From: a virus | IMG/VR virus record: IMGVR_UViG_3300035698_002505 | Coordinates: 1-37,926 of that record | DNA: 37,926 nt | Direction: 5' to 3' (one strand) | Shown: one piece after another, positions 1 through 37,926 of the stretch | Layout: every line of letters starts with the position of its first letter | Position numbering within the stretch: the stretch's first letter is position 1 | The notes under the pieces: model-generated | Told to the model about the DNA's origin: nothing | What the model saw: the letters and a program-made list of their open reading frames with translations, nothing else | Databases searched by the model: none | Made by a program: the position numbers and the translations under genes

Positions 1-315
1 CTCACCCCTGGCATTACCAGCGGTCGCCCCTTCATTGGCTGCTTGGATGTCATAGGTTTGGTCAGTGCCCTGAACCGTACCTCCGCCTCCACCGCCAGCG
101 GAAGGCGTCTCCCAATCAGCCGTGCCGTCCGCCTGTAGGGTCAACAAGTCGCCGTCAGCCTTACCGGACGCGGCAACCAGCCCAACCGTACCCGCCCCGG
201 TTCCAGCGATTACGTCGCCGATAGCTACTGCGGAAATGTCGGCTTCCAATCCGCCACGCTCGTGCTTCAGCGTGCCTGATATGATCGATGATGCGGGAAA
301 TGCAAATATAGGCAT
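1..315 (-). CDS. Tail-fibre-like protein, N-terminal part (cut by window end)
   Basis: An open frame starts at ATG 315 and is still open at base 1, giving 105 codons. A clean AGGAGG lies just upstream of the start. The N-terminus reads MPIFAFPASSIISGTLKHER, and the rest is rich in Gly, Ala, Thr and Asp, with a GGGGG linker followed by TYDIQAANEGATAGNARGE. Such low-complexity, beta-prone N-termini followed by NARGE-like repeats are seen in phage tail-fibre and appendage proteins. That role is an inference: no adhesin domain is visible in this portion. It is the last gene of the leftward late block, after the lysis-type genes. Longer open frames in other registers here are shadows. Confidence 0.6.
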   Translation of the reverse strand, partial: MPIFAFPASSIISGTLKHERGGLEADISAVAIGDVIAGTGAGTVGLVAASGKADGDLLTLQADGTADWETPSAGGGGGGTVQGTDQTYDIQAANEGATAGNARGE

Positions 316-338
316 TCAATCCTCCTTTGGTCTCTACA

Positions 339-734
339 CTAAAATGGGGAGTGGTCACTGACTTCGGCTTCGACCTCGCCCATGAGTTCTTTCATCTCGT
401 CTTCGGGCGTTGCCTTAACTGAGTTCCAAACGGCATCGACGTACTCGGCTCCTCCGCCAAACAAATAGCTCGACAAGTTGCCGTGAAAGACCGAGCGTTG
501 TACGGCTCGACGCACGGCGATACGAGCGAAGATATTTGGCTTGGATAGCCGAGAGATAACTTGGCTGGAGTTTCGGTTTCGCTTCTCGAAGCAACCCATC
601 AGTAATCCGAGAAGCTCTTGGATCAGTATCGCGGTGATCGCTGGGTCAAGGAAGTTCTGTCGATCGGCTCCGCTCAATGCTTCGCCTAATCGAGCTTCGG
701 CTTTCTCTACGGCTGTCTTGTTACTGCTTGGCAT
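339..734 (-). CDS. Hypothetical protein, 131 aa
   Basis: The start at ATG 734 is chosen over an upstream in-frame start because AAGGAGCGAACC precedes it; the longer form would also overlap its neighbour more. The protein begins MPSSNKTAVEKAEARLGEAL, is largely helical, has a short hydrophobic stretch (ITAILIQELLGLLMGCFEK, about residues 32-50) and ends in an acidic tail (EDEMKELMGEVEAEV). I do not recognise the family. It lies between a secreted thioredoxin-fold protein and the tail-fibre-like gene. A small structural or lysis-associated role is possible but not supported by any motif. Confidence 0.6.
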   Translation of the reverse strand: MPSSNKTAVEKAEARLGEALSGADRQNFLDPAITAILIQELLGLLMGCFEKRNRNSSQVISRLSKPNIFARIAVRRAVQRSVFHGNLSSYLFGGGAEYVDAVWNSVKATPEDEMKELMGEVEAEVSDHSPF

Positions 735-745
735 CGGTTCGCTCC

Positions 746-1564
746 TTACCTGCGGAAGAGTCCGCGTCGTTGGCGTTGGGGGCAAGTCGGGCAAACGTAT
801 GTCCGTACCACTTGCTTGTCCTTAGTCGTTCTAACCTTCTGCGTCACTTTGACGGGTACGCTTCGAGAGACGTTGACGTATTGAACCTGTAGCCGTCCTT
901 CATGGTCGTCGCTATGGATCGCGTGTAGCTCGTTTACGGTCAGCGTATCAAGCCAACTACTCTTGTACCTTCCCCGGTGTTTCGGAGCCGTCTTGAGATG
1001 GTGGAGTACCGTAGTGCGGTTGGCGTAGTAGACTCCGTTGACGCTCCACCATCCCCCGCGTACGGGATAGCTACGAGAAGTCTTGACGGTTACGGGTACT
1101 CGTATCGGCTTCGGTCTTTCGTTCACGCCGTTGTAGAGCCAACCCAGAGACCAAACGTCAACCGGCTCTCCGCAACCCGCTACGAATTGTCGAACTCGTA
1201 CGCCGTCTTTGTAGTAAACGAACGCGGGCAACCCTTCGTCGGCTCCCACGAGATTCTCTAGTGAGTGTCCGTAGGTAAGATCGACGATCTGGATATGGTT
1301 ACTCGGCTCGGAGCCGATCGTCCAGCCCTGCTCGATAAGAGCCGGGAAGACCGTCGAGCGTAGCTCCTTCGCCCGCGTAACGCACGGCGGGCACGTAGAC
1401 GACGTAAAGTATAGAACTCTCCCCCCGCGTACGCTCGGGGGCGTATAGACGCCTACGCGGACGGCTACGAACGGGCTATGATTAGGCGGCTCGCCGAACG
1501 GGTTATGGTTCGCCCGTAGGGTAGTCGCTTGTACGAGCAGTAGTAACGCTATTAGGTATCGCAT
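746..1564 (-). CDS. Secreted thioredoxin-fold protein (CPPC) with planctomycete-phage-type C-terminal domain
   Basis: The 272-aa protein starts with a signal peptide (MRYLIALLLLVQATTLRA). A thioredoxin-like domain follows, with strand VLYFTSSTCPPC, so the redox motif is C58-P-P-C61, and a plausible cis-Pro turn (GLPAFVYYKDG). The C-terminal half contains a GGWWSVNGVYYANRTTVLHH segment and a His/Asp-rich LHAIHSDDHEGR stretch, then a basic tail with another CPTC. Thiol-disulfide exchange outside the cytoplasm is the expected activity. The start overlaps the matrixin stop as TAATG, so the two are translationally coupled. Redox control or folding of the Cys-rich matrixin is a tempting inference. 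Alternatively it is a virion or lysis component of unknown role. Confidence 0.75.
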   Translation of the reverse strand: MRYLIALLLLVQATTLRANHNPFGEPPNHSPFVAVRVGVYTPPSVRGGRVLYFTSSTCPPCVTRAKELRSTVFPALIEQGWTIGSEPSNHIQIVDLTYGHSLENLVGADEGLPAFVYYKDGVRVRQFVAGCGEPVDVWSLGWLYNGVNERPKPIRVPVTVKTSRSYPVRGGWWSVNGVYYANRTTVLHHLKTAPKHRGRYKSSWLDTLTVNELHAIHSDDHEGRLQVQYVNVSRSVPVKVTQKVRTTKDKQVVRTYVCPTCPQRQRRGLFRR

Positions 1565-2421
1565 TAGAATGGTCCGTGGTTCGAGTTACCTTCGCTCCCC
1601 CCGCCGACGATCGGCGATAGGTACAGATCATGCCGCTTGCCGTCGATCGAAATGTAGCCATCCCGTTCTTGAGGATCGGTAGGCGGCTGCGGTTCCGGTT
1701 CGGGCGTCGTGTTCTTTCCGTATCGAGTAACGACTTGGTTGATGTCCCACGCTTGCGGCTTCGTATACTTACCAATCGCCGTAGCGTTCATGATCGAGTT
1801 AGATGGGCCGTGGCTCAAACCGAGAGCGTGTCCAAGCTCGTGAGTAGCTACTTCGAGGAGCTTCTTATAACTCCAAGTCCAGCCTACTCCGTACCGTTGT
1901 TGAAGAGTCTCTCCGCAATTCTGGTTAGGAAGATACGACCAAGCGAGTACGCTTCCATCTGTCTTCCCTACTTCGGCTCTGATCCTTGAGCCGTTGTAAT
2001 TCTCGTTATGGTTGAGGTTCGCTCCACAAACGGTTGACCAATTGCGTAGAGCTTCGATCCATACCGCGTGAGCTTGGTCGTTCGTTAGTCCTTTGAGACC
2101 GTGAAGACGATGGGCACAAGTGATATCGAGTTGGCAACTCTCCGGCCATTCGCTTACTGACTCTCGCCTCTCTTCGTAGTCCGGTCTTCCGCAACGGGGC
2201 AACGCCATGTGAGCGGAAGTAATCGCCCCGAGTTCTCCATCACTTTGGAGTCCGTTGTTTCGTTGGTAGAGAGCTACCGTCTCTTCGGTACGTCGGTCGG
2301 TCGATTTCAGTTGCCGTACTTCGCTATTGCTAAGCTCTTGGAGATAGCCGAGCCGCTTGAGGTATTGGAGTTGGGTATCGAGAGCTTGTATACAATCGGC
2401 GTTGATAAATGTTTCTCTCAT
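1564..2421 (-). CDS. Matrixin-type zinc metalloprotease with cysteine-switch propeptide
   Basis: The architecture is that of a matrix metalloprotease zymogen. Residues about 14-72 form a PG_binding_1-like helical propeptide (LKRLGYL ... LYQRNNGLQSDGELG). Next comes the cysteine switch PRCGRPD (75-81, C77), then a catalytic domain with HELGHALGLSH (H194, H198, H204 zinc ligands, E195 base) and a Met-turn at SIMN (M211). The C-terminus has a Pro/Glu linker and a short tail. No signal peptide is visible, so export would depend on a holin or on virion incorporation. The start overlaps the upstream stop as ATGA, and the stop overlaps the thioredoxin start. It sits in what looks like the lysis cassette, where no recognisable peptidoglycan hydrolase is present, so it may attack a protein-rich cell wall or S-layer. 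The family call is strong; the role is inferred. Confidence 0.88.
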   Translation of the reverse strand: MRETFINADCIQALDTQLQYLKRLGYLQELSNSEVRQLKSTDRRTEETVALYQRNNGLQSDGELGAITSAHMALPRCGRPDYEERRESVSEWPESCQLDITCAHRLHGLKGLTNDQAHAVWIEALRNWSTVCGANLNHNENYNGSRIRAEVGKTDGSVLAWSYLPNQNCGETLQQRYGVGWTWSYKKLLEVATHELGHALGLSHGPSNSIMNATAIGKYTKPQAWDINQVVTRYGKNTTPEPEPQPPTDPQERDGYISIDGKRHDLYLSPIVGGGSEGNSNHGPF

Positions 2422-3137
2422 CGTATCGCCTCCAGTAGACCTTCAGCGATCTCAATGTAAGCCGCAGCGTAATCGTCACCGTCGAGTTCTCCGCTTCCTA
2501 CTAACTTGTCCATCGCACTCGCAAGGTTAGTACCCCACGTAGTCCAATGCGTTACGTTAGCTCCGAGAGCCTTTTGATTTCGTTCCTTTACCTTGTCCCA
2601 AACGTCTCCGAGAGTCTGGAACTTTCCGGCTTTGATTTCTGTAACAGTAGCGAGATAGCCCGCAGCCATTTGAGAGGCTTCTACGTTTCGCTTCGGCGAC
2701 TCGACTGCCTTAGTCCATCGCTCTACTTGGTCGGTTAGTCCGAAGCGATCGCTGTCGTCATCGATTGGCGGAGTCGTAGGTATGTCGGGTATACCTCCCG
2801 GCTCGCCTACGGTTACGGTATGCTGTTGTTGAGCGAGCGTTACTGTGCCGTCTTCGTCGCACGATCCTACGGTCAGTACGAAGTTGTATCGAGCGGCTTT
2901 CAGTCCGCTAGAGAAAACCAACTCCTGCTCCGACTCGTACTGACGAATGTTATCGGACGAGAGATTGGGCGGGAGTAGCCAAATGAATCCGCTCCCTTCG
3001 CTATCCGCGTACGAGAGTATGACTAGAGTACCAGGATCAACTTCCGTCGGTCCTTGGATAGATGCTGAGGGACCATCCGCAAATAGCGGAGTAGTAACCA
3101 GAGCCAGCGTACCAATTATCGCTCCTAAACTTCGCAT
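2418..3137 (-). CDS. Secreted Ig/PKD-like protein of unknown function
   Basis: A signal peptide (MRSLGAIIGTLALVTTPLFA) is followed by a short beta-sandwich-like region beginning PSASIQGPTEVDPGTLVIL, similar in style to PKD/Ig-like domains. A Pro/Thr linker (IPDIPTTPPIDDD) follows, then an alpha-helical C-terminal half (DQVERWTKAVESPKRN onward). AGGAGCGA precedes the ATG. The gene is translationally coupled (ATGA) to the downstream matrixin and follows two small membrane proteins, so it belongs to the same expression unit. It could be a chaperone, anchor or partner of the protease. No catalytic motif is seen. Confidence 0.7.
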   Translation of the reverse strand: MRSLGAIIGTLALVTTPLFADGPSASIQGPTEVDPGTLVILSYADSEGSGFIWLLPPNLSSDNIRQYESEQELVFSSGLKAARYNFVLTVGSCDEDGTVTLAQQQHTVTVGEPGGIPDIPTTPPIDDDSDRFGLTDQVERWTKAVESPKRNVEASQMAAGYLATVTEIKAGKFQTLGDVWDKVKERNQKALGANVTHWTTWGTNLASAMDKLVGSGELDGDDYAAAYIEIAEGLLEAIR

Positions 3138-3148
3138 GAGTCGCTCCT

Positions 3149-3358
3149 CTAAGAGTCCTTGTTATTGGCAATCCACTTACGTCCTACGTTGGCTAGTACG
3201 GACCAGCCCGCTACGACGATCGGCGTCCACTGACCGAAGTTCTCGCCCGTTACGAACTCCGTGCCGTAGGTTAGAGCCGCTCCCAATACGGCTACGAGTA
3301 ATCCATTGCCGAGCTTCTTGAAGTCGGTAGGGTCTAGTACAAATCGTTTGCTCCCCAT
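3149..3358 (-). CDS. Small membrane protein, holin candidate
   Basis: This 69-aa protein has one clear hydrophobic segment (NGLLVAVLGAALTYGTEFV, about 18-36) and a second weaker one (WTPIVVAGWSVLANVG, about 44-59), with a basic C-terminus (RKWIANNKDS). Size, two short membrane helices and position beside another membrane protein and the protease resemble small phage holins. GGGAG lies upstream of the ATG. Holin assignment is by form and context only. Confidence 0.6.
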   Translation of the reverse strand: MGSKRFVLDPTDFKKLGNGLLVAVLGAALTYGTEFVTGENFGQWTPIVVAGWSVLANVGRKWIANNKDS

Positions 3359-3367
3359 GAGTACTCC

Positions 3368-3697
3368 CTAGTCGTTACTGGTCTGGTTTTTCGGTGCTAC
3401 TATCTGAAGAACTCGATCCAATTTGAGACCGTGCTCGTTGATCTTAGCGAGTATCTCTCGGTGACCGCTTTCTAGATTATCGATGCGAGGTCTTCCTTCA
3501 ATAACATACAACCCATTAGTGCGAGAGATTTCAGTGAATCCCTCTTTCACGACTCGCTTTGCTCGAATGTCAATGTCATCTAACGTAGGGCCGCGCATCG
3601 CAAGAGCCGTACCAAAGTTCGTAACGGCGACCGATAGGAGTAGTCCGCTGATCCACTTCCATACGTCGGCGTTGCCCCCTGAATTCCTAGGCACCAT
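3368..3697 (-). CDS. Membrane-anchored coiled-coil protein, lysis accessory candidate
   Basis: The 109-aa protein has a single N-terminal membrane segment (WKWISGLLLSVAVTNFGTAL, about 14-33) followed by a soluble helical region with heptad-like spacing (NLESGHREILAKINEHGLKL). This layout resembles haemolysin-XhlA-like proteins and inner-membrane spanins. The ribosome-binding site is weak. It sits between the head-tail connector genes and the holin candidate. No sequence motif fixes the function. Confidence 0.55.
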   Translation of the reverse strand: MVPRNSGGNADVWKWISGLLLSVAVTNFGTALAMRGPTLDDIDIRAKRVVKEGFTEISRTNGLYVIEGRPRIDNLESGHREILAKINEHGLKLDRVLQIVAPKNQTSND

Positions 3698-3710
3698 GTA
3701 CTCTAGCTTT

Positions 3711-4076
3711 CTACGTATCGGAGGGAACTGTATCGTTGGATCGAATCAAGCCAACGGTTCTGCGGTAGTTTCTTCCTTTGATATCGGGAGTCTTGTTGAA
3801 CGTAACAACTCGCATGAGATTCGTTTGGGGAGTAGGGAGCGTTGCGATGGTTCCTTGCCACATTGAACTTCCGATAACGATATCTTGGTTGACGACTACG
3901 GTAGCGTCAATTCCTATCGTGTTACCGTCTGGGTCTAACGCTTCTCCCTTTCGATTCTCCCAACGTACTTTCAGATCGACTTCGGCGGCTACCGTCTCTT
4001 CTCCGTACCGATCCTTTCCCGTCGCTTCCCAATAGACGGCATCGTCATTTCGTTCGGTAGTTTCGATACTCGGCAT
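3711..4076 (-). CDS. Head-closure / head-tail connector protein
   Basis: The 121-aa protein is beta-rich, with regularly spaced hydrophobic strands (DLKVRWENRKGE, DATVVVNQDIVIGSSMW, LMRVVTFNKTPDIKG). Size, fold style and place immediately after the head-tail adaptor gene match phage head-closure (stopper) proteins. The start overlaps the upstream stop as TGATG. Function is inferred from position and fold style. Confidence 0.6.
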   Translation of the reverse strand: MPSIETTERNDDAVYWEATGKDRYGEETVAAEVDLKVRWENRKGEALDPDGNTIGIDATVVVNQDIVIGSSMWQGTIATLPTPQTNLMRVVTFNKTPDIKGRNYRRTVGLIRSNDTVPSDT

Positions 4077-4489
4077 CAGTCTCTATCCGTGTAACCGGTT
4101 TGTCCGCTCGGAGCTTTACCAAGCCAAGCCACTTCGACTTTACCGGCAGAGAAGTTAGCGAGGCATCCGGTTGTATCTAAACTCTTGGCGGTCTGTCCGT
4201 ACTGAGTCGAGTCGAGTCCCATCCCCGTCGTACCTTGATAAGTGGCGGCAGCGTCGGCGGTCTTCTTCGACTTGAATAGTTGATCGTGGTGAGCGTAGTA
4301 ATGAGCCGCAAGCCATCTCTCTACAATCTCTAAGATAGTAGCCGTAGCCGTCACGTTCTTATCCGCCGCACACAAGACGACTTCGTCAACCATTGCCGTA
4401 GCGGTTTCGATGAACGGGGCTACGTCGGTTGAACCGTCGTAGTTGTCTCCGAGAATCGCTTGGACTTTCGCAGCAAGTGTCCTCGCCAT
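4076..4489 (-). CDS. Head-tail adaptor (gp6-like connector)
   Basis: This 137-aa helical protein begins with a DYDG-type segment (VQAILGDNYDGSTDVAPFIETATAMVDEVV), then a helix with AAHYYAHHDQ, a common feature of gp6/gp15-like head-tail adaptors (helical bundle with an AAHL/AHY turn). The C-terminal part contains a flexible Gly/Ser/Thr-rich loop. AGGAGGAG lies upstream of the ATG. It follows the capsid and small acidic protein genes and precedes the head-closure candidate, the usual order. Confidence 0.7.
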   Translation of the reverse strand: MARTLAAKVQAILGDNYDGSTDVAPFIETATAMVDEVVLCAADKNVTATATILEIVERWLAAHYYAHHDQLFKSKKTADAAATYQGTTGMGLDSTQYGQTAKSLDTTGCLANFSAGKVEVAWLGKAPSGQTGYTDRD

Positions 4490-4514
4490 AGCTCCGTCTC
4501 CTCCTGAGTGTTAG

Positions 4515-4967
4515 TTACGCGGTAGCGAGCGACGAGCGAAGTACGTTGATGATCTCGGCTTTCTTCTTCGCATCGCCCAAGTCGATATCCGTCTCCTTCG
4601 CGTACGCCCGCAACTGAGCGATCGTACACTCATCGAAGTCGTCGGCTGGCTCGTCTACCATCGGGGCTTCGGGAGCATCTACGGGCGGAGCTTCCGGCTC
4701 GACGGCTTCCCCCTCTTCTTCGATTCGATCGACTACGGGGGCTGCTGCGGAAGCCGGGGCAGCGAAGTTCGGATTGACGTGCGTGACGGGAGTAGTTTCG
4801 AGGACTCGCTCAAACTTCAACGAGCCGGTTTGGCTATTGAGTCGCAAGTCGAGTTCGGACACGCTATCAAAGACGGCTCCAACGGGTAGGATAACATCCT
4901 TACGGTTCGCCCCTTCGCCTACGCTCCACTCAACGTGTCCCGGTCGTACTAACTTAAATCTCGGCAT
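4515..4967 (-). CDS. Capsid-region protein with acidic linker and SAP/HeH-like C-terminus
   Basis: The 150-aa protein has a beta-rich N-terminal part (MPRFKLVRPGHVEWSVGEG). A long Pro/Glu/Ala linker follows (EEEGEAVEPEAPPVDAPEAP), then a compact helix-extended-helix end (TIAQLRAYAKETDIDLGDA followed by KKKAEIINVLRS), typical of HeH/SAP-like DNA-binding or Rho-N-like ends in phage head proteins. AGGAGCGAACC precedes the ATG. Located directly after the major capsid gene and its terminator hairpin. Exact role unknown. Confidence 0.65.
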   Translation of the reverse strand: MPRFKLVRPGHVEWSVGEGANRKDVILPVGAVFDSVSELDLRLNSQTGSLKFERVLETTPVTHVNPNFAAPASAAAPVVDRIEEEGEAVEPEAPPVDAPEAPMVDEPADDFDECTIAQLRAYAKETDIDLGDAKKKAEIINVLRSSLATA

Positions 4968-5014
4968 TGGTTCGCTCCTCTGTAAGAAACTAAGAAAGAA
5001 ACCGATGGCGGCCA

Positions 5015-5050
5015 GCCCCCTCCCCGGTTGTGCCGACCAGAGGAGGGAGC
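5015..5050 (-). terminator. Strong hairpin after the major capsid gene
   Basis: On the minus strand an 11-bp stem (GCTCCCTCCTC pairing with GGGGAGGGGGC, two G-U pairs) encloses a loop that can itself form a 3-bp GGT/ACC stem. A pyrimidine-rich tract (GGTTTCTTTCTTAGTTTCTT) follows about 10 nt later. It lies 20 nt after the major capsid stop. The most likely role is partial termination or 3' end protection of an abundant capsid mRNA. The T tract is not immediately adjacent, so read-through is expected. Confidence 0.6.
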
Positions 5051-5070
5051 GGTACAGCGGCCAGCGGTTG

Positions 5071-6222
5071 TTACGCGATAGTACCGTGAGCGATCCCGCA
5101 TTTACCGTTGAAGTCCGAACGGAGTTGCGGTACTTGAATCGCCATGACCTTGAAGTTCAGTTGCATCCCGCCTTTGGATTCCCATTGGACGGTCGTGATG
5201 TCCATTCCGTTGATAGCTCTCGCTACGTCGGAAGTCATCTGAACCAAGAGGACGGTGAAGGTACTCGTCAAGAAGTCGAGCCGACGGATATCTCGGATAC
5301 CGTCGATCTGCTTGAGGCGACTTCGGAGAGTTCCGGCAGACGGTTCCGACGTACTGAACAAGTTGTCCAAGTACTGGTCGTAGTCGGTCGAAGTATACGC
5401 CATGTACGGACCATACATGTTGTCCGCGTAGAGCAGGTCTCGTAGAGCCAGCCAATCCGTAAGGATCGTCGGACCATTCGAGCCAGTCGGCGAGTTCATG
5501 TTCGTCTTGGTATTGCGGTCAGGGTGAGTCGCATAACCATAGACGGTAGGAGCGTTGTTGTAGTCAGCAGCAACGCCGTAAGTAGCTCCGGCGATTGTAC
5601 CAATCAAGGTCTTCTCAATCGTCTCGGCAACACGACGGCCAGCGGCTTCGGCACTCACGGTATCGAGCGGAGTTCCCGTATTCCGGGAGACGGCCAAGCG
5701 ACGTTGCGAGTAGTGGAAGTCACTATGGGTAATCGGCAACGGCAAGCCTTCGAGTTGGAATCGAGGATTGTCGGTGCGAGCTTCAGCAAGCCCGTCCATG
5801 TCCACGAACGCTTCCCCCGGATCACTCATCGTCTCGTGTTCCAGGATCATCTTACCCATGGCGTTGAATCCGCCAAAGGAATTCGCCGCAGCGAGATCGG
5901 ACCAAGCACGCAGCCGAGAGCGAGCCGCCGAGAGAACGACGCGGTCAACTTCCAACCACTCGTCCTTACGAAGAGTCGTAGCGTTCAAGACGGGCGAGTT
6001 GATCCCGTTGTGGGCCAAGTCGCGTACAAGTCGCTTCTCGAAGATGGGTTGGTACGTTCCGGTCTTTGGATCGTATTCCTTACGACCGGTGTTGACGGTA
6101 GCACACTGACGTCCGTTTTCATCGTAGTAAGGTCGAAGCAATCCGGGATCGAATTCGCAGCCAGCCAATTGCTCGGCCACTCCGCCATTCGCTTGCCCGT
6201 TAAGAATAAAGTCATGAAACAT
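5071..6222 (-). CDS. Major capsid protein
   Basis: The 383-aa protein has the size and composition of an HK97-fold major capsid protein. It has a long helix-rich N-terminal region with conserved-looking FEKRLVRDLAHNGINSPVL, a central SDFHYSQRRLAVSRNTGTPL segment and helix AGRRVAETIEKTLIGTIAG. A P-domain-like part (DWLALRDLLYADNMYGPYM) precedes a C-terminal beta segment with repeated Gln/Met/Asn. It resembles the encapsulin-like or DUF6260-type capsid proteins of Mu-F/DUF2213 phages. The position after protease/scaffold and decoration genes fits. CGGAGA lies before the ATG. Confidence 0.82.
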   Translation of the reverse strand: MFHDFILNGQANGGVAEQLAGCEFDPGLLRPYYDENGRQCATVNTGRKEYDPKTGTYQPIFEKRLVRDLAHNGINSPVLNATTLRKDEWLEVDRVVLSAARSRLRAWSDLAAANSFGGFNAMGKMILEHETMSDPGEAFVDMDGLAEARTDNPRFQLEGLPLPITHSDFHYSQRRLAVSRNTGTPLDTVSAEAAGRRVAETIEKTLIGTIAGATYGVAADYNNAPTVYGYATHPDRNTKTNMNSPTGSNGPTILTDWLALRDLLYADNMYGPYMAYTSTDYDQYLDNLFSTSEPSAGTLRSRLKQIDGIRDIRRLDFLTSTFTVLLVQMTSDVARAINGMDITTVQWESKGGMQLNFKVMAIQVPQLRSDFNGKCGIAHGTIA

Positions 6223-6277
6223 CTTATTGTCTCCGAGTTCGAGTAGTTAGTTTTCCAAAAGAGTCGAGGGGCAAGGC

Positions 6278-6760
6278 TTAGTAGCCAGTGTAGATACAAT
6301 GGACGAGAGTATCGGCAGTCAGAGCCGCAACGGTTTCGCCGACGATGAACGGTTCGCTCTCGGGAGTTCCCGTAGTCGCGATCAGCTTGCCGGTTCCGTC
6401 GTCAACGATCAGCTTGTCGCCGATAGCAAACGAGTCGCCCGTACCCGCGATGTTCGCGACGAGCATGTTCAACTCTTCGCCGTTCGCCGGAGTGTAGAGG
6501 AAGCAACGATCTCCGCTAACGTAGGCGGCGGTTGCGAGCTTGCCTTGCGTATGGTCTGGGAGTAAGACCGCGATCAACGTACGCTCGCCATCGGCGGCAA
6601 GGTTGAAGGCTTCCCAATCGTATCGCCCGTCCGGTCCAATCCCTTCCGAGATATCGATTTGGCAAACGGTTCCAGGCTTCAGGGCCGCGTTGACGTACCC
6701 TTCCCAGAACTTTCCTTTGGTTTGTGATTCAAGAATGATCACATCGTTAGAAGCGGCCAT
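6278..6760 (-). CDS. Head decoration / capsid stabilising protein
   Basis: The 160-aa protein is beta-rich and Gly/Thr/Ala-rich, with the pattern of lambda-D-like and cement proteins: GYVNAALKPGTVCQIDISEG near the N-terminus, YDWEAFNLAADGERTLIAVL, and a late IGDKLIVDDGTGKLIATTG turn. It lies between protease/scaffold and major capsid, where decoration proteins are commonly encoded. No exclusive motif exists for this family, so the call rests on fold style and position. Confidence 0.65.
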   Translation of the reverse strand: MAASNDVIILESQTKGKFWEGYVNAALKPGTVCQIDISEGIGPDGRYDWEAFNLAADGERTLIAVLLPDHTQGKLATAAYVSGDRCFLYTPANGEELNMLVANIAGTGDSFAIGDKLIVDDGTGKLIATTGTPESEPFIVGETVAALTADTLVHCIYTGY

Positions 6761-6819
6761 GGATCAGTACTCCGTAAAGTTTCGAGGGAATAGTAAAGCA
6801 AGCGAAAGTCAGCAGGGAG

Positions 6820-7503
6820 TTACGCCTGCTTCTGATCTTCTCCGTATCGCAAAGTCGGGAGCGGCAGAAAGTCATTCTTGAACTCTTCGCTACTCGCGTT
6901 GTCGGTTTGCTGATTGCCCGTAGGAGCAGCCGCACCCGCGTAGTTCGGTCGGGTGTACTGATAACCTTCGGTGTTCGCAGCGGGAGCCGGAGCGAGAGCG
7001 GACAAGGCTTCCAACTCGGTCAAGTCTTTCGTTTCGAGAGTCTTGATCAAAGTCGTTTTCGCTTCGCCTTCGAGGTTCGCTACGAGCCGCGTGATGATCT
7101 CGTCCTTCTGAGCGGACTCCAAGCGGATACCGTTCTGGACTGCGGCACGGATACCGGGGGGAGCCGTCGCCAACCATTCTTCGTCGGTTTCGGGCTTCTT
7201 CGGTTCGGAGTTCTCGGTTGGCTTGGTAGCCGGTTCGACTTTCTTCGCGGCGGTATCCCACTTATTGGTTTCGGTATTGAAGGTTTGGGTGTTGCCTTCC
7301 GAGTCGGTGAAGGTCTTGGTAGCGTTCGTAGCCATAGCCACGAGACCATCAGCGGCACGGACTTTCTTCGACTGGTTCTGGACGACGGTCAGCTTGTCGT
7401 CGGTGAGAGCGTTGAGAGTTTTGCGGTCACTTTCTTCCCAACATTCGCAGTTGGTAATAAGATCGTCCACGACGGCTTTCTTTTGGGCTTCGTTGAGCTT
7501 CAT
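6820..7503 (-). CDS. Possible nested scaffold protein (internal start)
   Basis: An in-frame ATG at residue 222 of the protease/scaffold gene is preceded by GAGGAAGATGAT, a usable ribosome-binding site. It begins where the charged helical scaffold region starts (MKLNEAQKKAVVDDLITN). Separate production of the scaffold from an internal start is established for lambda Nu3 and Mu Z. Here it is inferred from this site alone. Confidence 0.45.
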   Translation of the reverse strand: MKLNEAQKKAVVDDLITNCECWEESDRKTLNALTDDKLTVVQNQSKKVRAADGLVAMATNATKTFTDSEGNTQTFNTETNKWDTAAKKVEPATKPTENSEPKKPETDEEWLATAPPGIRAAVQNGIRLESAQKDEIITRLVANLEGEAKTTLIKTLETKDLTELEALSALAPAPAANTEGYQYTRPNYAGAAAPTGNQQTDNASSEEFKNDFLPLPTLRYGEDQKQA

Positions 7504-8166
7504 ATCATCTTCCTCTGCTTGAATAGAATTGAACTTGAGTTCGATATCGGTGACGGGTATCTCCAAGAGGCTCGATAGCTCTCGGAACAATGATGCTTTC
7601 TTCTCGTTGACGAGTACGCCGCAACCGTCGTCGAGCGAACACGCTCCGACTCGATCGGGGAGTACGGCGAGATGATCGGGGCGATAGTTCCGAGCGATAG
7701 CCCTATAGACCGTGCCCTCAAACTTCTCCCCGTTCTCTACCGGCTCGTCATCTGTAAAGAGTCCGGTGCTTAGCTCAATCGACTGGTTAGCAGCGAGAGC
7801 TTGGGAGATACGATCGTCAACCCGCTTCGTAGCTTCTATGTCGAACCAACCCTCAGCAACGAGCTTGCCGCCGTTCTGGATTTTACTACGGAAGACGAAG
7901 CCGATGCCTGCTTGGTTAAGCACGACGGGATCACGAGCGGAGATAGGCTCGCCGTTTAGCTTAGGATGGTACACCACGATCGGTACGTGGTTCCATACCT
8001 CTGGGTCTTTCGCTATCTCTTCTGCAGGATAGAGCAGCGGTCCCTTGGAGCCGTTAAGGACTCCCGGTACGATAAGACTCAACGGAGCTACGATGTACTC
8101 CCGCCCGTTGAAAGTCTCTTTGCGTGTAGCTCCCGCGAAGTTAGCCGATAGGGTAGCGACGGTCAT
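6820..8166 (-). CDS. DUF2213-type prohead protease fused to scaffold
   Basis: The N-terminal half (about 1-200) resembles the DUF2213/Mu-I-type prohead serine protease, with NHVPIVVYHPKLNG, QSIELSTGLFTDDE and the family-like block YRPDHLAVLPDRVGACSLDD. The conserved His of PDHLAVL and the Ser near STG are candidate catalytic residues. The C-terminal half is charged and helical and ends in a Pro/Ala/Asn-rich tail, as in scaffolding domains. An internal ATG at 7503 (residue 222, MKLNEAQKKAV) has GAGGA upstream and could give a 227-aa scaffold alone, as in other phages with nested protease/scaffold genes. Acts in procapsid assembly and maturation. Confidence 0.8.
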   Translation of the reverse strand: MTVATLSANFAGATRKETFNGREYIVAPLSLIVPGVLNGSKGPLLYPAEEIAKDPEVWNHVPIVVYHPKLNGEPISARDPVVLNQAGIGFVFRSKIQNGGKLVAEGWFDIEATKRVDDRISQALAANQSIELSTGLFTDDEPVENGEKFEGTVYRAIARNYRPDHLAVLPDRVGACSLDDGCGVLVNEKKASLFRELSSLLEIPVTDIELKFNSIQAEEDDMKLNEAQKKAVVDDLITNCECWEESDRKTLNALTDDKLTVVQNQSKKVRAADGLVAMATNATKTFTDSEGNTQTFNTETNKWDTAAKKVEPATKPTENSEPKKPETDEEWLATAPPGIRAAVQNGIRLESAQKDEIITRLVANLEGEAKTTLIKTLETKDLTELEALSALAPAPAANTEGYQYTRPNYAGAAAPTGNQQTDNASSEEFKNDFLPLPTLRYGEDQKQA

Positions 8167-8262
8167 AGTTGGTTCCGTTAGTAGTCGGTGGGACTGCCTA
8201 ACGAAACTTTACGCCTACGACGTAGGGCGGTAAACGGTAACTGCTAAGAATACCTTTATACG

Positions 8263-8511
8263 TTATCCACGGATGGGCGTGTACTTTCTCACTAGCTGAT
8301 AGTGGACTTTACGCTTGATATAGACGATAACAACGGCTAGATCGTACACTGCTATCTTCTTACGAATGCCCGATAGGTGCGGGCTTATATTCCCTCGCGG
8401 GCTAAGCTCGTCGTACAGGCACGCGTGTAGCTCGTCTGCTAGATGCGGCTGGCCGTCTTCGAGTATCGCGGCCATCTTCGCTTCGATCGGTTTGAATTCG
8501 ATTCCCTTCAA
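8263..8511 (-). CDS. Small winged-helix protein
   Basis: The 82-aa protein starts at TTG with an excellent AAGGAGCGAAGCG upstream. The sequence FKPIEAKMAAILEDGQPHLA, then DELHACLYDELSPRGNISPHLSGIRKKI, looks like a winged-helix unit (helix-turn-helix with recognition helix near HLSGIRKKI) followed by a beta wing (VVIVYIKRKVHYQLVRK). Probably binds DNA and may regulate late genes or assist packaging. Sits between the Mu-F-like and protease/scaffold genes. Confidence 0.65.
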   Translation of the reverse strand: MKGIEFKPIEAKMAAILEDGQPHLADELHACLYDELSPRGNISPHLSGIRKKIAVYDLAVVIVYIKRKVHYQLVRKYTPIRG

Positions 8512-8522
8512 CGCTTCGCTCC

Positions 8523-11189
8523 TTAACGTAATCCCAACGGGTTATTGTCCATAGTATCTATTGCCGCCTGATAAAATTTCCTGAGCTTACTCGTCAGTAG
8601 ACCAGGATCGATAGATGCCGCAGAGTGAGCTTCCGCAAACAACTCAACCGGATGAGTCGTAGCGTACCCAGACAAGCGAAGAGACTCAGACTCGCCTAGC
8701 CCACCTACTTTCCTAACGGCGGCTTGAATATCTAAAAATCCTAAACTGTCAATGTGGTGTCCTACTTCGTGGGCTACCGCAAACTCAAGAGCTTCGTCGG
8801 GAGATTTCGCAGCTTGCCAGACAAAGTTACGTTTGCCAATTGGCTCACCAGCAAAATCCTTAACTACCTTCTCTAATGAATGGCTTCGAGTTCCTTTCAA
8901 TCCTCCTTCAGCAATAGACAGCCTACCGCCGTTACTAGGAGAATACCCGAAGCCAGTAGACTCAACTCCCCCTCCTTCTCCTACAACCCTCACAGTCTTG
9001 ATAGCAAACTCCCTACCTCCTACACCAAGCGACTTTTCCAACGCTCTCTCTACCGCCTGGGCTTCTGAAACGCTCAGTCCAGTTAGGTCTACATCTTGAG
9101 CCAAGTTCTTTGCCTTGATCGATTGCTCTACAGAACGTACTGACAACTTGGGATCGGCTTTAGGCGTTGGTTTTGTAGTCGGCTTGGACTTTGGTTTGAC
9201 CTTCGGCGTAACGTCGTCGAGAATACTCTTAGGTCGCTTGCGAGCAATCTTCGTATCGGCTCCCGCCCACTTCGATATCTTCCGTTGGTCCGCTATCGAT
9301 CGCTTCGACCGCTTTGGTATCTCTGCCTTGAGAGACTTACCAATAGCTTCGTCAACGTCGCCCTTCGATCGTATCTGCCCCTTCTGACTCTCGCCTACGT
9401 TCGCGGGCTTGAACGCACAACGGCAATTACTAGATACGATCCCGTTTATCGAGTATAGTGAAGTCTCACTAGTCACATCGTAAACAGAAAGGGATTGAAC
9501 ATGCCTAAAGGTTACCTGTTTGACATCAATGAGTATCCCGCCGATAAGATTATCGAGTTGTACCTGGGAGGAGAGAGCCAGACTGCTGTCAAAAATGCTC
9601 TGGGACTTCCCGATGGGATGGTTCGACGAATTCTCAAGGCTCGATCTATCCCTATGAGAACTCAGGCCGACGCTAACCGGCTCACGATGAGCAAGCGAAC
9701 GAGCGAGGAGAATAGACTCAACGTTCAATCCGCTCACAATACCGTCAGAGGACGTACCCGCTCGTTTGAAGAACTGAGAAAGCAATCCACCACTATCCAG
9801 AGTCAGGGAATCGAAGGTGGCAACGTCTCCCCGCCGGAGAAGCGATTCTATGAATTGGCTACTTCTCTTGGTCTGTCGTTGACTCCCCAATACGCTATCG
9901 GCACCTACAATGCTGATTTTAGAATCGACGGACGCCCCATCACCGTGGAAATCTTCGGGGGACGCAACCGACTCCAGTACCAATCCTTTCTCGACTACTT
10001 CAATAAGCGACTCAAATACATCCGCAATCAGGGGTTCTCTCAGATACTGATTTGGTGTCTTTCCAAGTCTATCGTAGGGAGTGTTAACGAGACGATCAAA
10101 ATTTGTAATCTCTTTAGCGAAGACCCAACCACGCTGCGTAAGCAATACGTGATTACCAGTCACGGAAATCCGTCTTCCATCGGGCAAGGTAAGATCAACT
10201 ATCAATCCGGTATACTCCGCCGACATTATACCGACTAATCCGGGGGAGCAAATTCGCATCTCCCCTGTCACACAGTTCGGATGGCGAGGGATCATGCCGT
10301 GTCCCTCCGCTATCTTCAACACTACTTCGTCCATCGGCTGACAAAGTTGGCATACACGATCGTCTCCCGCCGTCTGCCACTCGACCATGACGCCTACTTC
10401 TTCGACGCCTAACTTTTCCATCGCGTCTAACTGACCTTCAGCGTGAGCTCGGATGATCTCCGTACGAGCCATCGTCAACGCTCGTTGCTTACCGATGCCG
10501 TCTACGTTCTTGGCTATCGCTCTCGCTATCTCGCGTGGGTTCTGCCCGCGTACTAGCCCGTCCGTAAGCGTACGCGAGAGGGAAGCTCCCATAGATTCGG
10601 TGACGCCTTTGAGGTCGGTATAGACTCGACTGGCGAGTAGCTTCGTCTTGGCTATCGTTTCGGGTTGGGCGAAGGCATCGCGTAGGAACTGATCCTTGGT
10701 TCCTTCATAGAAGTCTAGGTTAGCTTGCGTGGCTGGTTTGCGTACGTCGTCGAAAGCTCTACCGGCTCCCTTGCGATAGCCTTCGTCAATGTAGGCTTTC
10801 CAATACGCATCTTCGGTAGCACTCTCGACGGTTAGGATACCGGCTTGAACTTGTTGCTCGAGCCAAGTACGGAATCCAGCAACCTTCTCCGCATCCGATC
10901 GGAAGGCGAAGCGGGTATTGCGGGCGAATGGATTAGTACGTTGCTTCAAGCCGAACGCATCTTCCAGTACGATCAACCGTACGATCTTCGCCTTCAACGC
11001 CGCGAACCGTTTACGGAAGTCTGTCTGTATTTTTCGGCGTAGCGTTGCTGTCCGCGTCGGGTCCGTCTTCATCGGGTTGCGTGACGTTCGGTGCTTCGGC
11101 TTCTTCCGAGCGTTTGCTACCATCGCGTCCCAGTCGATCTTCGGAATGTAGCGACTTGTAGTAACCGTCGTCATCTTTAGTATCCCCAT
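8523..11189 (-). CDS. Mu-F-like head morphogenesis protein with intein and C-terminal metallopeptidase-like domain
   Basis: An uninterrupted 888-codon frame (numbering from ATG 11189; a second ATG lies at 11174, and the conserved region starts near KTDPTRTATLRRK, residue 41). Residues about 41-305 are a Mu-gpF-like minor head domain with ARTEIIRAHAEGQL, DDRVCQLC and IPRHPN. The expected HPNCRCAF motif is split: HPN is residues 303-305 and CRCAF resumes at 589. Residues 306-588 are an intein. The C-terminal part has a Lys/Pro linker, then a domain with AVAHEVGHHID (HEVGH 807-811) and ELFAEAHSA, a gluzincin-like metal site as in polyvalent metallopeptidase domains. Spliced product about 605 aa. 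Minor capsid protein acting in head assembly, perhaps ejected with DNA. Confidence 0.88.
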   Translation of the reverse strand: MGILKMTTVTTSRYIPKIDWDAMVANARKKPKHRTSRNPMKTDPTRTATLRRKIQTDFRKRFAALKAKIVRLIVLEDAFGLKQRTNPFARNTRFAFRSDAEKVAGFRTWLEQQVQAGILTVESATEDAYWKAYIDEGYRKGAGRAFDDVRKPATQANLDFYEGTKDQFLRDAFAQPETIAKTKLLASRVYTDLKGVTESMGASLSRTLTDGLVRGQNPREIARAIAKNVDGIGKQRALTMARTEIIRAHAEGQLDAMEKLGVEEVGVMVEWQTAGDDRVCQLCQPMDEVVLKIAEGHGMIPRHPNCVTGEMRICSPGLVGIMSAEYTGLIVDLTLPDGRRISVTGNHVLLTQRGWVFAKEITNFDRLVNTPYDRLGKTPNQYLREPLIADVFESLIEVVEKGLVLESVASPEDFHGDGASVDSKISIVGADSVLGSQRQTKRSSQFIESLLRRGDVATFDSLTLDSGGLLSQFFKRAGTSSDGIVSGLNVESILLARSLAHREPVSVGLSSHRDRSSLENSSNHPIGKSQSIFDSSLALSSQVQLDNLIGGILIDVKQVTFRHVQSLSVYDVTSETSLYSINGIVSSNCRCAFKPANVGESQKGQIRSKGDVDEAIGKSLKAEIPKRSKRSIADQRKISKWAGADTKIARKRPKSILDDVTPKVKPKSKPTTKPTPKADPKLSVRSVEQSIKAKNLAQDVDLTGLSVSEAQAVERALEKSLGVGGREFAIKTVRVVGEGGGVESTGFGYSPSNGGRLSIAEGGLKGTRSHSLEKVVKDFAGEPIGKRNFVWQAAKSPDEALEFAVAHEVGHHIDSLGFLDIQAAVRKVGGLGESESLRLSGYATTHPVELFAEAHSAASIDPGLLTSKLRKFYQAAIDTMDNNPLGLR
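9426..10274 (-). other. Intein within the Mu-F-like head protein
   Basis: Residues 306-588 of the host protein interrupt HPN|CRC exactly. The intein begins with Cys (CVTGEMRI, block A). It has a block B-like TGNHVLLTQRGWVFAKEI (T344, H347) and a block F/G-like end VYDVTSETSLYSINGIVSSN, and is followed by Cys+1. The terminal Asn is present, but the usual penultimate His is Ser. No LAGLIDADG or in-frame endonuclease motif is seen. The central region (about residues 375-545) is Ser/Leu/Asp-rich and low in recognisable structure. Nearly all of it is overlapped on the plus strand by a complete endonuclease gene. Excision would restore the capsid protein. Confidence 0.85.
9501..10238 (+). CDS. HTH + Vsr/EDxHD-like homing endonuclease, antisense within the intein
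   Basis: The 245-aa protein starts at ATG with AAAGGG 7 nt upstream (an in-frame TTG lies 6 nt earlier). Residues about 10-62 form a helix-turn-helix unit (PADKIIELYLGGESQTAVKN ... GMVRRILKARSIPMRTQADA). Residues about 110-190 look like a PD-(D/E)xK/Vsr-fold nuclease: PPEKRFYELATSLGLSLT (E113), YNADFRIDGRPITVEIFGG (D139, E150), then a basic helix and FSQILIWCLS. This matches the style of EDxHD homing endonucleases related to Vsr. It lies wholly inside the intein coding sequence but on the opposite strand, in exact codon register. It is one of only two convincing plus-strand genes and would drive intein homing into the HPN|CRC site. Confidence 0.85.
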   Translation: MPKGYLFDINEYPADKIIELYLGGESQTAVKNALGLPDGMVRRILKARSIPMRTQADANRLTMSKRTSEENRLNVQSAHNTVRGRTRSFEELRKQSTTIQSQGIEGGNVSPPEKRFYELATSLGLSLTPQYAIGTYNADFRIDGRPITVEIFGGRNRLQYQSFLDYFNKRLKYIRNQGFSQILIWCLSKSIVGSVNETIKICNLFSEDPTTLRKQYVITSHGNPSSIGQGKINYQSGILRRHYTD

Positions 11190-11349
11190 CGAGCCGAATT
11201 TGCGGTCCAGTATGTTCCTTTTCGCGTGGAAAGATAATCGGCGTGTCCCGGTAGATAGAATTCGTGAGAGCTTCGTTCTCGGCTTTCAAGTTAGATATCT
11301 CGGATTGGAGTTCTTTGATAACTCTCGCCATCGTTCGTACGTTAGGCAT
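11011..11349 (-). CDS. Small coiled-coil protein overlapping the Mu-F-like gene
   Basis: The 112-aa frame starts 8 bp inside the portal gene end and overlaps the Mu-F-like N-terminus by up to 179 bp in another frame. The first 30 residues form a good leucine-zipper-like helix (ARVIKELQSEISNLKAENEA). The remainder is Asp/Ser/Glu-rich. An alternative start is M7 (11331). The coiled coil supports a real gene. The overlapping C-terminal part may be less constrained, and the Mu-F-like start could lie further in. Function unknown. Confidence 0.5.
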   Translation of the reverse strand: MPNVRTMARVIKELQSEISNLKAENEALTNSIYRDTPIIFPREKEHTGPQIRLDGDTKDDDGYYKSLHSEDRLGRDGSKRSEEAEAPNVTQPDEDGPDADSNATPKNTDRLP

Positions 11350-13228
11350 CGTCGTCGCCTTTCTTCTTCGGGGGGGCTTTCTTCTTCGCGGGAGCTTTAC
11401 CTACGGGCGGCTTACCACCTGACGCTTTCTTCTTAGGTGGAAACGGCGGGACTACTCCCGGCTTCTCGATCGGCTCGCCGTCTTCGTCAAGCTCTGGCTC
11501 CTCGACTGGTTTGCCGTCTTCGTCAAGCTCTGGCTCGATCGGCTCGCCGTCTTCGTCTACTTCGCCGAACTGAGCATCGGGATCGATGGGGTTACCGAAC
11601 TCGTCTAACATACCGTCGCCACCTACCGTCAGTTTATCTTCGTCTTCAACTCCCATAACGCTCTCGATAATCTGTTGGGCTATGTTGAGCGGAATACCGT
11701 GGATGATGACTAAGTAATCGAGTGGGGTGATAAGGTTCTCGACGGAGCCGCCGACGTACTTAGCGAAGGCTTCGGTACGAGCTACTGCTACGGTCGCTTT
11801 CTCCGCGTCGGTAAGCGAGTTCATATCGGGCCATTCGACTCCGTAGCTCTCTGGCTCGGGTAGAACTTTGATCGTGATAAGACGATCGATGAACGGTACG
11901 ATGACTCGGGGAGTCGTGTAGCTTCCTTGATGGGCGGTGATACGATCGTTCCAAGTATCCGAGTCTTGGCCTGACGATAGCTCGCCCCGTTCCGATCCCA
12001 TGAAGATACGCTTGGGCGTAGCGAGTCGAATACAAATCGCCGTAAGCTGAACATCGATCTGGGCGGATGGATCGGCGACTTGGGGAGCGATCGATTTGAC
12101 TTGTACTCCGCCAACGGCTAGATAGCGTTGGAGCGTGTTCATGTACTGCTCGGCTTGCTCTCGTAGCTCGTCGCGGTCAATGCGTACGTTCGGCCCTAGC
12201 TGCGGATGCGTCTCGAAGGAGAGCCCAGGAAAGGCTCCTCGCCAGTACATCTCAGCCGAGCCGCCATAGAGTTTACGAAGGTCTAAGATACGATTGAGCA
12301 CCGGCTGCATTCTAGGTACGCCGAAGACTTCGGAACTCATAAGCGTATCGGCGATATGGATCACGCGAGTCCAATGTACGTTGAGACTCTTCGAGCCGTC
12401 TTTGACTCCGTGGTTCGATTGAATCTTAGGATCGTTGAAAGTGATATCGTACTTCGTCGGCTGACCGAAGCGGGGGTTGCTCTCGTCCTGCTCGTACGCC
12501 GATACCTTCACCATAGACTCGTCGAAGACTCGAATGAAGAGGAGCTTTCGCTCGACGCCTTCGAGCTTCGTCTCGTCGCCGTCTTCCGTAGGCTCTAACG
12601 GCTCCGTATCGGGCTTCTCCGGGAGCGTAATCTCTCCCGGCTCCTTCTTCCTATCGTTCGGCTCGACGTTAGAGACGGCTCCTACGGCTTCCTCAACGCC
12701 TGCTATCGGCTCTTTAAGGTCTAACCCGTCGTCGATCCCTAAGAGGATCACGCCGAAGGAGCCGATACCGCTCAGGATATCCGCCCGTTGGAGGTATTCC
12801 CAAATTGGATTCCCGGCATCGCCTTTGTACTTGCTATTGCCCAACAACGTCGTACCGAGAGCATCGAAGGCTTCTTCAAACGGCGTCGTGACTTCGTTGT
12901 CTTCGTCCTCGAAGATACGGGGCGATAGCTTCCAAGTCTCCTTTGGGAGAATCTCTACAACGCGAGTCGCAACGGCTTCTCTGTCGTATAGGTCGCGATA
13001 GAATTCGATCGTGATAGAGCCAGTGTCGGGGTAGCCGCAGTCGTCGTTGAGGCTCCGGCGTGGGTCCATGAGCTTCGACATCAGCATCGTACGAGACATC
13101 GACTCGTTGTTGATAATCTCCTCTATCTCGTTGAGCGACATCGGAGCGGTTCGGTTATCAACCGGAGTCTTCGCGATGCGGGGCTTACGTACTGATGTCG
13201 TCGGCTTCCTACCGTTGGCTTTGGCCAT
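11342..13228 (-). CDS. Portal protein (DUF1073-type)
   Basis: The 628-aa protein follows the large terminase and precedes the Mu-F-like gene, as portals do. Family-like blocks include MSRTMLMSKLMDPRRSLND, YDREAVATRVVEILPKETW, a NVHWTRVIHIADTLMSSEVF segment, GVPRMQPVLNRILDLRKLYG and FMGSERGELSSGQDSDTWND. The C-terminus carries three near-repeats of an acidic LDEDGEPIEPE-type unit and ends in a Lys/Pro-rich tail (PPKKKASGGKPPVGKAPAKK). The ring forms the DNA channel at one capsid vertex. Members of this Pfam family are sometimes labelled anti-CBASS Acb1-like because of a domain fusion; I see no reason for that label here. GGAAGAGG precedes the ATG. Confidence 0.85.
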   Translation of the reverse strand: MAKANGRKPTTSVRKPRIAKTPVDNRTAPMSLNEIEEIINNESMSRTMLMSKLMDPRRSLNDDCGYPDTGSITIEFYRDLYDREAVATRVVEILPKETWKLSPRIFEDEDNEVTTPFEEAFDALGTTLLGNSKYKGDAGNPIWEYLQRADILSGIGSFGVILLGIDDGLDLKEPIAGVEEAVGAVSNVEPNDRKKEPGEITLPEKPDTEPLEPTEDGDETKLEGVERKLLFIRVFDESMVKVSAYEQDESNPRFGQPTKYDITFNDPKIQSNHGVKDGSKSLNVHWTRVIHIADTLMSSEVFGVPRMQPVLNRILDLRKLYGGSAEMYWRGAFPGLSFETHPQLGPNVRIDRDELREQAEQYMNTLQRYLAVGGVQVKSIAPQVADPSAQIDVQLTAICIRLATPKRIFMGSERGELSSGQDSDTWNDRITAHQGSYTTPRVIVPFIDRLITIKVLPEPESYGVEWPDMNSLTDAEKATVAVARTEAFAKYVGGSVENLITPLDYLVIIHGIPLNIAQQIIESVMGVEDEDKLTVGGDGMLDEFGNPIDPDAQFGEVDEDGEPIEPELDEDGKPVEEPELDEDGEPIEKPGVVPPFPPKKKASGGKPPVGKAPAKKKAPPKKKGDDDA

Positions 13229-13271
13229 ATCTAATCCTCTTCCGTTAGGGCAGTCTGAAATAGTAGTTCCG

Positions 13272-14798
13272 TTAGATCATTGAGCCTACTCTAAACTCAT
13301 TAGACTCGTAGAGCATTCCGAACGTAGCGAGTACAAGGCTATCCGCTTCGTCTGGGCTATGGCCGAGCATCTCGATAAGCGTTGGCTCTTTACTGTTCGG
13401 GCTTCGCTTATTCTTAGGCGGTAAGTATATCCGACCTTCCCCGTCATAGAGTAGGGGAATCTTACTGAGCTGTCTCCGTAGCTCGACGAAGTGGGCGGGT
13501 ATCCCGAAGCCCCCATCGGTTGGATTGATGAGGCCACGGAGTACGCCGTACATCTCGGCTCGGCGATTCTTGTAGACGTACTTCTGCTCGTCGAGCGTTA
13601 CTCGCTTCTCGACGGTTTTCATTCCGGGTACGAAGCGGTCCACGTCAGTAGCTGCTTCGCCGAAGCCGATCGTACGCACGGGATAGCCTTGGTCGCGTAG
13701 TCGATCGGCGTGCTCCTTCCCGCCCCCGCCCCTATCGAATACCCAACCCTCAGCGGGAATGCCGTACTGTCTCCCGAGAGCGATCGTACGGGCGGGGATG
13801 ACGTTAGTGTCGGGAGTCTTAATAGAGATGAGCTCGATCAATCCTCGCTCGCCTACGATAGCCCAACAAGTGTTGTCGCCCCCTTCGGCAGTATCGATCC
13901 CCATGGACTTCGCTTTGGGGCGAGCTTTACTTGACTTGGCGGCTAGTTGCTCCGAGTGGTTCAGCCAGAGTGGAGGATACATTAGAACTTCGGAGCCTTC
14001 GTAGAACTCCGCGTCAAGCCCGATACACTGACGAATCTCATCCCAGAGCTTTCGTCGCTTCTGATATTCGCCCCAAGGCAACACGCCGTCTATGATCACT
14101 TCGTCGGTTGGCTCGATACCTTCGGCGATTTGTTTTTGGGCATAGCGTACGTTAGGACTCTGCTCGCCTTTGATCTTAATGACCTTGCGATAGTACCCCT
14201 TGCTTGGATCGTCTTCGTCGCGTAGTAGGTCGCCCCCCTTTACGCCGTCGTAGAAGAAGTTAGTACAAGGGTAGGGATTGCCGATAATAAGCTTGCGGTT
14301 CGCCCACGTATCGCTCCGCTCATAGCTCGTATTGTCTACGCCACTTGCTTCGTCGCTGATGAAGAGCGTACGCGGTACTCCGTCGCCCGTCATCGCGATA
14401 TGATGCCCAAGCATTCCCTCGCCCTTCGCGGCTACTCGCCCGATAGCGTAGGACACGCCGCATACGCCGTCGTCGGTCATCTTCCGTAAGTGGAGATGGT
14501 TCTCGACGATCGGTAGCTTGATCTCGCTCGTCTGTAGAAACCGCCGTATCTCGCCCCATAGCACGCCTTCGAGTTGTGTACCGTCTACGCTCGTCGTAAC
14601 GATACGACACGGATGGCGAGAACAAAAGAACCAGATGACGGCGAGAGCGGAGATGAAATCCTTGCCGAGCATATTCCCAGCGGGTACGAAGGTCTCGTCA
14701 TTCGCTTCGAGCGAAAGCAGAATGTCCTTCTGCTCTTTGTAGAGCTTTAGCTTAGGCCAACAAAGCCGCTGGAATCGTATCGGGTTAATGAGCTTCAT
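13272..14798 (-). CDS. terL: Terminase large subunit
   Basis: The start at ATG 14798 overlaps the upstream stop as ATGA, which decides it over the longer GTG form; the product is 508 aa. ATPase: Walker A-like VPAGNMLGKD (G41-K46) and Walker B TLFISDEASG. Nuclease: first Asp in MGIDTAEGGDNTCWAIV, second segment VFDRGGGGKEHADRLRD, late Asp in HSPDEADSLVLATFG. It drives ATP-dependent DNA packaging and cuts concatemers. The Walker A ends GKD instead of GKS/T. The order with portal, Mu-F-like and protease genes is standard. Confidence 0.92.
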   Translation of the reverse strand: MKLINPIRFQRLCWPKLKLYKEQKDILLSLEANDETFVPAGNMLGKDFISALAVIWFFCSRHPCRIVTTSVDGTQLEGVLWGEIRRFLQTSEIKLPIVENHLHLRKMTDDGVCGVSYAIGRVAAKGEGMLGHHIAMTGDGVPRTLFISDEASGVDNTSYERSDTWANRKLIIGNPYPCTNFFYDGVKGGDLLRDEDDPSKGYYRKVIKIKGEQSPNVRYAQKQIAEGIEPTDEVIIDGVLPWGEYQKRRKLWDEIRQCIGLDAEFYEGSEVLMYPPLWLNHSEQLAAKSSKARPKAKSMGIDTAEGGDNTCWAIVGERGLIELISIKTPDTNVIPARTIALGRQYGIPAEGWVFDRGGGGKEHADRLRDQGYPVRTIGFGEAATDVDRFVPGMKTVEKRVTLDEQKYVYKNRRAEMYGVLRGLINPTDGGFGIPAHFVELRRQLSKIPLLYDGEGRIYLPPKNKRSPNSKEPTLIEMLGHSPDEADSLVLATFGMLYESNEFRVGSMI

Positions 14799-15091
14799 AC
14801 AACGTCTCTCGCCGATTGTATTAGGGCTTCGACTGGACACGACTCATTAGCCTTGTGTCGGTACTTCTTCGGGTGATGGACGTTCTCGCAGTTACCATTG
14901 GCTAGGCTCAACGCTTCCCGCAGCCGTTCAATCTCCGCGTCCTTCTCGGCGGTCGCTGCGTCGATGCGCGGCTGAATCACTCTGGCAACTACAAGGACTG
15001 TCGCTGGGTAATTTTTTGATTTACAAGGCAGGAGAGCAGCGGACAGGAGCCGCTTCGCTGCCGCTTTCGCGTGTTTGCTTGGTTCAGGCAT
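14795..15091 (-). CDS. Small coiled-coil protein with Cys/His C-terminus
   Basis: A 98-aa product from ATG 15091, chosen because AAGGAGCGAACG precedes it. The frame is open further upstream (to 15286) without a comparable site. The middle is a charged coiled coil (TAEKDAEIERLREALSLANG), and the end has NCENVHHPKKYRHKANESCP, a possible Zn site of two Cys and several His. Translationally coupled to the large terminase. Role unknown; a packaging accessory is possible. Confidence 0.6.
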   Translation of the reverse strand: MPEPSKHAKAAAKRLLSAALLPCKSKNYPATVLVVARVIQPRIDAATAEKDAEIERLREALSLANGNCENVHHPKKYRHKANESCPVEALIQSARDVV

Positions 15092-15296
15092 TCGTTCGCT
15101 CCTTGTTAAGTAAAGCCGAGCCGGTTCGTGATTCCCTATCGCCTGTGAGTTTGGAGGCAAGCGATACCTCAAGGAGTTTCCCCGCCCCTTGAGGGACTCG
15201 GCTATATCAAATAAGTCCCGGCGGGCCATAGTACCCGCATCGCCGTCACGCATTTCGCCAGTAGACTGACCGCCGACAGTTGTCACGGGACTAAAG

Positions 15297-15776
15297 TTAA
15301 ACTGCTACGGACTTCGCGGCTATGTTGACGAAGTTCCAATCTCCTGTAGGCGTGCGTACGTCGGCGGGGGCTTCAGTACGCATCTCTTCTTGAGCGTCGT
15401 TCCACTTGGTCTGCTTGAGTTCTAAGTACGTTATGACTTTCGTGAGTCTACGAATCGCACCGGTGCCGGATAGTTTGTGGGCGTTGGTTACTCTTGATGA
15501 GTTAGAATCTTGGCAGGAAAACAGGAAATTGAACAGCCGAGTATAAGGTACAATCCTACTCCCGGCTTGCCAACTAGTGATTGATAGTCTCGATACTATT
15601 AGAGATGGTAGCCCAATAGGACGTAACCCAGCATTACCCAAAACGTAAGTTCCGCAAAGGCATCCCGCAGTATTGCAAATCCAGTTCCGCATATCGAGTT
15701 CACCGCGTTCGTTCGCTCTGATTCCTAACCGCAGCATATCGCGGAGTTCTGGTAAGTCTACTTTATCAAAGATCAT
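15297..15776 (-). CDS. Hypothetical phage protein with RNWICNTAGCLCG motif
   Basis: The 159-aa protein begins MIFDKVDLPELRDMLRLGIR and contains a Trp/Cys-rich block RNWICNTAGCLCGTYVLGNA. Later it has a basic helix (TNAHKLSGTGAIRRLTKVIT) often seen in uncharacterised phage proteins. AGGAGCGAGC lies upstream. I do not recognise the biochemical role. The Cys-rich block may bind a metal. Confidence 0.6.
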   Translation of the reverse strand: MIFDKVDLPELRDMLRLGIRANERGELDMRNWICNTAGCLCGTYVLGNAGLRPIGLPSLIVSRLSITSWQAGSRIVPYTRLFNFLFSCQDSNSSRVTNAHKLSGTGAIRRLTKVITYLELKQTKWNDAQEEMRTEAPADVRTPTGDWNFVNIAAKSVAV

Positions 15777-15963
15777 TGCTCGCTCCTAACAAACATTCGG
15801 CGGGAGTGGAAAGAACCATTCCAGAAGGTCTTGGAAGCTCTCGTTCACGTAAAGGCTCCAGACTATCTCGGTCACGTAAAGGCTCCAGACCATCTTGGTC
15901 ACGGCTACTAACGTAGCTCCCGCAAGAAAAGCGAAGAAAAGTAGTATCCAAACGCTTGCTCAT
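15766..15963 (-). CDS. Short ORF over a 27-bp tandem repeat, coding frame uncertain
   Basis: ATG 15963 overlaps the upstream stop as ATGA and opens a 65-aa frame with a repeated DGLEPLRDR/DSLEPLRER unit. A second frame over the same DNA, directly after the upstream TGA and ending at TAG 15786 just before the next ribosome-binding site, reads much more like a natural protein: a hydrophobic helix (VWILLFFAFLAGATLVAVTK), then VWSLYVTEIVWSLYVNES. That frame has no ATG, GTG or TTG at its beginning. Either a one-base shift separates start and body (mutation, error or programmed) or the ATG frame is real. Function would be a single-pass membrane peptide. Confidence 0.4.
   Translation of the reverse strand: MSKRLDTTFLRFSCGSYVSSRDQDGLEPLRDRDSLEPLRERELPRPSGMVLSTPAECLLGASNDL
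15845..15903 (-). repeat. 27-bp tandem repeat, two copies plus remnant
   Basis: Two adjacent copies of a 27-bp unit (15845-15871 and 15872-15898), differing at two positions, are followed by the first five bases of a third. In the membrane-peptide frame each copy encodes nine residues, VWSLYVTEI then VWSLYVNES. The period is a multiple of three, so it expands the protein without shifting frame. Confidence 0.85.
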
Positions 15964-16214
15964 AGTATGTCGCTCGTACGGATTGGTGCGGGCTCGATTC
16001 CCCGTCCGGTTACTTTGTACGTCTTGACGCCTCTCTCTTGTTTCGACTCCCAAGCGGAGCCTCTACCCTCTAACTCTATGAGCAGCGTCTCGTCTCCTTC
16101 GGCATGGAGCATGATTCCCTTCGCTCTACGCTTCGCCATTTCCTTGATCTTCTCTTCGCTTCCGGGGCGAGCGTTCGTAGGCTCTGGCGTGATATCCTTA
16201 TCAAAGCGTACCAT
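15960..16214 (-). CDS. Hypothetical protein, 84 aa
   Basis: The charged small protein starts MVRFDKDITPEPTNARPGSE, with GGGAG upstream of the ATG. A helix EEKIKEMAKRRAKGIMLHAE is followed by beta strands (ETLLIELEGRG, VKTYKVTGRGIE). No family recognised. It is in the small-gene string between packaging genes and the Tat-signal protein. Confidence 0.6.
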   Translation of the reverse strand: MVRFDKDITPEPTNARPGSEEKIKEMAKRRAKGIMLHAEGDETLLIELEGRGSAWESKQERGVKTYKVTGRGIEPAPIRTSDIL

Positions 16215-16225
16215 CGGCTTTCTCC

Positions 16226-16708
16226 CTAAGCGGTTTCAACAATCGTACACCGGCAGTTATAGCGGACATGACTAGGCGGCTTCATCTTAGCCAACGTCTC
16301 TGGCTTGTCGATCCAGAACTTAACGTGTCCGAACTCTATCTTGGATAACACCCGGTCGCTACCTTCCTTGCCGACAAGGTAGCCGCCGCTATCGCGATAG
16401 TTAGATTCAACCCAACCGTCTCTACCCGTAACGAATTTGATGGCTTCCATTACCTCTACGCCGTCGAGCGTTACATGATTGTGCTTACCCGACCAAAGCT
16501 CGCCATCAGCGTACTGCGGATCGGTCGTGAATACGTCCCAGATGCGGCTACCGTTCGCTCGCCTACGGGCAATACTATAGGTCCAATCGAAGTAGTGGGA
16601 TGGCTCCTCCGGCTCTTCCAAAGCAGCGTCGAGGGTAGCTCCGAAAGCCGCCGCCAACGATGCAGCGATACCGCCTAGAAACGATCTACGTTCAATGTTT
16701 GCTTTCAT
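16226..16708 (-). CDS. Tat-signal protein ending in an NCRC motif
   Basis: A 160-aa product from ATG 16708 (AAAGGTAAG upstream; an in-frame TTG lies 18 nt earlier). The N-terminus has a twin-arginine signal, ERRSFLGGIAASLAAAFG, followed by an acidic linker and a mixed domain. The C-terminus reads SHVRYNCRCTIVETA. RYNCRC resembles the HPNCRC block of Mu-gpF-like proteins, but the rest does not. Export of a folded protein by the host Tat system is inferred from the signal. Function unknown. Confidence 0.65.
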   Translation of the reverse strand: MKANIERRSFLGGIAASLAAAFGATLDAALEEPEEPSHYFDWTYSIARRRANGSRIWDVFTTDPQYADGELWSGKHNHVTLDGVEVMEAIKFVTGRDGWVESNYRDSGGYLVGKEGSDRVLSKIEFGHVKFWIDKPETLAKMKPPSHVRYNCRCTIVETA

Positions 16709-16789
16709 CGTCTTACCTTTCTTCAATGTCTTCGTACTAATCTCAGTTGTGCTAGAAGTCGATCATCGTCGTAGGATTTCCGGGTCGGG

Positions 16790-17014
16790 CTACTCCTTCC
16801 CGTGGCAGTTCTTGTACTTCTCGCGAGAGCCGCAGGGGCACTTCGCGTTACGCTTTATCTTAGCGTGTTTTGTCGCTTCGCGTACTAAGTTCGGCGGCTG
16901 GGCACCGATCATTCGCCCCCGCGTGCCTTCGTTCTTAGTCTTCCATCCCGGTTGTATCTCGCACGACGTTAAGAGAGCCGTGAGCATAGCTATCTTATTT
17001 GTCGATTGTTCCAT
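16790..17014 (-). CDS. SEC-C motif zinc-binding mini-protein
   Basis: The 74-aa protein ends with AKCPCGSREKYKNCHG, a SEC-C type zinc motif (C-P-C-G-S ... C-H) as found at the C-terminus of SecA and in many small proteins. Upstream is a basic region (NLVREATKHAKIKRN). GTAAGGAGCAAAC precedes the ATG. Could mediate protein or nucleic-acid contacts. It lies directly after the small terminase gene. Confidence 0.75.
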   Translation of the reverse strand: MEQSTNKIAMLTALLTSCEIQPGWKTKNEGTRGRMIGAQPPNLVREATKHAKIKRNAKCPCGSREKYKNCHGKE

Positions 17015-17024
17015 TGTTTGCTCC

Positions 17025-17066
17025 TTACTTGTTCGCTAACCACCTGGATTGACTGTCGCACGGCAT
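17025..17066 (-). CDS. Possible 13-codon mini-ORF between terS and the SEC-C gene
   Basis: ATG 17066 with a perfect AAGGAGCGAACA opens MPCDSQSRWLANK and stops inside the next ribosome-binding site. The sequence around its start (AAATAAGGAGCGAACAATG) nearly repeats that around the next start (AAGTAAGGAGCAAACAATG). It may therefore be a remnant of a duplicated gene junction, or a leader peptide. Confidence 0.3.
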   Translation of the reverse strand: MPCDSQSRWLANK

Positions 17067-17076
17067 TGTTCGCTCC

Positions 17077-17724
17077 TTATTTGTTTGCTTTGACCCGAGC
17101 CGTTATACGTCGCGGCTTCGGCTTCGACACAGCATCTATTTTAGCCTCTATTTCGTCTTCGGCGTCGTCGGGCATCGTTAGCTTATCCCAGTCGGGCGAG
17201 ATAGCTACGCTATGCTCGTGCTTCTCCGGCTCGAAGAGACCTTTGTGCTTCATCGCGAGTTCGATAGCCTTCGCCTTCGGGATGAGCTTTAGCTTCGTAG
17301 TCGTACCCATCAGGTCGCCCGTCTCTGGGTCGTAGCGATCGTACTGCTCTATGCCGTCGATTACGTTGACGGCTCGATCGTTGAGTTGACTTACGTTCGT
17401 AATGATATGGCCGTTGTCGTCACAGAAGTCACGAGCGTTCCGAGTAAGAGCGAAGTACAATTGACGTAAGACTTCTTCGCGGTTCAAGTCGAGCTTCTCT
17501 ACGTCCTTCTTCTGTAAGGCTCCTATTGCTCTTACAACGAGCTTATTCTTCATTAGCTTAGCACCTTGAACCGAAGCTCCGCCCTTAGCATAGCCAGCGA
17601 GTTGAGCGGCTTTGGTAGCGTTGCTTACTTCCGCATAATGGTAAACGAACAACCGTTGGCGATCGTTTAGCCGCTTGGTCAAGTAGTCATCCGAAGGTAC
17701 GTTGTCTCTTAACTTAGTCGCCAT
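17077..17724 (-). CDS. terS: Terminase small subunit
   Basis: The 215-aa protein has the Terminase_2 pattern: LNDRQRLFVYHYAEVSNATK then AAQLAGYAKGGASVQGAKLM and NKLVVRAIGAL, that is a DNA-binding helix-turn-helix with the NATKAA..AGY signature. A charged C-terminal region (PDDAEDEIEAKIDAVS) probably contacts the large subunit. It recognises phage DNA for packaging. It is separated from terL by about 2 kb of small genes. AAGGAGATAAGGAG precedes the ATG. Confidence 0.85.
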   Translation of the reverse strand: MATKLRDNVPSDDYLTKRLNDRQRLFVYHYAEVSNATKAAQLAGYAKGGASVQGAKLMKNKLVVRAIGALQKKDVEKLDLNREEVLRQLYFALTRNARDFCDDNGHIITNVSQLNDRAVNVIDGIEQYDRYDPETGDLMGTTTKLKLIPKAKAIELAMKHKGLFEPEKHEHSVAISPDWDKLTMPDDAEDEIEAKIDAVSKPKPRRITARVKANK

Positions 17725-17762
17725 AACTCTCCTTATCTCCTTCGTACCTCTAATAGCCCAAT

Positions 17763-18566
17763 TCAGTTTCCTACCCGCTTACAAGCCAACTCCCGATACT
17801 TTTCAGAGATGTCTATTCCCAGATAGTCCCGTTTGTTTTCCACCGCAGCTAGTAGAGTTGTCCCGCTTCCACACATCGGGTCAAATACTAAGTCTCCTTC
17901 GTTGCTCCAAGTCAACACGTGATCAGTAACGAGTTTCAACGGAAACACTGCCGGGTGATCTCCTACACTACTGTAGTTGCCAGGTATCATATACCACCAG
18001 TTGTTTCGCTTACTATATGCGGATGGGGTGGGACGAGATTCAAGTAGTTTTATTCCATCCTTTGTTCGCCGTCCAACCTTAGTATAGATTGACTTCTTAC
18101 GAGTCCTCCTCGCCCAAGGTCTTTGAGCGTCCATTTCTTTTAGGTTACGTTTGTCTTTAATCAAGTTGACAGTGGTTGGCGATCCCGAACTGAATACAAA
18201 CATGTACTCAAAGTTCTGGGCGTAGCATTTGTTGCTACCGACGGCTCCACCGCCGTCCTTGATCCAGATCATTGTATCGTGTAAGTTAAATCCCACCTCC
18301 TTAAAATAGAGAGCGTGTTTGAAACTCGTACCAGTCTCGTTTCCCTTGATCGTAGTATCGTTGACAACCCAAACAACAACCCCTCCCTCTTTGGTTACTC
18401 GATAAAGTCCTCTAATCATAGCTCGGTAATCAAATTGGTAACCTCCGTAGTTTCTCAGGTTACCGTACGGAGGGGATGTAATAGTTAAATCAACAGTTTG
18501 CTGTCTCATCTGTCTCATCAACTTTACGCCATCCCCGGCATATACCTCATTACGTTCAATAACCAA
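17763..18566 (-). CDS. Beta-class DNA methyltransferase (N4-cytosine or N6-adenine)
   Basis: The best start is TTG 18566 with AAGGAGG upstream, giving 267 aa; a longer in-frame start would overlap the previous gene. Catalytic motif IV is near the N-terminus (LTITSPPYGNLRNYG) and the SAM-binding motif I near the C-terminus (VFDPMCGSGTTLLAAVENKR, then YLGIDISEKYRELACKRV), the order of the beta class. SPPY favours N4-cytosine but does not exclude N6-adenine. No restriction partner is next to it, so it probably protects phage DNA or regulates. Confidence 0.88.
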   Translation of the reverse strand: MVIERNEVYAGDGVKLMRQMRQQTVDLTITSPPYGNLRNYGGYQFDYRAMIRGLYRVTKEGGVVVWVVNDTTIKGNETGTSFKHALYFKEVGFNLHDTMIWIKDGGGAVGSNKCYAQNFEYMFVFSSGSPTTVNLIKDKRNLKEMDAQRPWARRTRKKSIYTKVGRRTKDGIKLLESRPTPSAYSKRNNWWYMIPGNYSSVGDHPAVFPLKLVTDHVLTWSNEGDLVFDPMCGSGTTLLAAVENKRDYLGIDISEKYRELACKRVGN

Positions 18567-18625
18567 CGTTGCCTCCTTCGTACATCTAATAGCCTCAACG
18601 GTTTTTGAGTACTCTATTCTCTCCC

Positions 18626-18832
18626 TTACAAGAGTGTACCACACCGGCCGCACTGATCGCGTAGCTCCATGCCGCCAAGATCAAGCACTTCGCCTTCCAG
18701 TGTGTACCCTACACAGTCAGGGGCAGCGTTCCTTGTTTCTCGTTTGCGATAACCGAGCAAGCACATCACCCGTTGCCACAGCGGCATCTCTTCGGGAAAC
18801 CAAGGCATACTGTTGTTGCTGTCGCCATCCAT
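18626..18832 (-). CDS. Hypothetical small protein with CGRCG end
   Basis: The 68-aa protein starts MDGDSNNSMPWFPEEMPLWQ with AGGCGACA upstream and ends DQCGRCGTLL. The Cys pair plus C39 may form part of a metal site. A hydrophobic patch, VMCLLGY, is present. Not recognised. Confidence 0.5.
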   Translation of the reverse strand: MDGDSNNSMPWFPEEMPLWQRVMCLLGYRKRETRNAAPDCVGYTLEGEVLDLGGMELRDQCGRCGTLL

Positions 18833-18998
18833 TTGTCGCCTGTTTGTTATGGTGATTCGACTTGCAACAATTGTTCGACTGTAACATTCTCAAGAAACTC
18901 CCGGAGACTCTCGATCATCCTCGCTTACCCCCGACTCGTCGTACCGTCCTTGAAGCTCGCGTTGCTCTGACTCTCCTATCTCGTACCTCTTAGAGCAG

Positions 18999-19415
18999 CT
19001 AAGAACTTTCCACCATTACCAGCCGTCGAATAGCTTGCCTGATCCCTTCAATGTAACCTTCCCATTCGTCTTCGCTCGTCCCATTCAACTTATTCCGACG
19101 GTTCGTTTGAGCTTGGTCGAGCATCAGCTCAAGCTCTTTGATCATTCGGCACTCGTCTTTCGGCTCGCCTACGATCCGAGACAATTCTACCTTCGCTTCG
19201 GCGAGCCGTCTCTGTTCCGTACCGAGTATCCTAGAGAACGCATCGCTGACGATGGTTGAACCGGCTTTGTTGAGAGTGATACGGTATAAGCCGCGTACGA
19301 TTACGTCACTCGCTTCGCTGCTATGCAAGCTATTCGTAATCACCGCAAGCAGATCGACTTGGGACGCAGATTGCTCGACTACTTCCAACTGCTTTCGTAC
19401 TTTGTTAATGTTCAT
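18999..19415 (-). CDS. Helical hypothetical protein, 138 aa
   Basis: Nearly all helix: MNINKVRKQLEVVEQSASQV, then a long charged middle (AEAKVELSRIVGEPKDECRM, IKELELMLDQAQTNRR). AGGAGCGAG precedes the ATG, and the start overlaps the stop of a 41-aa zinc-ribbon frame (ATGA). No family recognised. Confidence 0.6.
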   Translation of the reverse strand: MNINKVRKQLEVVEQSASQVDLLAVITNSLHSSEASDVIVRGLYRITLNKAGSTIVSDAFSRILGTEQRRLAEAKVELSRIVGEPKDECRMIKELELMLDQAQTNRRNKLNGTSEDEWEGYIEGIRQAIRRLVMVESS

Positions 19416-19537
19416 AACTCGCTCCTCTCATTGGTGATTACGTTTCCTACCACTGACGGAACTCTACCGCAGTAGGTACAGAGACCAGCATTCCGCTTAC
19501 GGCGATAAGCCTTAGCCCCTCTTGTTAGTTTCCCCAA
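19412..19537 (-). CDS. 41-aa basic CxxC mini-protein
   Basis: A short frame from TTG 19537 with GGAGCGACC upstream reads MGKLTRGAKAYRRKRNAGLC, then TYCGRVPSVVGNVITN. It has a single CxxCG knuckle and a strongly basic N-terminus. It overlaps the preceding gene by 13 bp and ends as ATGA with the next. Likely a small RNA- or DNA-binding protein if translated. Confidence 0.45.
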   Translation of the reverse strand: MGKLTRGAKAYRRKRNAGLCTYCGRVPSVVGNVITNERSEL

Positions 19538-19866
19538 AGATGGTCGCTCCACCACGCTCTATCGTCCTTGTCTTTATACTTCGTAAACTCATTCGACTTC
19601 GTACAGCCAAGGCAGATAGTTTCGGAAGACTTATGAAGGATCGTACCGCACTTACAACATTGACCTCTACTCTCCCGGATGATTACTTTCTGTAGAGCTA
19701 TCTCTTCGAGCGTAGGATCGTCGGCTGAGCGCTTGTCGAGTACGTCGGGGCGTAGGACCATACCGCAGTCCTTACAGCAAACACGCTTTGGTCGGTTCTC
19801 CGTCTTACATAGTGGACACGTTCGTACTTCGCATCTTCCTCGCGGTCGTACTCGCTTCTTCGCCAT
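19525..19866 (-). CDS. Double zinc-ribbon protein
   Basis: The 113-aa protein has two zinc ribbons: CPLC...CCKDC (residues about 17-34) and CCKCG...CLGC (about 70-91), separated by a charged helix (DPTLEEIALQKVIIRE). The N-terminus is basic (MAKKRVRPRGRCEV) and the C-terminus Trp-rich. AGGAATAAGC precedes the ATG. Probably a nucleic-acid or protein adaptor; function unknown. Confidence 0.7.
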   Translation of the reverse strand: MAKKRVRPRGRCEVRTCPLCKTENRPKRVCCKDCGMVLRPDVLDKRSADDPTLEEIALQKVIIRESRGQCCKCGTILHKSSETICLGCTKSNEFTKYKDKDDRAWWSDHLWGN

Positions 19867-19885
19867 AGCTTATTCCTGTAAAGAA

Positions 19886-19939
19886 GAGAGACCGCCTACT
19901 GACGAGAGCAAGCAAGCGGATCGCGTTCAGCGGTCTCTC
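19886..19939 (-). repeat. 10-bp inverted repeat upstream of the double zinc-ribbon gene
   Basis: GAGAGACCGC (19886-19895) and its exact reverse complement GCGGTCTCTC (19930-19939) flank a 34-nt loop, ending 20 nt before the zinc-ribbon start. The hairpin could occlude or expose the leader or act as an operator. No T-run follows, so it is not a standard terminator. Confidence 0.55.
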
Positions 19940-19994
19940 CGGCGTCCAAGCCCGTTCTAGTTTACGGCGAGATACTACGAAGCGTAAAGGGCAG

Positions 19995-20240
19995 TCATTG
20001 CTTGTCCCAGAGCCGCTCGGCAAACTCTAACTCACGCATCAGTAAGTCTCCCCCGCGAAACGTAGCGATGGAGTTGTTAGGAATGATTCGATCAAGCGTT
20101 CGTTTCTCTTCCGTAGCTTCGTCAAACTCGGCGAAGGTGATGCGTATCGCTTCGAGTCTAGCGTCTGACTGAAACGAGATAGTCAAGCGAGGATTGTTAT
20201 GGGTTATCCTCAGTATTAGGTTCTCTAGTCTGCTAGGCAT
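19995..20240 (-). CDS. Hypothetical protein, 81 aa
   Basis: Starts MPSRLENLILRITHNNPRLT, mixed alpha/beta, with a charged middle (FAEFDEATEEKRTLDR) and an acidic/aromatic end (ELEFAERLWDKQ). The ribosome-binding site is weak (AGAGTTAGA). It is the first gene after a 108-bp intergenic region with a possible -10 element. No family recognised. Confidence 0.5.
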   Translation of the reverse strand: MPSRLENLILRITHNNPRLTISFQSDARLEAIRITFAEFDEATEEKRTLDRIIPNNSIATFRGGDLLMRELEFAERLWDKQ

Positions 20241-20348
20241 GAGTCTAACTCTATAGCGTTATTCGACGGCATCTCTCTTTACTTCGGAGAGAACTCGATT
20301 ATACTTCGTGTACGGGGTGTCCTATTACTTACTATATTACTATAGTAG
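20241..20348 (-). promoter_or_regulatory. Intergenic region with possible promoter and small hairpins
   Basis: On the minus strand a TATAAT lies at 20298-20303 but no convincing -35 is 17 bp upstream. A 6-bp inverted repeat (20272-20277 with 20287-20292) lies between it and the downstream start. A 10-bp palindrome, TACTATAGTA, sits at 20338-20347 right after the helicase stop. It is the longest AT-rich gap in the middle operon and a plausible start of the packaging-side transcript. Confidence 0.4.
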
Positions 20349-21731
20349 TTAAAGAGGCAAGAGTTCAATCTCCTCCGTACCAACTACCTCCTTGTAGAGA
20401 TTACGCATACGCTTCGTAAGTCTCCAACGCGGCTTCTTACTAATACCGTGGACCTTCTCGGTGTGGTGCATCGTCACGCCGATCTGTCTAAGGAACCGAA
20501 GCATGTCGCGTACCTTTACGTCCGCTCGCCCCGTCTTCAACGCGAGATTGTGAACGTCCAATCCCGTATCGTTATGCTCGAACAAGTGGGCGGCTATCTC
20601 TAGCGTTTGTCCTCGACTCGTATCGAGAGCTACCCGTCGTACTCGCTGCATAGTAGCCGCGTCTACCGTATCTCGATTCAGTACGACCGCCAAGCACTTC
20701 GCTACTCGAATGTGCTGACTCACTAGACGAGCCGCGAACTCTCGCTCAGCCGTCTCGTCTTGCCGGTCGCTCGGTCTCGCCCGCATAAACGCTACGAACT
20801 TTCCGAGCCGCGTACACCGTAGGAGAGCCTCCTCAGGCGTCTGTACGGCTGTTAGGAGCCGTGTAGCGTTCTTTCTTAGGTATCCGACGTAACCGCCCGT
20901 CAGTTGCATAGCAGACACTAGGTACGGCTCATACTGTGACTCAGCGTTGCCGTCCGCTTCTATCGATAGGTTCCGCTCGGCTCGGTGAGCGACTCTCAGC
21001 AGTACTTCGTCTTCCATCGCGTCGTCGATACCTTCCATGATAACGCAATCGAGAAACCGCTCCCCTAGCTCGCTACTATCGATAGACCGTAGCGAACTCG
21101 TACCGCAGAGCAGCCACGTCATCCGAAGCCCCATGTATTCCTTCCCCATCTTATTCTTGTAGTGCGTTCGGCTGACGCTATCGTAGATGTCGCGGGCTTC
21201 CGAGAGTATCTGGTTCACGTTCGTATTCTGTAAGAGCGTATCGCCGTCTTTTGTTACGAGAGTCTTACCGTAGAGCTTGGCGATGAGGCTGTTATCTTCC
21301 TTTACGTCTCCGCTCGTATTGAAGCCGCTATGGAAGCCGGTCATCTGGCTATTCGCATGAACGAATTCTCGGTTGACCGAGAGAGCTTCGCAGAGCGTAC
21401 TCTTGCCGCACGAAGCCGGTCCAATTACCTTTATCCATAGTTGGTCGCCTACGCTTCTCGTACTCGTTATTGACGCGAGCATAACCGAGAGAGCGTACTC
21501 AAGCCCGTCCGTCCAGCGTAACGCTTTCCGCCAAGCACTCGTCATCTCCGCGTACGTCTCGCACTTAGCACAGTCCAGTTGATGCTTCGTCGGCTTACCG
21601 TTCGCGTTGACTACTCCCTTCGTCCAGTCTTTCGGTATCGGTACGAGTCCTCCCATCAAGATTACGATACGCTGACTCCGGTACTCAATCGACTTACTAC
21701 CTACGCTCGCCTTCGGTATGATCTTCGGCAT
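20349..21731 (-). CDS. P-loop replicative helicase / primase-helicase-like ATPase
   Basis: The 460-aa protein has a Walker A, VIGPASCGKSTLCEAL, in the first third and a LLCGTSSLRSID sensor-like segment followed by LGERFLDCVIME. This pattern is shared by phage D5/SF3-like and DnaB-independent primase-helicases. The C-terminal part is a winged-helix-like region (VRDMLRFLRQIGVTMHH). It lies directly downstream of the primase gene. Unwinding at the fork is the expected role. A second possible start is M27. Confidence 0.7.
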   Translation of the reverse strand: MPKIIPKASVGSKSIEYRSQRIVILMGGLVPIPKDWTKGVVNANGKPTKHQLDCAKCETYAEMTSAWRKALRWTDGLEYALSVMLASITSTRSVGDQLWIKVIGPASCGKSTLCEALSVNREFVHANSQMTGFHSGFNTSGDVKEDNSLIAKLYGKTLVTKDGDTLLQNTNVNQILSEARDIYDSVSRTHYKNKMGKEYMGLRMTWLLCGTSSLRSIDSSELGERFLDCVIMEGIDDAMEDEVLLRVAHRAERNLSIEADGNAESQYEPYLVSAMQLTGGYVGYLRKNATRLLTAVQTPEEALLRCTRLGKFVAFMRARPSDRQDETAEREFAARLVSQHIRVAKCLAVVLNRDTVDAATMQRVRRVALDTSRGQTLEIAAHLFEHNDTGLDVHNLALKTGRADVKVRDMLRFLRQIGVTMHHTEKVHGISKKPRWRLTKRMRNLYKEVVGTEEIELLPL

Positions 21732-21746
21732 CTACTCGTTTCCGTT

Positions 21747-22631
21747 CTAAGTGTTTACAAAATCCCTAACGTCCATGCCGCTCGGCAAATCAGGATCGAA
21801 GCCCCCTTCCCCCCAATTGTAGATATTGATTTCCAATGGAGGTTCGTTAGCTCCCAGCAATAACTTCGATGCCCTTTCCGCTGCCGAGTAACCCGCTGGG
21901 GCTACTTCTTTCTTCGTCGTCGGGTGTACTTTCGGATGATCGTTATCAAAGAATAGGTTGACGATCTTCCCCGCGAATAACGGTAGCCACTTCGTAAACG
22001 GTCTACCAATCGAACCGCACCCCGGTACGGCGAGTACGTTGACGCCTTCGAGCAACGAGAGGCTCTTGTTAGAAGTCGTAACCGCTCCGCCGTCGTCGTC
22101 GAGCTTCGTCTTACCGAGTACCTCCCACATTGCCATACCGTCCCACGGTCCTTCGCAGACGTTCACTACGCTCGCTTCCGTATCGAATAAGTTGACGCCG
22201 TGTACTTGGTGACCTAGCGTCGGAGTCGGTAAGAGCTTGCGACCAACGTAGCTGTAGAGTTGGTTCAGGTTCGCCTCTACGCCGTATCCCGGCACCATCC
22301 AGTTACCCGTTAGGATCGACTTTGATACGCCCCAACTGCTAAGCGTATCGGGATAAACTAACTTACGATCGGTAGCCAACTCTTCGTAGGCTTCGGTCGA
22401 AGTCGCATCGAAGCTAACCTTCCAAAGCCATCGAAGAAAGTCATAGACGTTTCCCCGCTCGCCACACTTGAAGCACTGGTACAATCCCGTCTCTCGGTTC
22501 ACGCTGAACTTACTCTCTCGACTACAAAGCGGACAGTCACCGAGAGCCTCTGAATCCGAATAGTCCAAGTCAAGTCCGTGGGCCAAGTACGGTCGTAGCT
22601 TCTCCGGTATATCACTCTGAATCTTGGGCAT
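21747..22631 (-). CDS. DNA primase (zinc finger + Toprim)
   Basis: The start at ATG 22631 is chosen for its GGAGG site; the product is 294 aa. A CHC2-like zinc ribbon lies at C33-P-L-C36 and C53-F-K-C56. It is followed by a helical linker and a Toprim fold: VVNVCEGPWDGMAMWE (acidic Glu and Asp), a Gly-rich LAVPGCGSIGRPF turn, and NLFFDNDHP (the DxD). It makes RNA primers and feeds the helicase encoded next. It overlaps the MazG-like gene by 20 bp. Confidence 0.85.
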   Translation of the reverse strand: MPKIQSDIPEKLRPYLAHGLDLDYSDSEALGDCPLCSRESKFSVNRETGLYQCFKCGERGNVYDFLRWLWKVSFDATSTEAYEELATDRKLVYPDTLSSWGVSKSILTGNWMVPGYGVEANLNQLYSYVGRKLLPTPTLGHQVHGVNLFDTEASVVNVCEGPWDGMAMWEVLGKTKLDDDGGAVTTSNKSLSLLEGVNVLAVPGCGSIGRPFTKWLPLFAGKIVNLFFDNDHPKVHPTTKKEVAPAGYSAAERASKLLLGANEPPLEINIYNWGEGGFDPDLPSGMDVRDFVNT

Positions 22632-23484
22632 CGATATGGAGCCTCCGTGCGTAGCAAGTCGGACAGAACTCGGTTTCATTCGTCTTATGGATCGGCTTCC
22701 TACAGTCGGCACAAAGTCGATCGTACGACGACGAGCGGTAGTGATCGGTCGGTCGTACCAACCCGTCTCCCGGCTCGGCTACTACGTTCTCGACAGTAGC
22801 CGCTTCGGCTGCTGCCTTCGCTTGAGCCTTGAGCACTGTACCGAGATAACCGGGAATGGCTATGTCTGTGCCTTGGTAGTTTAGATGGCTCCACCGCGTA
22901 GCCATATTCCAGCTCGGGTGTCCCGGCAACTGAAGATAGCGAGCGTGATCTCCAGCCACTGAAGGTAAAATCTTCCATCCCAATGTCAGAGCGATCGTAA
23001 CGAGCTTCACGAGTCCTCTCGTCTCAACTTCGTCGATAATGGGTACAACTTCGGGAGGTTCCGACCAACCCGCTCCGGTCTGTTCTCTTGCCGCTGTGCT
23101 GCCGTCGAGTATCTCTCGCTCACCGTTGCGGTCACGGTTCTCTTCCTTCGCTCGTACTTCCGAGAAGCTACCCGGAAATCGTTTGCGGAGCTTGGCAATA
23201 ACACGTCCCAGAATGGTATCCAAATCAACGCGGAGAACATCGGCTCCTTCCGCTTGGTACCATCCTACGTCGCCTAACTCTTCAGCGAAGTTTACGGGAT
23301 CGAATTCTTGTCCGTACCAAATCGTCTTCTCAAGGTTGCTCGCTAACTCGCCAAGCTCTCCCATCATCCCGATGACCACGTGGAGTAGTTGCGTGTACTT
23401 CGGATCACCCTGAATTCGATTGAACGCTTTCTCTTGGCTACACTTCGTACGCATCGCATCTCTTTGAAACTGGTTCGCTTCCAT
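22612..23484 (-). CDS. MazG-like nucleotide pyrophosphohydrolase with C-terminal zinc knuckle
   Basis: Residues about 30-105 match the MazG fold: HVVIGMMGELGELASNLEKT (first acidic helix), then NFAEELGDVGWY (EE..D metal motif). A Gln/Ala/Glu-rich linker, an unassigned middle domain and a zinc-ribbon-like end (LCADCRKPIH ... CPTCYARR) follow. AAGGAGCAAGC precedes the ATG. Such enzymes hydrolyse (d)NTPs. Beside a thymidylate-synthase homologue, it may remove dTTP or a competing nucleotide, but that is inference. Confidence 0.75.
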   Translation of the reverse strand: MEANQFQRDAMRTKCSQEKAFNRIQGDPKYTQLLHVVIGMMGELGELASNLEKTIWYGQEFDPVNFAEELGDVGWYQAEGADVLRVDLDTILGRVIAKLRKRFPGSFSEVRAKEENRDRNGEREILDGSTAAREQTGAGWSEPPEVVPIIDEVETRGLVKLVTIALTLGWKILPSVAGDHARYLQLPGHPSWNMATRWSHLNYQGTDIAIPGYLGTVLKAQAKAAAEAATVENVVAEPGDGLVRPTDHYRSSSYDRLCADCRKPIHKTNETEFCPTCYARRLHIDAQDSE

Positions 23485-23497
23485 CGTCGCTTGCTCC

Positions 23498-24061
23498 TTA
23501 ATAGTTTCTCACTTCCCAGATGACCGTGTTCCGCTTCGGTATCGTTCCCCAACAAGTCGAGTACGTGCTGAACTCGATAACGTGACCAGGGTATCGCTCC
23601 AATAGAGTTTCGATCCAATCGTAGCTCGACGCATCGAGATAGAAGCGAAGAAGCTGAAGGGCTATTATACCCGATACCGACTCGCTACGCTTCCGCAGAG
23701 CTTCTCGCATAGGCTTCGCTACCTTCGAGAAGTAGAAGTCAATCGAGTCTACGCTTTGTTGAATCTCCCCCTGTATCAAAGTCTTCAGAGTCGGAGCCAT
23801 CGCGGACACGTAGAGGTTCTCCGGCTTACAACCGTAGTGCGTACATGCTCGCTCCCACATACCGGCTACGTCTTCCGGCTCTACGTCGTACCAAGTCGGT
23901 CCAGCGGCTATTCGATTACGGATATGGATCAGCCCTTCCCGGTAGCCGCTCTGTAAGTAGTCGCCGACGTTTTCCCAAGTCGGACTCGCGTTGCCAAATT
24001 CAGCATTTTTATAACGACGTACGAAGTCGTGCTTAGTCAGCACCGGCGGATAATCAGGCAT
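23498..24061 (-). CDS. Conserved-looking phage protein of unknown function, next to the TS homologue
   Basis: A 187-aa product from ATG 24061 with GGGAGCGAAG upstream. It contains FVRRYKNAEFGNASPTWENV, AGPTWYDVEPEDVAGMW, and a C-terminal VIEFSTYSTCWGTIPKRNTV block. The Trp/Tyr/His-rich pattern and repeated polar motifs suggest an enzyme, but I cannot name one. It overlaps the end of the thymidylate-synthase-like gene and may act in the same nucleotide pathway. Confidence 0.6.
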   Translation of the reverse strand: MPDYPPVLTKHDFVRRYKNAEFGNASPTWENVGDYLQSGYREGLIHIRNRIAAGPTWYDVEPEDVAGMWERACTHYGCKPENLYVSAMAPTLKTLIQGEIQQSVDSIDFYFSKVAKPMREALRKRSESVSGIIALQLLRFYLDASSYDWIETLLERYPGHVIEFSTYSTCWGTIPKRNTVIWEVRNY

Positions 24062-25307
24062 CTTTCTTCGCTCCCTTATTCTTCCAGTTACGTTTCCGAG
24101 TTTCAATCCAGTACTTACCAGAGAGCCGCCACGCATCGTCCTTGACTTTCGAGATCGCCTCTAAAGCGTAGGCGTACTCCCGTTGCTTATGTAGCATAAA
24201 CGCATCCATCAGCGGCTGGGCTACCGTATCGAGAAACGGATTCATGTAGTCGTGGTTGTACTCTCGATGCCTACCGTCGTTCACTTCAACGAAGGCTTCA
24301 ACCTCCCCGTCGAAACGAGGCGAACCGCTCTCCAACGCTACACGAATCATTCGATCGTCGTAGTCGCGGGGTGGAGAGAATGCGTTACTGTTGCTAGGAT
24401 CGTTCGCAGCTAACCACTTCTCCGGCTTCCAATCATCTCGCTCGACGTAGGCGTGAAGGTTATTCGAGAACTGATGATACCTTCCTACGCCGATACCTAA
24501 CCGACCGGCGAGGTACTCTTGTAGAAACGAGAAGTGAACGACGTTCGCCCCGAGCGATCCCCATACCAAATCATTCGAGCGGTTCGTCACCGTCATGTCG
24601 AGATAACGAACTATTGGCCCAAGTCCTTCCGCATAAGAGATTGCGTCGCTTGCGTGCCGAGCCATATCTATCGGGTCATCGTCGGCACTAGCAAGCCCCA
24701 TCATCTCTTGGGCTTGATCTACCTTTCGTCGTACTTTCTCGGAAGGCCAATTGTGTTCCGGTCGGTACTCTCGGATATCAAAATACGCTGCCGTGTTACA
24801 GCAAACGTCCTTCGACGTATCAATCTTCAGCAAGTCGTCTTCGACGTTCCACATTTGTAGAACTACTCGACGGCTATCGGGAGTTGCTTTGAGATGCTTT
24901 ACGATTACGTCAAGTTGGTCGAACGCTTCTAACTCTACATGCGTTTCAAGCCCCGAGTCTCTCGTAGCATTTCTCCAACGATAGCCGTACGCCCCGTTGA
25001 ACGTCTCGCCGTCGTCGCTCGCGATACCTTCAATGGCGGAGTTGTAATAACGGAGCGGGGCTACATCGTTACGACCGGCGAGCATCCAAAACGATTCATA
25101 GAGATGAAAGAACGGGTTACAGTCCCGAGCCGAGTTGAAGAGTACCCGCTCAGTCGGCTTCTCGTAGGTAATCAGTACCGGCTCGTCTACCCGTCGTACG
25201 TTACCGACTCGGCTACTCGTATGACGGAACGGGGCACCGTCTCCGCTGGCGAACTTCTCGACAAGATCGTTGAAGGCTTCGTTGACGTTTCGGTAGGTTA
25301 CGTGCAT
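24054..25307 (-). CDS. Thymidylate-synthase superfamily protein, probable dUMP hydroxymethylase
   Basis: The 417-aa protein carries TS-fold blocks: YESFWMLAGRNDV (about 70-82), FNGAYGYRWR, DSRRVVLQMWNVEDDL, the active-site region KDVCCNTAAYFDIR (C170 likely nucleophile), TVTNRSNDLVWGSLGANVVHF and GVGRYHQFSNNLHAYVE. In cellular ThyA the Cys lies in PPCH. The form here (CCNT) and the TNRSND block are those of phage pyrimidine hydroxymethylases. A roughly 55-residue insertion follows the active site. It would make 5-hydroxymethyl-dUMP (or dTMP) from dUMP. AAGGAGCGAG precedes the ATG. First gene of the leftward unit from the divergent promoter region. Confidence 0.82.
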   Translation of the reverse strand: MHVTYRNVNEAFNDLVEKFASGDGAPFRHTSSRVGNVRRVDEPVLITYEKPTERVLFNSARDCNPFFHLYESFWMLAGRNDVAPLRYYNSAIEGIASDDGETFNGAYGYRWRNATRDSGLETHVELEAFDQLDVIVKHLKATPDSRRVVLQMWNVEDDLLKIDTSKDVCCNTAAYFDIREYRPEHNWPSEKVRRKVDQAQEMMGLASADDDPIDMARHASDAISYAEGLGPIVRYLDMTVTNRSNDLVWGSLGANVVHFSFLQEYLAGRLGIGVGRYHQFSNNLHAYVERDDWKPEKWLAANDPSNSNAFSPPRDYDDRMIRVALESGSPRFDGEVEAFVEVNDGRHREYNHDYMNPFLDTVAQPLMDAFMLHKQREYAYALEAISKVKDDAWRLSGKYWIETRKRNWKNKGAKKDA

Positions 25308-25531
25308 CTCTCGCTCCTTTTGGGTAAGTTTCTCAAAAATACTCAGGTTGGTTTCGCTCGGCTATTATAGCTTATGCGGGCTATTATAAATAAACTTTCA
25401 TGGACCGTTGGATTTTAGGTACTCGCGGGCTTAACGTACGGTCGATGAAGGGATAGACTTGTACTTACCCTTCGGACTCCGGAGTGTATTCGAGTCCTCT
25501 CTATTTTTAGTTTCTTTTCAGGAGCGAATTG
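25308..25531. promoter_or_regulatory. Divergent promoter region between TS-like and histone-like genes
   Basis: On the minus strand two TATAAT hexamers lie 19 bp apart (25364-25369 and 25383-25388), each within a repeated TATAATAGCC. Both are good -10 candidates for the leftward operon, though neither has a clear -35. On the plus side a perfect 10-bp palindrome, ACTCCGGAGT (25476-25485), lies 47 bp before the histone-like ATG and could be an operator. This is the only divergently transcribed gap in the window. Confidence 0.5.
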
Positions 25532-25930
25532 ATGAAGACCTCAGCCGAGAAAACCGTCGCGAAGACCGCCGTCAAGACTTCCGCGAAGACCGCCCCGGCG
25601 ACGAAGGCGACGAAGAAGACCGCAGCCGCTACGAACGGTAAGGGAACAATCGACGGACTTCGTAAGCCGCAAGCGAGAATCCTTCAGGCTCTCAAGAACG
25701 GCAATGCTTTCTCCCGGGCCGTTATCTCGGATAAGGCGAGCGTAGACAACGCCGCGTGTACCGAGTATCTCGGATCGATCGACGCGGACGTACGGAAGAC
25801 GAACGACGCCAAACATTTTCCTTCTCTCTTAGGACTCAAGCTCATCAAATTCGAGCAACACGACGTTAAGGGAAAAGACGTCATCCTGTACTCGATCACC
25901 GCAACTGGTACAAAGAAGCTCGCCAAGTAA
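25532..25930 (+). CDS. Histone-H1-like basic protein with winged-helix domain
   Basis: Residues 1-38 are Lys/Ala/Thr-rich (EKTVAKTAVKTSAKTAPATK), like bacterial H1-type tails. Residues about 42-132 form a winged-helix-like domain: LRKPQARILQALKNGNAFSR, an AACTEYLGSIDADVRKTNDA segment, FPSLLGLKLIKFEQHD, and ITATGTKKL. AGGAGCGAATTG lies upstream (an in-frame TTG lies 3 nt earlier). It probably binds and condenses DNA or regulates. Proteins of this style are common in planctomycetes. Apart from the intein endonuclease it is the only real plus-strand gene. Confidence 0.8.
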   Translation: MKTSAEKTVAKTAVKTSAKTAPATKATKKTAAATNGKGTIDGLRKPQARILQALKNGNAFSRAVISDKASVDNAACTEYLGSIDADVRKTNDAKHFPSLLGLKLIKFEQHDVKGKDVILYSITATGTKKLAK

Positions 25931-25941
25931 TCTCCTCTAAC

Positions 25942-26502
25942 TTACCTCGCTCCACGCGGGGTATTTTTACGCACGTACAACGCCGACGAAGCCGCGTAAT
26001 GATTCTTATTCCATCGCCGTAACCGATAGCCGCTTAACTTAAATGATCGCCAATAGGCGTCCAAGTCTCTCTCGTCGAGACCGTACGAAGCGTAGTTCAA
26101 ATGGAGCTTCGAGCAGCTTACGTCGGTGAAGACTACGGCTGGTGGTTTGATCGCTCCTACGGCTTCATCGAGTAGCTCTCGCTTCAACTTCGTAACTGTA
26201 TTGAAATCAGCTAAGAGCAGATCGCACGTAGGTAACTTCGCGGTTGAATCGAATCGACTTACGTTCAATCGTACCCGCTCGGATACCCAAGCTCTCTTCG
26301 CGGTAAACTCATCTTGTTCAAAGCCGATTATACGAGCCGTAGGGAACTCCTCGCACGCTCGTTTAGCCCATCCGCCTAAGCCGTATCGGATATCGATTAT
26401 CTGGCTCACGTTCTCCAGACCGGCTATACACTCAGCGAGCGATACCGCGTTGGCGTTCAAGTCCTTCTCCCGTATCTCCACCGCAGGGGTATCTTGGTCC
26501 AT
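25942..26502 (-). CDS. SAM-dependent methyltransferase-like protein
   Basis: The 186-aa protein has a Rossmann-type N-terminal region: SQIIDIRYGLGGWAKRACEE, then ARIIGFEQDEF (motif I and post-I acidic residue), a DLLLADFNTVTKL strand and VVFTDVSCSKLHLNYAS. The C-terminus is basic and aromatic (YRLRRWNKNHYAASSALYV). It follows the PLP enzyme with a 3-bp gap. A methyl or group transfer in the base-modification pathway is possible but unproven. Confidence 0.65.
   Translation of the reverse strand: MDQDTPAVEIREKDLNANAVSLAECIAGLENVSQIIDIRYGLGGWAKRACEEFPTARIIGFEQDEFTAKRAWVSERVRLNVSRFDSTAKLPTCDLLLADFNTVTKLKRELLDEAVGAIKPPAVVFTDVSCSKLHLNYASYGLDERDLDAYWRSFKLSGYRLRRWNKNHYAASSALYVRKNTPRGAR
25944..25968 (+). 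terminator. Rho-independent terminator after the histone-like gene
   Basis: A 7-bp stem, ACCTCGC/GCGGGGT, with a 5-nt loop (TCCAC) is followed directly by ATTTTTA. It lies 14 nt after the histone-like stop and overlaps the end of the convergent methyltransferase-like gene. The form is that of an intrinsic terminator for rightward transcripts. Confidence 0.75.
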
Positions 26503-26505
26503 CGA

Positions 26506-27339
26506 TTATCCTATATTCCAAAAGAGGGTATTGCCGTCGAGCGGATGTATGTCCATCCACCATCGGAACGTCTTCAAGTCATAGTAGGGATTACACGGCC
26601 ACGGCGGAGTTCCCCCTGGTCTCGCCGTATCTCGGTAGGCGTACCTCTCATCCACTAATGTAAGGTCAACCGAGTATCCCGACTGCTCTCGCACGTACCT
26701 TCTAACTTGGTCGTGGGAGCGGGAGTAGCCGAGATGCAGTATGAACTCTGGTCTATCGAATCTACGGAAATCGCAGAATCCCTTAACGACTCCCGCCGCT
26801 ATCGTCCCGCTACTAACCGGGATAATCACCCGATCAAATACCGTACCCGTTGTAGGAACCTCCTTCGCCGTTTCCGTTACCGACTCCGGGAGCTTCAAAG
26901 CGTTCGGCATCATATATCCGCCCCGAGATTCACAGAGCTTCTTCGATTGGTGAAAGAGGATTGCCGACCGACCGGCTGGAAGCGGATAGAGACCGGCTCC
27001 AAGTTCTTTCGCTTGTAGTTGAGCTTCTCGTGGCCCCGGCTCTCCCACGTAGTTCGGATAATAGTTCACGCACTTCTTACCGAGTATCTCGCACGCTCTC
27101 GCTACGGCGTGTCCGGCTTGAGAATGGTAGGTGTCGAGTACGCCGATGATATTCTCGGGGCGACTCTTTACGTGAGCGTAGACTCCCCGAGTCTTCGAGA
27201 ACGCTGGCCCAGGTCGAAGGCACGAGAGGTCTTCTCGCTTTACCCACAACCCGTATTCGGCTTGGTGCTCTTCGATCGGCGTACCTTCCCGGAGCATCCC
27301 CCCGGCTACGATCTTCCCTCGACTCCGTACGGCTACCAT
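26506..27339 (-). CDS. PLP-dependent enzyme, fold type II
   Basis: A 277-aa product from ATG 27339 (GGGAGAGGAC upstream), overlapping the previous stop. The N-terminus reads VKREDLSC, then AFSKTRG with the likely PLP lysine K49, a DTYHSQAGHAVARACEILGK segment as in tryptophan-synthase-beta/cysteine-synthase folds, and a phosphate-binding VSSGTIAAGV loop (176-183). Similar in layout to D-cysteine desulfhydrase or ACC-deaminase relatives. In hypermodifying phages a PLP enzyme decarboxylates or remodels the amino acid attached to the base. That role is inferred from its neighbours. Confidence 0.75.
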   Translation of the reverse strand: MVAVRSRGKIVAGGMLREGTPIEEHQAEYGLWVKREDLSCLRPGPAFSKTRGVYAHVKSRPENIIGVLDTYHSQAGHAVARACEILGKKCVNYYPNYVGEPGPREAQLQAKELGAGLYPLPAGRSAILFHQSKKLCESRGGYMMPNALKLPESVTETAKEVPTTGTVFDRVIIPVSSGTIAAGVVKGFCDFRRFDRPEFILHLGYSRSHDQVRRYVREQSGYSVDLTLVDERYAYRDTARPGGTPPWPCNPYYDLKTFRWWMDIHPLDGNTLFWNIG

Positions 27340-28139
27340 AGGTGTCCTCTCCCCGCTCGTAAGAGCTTCTGCGACGTAGTACACCGCGAGAACCTTAGAA
27401 GCCCCCTACGGCACGCTCGTATGTCTTCTCCGGCTTCGTAGTGCCCCCCTAACGACGACTTCCACTTGCAGAGGATCGTCTCCGCTTCCTGCCCGTTTAT
27501 CGCTCGCTCGTATCTCGGAGGGGCTAGATAGTCGCCTAGGCGTGCGAGGATCGCCCGTACGGCTCTTTCCGACGTATCTGAGGGGTATTCGCCGTCCTTC
27601 TCCCCGGAGGCTCTCTCGTAGCGATCGTAGGCGATTTCCGCCCCCTTCTTCGGGCTATCGAACAAGAATATATCGCTTGTAGAGAAGTCTACCCGAAGTA
27701 AGTTGAGCCGCTCTAACATATCAGCGACTTTGAACGCTATCCAAGGTCCGAAGCCTACCCACTTCTTCACGCGATCCATCACGACTTCGGCTGAGACGGC
27801 TCCCCGGTTCCCTCCGTCTCGAAGACGAAAGAACAGGTCACCGACTCCCCGAGCCGCTAGGTACTCAACCGACTTCCGAGCGTTCTCTCCCCGGAAGTGT
27901 CTACGCTCGGTACAACGCGGATACTCATTGGAACCGGCAGCTAGTCGAAACCGATTCCAGTACTCGTAGGGATGATCCGTAATCCACGAAGCCGTACCGA
28001 CATGGTAGAAGCACCAGTAAGCGAGGAGCCAACTCTCTAATTCGTTTGGCCCCCATTCGGCTTCGTGGAGTAGGACGTAGACTGGATCAAGATCGTTGGT
28101 CTCTAGTAGCTCTCCGCCGAACTCAAACAGGTTGCTCAT
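27333..28139 (-). CDS. HhH-type amino-acid:DNA transferase candidate (alpha-GPT-pyrophosphorylase-like)
   Basis: The 268-aa helical protein has a WGPNELESWLLAYWCFYHVG opening, DHPYEYWNRFRLAAG, a RHFRGENARKSVEYLAARGV helix, and a helix-hairpin-helix-like VKKWVGFGPWIAFKVADMLE, then VDFSTSDIFLFDSPKKGAEI. This pattern resembles the HhH-GPD-derived transferases that install amino acids on phosphorylated 5-hydroxymethyl-uracil in DNA (ViI/SP10/phiW-14 pathway families described by comparative genomics). It overlaps the PLP and radical SAM genes at both ends. The family assignment is from memory of pattern; substrate unknown. Confidence 0.6.
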   Translation of the reverse strand: MSNLFEFGGELLETNDLDPVYVLLHEAEWGPNELESWLLAYWCFYHVGTASWITDHPYEYWNRFRLAAGSNEYPRCTERRHFRGENARKSVEYLAARGVGDLFFRLRDGGNRGAVSAEVVMDRVKKWVGFGPWIAFKVADMLERLNLLRVDFSTSDIFLFDSPKKGAEIAYDRYERASGEKDGEYPSDTSERAVRAILARLGDYLAPPRYERAINGQEAETILCKWKSSLGGHYEAGEDIRACRRGLLRFSRCTTSQKLLRAGRGHLW

Positions 28140-29505
28140 GGAACGGCACTTTCAAGTCTACGAGTTGGAGAGCCTTCGCTTGTCCGGCTAACTCGTCGCC
28201 GCATCTCGGCTCGCCGTTATTCTCCGAAGCACAATATAGACAACCGCTTGGAGGACACTCTTCGATCGGCTGAAACATATCGCCTTCGCTAGATCGTTCG
28301 TACACCGGAACTCTCTGGCCGTGGCATTGGTCTGCCGTCGTATACTTTCGACCGATACTCACGCCCGTCTTATTGATGATGTCTCCAACTTCGTTTCTCT
28401 CGTACTCGTACTCGTAGCAAGTCGCGTAGGTGAGTCCGTACTTCCGAGCGTAGGTGGAGTAGAGCTTGTGAGCCTTCATCCGGTAGCTCTCGACGATCGT
28501 ACGTTGTCCGCCGATATTCTCGGTGAAGAGTTCTTCAAAGGCTCTCCCCCTATCGCCGAACCGTCGTATCAAACGCTCGGCCATCGCGGGAGCCCAAGAG
28601 TAACCGGCTTCAACGAACTTAACGATGACGTGATCGGCTCCCGCATCGGCTAACATCTTGAAGAGCTTAACAATCTGATCGTTCGACGTTATACCTGGCA
28701 TGATCGGATTACACTGGATGGAGACGTAGATACCGTTACGCTTGAGCCGCGTGATATCTCGCAGATGTCCGTCCAGAGATAGTGCCCCCGGTGAGAGTCG
28801 TCTCCAGTCTTCTGCGTCGGGAGTATTGAGAGACTTCTGAGCGTAGCTATGGGGATTCTGCTTCATCAGATCGATAGCCCATCTCGGATATCGAAGGCGA
28901 CTCAAGAAGAAGATCGGAAGACCGACGGCCACGAACTCTTTAGCGGCTTCTTCGGTGTTATGATAATACTCTTCGAGCGGGGTGAACGGATCGGTGAACG
29001 ACGAGAAGTAACCAGCAGCGGCTCGGTTCATTGAACTAAGCTGCTCCTTGATTTGTTCTCCGTAGTTCTCCGGTACGGTAATCAATCCTGTACCTCGATA
29101 GCCCCGGAAGCCGGAGTTGATATAACAGAACGCACAACCGACTGCGCACCAACCTCCGTACGGTTCCGTTAAGACGGCTTCGCTGAAACAAGGTCTCGCC
29201 CGTACTCCCGGCGACTCGTGAAGACTTTTGTACCAGCCCTGGAGTTTCTTCGCGTTCTTAATCCGCATGTGGGGATACGGTTCCAGGTACGCCGTAATTG
29301 ACTTCTTGTTATCCTCCTTCGCGTTACGGGTCATCCCAATCTTCATATCGCGGACTTTGATTCTACGTCCGGTCAACTCGTCCTTGATCGTTCGGATCGG
29401 TCCTAGATCGTCGAACGGTTCTGGCCGCATAAAATACTCGTACTTTTCGTACGCGGTATTGATATCGTCGCCTACGTCCTTAACCAACCATGCGTCCTGT
29501 TCCAT
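28123..29505 (-). CDS. Radical SAM enzyme
   Basis: The 460-aa protein has the cluster motif C120-A-V-G-C124-A-F-C127-Y, a CxxxCxxC radical SAM signature. It is followed by GYFSSFTDPFTPLEEYYHNT, strand GLPIFFLSRLRYP, a SLDGHLRDITRLKRNGIYVS block and NPIMPGITSNDQIVKLFKM. The C-terminus has extra cysteines (CPPSGCLYCASE ... CGDEL) that may hold a second cluster. In hypermodifying phages a radical SAM isomerase rearranges the amino-acyl group on the base. Here it lies between the kinase-like and HhH transferase-like genes. Confidence 0.82.
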   Translation of the reverse strand: MEQDAWLVKDVGDDINTAYEKYEYFMRPEPFDDLGPIRTIKDELTGRRIKVRDMKIGMTRNAKEDNKKSITAYLEPYPHMRIKNAKKLQGWYKSLHESPGVRARPCFSEAVLTEPYGGWCAVGCAFCYINSGFRGYRGTGLITVPENYGEQIKEQLSSMNRAAAGYFSSFTDPFTPLEEYYHNTEEAAKEFVAVGLPIFFLSRLRYPRWAIDLMKQNPHSYAQKSLNTPDAEDWRRLSPGALSLDGHLRDITRLKRNGIYVSIQCNPIMPGITSNDQIVKLFKMLADAGADHVIVKFVEAGYSWAPAMAERLIRRFGDRGRAFEELFTENIGGQRTIVESYRMKAHKLYSTYARKYGLTYATCYEYEYERNEVGDIINKTGVSIGRKYTTADQCHGQRVPVYERSSEGDMFQPIEECPPSGCLYCASENNGEPRCGDELAGQAKALQLVDLKVPFHEQPV

Positions 29506-30034
29506 GCTTATCTTCTTTCAACCATTTGACCACTTGGGTTACCGCTTGATTGCCGCTTACACGGCGACAAAAAACATCGGCTTCAAGTAGTCGCATTCTA
29601 GCCCTTTCAATAACTGCAACCCGATTGCTAGTATTCTTCGGGTTGAGCGGTTTCTCGTTACCGGCTTCTTTCCTTCGCTTCGCTACTCTCTGTAAGCAAG
29701 TCTCTAACGTCGTCGTCAAGAAAAGCACCCGTACGTCCGGTAGTTGGCTCGTCCACTTAACGTCTTCGCTGAGTAGTAGCCCCTCGCAAATGATCGTCCT
29801 GATTCCGTATTCCAACGTCTGAATAAGCTCGTAGACTTGGCGGGCACTTCCGATCGTATCGCACCCTCCGCACGGCGACTCGTAGTGCCCGAGTAGAGCT
29901 ATCGAGCCGCTCCGATAGTATAACGGATTTTTACGGTTAGGGGCGTAAATAGATCGCCACTTGAATTTAGCTCGGATAGCCCGCATCGCCGTCGTCTTAC
30001 CGCTCCCGCTCGTACCTCGAATTTGAATGATCAT
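29480..30034 (-). CDS. 5-hydroxymethyl-dU DNA kinase-like P-loop protein
   Basis: A 184-aa product from ATG 30034 (GGAGGTAC upstream). It begins MIIQIRGTSGSGKTTAMRAI, a Walker A at residues 7-14. It then has SGSIALLGHYESPCGGCDTI, a block typical of the 5-HMUDK family in phages with hypermodified thymine, a Walker B-like TIICEGLLLSED, and a VLFLTTTLETCLQRV strand/LID region. It would phosphorylate 5-hydroxymethyl-uracil in DNA, giving the leaving group for later transferases. It overlaps the radical SAM gene. Confidence 0.78.
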   Translation of the reverse strand: MIIQIRGTSGSGKTTAMRAIRAKFKWRSIYAPNRKNPLYYRSGSIALLGHYESPCGGCDTIGSARQVYELIQTLEYGIRTIICEGLLLSEDVKWTSQLPDVRVLFLTTTLETCLQRVAKRRKEAGNEKPLNPKNTSNRVAVIERARMRLLEADVFCRRVSGNQAVTQVVKWLKEDKHGTGRMVG

Positions 30035-30088
30035 ACGCCGTTGTACCTCCGCTTCGCTCGTCCGTCTTCCCAAAGTAGTCTCTCGTAC

Positions 30089-30386
30089 TTACTTCCGAAA
30101 TATTGATCGTTGATAAGACCTACGAGACATCTCGGCTGAATCACCTACAGCGTTACGTCTTCCCTGGGCTCCGTGTTCTTTCAACGCCTTTCTTCCCGCA
30201 TCTTCGATACGAGCTTTACCTGGCTCTGACGCAGTAACGTAGCCTAAATTACCGGCGGCATGTTGTCTCTTAGCTCTTTCCGATCTTCGCTTTCGCTCTG
30301 CCGGGGTGATTCGGCTCTTGTTGGAATTTAACGGTCTTTGTACTTCTACCGCTCGGAGCTATTCTCCGCTTAATCGGAATTACCAT
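30089..30386 (-). pseudogene. Frameshifted small basic gene
   Basis: ATG 30386 with a strong AAGGAGGTACA opens MVIPIKRRIAPSGRSTKTVK and stops after 38 codons (30270). In the +1 frame the DNA continues as a protein-like stretch, SRITPAERKRRSERAKRQHA then AGNLGYVTASEPGKARIEDA, ending YQRSIFRK at TAA 30089, just before the kinase ribosome-binding site. That second frame has no start codon of its own. A one-base shift between codon 9 and codon 38 would join them into about 97 residues. It may be a real mutation, a sequencing error or a programmed shift. Function unknown; strongly basic. Confidence 0.5.
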
Positions 30387-31281
30387 TGTACCTCCTTTTT
30401 GACCTACCATCTTGCCATAACATCCGTTCATATTTGTCCCATTCGCAAAGGCTATGCTCAATCTCTCGCATCTCGAAGTCGGGCATACTCGTGAGGTTCT
30501 TTTGTACAAACGCTAAGAGCTTCCGAACCTCTCCTACACCGTCCTTTATACGAGTCGGTGACGATGAGTTCTTACCCTTCGGAAACGGTAAGTCAAGAAT
30601 GCGGTAGAGTCCTCTCGTCGCTCCAGGACCGATATGACACCAAGTCTCGATGTCCTCCGCGTTCTCTAGGAGGTAAGTATACCGAAGATCGCAGACGATC
30701 TCGTACGCCATGAATCCGCCCAGCCCGTCGTACGCCGTTAGGAACTCGTGAGCCGCCTGTAGCGTATCCTCTCGTTGCTCCGAGATATTCTCAAACAACT
30801 CCTCTCGGTTCGCCCAGACGTTCTGTATACGGTCTACGATCGCTTCGAGCTTCGGCTTACCTGCCGGCGAGTTGATCATGAACGCTCCGGTGAAGACATT
30901 CCCTTCCGTTCTTAACGCTCGGAGAACTCTCAACGCTCGCTTCTTATTCCAGTTGGTAAGTAGGCATAACTTCGAGTCGAGACCGGGATGCAGTAATGAG
31001 TTTCCGGTTGGAATATAGTTGAACCACCGGAAGATAATTGTAGCGAGTAGTACACGCGGATCATCTCGGAGCGGCTCGCGAATCAACTCCCGAAACCATC
31101 GAGTGACTTTGTCGTTCTCGCGGTAGGGATTCGTGAAGAAGAAGTTACGCATAACTTCGTCATCGGTCCACGGCTTCTTCTTGCCTTCCCCTTCGCGTCG
31201 TAAGTAGATTTTGTGTCGCTCCTTTATCCAATAGAGAAAGCGACGATGCGGAGTCATCCGCTTTACGGCTTCGATGTTCAT
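30370..31281 (-). CDS. Helical protein of the 5-hmU modification system (HMUDK-helical / ADDT / alpha-GPT-Pplase type)
   Basis: The 303-aa helical protein begins with RRFLYWIKERHKIYLRREGE, KPWTDDEVMRNFFFTNPYRE and NDKVTRWFRE, a FxNxYRExDKVTxW block that I associate with the conserved helical partner of 5-hmdU DNA kinases and pyrophosphorylase-like amino-acid:DNA transferases. A later HhH-like motif, YDGLGGFMAYEIVCDLRYT, and GPGATRGL suggest an HhH-GPD relative. Second transferase-type gene in the island. It starts by ATGA overlap with the zinc protein gene. Confidence 0.72.
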   Translation of the reverse strand: MNIEAVKRMTPHRRFLYWIKERHKIYLRREGEGKKKPWTDDEVMRNFFFTNPYRENDKVTRWFRELIREPLRDDPRVLLATIIFRWFNYIPTGNSLLHPGLDSKLCLLTNWNKKRALRVLRALRTEGNVFTGAFMINSPAGKPKLEAIVDRIQNVWANREELFENISEQREDTLQAAHEFLTAYDGLGGFMAYEIVCDLRYTYLLENAEDIETWCHIGPGATRGLYRILDLPFPKGKNSSSPTRIKDGVGEVRKLLAFVQKNLTSMPDFEMREIEHSLCEWDKYERMLWQDGRSKRRYNGNSD

Positions 31282-31577
31282 GACGGTAATCCTAGTTTAG
31301 TTTCTCGTTCCAATTCAAATTCGTTATCCTTTCGATGCTCGCCGCAGCCTTTCGAGTCGGCGGTCATTCCCGGAAACAAAGCCCGAACCTCTACCCGCGT
31401 CTGCGGTATCTGCCTGATCGCTTTCGTCGCTGGGTCCATCCCGGCTACCATCTTCGTAGACGTAATCGAAATCAACTGCGGCGGGTTACGACGGCACTGA
31501 CCTTCCAGGCTCGCCTCCTTATCCGTGTCTTCGTTTCGGACGAAGAAGTAACAGCTATCACAAACTTGGTATCTCAT
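31278..31577 (-). CDS. Cys-rich zinc-binding phage protein
   Basis: A 99-aa product from ATG 31577, chosen for GGAGGAGCGAG directly upstream; the frame is open further up. Motifs MRYQVCDSCYFFVRNEDTD, GQCRRNPPQ and KGCGEHRKD give a CxxC...C...C arrangement seen in many uncharacterised phage proteins ending in CGE. A structural zinc (or Fe-S) site is likely. Coupled by ATGA to the next gene of the modification island. Confidence 0.65.
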   Translation of the reverse strand: MRYQVCDSCYFFVRNEDTDKEASLEGQCRRNPPQLISITSTKMVAGMDPATKAIRQIPQTRVEVRALFPGMTADSKGCGEHRKDNEFELERETKLGLPS

Positions 31578-31696
31578 TCTCGCTCCTCCATATCCCATAG
31601 AGCCACGCTCAGTCCAAAGTACCGAGTGAGGACCATGCTCTTGAATTAAGTTGTCGATAAACTTTCGCCACGTAGCCAAAGTCCAGGCCTACTTGC

Positions 31697-33718
31697 TTAG
31701 GGTTGGGGATCATCGCTCTGGCTCCAAGTATGGGGATGGTAGTCTACTCCGCTCGTAAGAGGTACGCCGATATCGTCGCCGATCGCTTCCATGAGTCGTC
31801 GTACCTTCCGAACCTTCGGCATGTTTCGCTTCTTCGGTCGCTTCGGAAAGTCGAGTACAACTTCATCGTGAACGTTCATAATCATTCGGTAAGTATCCGC
31901 CCCGTCGATAGCGTTCCACTCGTCGAGTTGGCTTTGGATATCTACCATCGCTCTCGACATAATCCAACACGCCGTTCCTTGAACGTGGTAGTTCAACGGG
32001 ATCGTCGGCTTAATGCCGCCCCAACCGCTTCGGCTACACAAGAGAGGATAGCCCCGAGTCGGATCAACGGTACGGTCAGGCATCGTTTCGACGTAGCCAT
32101 GTTTGTTCGCGAAGTCGATCCACTGGCGGTTCAACGCTGCCTTCTTCTTCAACCGTTTGGAGATCTTAGCTTGGGCTCCTGGCACGTGATACGCTTGGTC
32201 GGCAGTTCCGGTTCCGTCAGCCTTGTCGACGGCTCCGTACATATCCGCAAAGTTTCCGTTCTTCGTCCATTGATACCACGTGCTCCCATACTGTTTCTTA
32301 ACTCCCGAGGCTCCGTACTTGGCGAACTTTTCAGGGTGAAGGATATCGAAGATGAGCAAGTGATAGGATCCAAAGTAAGGAGCAGCGTTTGGGTTCTCGA
32401 ATAGTGCGAGCATCGCTGGTTCTTGGCATTCGTATCCCGGTATTCTTAACTCAAGATTATCGTAGTCCAAGCTCCACCATTCTCTACCAGGAGTGGGGCC
32501 GAAGCAGTACCGTAAGTTGAAGCCTTCCTTCTTAGATATATTTTGTTCGTTAGGATTCGAGGAGGACCAACGTAGCGTATCCGTACCTGTTGGATTCAGC
32601 GAGGGATACAGGATGTACCAGCCGTCTCGATTGGTTCCCACCCAGAACCGTTCGTAGCTCTCCATGTAACTCAGAGCGGTATCGCGTTTACGTTTTCCCC
32701 GCAGAGCCGTTACAAAATCTAGTTTCTTTCCTTCGTCGAATGACGCTATGTAGTGGTCCAATACATTCGCGTCGAGTGACGGCTTACCGGTCTTCTTCGA
32801 TTTCTTTACGACCGGTAAATCCATGCAATCGAAGACTGCCGTAAGTAGCGAGCCGTTATTGCCCGACTTCGGTAGCTCTAACTCGGCTCCGTAGTCGGCG
32901 GCAATTGCTACGCACGTCTCTCCGGCTCTCTCCGACTCTTCGCGGTATTCTCCGACGAGTTCGGTTAGTCGGTCCCTATTGAGCGTTACGCCAGCTCTCT
33001 GCGTCTCGTAGACTACTCGTAGTAGCTTCCGTCGGCTCTCGTGTATCGCCCGTAGCCCCCGCTCCTCGACGATCTCTAGCATTCGACGGTAGAGAGCGTA
33101 GGTTGACGCACTATCGACGTTGGCGTACACGCTCGCTATCGTCCACCATGGATGATCCTCCGCGTATCCCTTCTCTCTCGCAATCGCTCGCGGTAACCAC
33201 GTATCGTATTTCCAAACCTTATCTTTCGCTGACGGCATACACGGTAGGTTCTTAGCGGCTACCATCCACTCAGGGTAATCCCGCTTGGCTATCGTACGAG
33301 CTTGGTTACACGCCTTGTTTAATGCGTCGTCGTACGGCTTGACGTTTACTCCGAGATAGACCAACACCATAGTCGTAAGATCGTGCGGCTGATTACTCGC
33401 GAGAAGATGCCCCAAGAATAACGTATCATCAGTCGCGTCCCATCGCCAGTCCTTACCAATACCCAGAGCGATCGTATCGAGAGCCTCTACATCAAACTTC
33501 GCATTCTGAAGTACGAGCTTCTCAGCGTCGTCCAAGTAGTCGCGAACCTCTCTCAAATCTCCCTTTGGTATAATCGGCTCGCGAGTAAGAGGGTCAACAT
33601 CCCACTCCCAAAACGCTTGGTCATCGCTACCGTCGCAAGTCGTAACTAAGTAGGGCTTCACGCCATGGTGGAAGTCGAATCCCGTCGTCTCAGTATCAAC
33701 GGCCAGTAAATCAATCAT
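31697..33718 (-). CDS. DNA polymerase, family A, with 3'-5' exonuclease domain
   Basis: The 673-aa protein has an N-terminal exonuclease: LLAVDTETTGFDF (motif I, residues about 3-15) and LVLQNAKFDVEAL. A linker and polymerase core follow: LNPTGTDTLRWSSSNPNEQN, motif A WSLDYDNLELRIPGY (about residue 418), a motif B-like TKNGNFADMYGA and motif C MNVHDEVVLDF (about 614). It copies the phage genome. Family A polymerases able to use modified dNTPs occur in other hypermodified phages. The start overlaps the stop of the frameshifted methylase frame by 8 bp. Confidence 0.9.
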   Translation of the reverse strand: MIDLLAVDTETTGFDFHHGVKPYLVTTCDGSDDQAFWEWDVDPLTREPIIPKGDLREVRDYLDDAEKLVLQNAKFDVEALDTIALGIGKDWRWDATDDTLFLGHLLASNQPHDLTTMVLVYLGVNVKPYDDALNKACNQARTIAKRDYPEWMVAAKNLPCMPSAKDKVWKYDTWLPRAIAREKGYAEDHPWWTIASVYANVDSASTYALYRRMLEIVEERGLRAIHESRRKLLRVVYETQRAGVTLNRDRLTELVGEYREESERAGETCVAIAADYGAELELPKSGNNGSLLTAVFDCMDLPVVKKSKKTGKPSLDANVLDHYIASFDEGKKLDFVTALRGKRKRDTALSYMESYERFWVGTNRDGWYILYPSLNPTGTDTLRWSSSNPNEQNISKKEGFNLRYCFGPTPGREWWSLDYDNLELRIPGYECQEPAMLALFENPNAAPYFGSYHLLIFDILHPEKFAKYGASGVKKQYGSTWYQWTKNGNFADMYGAVDKADGTGTADQAYHVPGAQAKISKRLKKKAALNRQWIDFANKHGYVETMPDRTVDPTRGYPLLCSRSGWGGIKPTIPLNYHVQGTACWIMSRAMVDIQSQLDEWNAIDGADTYRMIMNVHDEVVLDFPKRPKKRNMPKVRKVRRLMEAIGDDIGVPLTSGVDYHPHTWSQSDDPQP

Positions 33719-34369
33719 TGTCTACTACCTTTACGAGTTCTTTTGACTGCCTTCTCTGTCCTCTAACTTCGTGAAGAATTTCAAAATCCCGCCAGTCGGC
33801 TCCTTCACAGACTATAACTTGCCCAATACGTCTATTACAGTAACCACGTAATTGGGAATAGAAACTAGAGTTGGTACCAACGACGTAATCGGATTTGCGA
33901 TACTGGTAAGGAGGATCAACGAAGTAGGTAGCGGGTACATCAGAGCGTACCTTTCTAAAGTCTTCGCAAGTTATAGTCCAGTGGCTTATGGCTGTAACCG
34001 CTTCTTGGTACGAGCAATTTCGTCATCTCTTGCAGCCCAACCAGTGTAGACATTACCGGGATCATTTCTACACCGACCTACGCAGAATCCCAATAGCTCT
34101 CTCTCTACACTCGACAGAGATTCTATCTCTCGTAGATCATCGCCCTTAACCAACTCCGGTAGACTTAGTAAGTCAGCGAGCGAAGCCGATTGGACCCATT
34201 TCCAGATACGGTAGATTACCGGATAGGCATCATTGATCCAAACGTCTCGATCTAATCCGTATCGACAAGCGTACCTAGCCCCTCCGCAAAATGGTTCTAC
34301 AATAGTATCATGAGTTGGTTCGGGATACAGGTGTATGACTTTAGACTTACCGCCGAAGTAGCTAATCAT
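33711..34369 (-). pseudogene. Dam-type N6-adenine methyltransferase, frameshifted
   Basis: The first frame (34369-33986, 127 aa) has MISYFGGKSKVIHLYPEPTH, motif I VEPFCGGARYA, and NDAYPVIYRIWKWV, then stops. The -1 frame continues with EAVTAISHWTITCEDFRKV, the catalytic DPPY (33906-33917) in TYFVDPPYQYRKSDY, and runs to TGA 33711. The two frames overlap only between a TGA at 34023 and a TAA at 33986, so the shift lies in about 35 nt. No classical slippery heptamer is visible there. Either an inactivating indel, a sequencing error or an unusual programmed shift. An intact gene would give about 218 aa. Confidence 0.75.
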
Positions 34370-34937
34370 TGTGAGCTTGCTCCCATTGAAATTCGGTTTT
34401 GAACTTCGGCGGGTACTTCTTACCTTTGAGAAGTAATCGCCACTTGCTCCAAGCCGCGAACGGTCCAGGGTATGGCGGGAACCTATCGAGACCGGCTTGG
34501 CTTAGAACCTTATCACCGTGTTGAATAACACCAGCATACTTTCCTTGGTTCATCTGTCCTTTCTGTAACAAAGCGAGCATCCGTCCGCCGTGGATGTAGT
34601 TATGGCAGTAGTGGCAAAGCGGTACGGTTTCGATGTACGTCCAAGTACCTTTGAGATAATTGACCGTATAGACTTCGTGACCTTCGAGCCATTTGCGAGC
34701 CTTCGCGTTGTACTTAGATACCTCGCACGCAACGCAATGGTAATTCGTTGAGCGGTACGCTTCTCGTCGCGTAGCGTTCCACCACTTCGGTCCTAGTAGC
34801 TCTCGCGGAACTACGCCGTGCATGGGCCTGGGAGTATTCGGGCAGAGTAGTATCTCCGGTCGTGGCTTCCATTCCCGTACCAGAGCTTGGGCTTGCTTGA
34901 GTACGTCCTTGGGTTTCTTGGGCTTCCTACCGGCCAT
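34362..34937 (-). CDS. HNH-endonuclease-like zinc protein
   Basis: The 191-aa protein has HCVACEVSKY (first CxxC), LEGHEVYTV (the HE/HH position), and ETVPLCHYCHNYIHGGRM (second CxxC and final His), the layout of an HNH/zinc-finger nuclease. The N-terminus is Lys/Pro-rich (AGRKPKKPKDVLKQAQALVR). AAGGAGCGAAAGG precedes the ATG. It could act in DNA processing or as a homing-type nuclease. It overlaps the methylase start by 8 bp. Confidence 0.7.
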   Translation of the reverse strand: MAGRKPKKPKDVLKQAQALVREWKPRPEILLCPNTPRPMHGVVPRELLGPKWWNATRREAYRSTNYHCVACEVSKYNAKARKWLEGHEVYTVNYLKGTWTYIETVPLCHYCHNYIHGGRMLALLQKGQMNQGKYAGVIQHGDKVLSQAGLDRFPPYPGPFAAWSKWRLLLKGKKYPPKFKTEFQWEQAHND

Positions 34938-35070
34938 CCTTTCGCTCCTTCAGCTTTCCCGTTCCGTCACAGGGATGACAAGTCCATCCCCGTGTACTCT
35001 TGCCCGAACCTCCGCAGGCTGTACACGCCGTCTTATCGAGTTCCTTCTTTCGCTTCGGCGATATCGGCAT
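34927..35070 (-). CDS. DnaJ-type CxxCxGxG zinc mini-protein
   Basis: A 47-aa product from ATG 35070, in TAATG overlap with the upstream stop. It reads MPISPKRKKELDKTACTACG then GSGKSTRGWTCHPCDGTGKL. The two CxxCxGxG-type knuckles, CTACGGSG and CHPCDGTG, match a single DnaJ-like zinc finger. Stop at TAG 34927, just inside the next gene. Probably a small protein- or nucleic-acid-binding factor. Confidence 0.7.
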   Translation of the reverse strand: MPISPKRKKELDKTACTACGGSGKSTRGWTCHPCDGTGKLKERKDGR

Positions 35071-35423
35071 TAAGATTCTTCTGCCCCAATCACCACACTC
35101 TTTAGCTCTTCCAGTAACACCTGAGCCTGTTCCTCTAACTCTTCGCGGGGGAAGTCCCGCCCTATGCTCACCTTGCGATCAACTCTTAACAGTTGGAATG
35201 CATTCATTCTCTTGCGAATTTTGTCAGCTTGATTGTTCCATTGCTTACCCTCTCCCCATTCGTCGTCGACATAACCCAAGTCCCATTTTCGTTTGCACTC
35301 TCCATTACACTCGGCATGGCTCAAATAACCACAATCACGAATAGTCATGTCGCCACCGCAGCATGGGCAATCTGCGAGCCACAGCGTCTCTACGCCGCTT
35401 GCTTTTCTTTCAACTGTTCCCAT
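35070..35423 (-). CDS. Zinc-ribbon protein (Lar-like) with helical C-terminus
   Basis: The 117-aa protein has WLADCPCCGGDMTIRDCGYL and AECNGECKRKW, a CPxCGG zinc ribbon like restriction-alleviation (Lar) and related phage proteins. Helices follow (NQADKIRKRMNAFQLLR, EELEEQAQVLLEELKS). AGAGGCGATG lies upstream. The DNA encoding CGGDMTIR is copied again about 300 bp upstream. Role unknown; anti-restriction is one possibility. Confidence 0.6.
   Translation of the reverse strand: MGTVERKASGVETLWLADCPCCGGDMTIRDCGYLSHAECNGECKRKWDLGYVDDEWGEGKQWNNQADKIRKRMNAFQLLRVDRKVSIGRDFPREELEEQAQVLLEELKSVVIGAEES
35335..35362. repeat. 28-bp direct repeat, copy 1 (inside the zinc-ribbon gene)
   Basis: The 28 bases from 35335 recur without mismatch at 35632-35659. 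In this copy they encode GGDMTIR of the zinc-ribbon gene. Flanking bases differ immediately on both sides. Confidence 0.9.
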
Positions 35424-35525
35424 CGCATCGCCTCTTCTACGGAGCCTAAGATTCTCCCGCCCCGGTCCTTATCCTATTGATCCCCAGTAGAGAGTTTGAC
35501 CCAAAGGAGGGAGATACAAAAATTA

Positions 35526-35613
35526 GGGGCGATAGCCTACCGTGTAGTCACGTATCTTTCGTCGGGAAGTTCGTAAGCAAGTTGGTTAGACCTAATCCCG
35601 CCGACTATCGCCT
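35526..35613 (-). ncRNA. Possible structured RNA in the non-coding gap
   Basis: An 8-bp outer stem, GGCGATAG/CTATCGCC (35528-35535 with 35605-35612), encloses two further helices. One is a nine-position stem with one mismatch (35559-35567 with 35596-35604), stacked directly on the outer stem. The other is a 4-bp hairpin, CGTG-TAGT-CACG (35541-35552). Read on the minus strand, the outer stem is followed by CCTAATTTTTG, a terminator-like tail. No tRNA T-loop or anticodon arm is recognisable. The region 35424-35685 otherwise holds no convincing gene. The strand is chosen from the T-run. Confidence 0.45.
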
Positions 35614-35631
35614 CAAACCTTTACCACTCTC

Positions 35632-35659
35632 TCACGAATAGTCATGTCGCCACCGCAGC
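35632..35659. repeat. 28-bp direct repeat, copy 2 (non-coding gap)
   Basis: Exact copy of 35335-35362. In the minus-strand frame it again reads GGDMTIR, followed by RERVVKV and a stop, with no ATG upstream. It is probably a fragment left by duplication or recombination of the zinc-ribbon gene. Confidence 0.9.
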
Positions 35660-35685
35660 TGGAGTTTTTCTGACGCTGAACGGAC

Positions 35686-35853
35686 TCAACGTACTCGTAG
35701 TGGGCTGCTTAGGACGAGACGAGTGTAATCGATCTCAGCCGGTGAGCAATCCGCAACTCTCTCACGGAAGTCACGCCCATTTCGTATCCATTCTGCGGTT
35801 TCCGCCGCCTGACGTTGGCAACTTGAGGCTGTTCCTTCAGCCGTTAATCCCAC
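35686..35853 (-). CDS. Possible 55-aa small protein
   Basis: A frame from GTG 35853, four bases after the preceding stop, with GGGCGAG upstream. It reads MGLTAEGTASSCQRQAAETA then EWIRNGRDFRERVADCSPAE. The composition looks protein-like (helix with two Cys), but the start is weak and no family is recognised. It may instead be part of the decayed stretch that includes the 28-bp repeat. Confidence 0.35.
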   Translation of the reverse strand: MGLTAEGTASSCQRQAAETAEWIRNGRDFRERVADCSPAEIDYTRLVLSSPLRVR

Positions 35854-35857
35854 TAGA

Positions 35858-37027
35858 CTACTCGCCCGATTCGAGAGCCGACCACAAGACGGACTTGTAA
35901 CTCTTACCGTCGTCCAGATTCTTGAGGTTGACTTTCTCGCTTCCCTCGAAGACGGCAGTAACTTCGCACTCAACCGCCTTGCGAGCATTCGGCGGCTTGT
36001 ACAGGAATACGTCGCCTTTATCGGGATTGAAGTTGCTGTCAGTTTCGCCTTCGGCTTGGAAGAGAGCTTCGGCGAGACCACTCCAAGACTCGTAGGCGTC
36101 GGGATCAAGACCGGCTTCAATACCCGCGTTATTGAGCGTAGTGATCGCCTCTTCATCTTCGGCATCGGCGGCTTCCCCAAGAGCTGGATAATCCACGATG
36201 TCTTCCGCCTTTCCAACTTCGTCCGCTTCGGCTTCTTCTTCTGGCGGAGACTCGACCGAGATAGCTACGTCCACCCAGGAAGCTGCGTTGTCGATATCGT
36301 CTTGGGAGATACCGGCTGCGAGAGCTTTCGTTTGGAGTTCGTTCGCGGCTTCTCCGTCTCCACCGTCAGCAGCTTCTCCGATGTCGGTCAAACTCGTTTC
36401 ATTCTTCGCTGCCGCAGCATTACCTTTCGCCTTCGCTTTCGTCGGCGGAGCTTCGGCGGTCTCGTCTACGACGCCATCAGCTTCTTCGGGCACGTAGTTT
36501 TCCAATCCTCTGATGCCGGACCACTGATGGTTAATTCGCGGGTCGGGATACTGTTCGGTAGCTTCGCCCTTCCAAGTTCGGAATCGGAAGTACGGTGCCT
36601 CTTCTTTGAGAGTCTCGACGACTGATTCCAAGTCGTCAAATTCGAGTCCTTCAGTTTCCACTCCAAGCTTCTTGAGTTCGTTTACAACCCAAGCCAAATG
36701 CTCGTCCACGGTAGACCGAGAGCGGCTCGGAGTATCGCAGACCGGCTCCATGATCATCGTCGAGAGACCGGCAATCGGCAACCCTTCGTGCATCGTCGGC
36801 GTAACGACTACGCCGCGAGCAAGGAAGAAGACTTCACCTTCCATATCTCCTTTCTTGTAGTTACTAAAGCGGCAATCGACAAGTTGGGCTACGCCGTTGT
36901 CGATACCTTCGGGAAGGTCTCCACCCATCCCCATTTGTACTTCATCAGCCTTGTGGGCGTCAAACGCTTTCTTGCCTTTCGCTCCGAGCTTGGCTAGCAC
37001 ACCGCCGCTGGTCGTCTGTCGTGGCAT
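35858..37027 (-). CDS. Large acidic phage protein, probable ssDNA-binding / recombination partner
   Basis: The 389-aa protein has an N-terminal folded region (about 35-185) with GVAQLVDCRFSNYKKGDMEG, VFFLARGVVVTPTMHEGLPI, LSTMIMEPVCDTPSRSRSTV and PYFRFRTWKGEATEQYPDPR, a beta-rich pattern compatible with an OB-fold. A long acidic Ala/Glu/Asp region with short helical repeats (GEAADGGDGEAANEL, GEAADAEDEEAITTL) follows. It ends in a small beta domain (DVFLYKPPNARKAVECEVTA, VNLKNLDDGKSYKSVLW) resembling SH3/Tudor-like folds. It is next to the Sak4-like ATPase, where SSB-type genes are usual. AAGGAGAAG precedes the ATG. Function inferred. Confidence 0.6.
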   Translation of the reverse strand: MPRQTTSGGVLAKLGAKGKKAFDAHKADEVQMGMGGDLPEGIDNGVAQLVDCRFSNYKKGDMEGEVFFLARGVVVTPTMHEGLPIAGLSTMIMEPVCDTPSRSRSTVDEHLAWVVNELKKLGVETEGLEFDDLESVVETLKEEAPYFRFRTWKGEATEQYPDPRINHQWSGIRGLENYVPEEADGVVDETAEAPPTKAKAKGNAAAAKNETSLTDIGEAADGGDGEAANELQTKALAAGISQDDIDNAASWVDVAISVESPPEEEAEADEVGKAEDIVDYPALGEAADAEDEEAITTLNNAGIEAGLDPDAYESWSGLAEALFQAEGETDSNFNPDKGDVFLYKPPNARKAVECEVTAVFEGSEKVNLKNLDDGKSYKSVLWSALESGE

Positions 37028-37202
37028 CGTCTTCTTCTCCTTCGGTAGTTAATGAACCTACAATCTCTCCCCGGAGTATAACAACTCCATTGGGGGACTT
37101 TACACCAATCAGCACTCGCTTACCGCGTACTTCCAGTACACGTACTTCGTTCACGCCGTCTATCAAAATACTCTCGCCAACCTTTCGAGTCAGTACCAGC
37201 AT
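36960..37202 (-). CDS. csrA: CsrA-family RNA-binding regulator
   Basis: Residues 1-50, MLVLTRKVGESILIDGVNEV then RVLEVRGKRVLIGVKSPNGV and VILRGEI, match CsrA (the MLVLTRK start, beta-strand core and VRGKRV/RGE RNA-binding residues). The C-terminal 30 residues are an acidic, then basic tail not typical of the 60-residue family, and this tail overlaps the next gene by 68 bp. AGGAGG precedes the ATG. CsrA dimers bind GGA in mRNA leaders and block or stabilise translation. A phage copy could retune host or phage genes. Confidence 0.88.
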   Translation of the reverse strand: MLVLTRKVGESILIDGVNEVRVLEVRGKRVLIGVKSPNGVVILRGEIVGSLTTEGEEDDATTDDQRRCASQARSERQESV

Positions 37203-37203
37203 C

Positions 37204-37926
37204 CTATCCTCCTTGACGGATTAGTTCCATGATTTTATCGTAGTCGGGATCAACAATACACTCTTCCAGTTCAATTCCTTTCGGTAGGCGAAACTTGGTA
37301 GTGAAAACCGCGTCGGGAGCGGTACGAAGACAGTACTCTACTCTACCCGTTTTCTTGTGAACCGTCTTCGTCTTACCCGCTATCGTCGCCTCCTTCGTTT
37401 CTAGCTCGTCGCGGATGTACGTTTGACAGATGTAGTCGCACGCGGGGTTGAGCCAACCGACTACCGAAGGCGTAACAGCCGAGCCGACGTACGGCATCAA
37501 CAAGTCTCCGGTATTGTCGGTATTGAACTCTCGCTCTTGGGCAACGATAACGACGTTACACGTAAGGTTCAAAAGCGATCGTAGCCGCTCCTTCATTTGG
37601 AGAGCTACTTGCCCGTATTGTTGTTGGGTAGCAACGCCCCAAGATAACTGAGCCGGTGCTTGGCTCAACCCGAGAATCTCCTTCAAGATAAAGTCTTGGA
37701 GACCGCTCGCGTGATCCATTACGATCGTCTTGTACTTATCGGTCTCTAGTTGATACTCAACCAAGTCGGGTATCTCCGTCGAGCTTTCGATTTGTACTTG
37801 GTCGATTCTCTTACGGTTCGCTGCCGTATCTATTGACCGAAGCTCTCCGCAGCCTTCCCCGCCGCTACAAACTATCGCGAGGATCGGAGCGGGAAACGAA
37901 CTCCACAACGTCGTCTTACCCGTACC
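37204..37926 (-). CDS. RecA/Sak4-like ATPase (N-terminus cut by window end)
   Basis: The frame is open to the last base of the window. The first visible codons read GTGKTTLWSSFPAPILAIVC, a Walker A. A Walker B-like YKTIVMDHASGLQDFILKEI, a LTCNVVIVAQEREFNTDN strand (sensor-type Gln) and LMPYVGSAVTPSVVGWLNPA follow, as in phage Sak4/AAA_24 RecA-like ATPases. It promotes single-strand annealing and recombination together with an SSB. CsrA follows 1 bp downstream. Only the start upstream of the P-loop is missing. Confidence 0.8.
   Translation of the reverse strand, partial: GTGKTTLWSSFPAPILAIVCSGGEGCGELRSIDTAANRKRIDQVQIESSTEIPDLVEYQLETDKYKTIVMDHASGLQDFILKEILGLSQAPAQLSWGVATQQQYGQVALQMKERLRSLLNLTCNVVIVAQEREFNTDNTGDLLMPYVGSAVTPSVVGWLNPACDYICQTYIRDELETKEATIAGKTKTVHKKTGRVEYCLRTAPDAVFTTKFRLPKGIELEECIVDPDYDKIMELIRQGG

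Follow-up and report, generated by a model that had tools for sequence, protein, structure and literature searches.

The window analysed here, the whole 37,926-nucleotide stretch, is a linear phage fragment with one end inside tail-like genes. On its minus strand, at 1564–2421, a single intact open reading frame encodes a protein of 285 amino acids without a signal peptide. The product is very probably the zymogen of a matrixin (family M10) governed by a cysteine switch. Pfam places a PG_binding_1 domain at residues 19–72 (E = 3.6e-7) and a Peptidase_M10 domain at residues 155–216 (E = 9.9e-8). These are the only two families over their curated cut-offs, and no peptidoglycan-cleaving domain was recognised in the frame. 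The PG_binding_1-type segment (2206–2367, minus strand) corresponds to a helical propeptide and appears as helices in an AlphaFold2 model. It is followed on the same strand by the cysteine switch PRCGRPD at residues 75–81 (2179–2199), with the cysteine at position 77. Then comes the catalytic zinc motif HELGHALGLSH at residues 194–204 (1810–1842), identified by Pfam and by motif position, and downstream of it the Met-turn IMN at residues 210–212 (1786–1794), with the methionine at 211. This is the order found in the pro-forms of matrix metalloproteases (proMMPs). The initial annotation had named the protein an MMP-type zymogen with a cysteine switch and with these four elements in the right order; sequence, profile and predicted fold all bear that out. 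Shuffling the protein 20,000 times reproduced neither the PRCGRPD nor the HELGHALGLSH motif. The chain ends in a beta hairpin at residues 253–268 (1618–1665, minus strand), with strands at 253–259 and 262–268 in the model. Its pattern, G-I-ING-PY-LVP, is conserved among the phage matrixins (alignment A3), and it is possibly an anchoring signal.

The closest sequence in the PDB is human proMMP-1 (phmmer, E = 4.6e-6), and the alignment runs across PRCG.PD and HExxHxxGxxH. When the search is made with a profile of 37 phage relatives, proMMP-1 is matched at E = 9.9e-36, and pro-forms top the list. Human proMMP-1, -2, -3, -9 and -10 share with the phage protein the helical propeptide, the PRCGxPD switch, the HExxHxxGxxH motif, the Met-turn and the fold. 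In contrast to them, the phage protein has no signal peptide, no hemopexin domain and no structural-zinc histidines, and it sits in a phage operon. By hydropathy, its N-terminus is not hydrophobic, as it would be with the signal peptide of vertebrate MMPs. The vertebrate structural-zinc site, whose ligands in MMP-1 we take to be His/Asp/His/His, is missing in the proMMP-1 alignment: where MMP-1 reads LAH and AHFD, the phage protein reads LAW and QMYD, and the positions aligned with the histidines are not histidine.

An AlphaFold2 model of the zymogen was built from the 37 phage sequences of alignment A3 (pLDDT 82.7, pTM 0.74). Its catalytic domain has the MMP fold, with Z of 18–23 against PDB entries. 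The first 18 Foldseek matches in the PDB are proMMP chains, and the top 14 VIA-align matches are human proMMPs with Z of 21.3–23.1 over about 200–223 residues, covering both propeptide and catalytic domain. Since the superposition spans both, the model points to the zymogen arrangement, in which the propeptide is predicted to occupy the active site as it does in proMMPs. Because the zinc and the Cys–Zn bond lie outside the AlphaFold2 model, we infer from the proMMP-like superposition of the whole chain that C77 ligates the catalytic zinc and that the enzyme is latent. Cysteine switches are also present on different scaffolds in the bacterial metzincins mirolysin and myroilysin. Next in VIA-align is karilysin, an MMP of Tannerella forsythia (Z = 19.9), which is matched from residue 74 only. 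It is alike in the fold of the catalytic domain (Z 19–20), but its propeptide consists of 14 residues with an aspartate switch (PMC6949598), and it has no helical propeptide, unlike the phage zymogen. An uncharacterised protein of an uncultured Caudovirales phage, A0A6J5RTD2, also matches the predicted fold at full length (TM 0.64/0.61) with 15% identity.

A PG_binding_1 domain joined to a peptidase could also be read as an endolysin-like peptidoglycan endopeptidase, in which the first domain targets the wall and the M10 domain cuts stem or cross-link peptides. PHROG endolysin models do match the PG-binding part of the relative in L091 (8.7e-5 and 4.4e-4), and no other wall hydrolase was found among the families searched. 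However, that match is to the helical domain alone, which is the propeptide in proMMPs and which the model docks as a propeptide, and matrixins are established as proteinases. We regard the endopeptidase as unlikely.

A tblastn search found no match to the zymogen among 50,697 annotated phage genomes. The family was collected instead with a DNA pattern, CGxPD followed at the proper spacing by HExGHxxGxxH, which was run on 2.9 million viral contigs. It matched 79 of them, with an open frame in 78, and the switch-plus-zinc architecture is present in at least 78 viral contigs besides the window. The pattern-found family has 40 non-redundant members; 37 sequences were aligned. The protein of L002 has 42% identity to the window zymogen. 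Most of the members form one clade of proteins of about 270 amino acids, many of them on contigs of 158–205 kb. The conservation of C77 in this set is circular, since the pattern required the switch, and therefore the search was repeated from the L091 member without both motifs. All 30 relatives fetched with the motif-free patterns, which belong to one clade only, keep the switch and the zinc motif. The Met-turn methionine, M211, is kept in 37 of the 40 relatives, although it lies outside the search pattern; conservation outside the pattern further covers W92, W128, L159–A160, L164–P165 and Y234–G235. The family is under strong purifying selection, with dN of 0.04–0.10 against dS of 1.3–2.1 (dN/dS about 0.03–0.05). 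A hydrophobic N-terminus was found in none of the 37 aligned members.

The cysteine-switch matrixin architecture is already known from animals and from bacteria. Proteins of Paenibacillus sonchi (WP_202677761) and Streptomyces globosus (WP_114059382) have the identical two domains, with PRCGLPD and PRCGVPD as their respective switches; the former also carries C-terminal repeats. These genes lie on large cellular plasmids, and the proteins have about 30% identity to the phage protein. With the sequence patterns used, no cellular relatives were found among genome contigs, and a tree including two cellular matrixins did not resolve the branching. In the open-access literature, with subscription journals outside the coverage, no previous description of a phage MMP with a cysteine switch was found. 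What appears to be new is a wide family of such proteins in phages, in a lysis-type setting.

That setting is an operon on the minus strand, tightly coupled, whose other products are exported proteins and membrane proteins. The zymogen gene overlaps both neighbours: its ATG with the upstream stop codon in ATGA, and its stop codon with the following start in TAATG. The upstream gene (2418–3137) encodes a protein with an apparent signal peptide, homologues of which adjoin the zymogen in L059, L094 and L065. Farther upstream are a 69-aa protein (3149–3358) and a 109-aa protein (3368–3697), the latter having an N-terminal transmembrane helix and a hydrophilic tail by hydropathy. The 69-aa protein has two hydrophobic stretches by eye and is holin-like by topology only; its hydropathy maximum of 1.47 is below the threshold used, and it has no family match over cut-off. 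The product of the downstream gene (746–1564) carries a CPPC motif and, apparently, a signal peptide. We do not assign it as a thioredoxin: the motif is the only indication, no family or PDB match was found, BLAST detects no similarity to the Pfam-supported thioredoxin that adjoins the zymogen in L125, and a single-sequence AlphaFold2 model was uninformative. Next comes a small protein with a hydrophobic helix (339–794), homologous to L059:5445-5933 (phmmer, 3.5e-7). The L059 protein matches a profile of the 134-aa zymogen neighbour of the large phages at 2.7e-4, and hhalign gives a probability of 69%; we give moderate credence to this long-range link, made by sequence comparison, between 339–794 and that membrane protein. 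With a zymogen lacking a signal peptide, coupled genes and membrane neighbours, the lysis-like cassette described in the initial annotation is supported.

Of 80 loci in the relatives, 66 have the 134-aa membrane protein next to the zymogen. In the large phages, the adjacent gene, as in L132:4245-4676, encodes a protein with two transmembrane helices by hydropathy and a weak match to Phage_holin_10 (1.3e-4, below cut-off), a match seen in these relatives and not in the window. In L065, a subtilase (2.9e-40) follows immediately after the zymogen. Other genes seen near the zymogen encode methyltransferase-like proteins with apparent signal peptides (L125:6593-7114 and L059:4590-5399, close by), a protein that by eye is GroES-like (L002:735-1088, directly upstream) and one that by eye is a membrane-anchored CxxCH protein (L002:1878-3164, downstream). 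We treat G001, the 205,044-bp record of L091, as complete on account of a direct terminal repeat of 131 bp. In its open reading frames, the 25 listed of 71 Pfam families cover genes of myovirus type, genes for replication and for RNA polymerase, the M10 protein and a trypsin. This genome bears on the idea of a virion-associated protease, made with the structural genes and used for entry or for cutting extracellular matrix, which would be a plausible substrate for a matrix protease of animal type. The window gene does lie between the head–tail connector and presumed tail genes. In complete G001, however, the zymogen gene adjoins genes for membrane and exported proteins and is outside the main tail region, and we consider a virion role distinctly improbable.

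Searches for eight wall-hydrolase families covered 22–31 records, among them 13 large phages as well as the window and L002. For seven of them (Amidase_2, Phage_lysozyme, SLT, NLPC_P60, M15_3, Amidase_3 and CHAP), no match over cut-off was found in these records. The eighth, M23, gave only matches below cut-off, all in large phages and including frames of roughly 1,480 amino acids. One M23 match, in a 626-aa protein of G001, falls inside an RNA polymerase subunit and is thus an artefact. Among 14 large records, 13 have a trypsin match over cut-off. The initial annotation had stated that the cassette lacks a recognisable glycan hydrolase. For the tested families this stands in the window, in L002 and in the large relatives, including the complete one; for the window by itself it proves little, because the window is a fragment ending in tail-like genes and an endolysin could lie beyond its end. 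The argument needs the complete relatives.

The capsid protein of the window has 49 relatives. In the closest of these, L003 (77%), a diverged metzincin is at the same place (L003:9461-10479); its frame is interrupted, and upstream stands ERCWVPD, which resembles a degenerate switch. Hydrolases behind the capsid or connector genes of other related phages are at L012:10917-11693, L010:14446-15256, L020:13083-13787 and L005:13572-14348, and the types found there are papain-like, trypsin-like and lipase. We rejected the notion of an interchangeable protease slot in the capsid relatives, as it would apply to a minority only: papain is present in 2 of 41 records and trypsin in 6, 4 of them over cut-off. 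That phages with the same capsid differ in the hydrolase they carry (metzincin, papain-like, trypsin-like or lipase) is how accessory genes behave, and the zymogen might be such a moron, altering the host surface or a competitor, for example against superinfection, and dispensable for release. The conserved gene neighbourhood and the strong purifying selection across a wide family argue against this, and we hold it to be very doubtful.

The best explanation, to which we assign a probability of about one half, is that the phage matrixin zymogen helps progeny release through proteolysis. The zymogen lies beside membrane genes, and no standard wall hydrolase was found in these viruses, which suggests that proteolysis may aid exit from the host. 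The initial annotation had offered the idea of a protein-cleaving lysin; it is plausible and is now better supported than before. That a role of this kind can exist is shown by a phage metzincin of Listeria that promotes phage-mediated lysis (PMC8235301). That protein, Mtz, is phage-derived, is encoded downstream of the holin and lysin of a prophage, and sensitises cells to lysis (PMC8235301). It resembles the zymogen as a phage metzincin near lysis genes, but differs in having a signal peptide and in accompanying an ordinary holin and lysin. Mtz also acts with a TIMP-like lipoprotein, which it cleaves, a further difference from the phage zymogen.

In the release mechanism that we propose, the protease would build up in the cytoplasm, a reducing compartment, in a folded and latent state in which C77 occupies the catalytic zinc. 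Late in infection, it would exit through a phage membrane protein. Outside the reducing cytoplasm, it would be activated by loss of the Cys–Zn bond, either by thiol chemistry or by clipping of the propeptide. Such clipping would be done by the zymogen itself or by a second exported protease from the same phage, for example the trypsin or the subtilisin seen in relatives. The activated protease would then cut host envelope proteins.

Textbook phage release employs a holin and a peptidoglycan hydrolase. A wider proposal is that there is a class of phages in which secreted or holin-released proteases replace the peptidoglycan-cutting endolysin. In such phages, a latent cysteine-switch matrixin, activated at membrane permeabilisation and partly by a co-encoded trypsin or subtilisin, would dismantle a protein-based, load-bearing envelope layer. 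We put this forward as a rather improbable speculation. A phage family with membrane proteins and a protease zymogen, and with no match over cut-off to eight wall-hydrolase families, makes a protein-cutting lysis route testable. If confirmed, it would add phages to the bearers of the cysteine-switch matrixin architecture, which bears on the origin of that architecture, and would provide latent proteases switchable through one cysteine.

Several other genes were observed in these phages. The window has a CsrA gene at 36960–37202 (Pfam, 8.1e-15), which carries no signal pointing to the host. An apparent CsrA, by its sequence, is also present in the otherwise different 205-kb phage with the zymogen (G001:160157-160447). 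A Mu-F-like head protein with an intein is encoded at 8523–11189 on the minus strand. Inside the intein, on the opposite strand (9495–10238, plus), is a 247-aa frame that by eye resembles a homing endonuclease of the Vsr/restriction fold; it has no Pfam match. The window also encodes a PLP-dependent (PALP) enzyme at 26506–27384 and a radical-SAM-like protein at 28123–29505.

Follow-up and report, generated by a model that had tools for sequence, protein, structure and literature searches.

Introduction

Standard large inteins carry their homing endonuclease as an in-frame domain of the LAGLIDADG or HNH type. To our knowledge, EDxHD enzymes are found in free-standing or intron and split-gene settings, and never antisense inside an intein. 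The ShiLan domain is an HNH endonuclease lying in the third frame of a methylase (Arsenault, Gosselin and Gogarten 2025, PMC11855218); like the element described here, it is a phage insertion without host-frame stops that hides an endonuclease in another frame, but it is not an intein, has no detectable splicing domains and is reported without mention of an antisense arrangement. Nuclear group I introns of eukaryotic rDNA contain antisense homing endonuclease genes (Lian et al. 2022, PMC9548176). There too the endonuclease gene is antisense to the splicing element that is mobilised, although it is located in a peripheral segment of the RNA, where no protein-coding codons are shared. In the open-access literature, a scope that leaves subscription papers and preprints largely outside, we found antisense endonuclease genes described only for group I introns and no description of one in an intein. 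Reports on Jerseyvirus/Guernseyvirinae (PMC8425127; Snoke record) note the intein and, as far as consulted, not the antisense gene.

The locus analysed here resembles standard inteins in its splicing halves (Cys1, block B, block F, Asn, Cys+1) and in its site-specific insertion in a conserved gene that is polymorphic among relatives. Standard inteins release the nuclease as part of the excised protein, whereas here a gene of its own, on the opposite strand of the same codons, encodes it. Its product is similar to the EDxHD homing endonuclease I-Bth0305I and to Vsr in catalytic fold, conserved acidic residues and an N-terminal DNA-binding part, and unlike EDxHD enzymes the copy studied lacks a near-invariant His.

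Results

The intein and its host gene

The DNA analysed (hereafter the window), 37,926 bp of viral sequence catalogued in IMG/VR, encodes head and portal proteins, a DNA polymerase, a thymidylate synthase and a methylase, and all the identified genes lie on the minus strand. A sequence-only reading had placed an intein in an uninterrupted minus-strand Mu-F frame, and both the splicing motifs and a Pfam match to Intein_splicing confirm it. The features of this strand are:

8523..11189, minus strand: precursor of a MuF-like minor head protein, 888 aa, of which predicted splicing leaves 605 aa
9426..10274, minus strand: intein, 283 aa, inserted at HPN/CRC, with Cys1 and a terminal Asn followed by Cys+1
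10068..10274, minus strand: N-terminal splicing half, aa 1-69, including the TGNH block B (AlphaFold block means 89-96 for residues 1-60)
9558..10067, minus strand: intein linker, aa 70-239, mostly predicted to be disordered (AlphaFold pLDDT)
9426..9557, minus strand: C-terminal splicing half, aa 240-283, with block F and the terminal Asn (AlphaFold block means 72-93)

The frame at 8523-11189 is uninterrupted and matches Phage_Mu_F (E 4.9e-11 in the 888-aa precursor, above the Pfam cut-off), Intein_splicing and several PHROG head-morphogenesis families. The Phage_Mu_F domain is followed by an HPxCxC motif, and HPNCRC is restored at the intein junction. The intein starts with CVTGEM and finishes with IVSSN/C; it contains C1, T39-N41-H42 (the TGNH of block B), VYDVTSE as block F, N283 and Cys+1. 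The penultimate residue of an intein is usually His, and the Ser found here counts against the explanation favoured below. Cys1 is kept in 61 of 62 relatives, and Intein_splicing matches 47/47 inteins at E 0.1 or better, the window's own match being below the curated cut-off. Across these 47 inteins C1, T39, N41, H42, T46 and G49 are invariant in the N-terminal half, as are V264 and N283 in the C-terminal half. The AlphaFold model has high confidence only for residues 1-60 and 250-283, with pLDDT <50 for nearly all of residues 126-226.

The insertion is exact and removable without a change of frame, as judged from alleles of related phages rather than from the window's own MuF allele: Galadriel, Shemara and St162 are empty where relatives bear the intein. 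We also looked for a second intein in the window's thymidylate synthase and saw none.

The antisense gene and its predicted product

The same reading had proposed a plus-strand gene with a helix-turn-helix and a Vsr/EDxHD-like nuclease inside the intein. Predicted fold, selection and stop statistics all show this gene to be real:

9501..10238, plus strand: antisense nuclease gene, 245 aa, wholly within the intein and in its codon register (open reading frame, selection, fold)
9540..9641, plus strand: helix-turn-helix region, nuclease aa 14-47, with predicted helices at 14-22, 27-34 and 40-47
9837..9971, plus strand: Vsr/EDxHD-like catalytic core with E113, N137, D139 and E150, and R157 where relatives have His

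Every nuclease codon is the exact reverse complement of an intein codon, and the intein linker is the sense shadow of the nuclease gene. The earlier proposal that the nuclease lies antisense in a mini-intein is supported, and agrees with the intein model, where folding is confined to the two splicing halves.

The AlphaFold model of the nuclease, built from an alignment of 47 sequences (pLDDT 87.5, pTM 0.73), consists of a helix-turn-helix and a Vsr/EDxHD-type domain, and only its first three and its last 20 residues, the latter opposite block B, are unfolded. The best Foldseek match is the catalytic domain of I-Bth0305I; searched as a whole, the model gives modest E-values, 3e-3 at best. Over 95-110 residues the model reaches VIA Z 10.8 to I-Bth0305I (3r3p) and 10.6 to Vsr (1cw0), with Z 10.4 to 3hrl. 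In profile searches with the nuclease family, 3hrl was matched at E 6e-5 and the I-Bth0305I domain (3r3p) at E 1.1e-3. Additionally, Pfam REase_MTES_1575 matches 37/47 members, and single helix-turn-helix families match up to 23/47.

Among 174 relatives D139 is kept in all (174/174), E113, N137 and E150 in 173/174 each, and R170 is R or K. The window nuclease has the conserved acidic residues E113, D139 and E150 of metal-binding type, candidate counterparts of the E and D in the EDxHD motif name. A W-H pair is typical of the family (His in 156/174 relatives), whereas the window has N156-R157, and its sisters L001 and L079 (support 97) are also without the pair. The window nuclease is termed only EDxHD-like because the active-site His, present in the family as a whole, is absent from it. 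We can thus describe the antisense family as nuclease-like with confidence, while these residues leave the nuclease activity of the window's own copy and its clade uncertain.

Selection on the antisense frame

Shared codon boundaries mirror homology between the frames, therefore similarity searches alone cannot tell which frame is real. The sequence-only reading had named a failure of the plus-strand frame to be conserved in homologous MuF inteins as a possible refutation; the frame is conserved. Internal stops are absent from the antisense frame in 79/79 loci, the window and 78 relatives, and the sense frame is open in 78/79, while the four other overlapping frames were open in 2/244 tests. 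Given the codon usage of the window's own extein, an open antisense frame has a probability of 4e-9. Over 61 non-redundant loci, each with its own extein codon usage, 0 antisense stops were seen against about 303 expected, a joint figure that is somewhat conditioned by the relatives having been found by similarity, unlike the window figure, the window being the query.

The distribution of differences along codons points the same way. In exteins differences concentrate at sense position 3, and in the overlap at sense position 1, which is the wobble position of the nuclease. Counts at sense positions 1, 2 and 3 were 42, 7 and 28 in the overlap against 23, 24 and 72 in the exteins of the Gordonia phages Fosterous and Angelicage (L063/L075), 74, 17 and 38 against 42, 35 and 71 for L045/L036, and 68, 17 and 34 against 46, 34 and 161 for L077/L073. 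For all reported pairs, the overlap has at least as many nuclease-synonymous as sense-synonymous changes, and usually far more; two of the most distant pairs are tied. Exteins show the reverse. The window and its nearest kin follow the same direction, with 54 nuclease-synonymous and 29 sense-synonymous changes for L079. Along the nuclease the wobble is free from residue 1 to about 195, and sense constraint appears at about 196-245, opposite block B. Purifying selection is thus acting on the antisense frame.

Codons constrained on both strands

One stretch of the overlap is conserved in both frames:

9936..9959, minus strand: sense motif PEDFHGDG, opposite the nuclease catalytic strand

Its antisense counterpart is P-V-A-V-E-I-F-G. 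In this region sense F and G are each kept in 62/64 sequences, D in 61/64 and H in 60/64, and the nuclease E in 64/64; F109, H110, G111, D112 and G113 are invariant in 47 inteins. At these codons the nuclease wobble is frozen and variation falls at sense synonymous sites, therefore both proteins are constrained. A site acting at the DNA level is an unlikely cause of this conservation, as the variation tracks sense synonymous positions. The motif stands out as an exception within an otherwise mostly disordered linker.

Start signals of the nuclease gene

The proposed ribosome-binding site of the plus-strand gene could be read directly from the sequence, and a promoter-like match lies upstream:

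9488..9493, plus strand: Shine-Dalgarno-like AAAGGG, 7 nt before ATG 9501
9431..9459, plus strand: weak promoter-like match TAGATA-17-TATAGT (9/12 positions)

Four such promoter-like sites occur in the region against 1.9 expected, so this match is only suggestive, and it was all that a search for a conserved nuclease promoter turned up.

The window nuclease starts slightly differently from its relatives, further in than their block F start, and instead of AAAGGG the relatives use GGAGGT inside block F. The DNA coding for H-V-Y-N-L-Q of block F typically reads TTGGAGGTTGTANACATG on the other strand. In 45/62 relatives the codon of the residue preceding block F, read on the opposite strand, serves as the nuclease start (His CAT in 35, His CAC in 7 and Gln CAA in 3), and 34 of them have a Shine-Dalgarno match in addition. 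Furthermore, the gene ends inside the intein in 59/62 relatives, often at intein codon 2. Codon choice in block F departs from that of the exteins: Leu is CTC in 40/52 cases versus 28% (p 1e-12), and His is CAT:CAC 35:7 versus 116:284 (p 7e-12). In most relatives, block F therefore doubles as Shine-Dalgarno sequence and start codon of the nuclease, and is under selection to do so.

Distribution and probable mobility

The arrangement is present in at least 497 viral contigs, more than 100 phage records and 18 bacterial-genome loci. As tblastn queries, the intein matched 85 phage records and the antisense protein matched 117. The matches of the antisense protein run antisense within genes whose annotation is mostly minor head or head morphogenesis protein. 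A viral-contig search with the single window nuclease gave no match, while an alignment-based search found hundreds. The host gene is of the MuF type wherever checked; ten loci whose exteins failed our MuF profile were considered as candidate non-MuF hosts, and all ten match MuF/head-morphogenesis families in Pfam or PHROG.

Closely related alleles differ in occupancy. Among MuF genes of Gordonia Vividuovirus phages, with flanks >95% identical, the site is empty in Galadriel (HEVV/NCRC), holds the present intein as a 316-aa form in Fosterous and Angelicage, and in Nordenberg and Lennon has another intein, of 275 aa, inserted at that bond. Similarly, in Salmonella phages an insertion of 272 residues is present in PhiSTP2 and TS6 and absent from the corresponding site of Shemara and St162. 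In L042/L039 the extein proteins are nearly identical and the nucleases only 58% identical, and in L103/L108 the intein is intact and a stop interrupts the matched stretch of the nuclease at its codon 105. Empty and occupied alleles, divergent nucleases and decayed frames form, at the level of sequence, the pattern that homing with decay would leave.

Free-standing copies of the nuclease were found in Acinetobacter phage BUCT629 (L072) and in L138, each convergent with the intein-less MuF gene that it directly follows; this MuF gene stops close to its HPxC or MCKC motif. The sense register of the free-standing copies contains stops. In an unrooted and poorly supported tree they fall on two separate branches among nested relatives, a position that fits escape from inteins rather than ancestry; given this tree, either escape or a role as source of the nested forms could account for them.

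A second antisense nuclease at the same site

The Nordenberg intein was chosen as a negative control but proved a further positive. Read in antisense register, it encodes a protein of 196 aa (MKLDPVAAAYVAAFIDGEG...). Among the relatives of this protein are the LAGLIDADG enzyme I-MsoI (E 0.0013) and free-standing phage endonucleases, from Cyanophage PP (E 2e-6; 32% over 102 aa) and from Caulobacter phages (E 8e-6); its Pfam match to LAGLIDADG_3 is sub-threshold. A single-query search of the viral contigs found no relatives of this nuclease. Between Nordenberg and Barsten, 47 of 62 changed codons in the overlap are nuclease-synonymous and 7 sense-synonymous, against 53 sense-synonymous and 8 antisense-synonymous among 64 in the exteins; in the rest of the intein 24 of 43 are sense-synonymous and 1 is antisense-synonymous. 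An unrelated, LAGLIDADG-type nuclease thus lies antisense in an intein at the same MuF site, and the architecture has therefore evolved at least twice.

Discussion

Our analysis computed both frames and the selection on each, the nuclease fold, the containment of one gene in the other, selection on start codon and Shine-Dalgarno sequence, and presence or absence at the same site. The element is very probably a composite mobile element coded on both strands, a splicing intein together with an antisense homing endonuclease, and we infer its expression, splicing, cleavage and homing. On the sense strand, the intein halves, joined by a largely unstructured linker, would excise the intein from the MuF head protein. 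The same codons read antisense would give a separate homing endonuclease made of a helix-turn-helix part and a Vsr/EDxHD-type catalytic domain, translated from a separate antisense transcript with a ribosome-binding site of its own, instead of being released together with the intein by splicing. During co-infection this nuclease would cut an intein-less MuF allele near the HPN/CRC codons, and repair would then copy intein and nuclease gene together.

The plus-strand frame might instead be a chance or mirror artefact of a conserved sense protein read in the antisense codon register. Such mirror homology was first suspected from the shared codon boundaries, and it would agree with the ease with which this register avoids antisense stops and with tblastn similarity in both frames. 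Against it, the nuclease wobble positions are the most variable, the antisense product folds (pLDDT 87.5) and the sense linker does not (<50), that product matches known nucleases, no stop is seen where 303 are expected, and free-standing relatives with sense stops exist. Codon-position rates and structure rule mirror homology out, and together with the stop statistics they exclude a chance origin of the antisense frame; we give the artefact next to no probability.

Two other explanations accept the gene and dispute what it does. The nuclease family could be real and the window copy inactive or decaying, the intein persisting as a splicing element. We regard this as unlikely, though the least so of the alternatives: R157 replaces the near-invariant His, L001 and L079 likewise lack the W-H pair, and decayed nucleases with intact inteins are known in L103/L108, but all 245 codons are open (P 4e-9), E113, N137, D139, E150 and R170 are kept, and nuclease-synonymous change exceeds sense-synonymous change in the clade (54 versus 29 with L079). 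A nuclease serving head-operon regulation or the exclusion of competing phages, and not homing, is distinctly improbable. A helix-turn-helix nuclease could act on rival phages, and the two free-standing copies beside MuF could be exclusion genes; such roles, however, sit poorly with start and stop codons within the intein in nearly all relatives, with allele polymorphism at one exact site and with another, unrelated nuclease of homing type at that position.

Taking the element as a two-strand homing intein, it is also likely, with somewhat less assurance than for the element itself, that bidirectionally coded mobile inteins are recurrent, with EDxHD-like and LAGLIDADG-like nucleases antisense at one MuF site, selection on both strands, a triple role for block F and eight codons that hold motifs on both strands. 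In the antisense register, stops arise only opposite TTA, CTA and TCA (Leu and Ser), so both frames can be opened by synonymous choice, and this avoidance may be the reason why both independent cases use this register. A mobile intein can in this way have its two genes separated without lengthening the element, and the nuclease need not belong to the spliced protein. The locus also offers a clear example from nature of antisense double coding over a long stretch, with about 245 codons, two conserved products and dozens of phage lineages. An antisense transcript is predicted in the head operon of cultivable phages (Gordonia Vividuovirus, and Salmonella and Escherichia Guernseyvirinae). In addition, a large family of endonucleases lies unannotated behind entries for MuF/minor head proteins and behind PHROG 15127.

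The MuF insertion site hosts a second kind of antisense nuclease, carried by a 275-aa intein of Gordonia phage Nordenberg that differs from the window-type intein and is also found in Lennon, Sitar, Thing3, Barsten and SchottB. Antisense selection on its LAGLIDADG-like frame was strong. Relatives of the window's Vsr/EDxHD-like nuclease also occur as free-standing genes, convergent with MuF genes that lack the intein and end directly beyond the usual insertion motif.

L179:2371-3195, Nordenberg-type intein
L179:2482-3072, minus, LAGLIDADG-like endonuclease, antisense within this intein
L072:2776-3711, free-standing nuclease relative, Acinetobacter phage BUCT629
L138:3216-4181, free-standing nuclease relative

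On the sense strand, the motif PEDFHGDG (intein aa 106-113) is near-invariant across the window-type family, whereas the surrounding linker is not; it is missing from the Nordenberg-type intein.

9936-9959, minus, PEDFHGDG
8739-8807, minus, zinc-metallopeptidase-like motif AHEVGHH (weak NCBIfam match)

This motif falls in the C-terminal part of the window's MuF protein, which may thus combine MuF and protease parts in one fused head protein. The match to PHROG 15127 ('head protein' profile, 602 positions) spans MuF and intein jointly, so what this profile describes is probably precursors that carry an intein, not an ordinary family of head proteins.

Elsewhere, the phage has a thymidylate synthase gene close to two further metabolic genes, an unusual set.

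26506-27384, minus, PLP-dependent enzyme (PALP) gene
28123-29505, minus, radical-SAM-like gene
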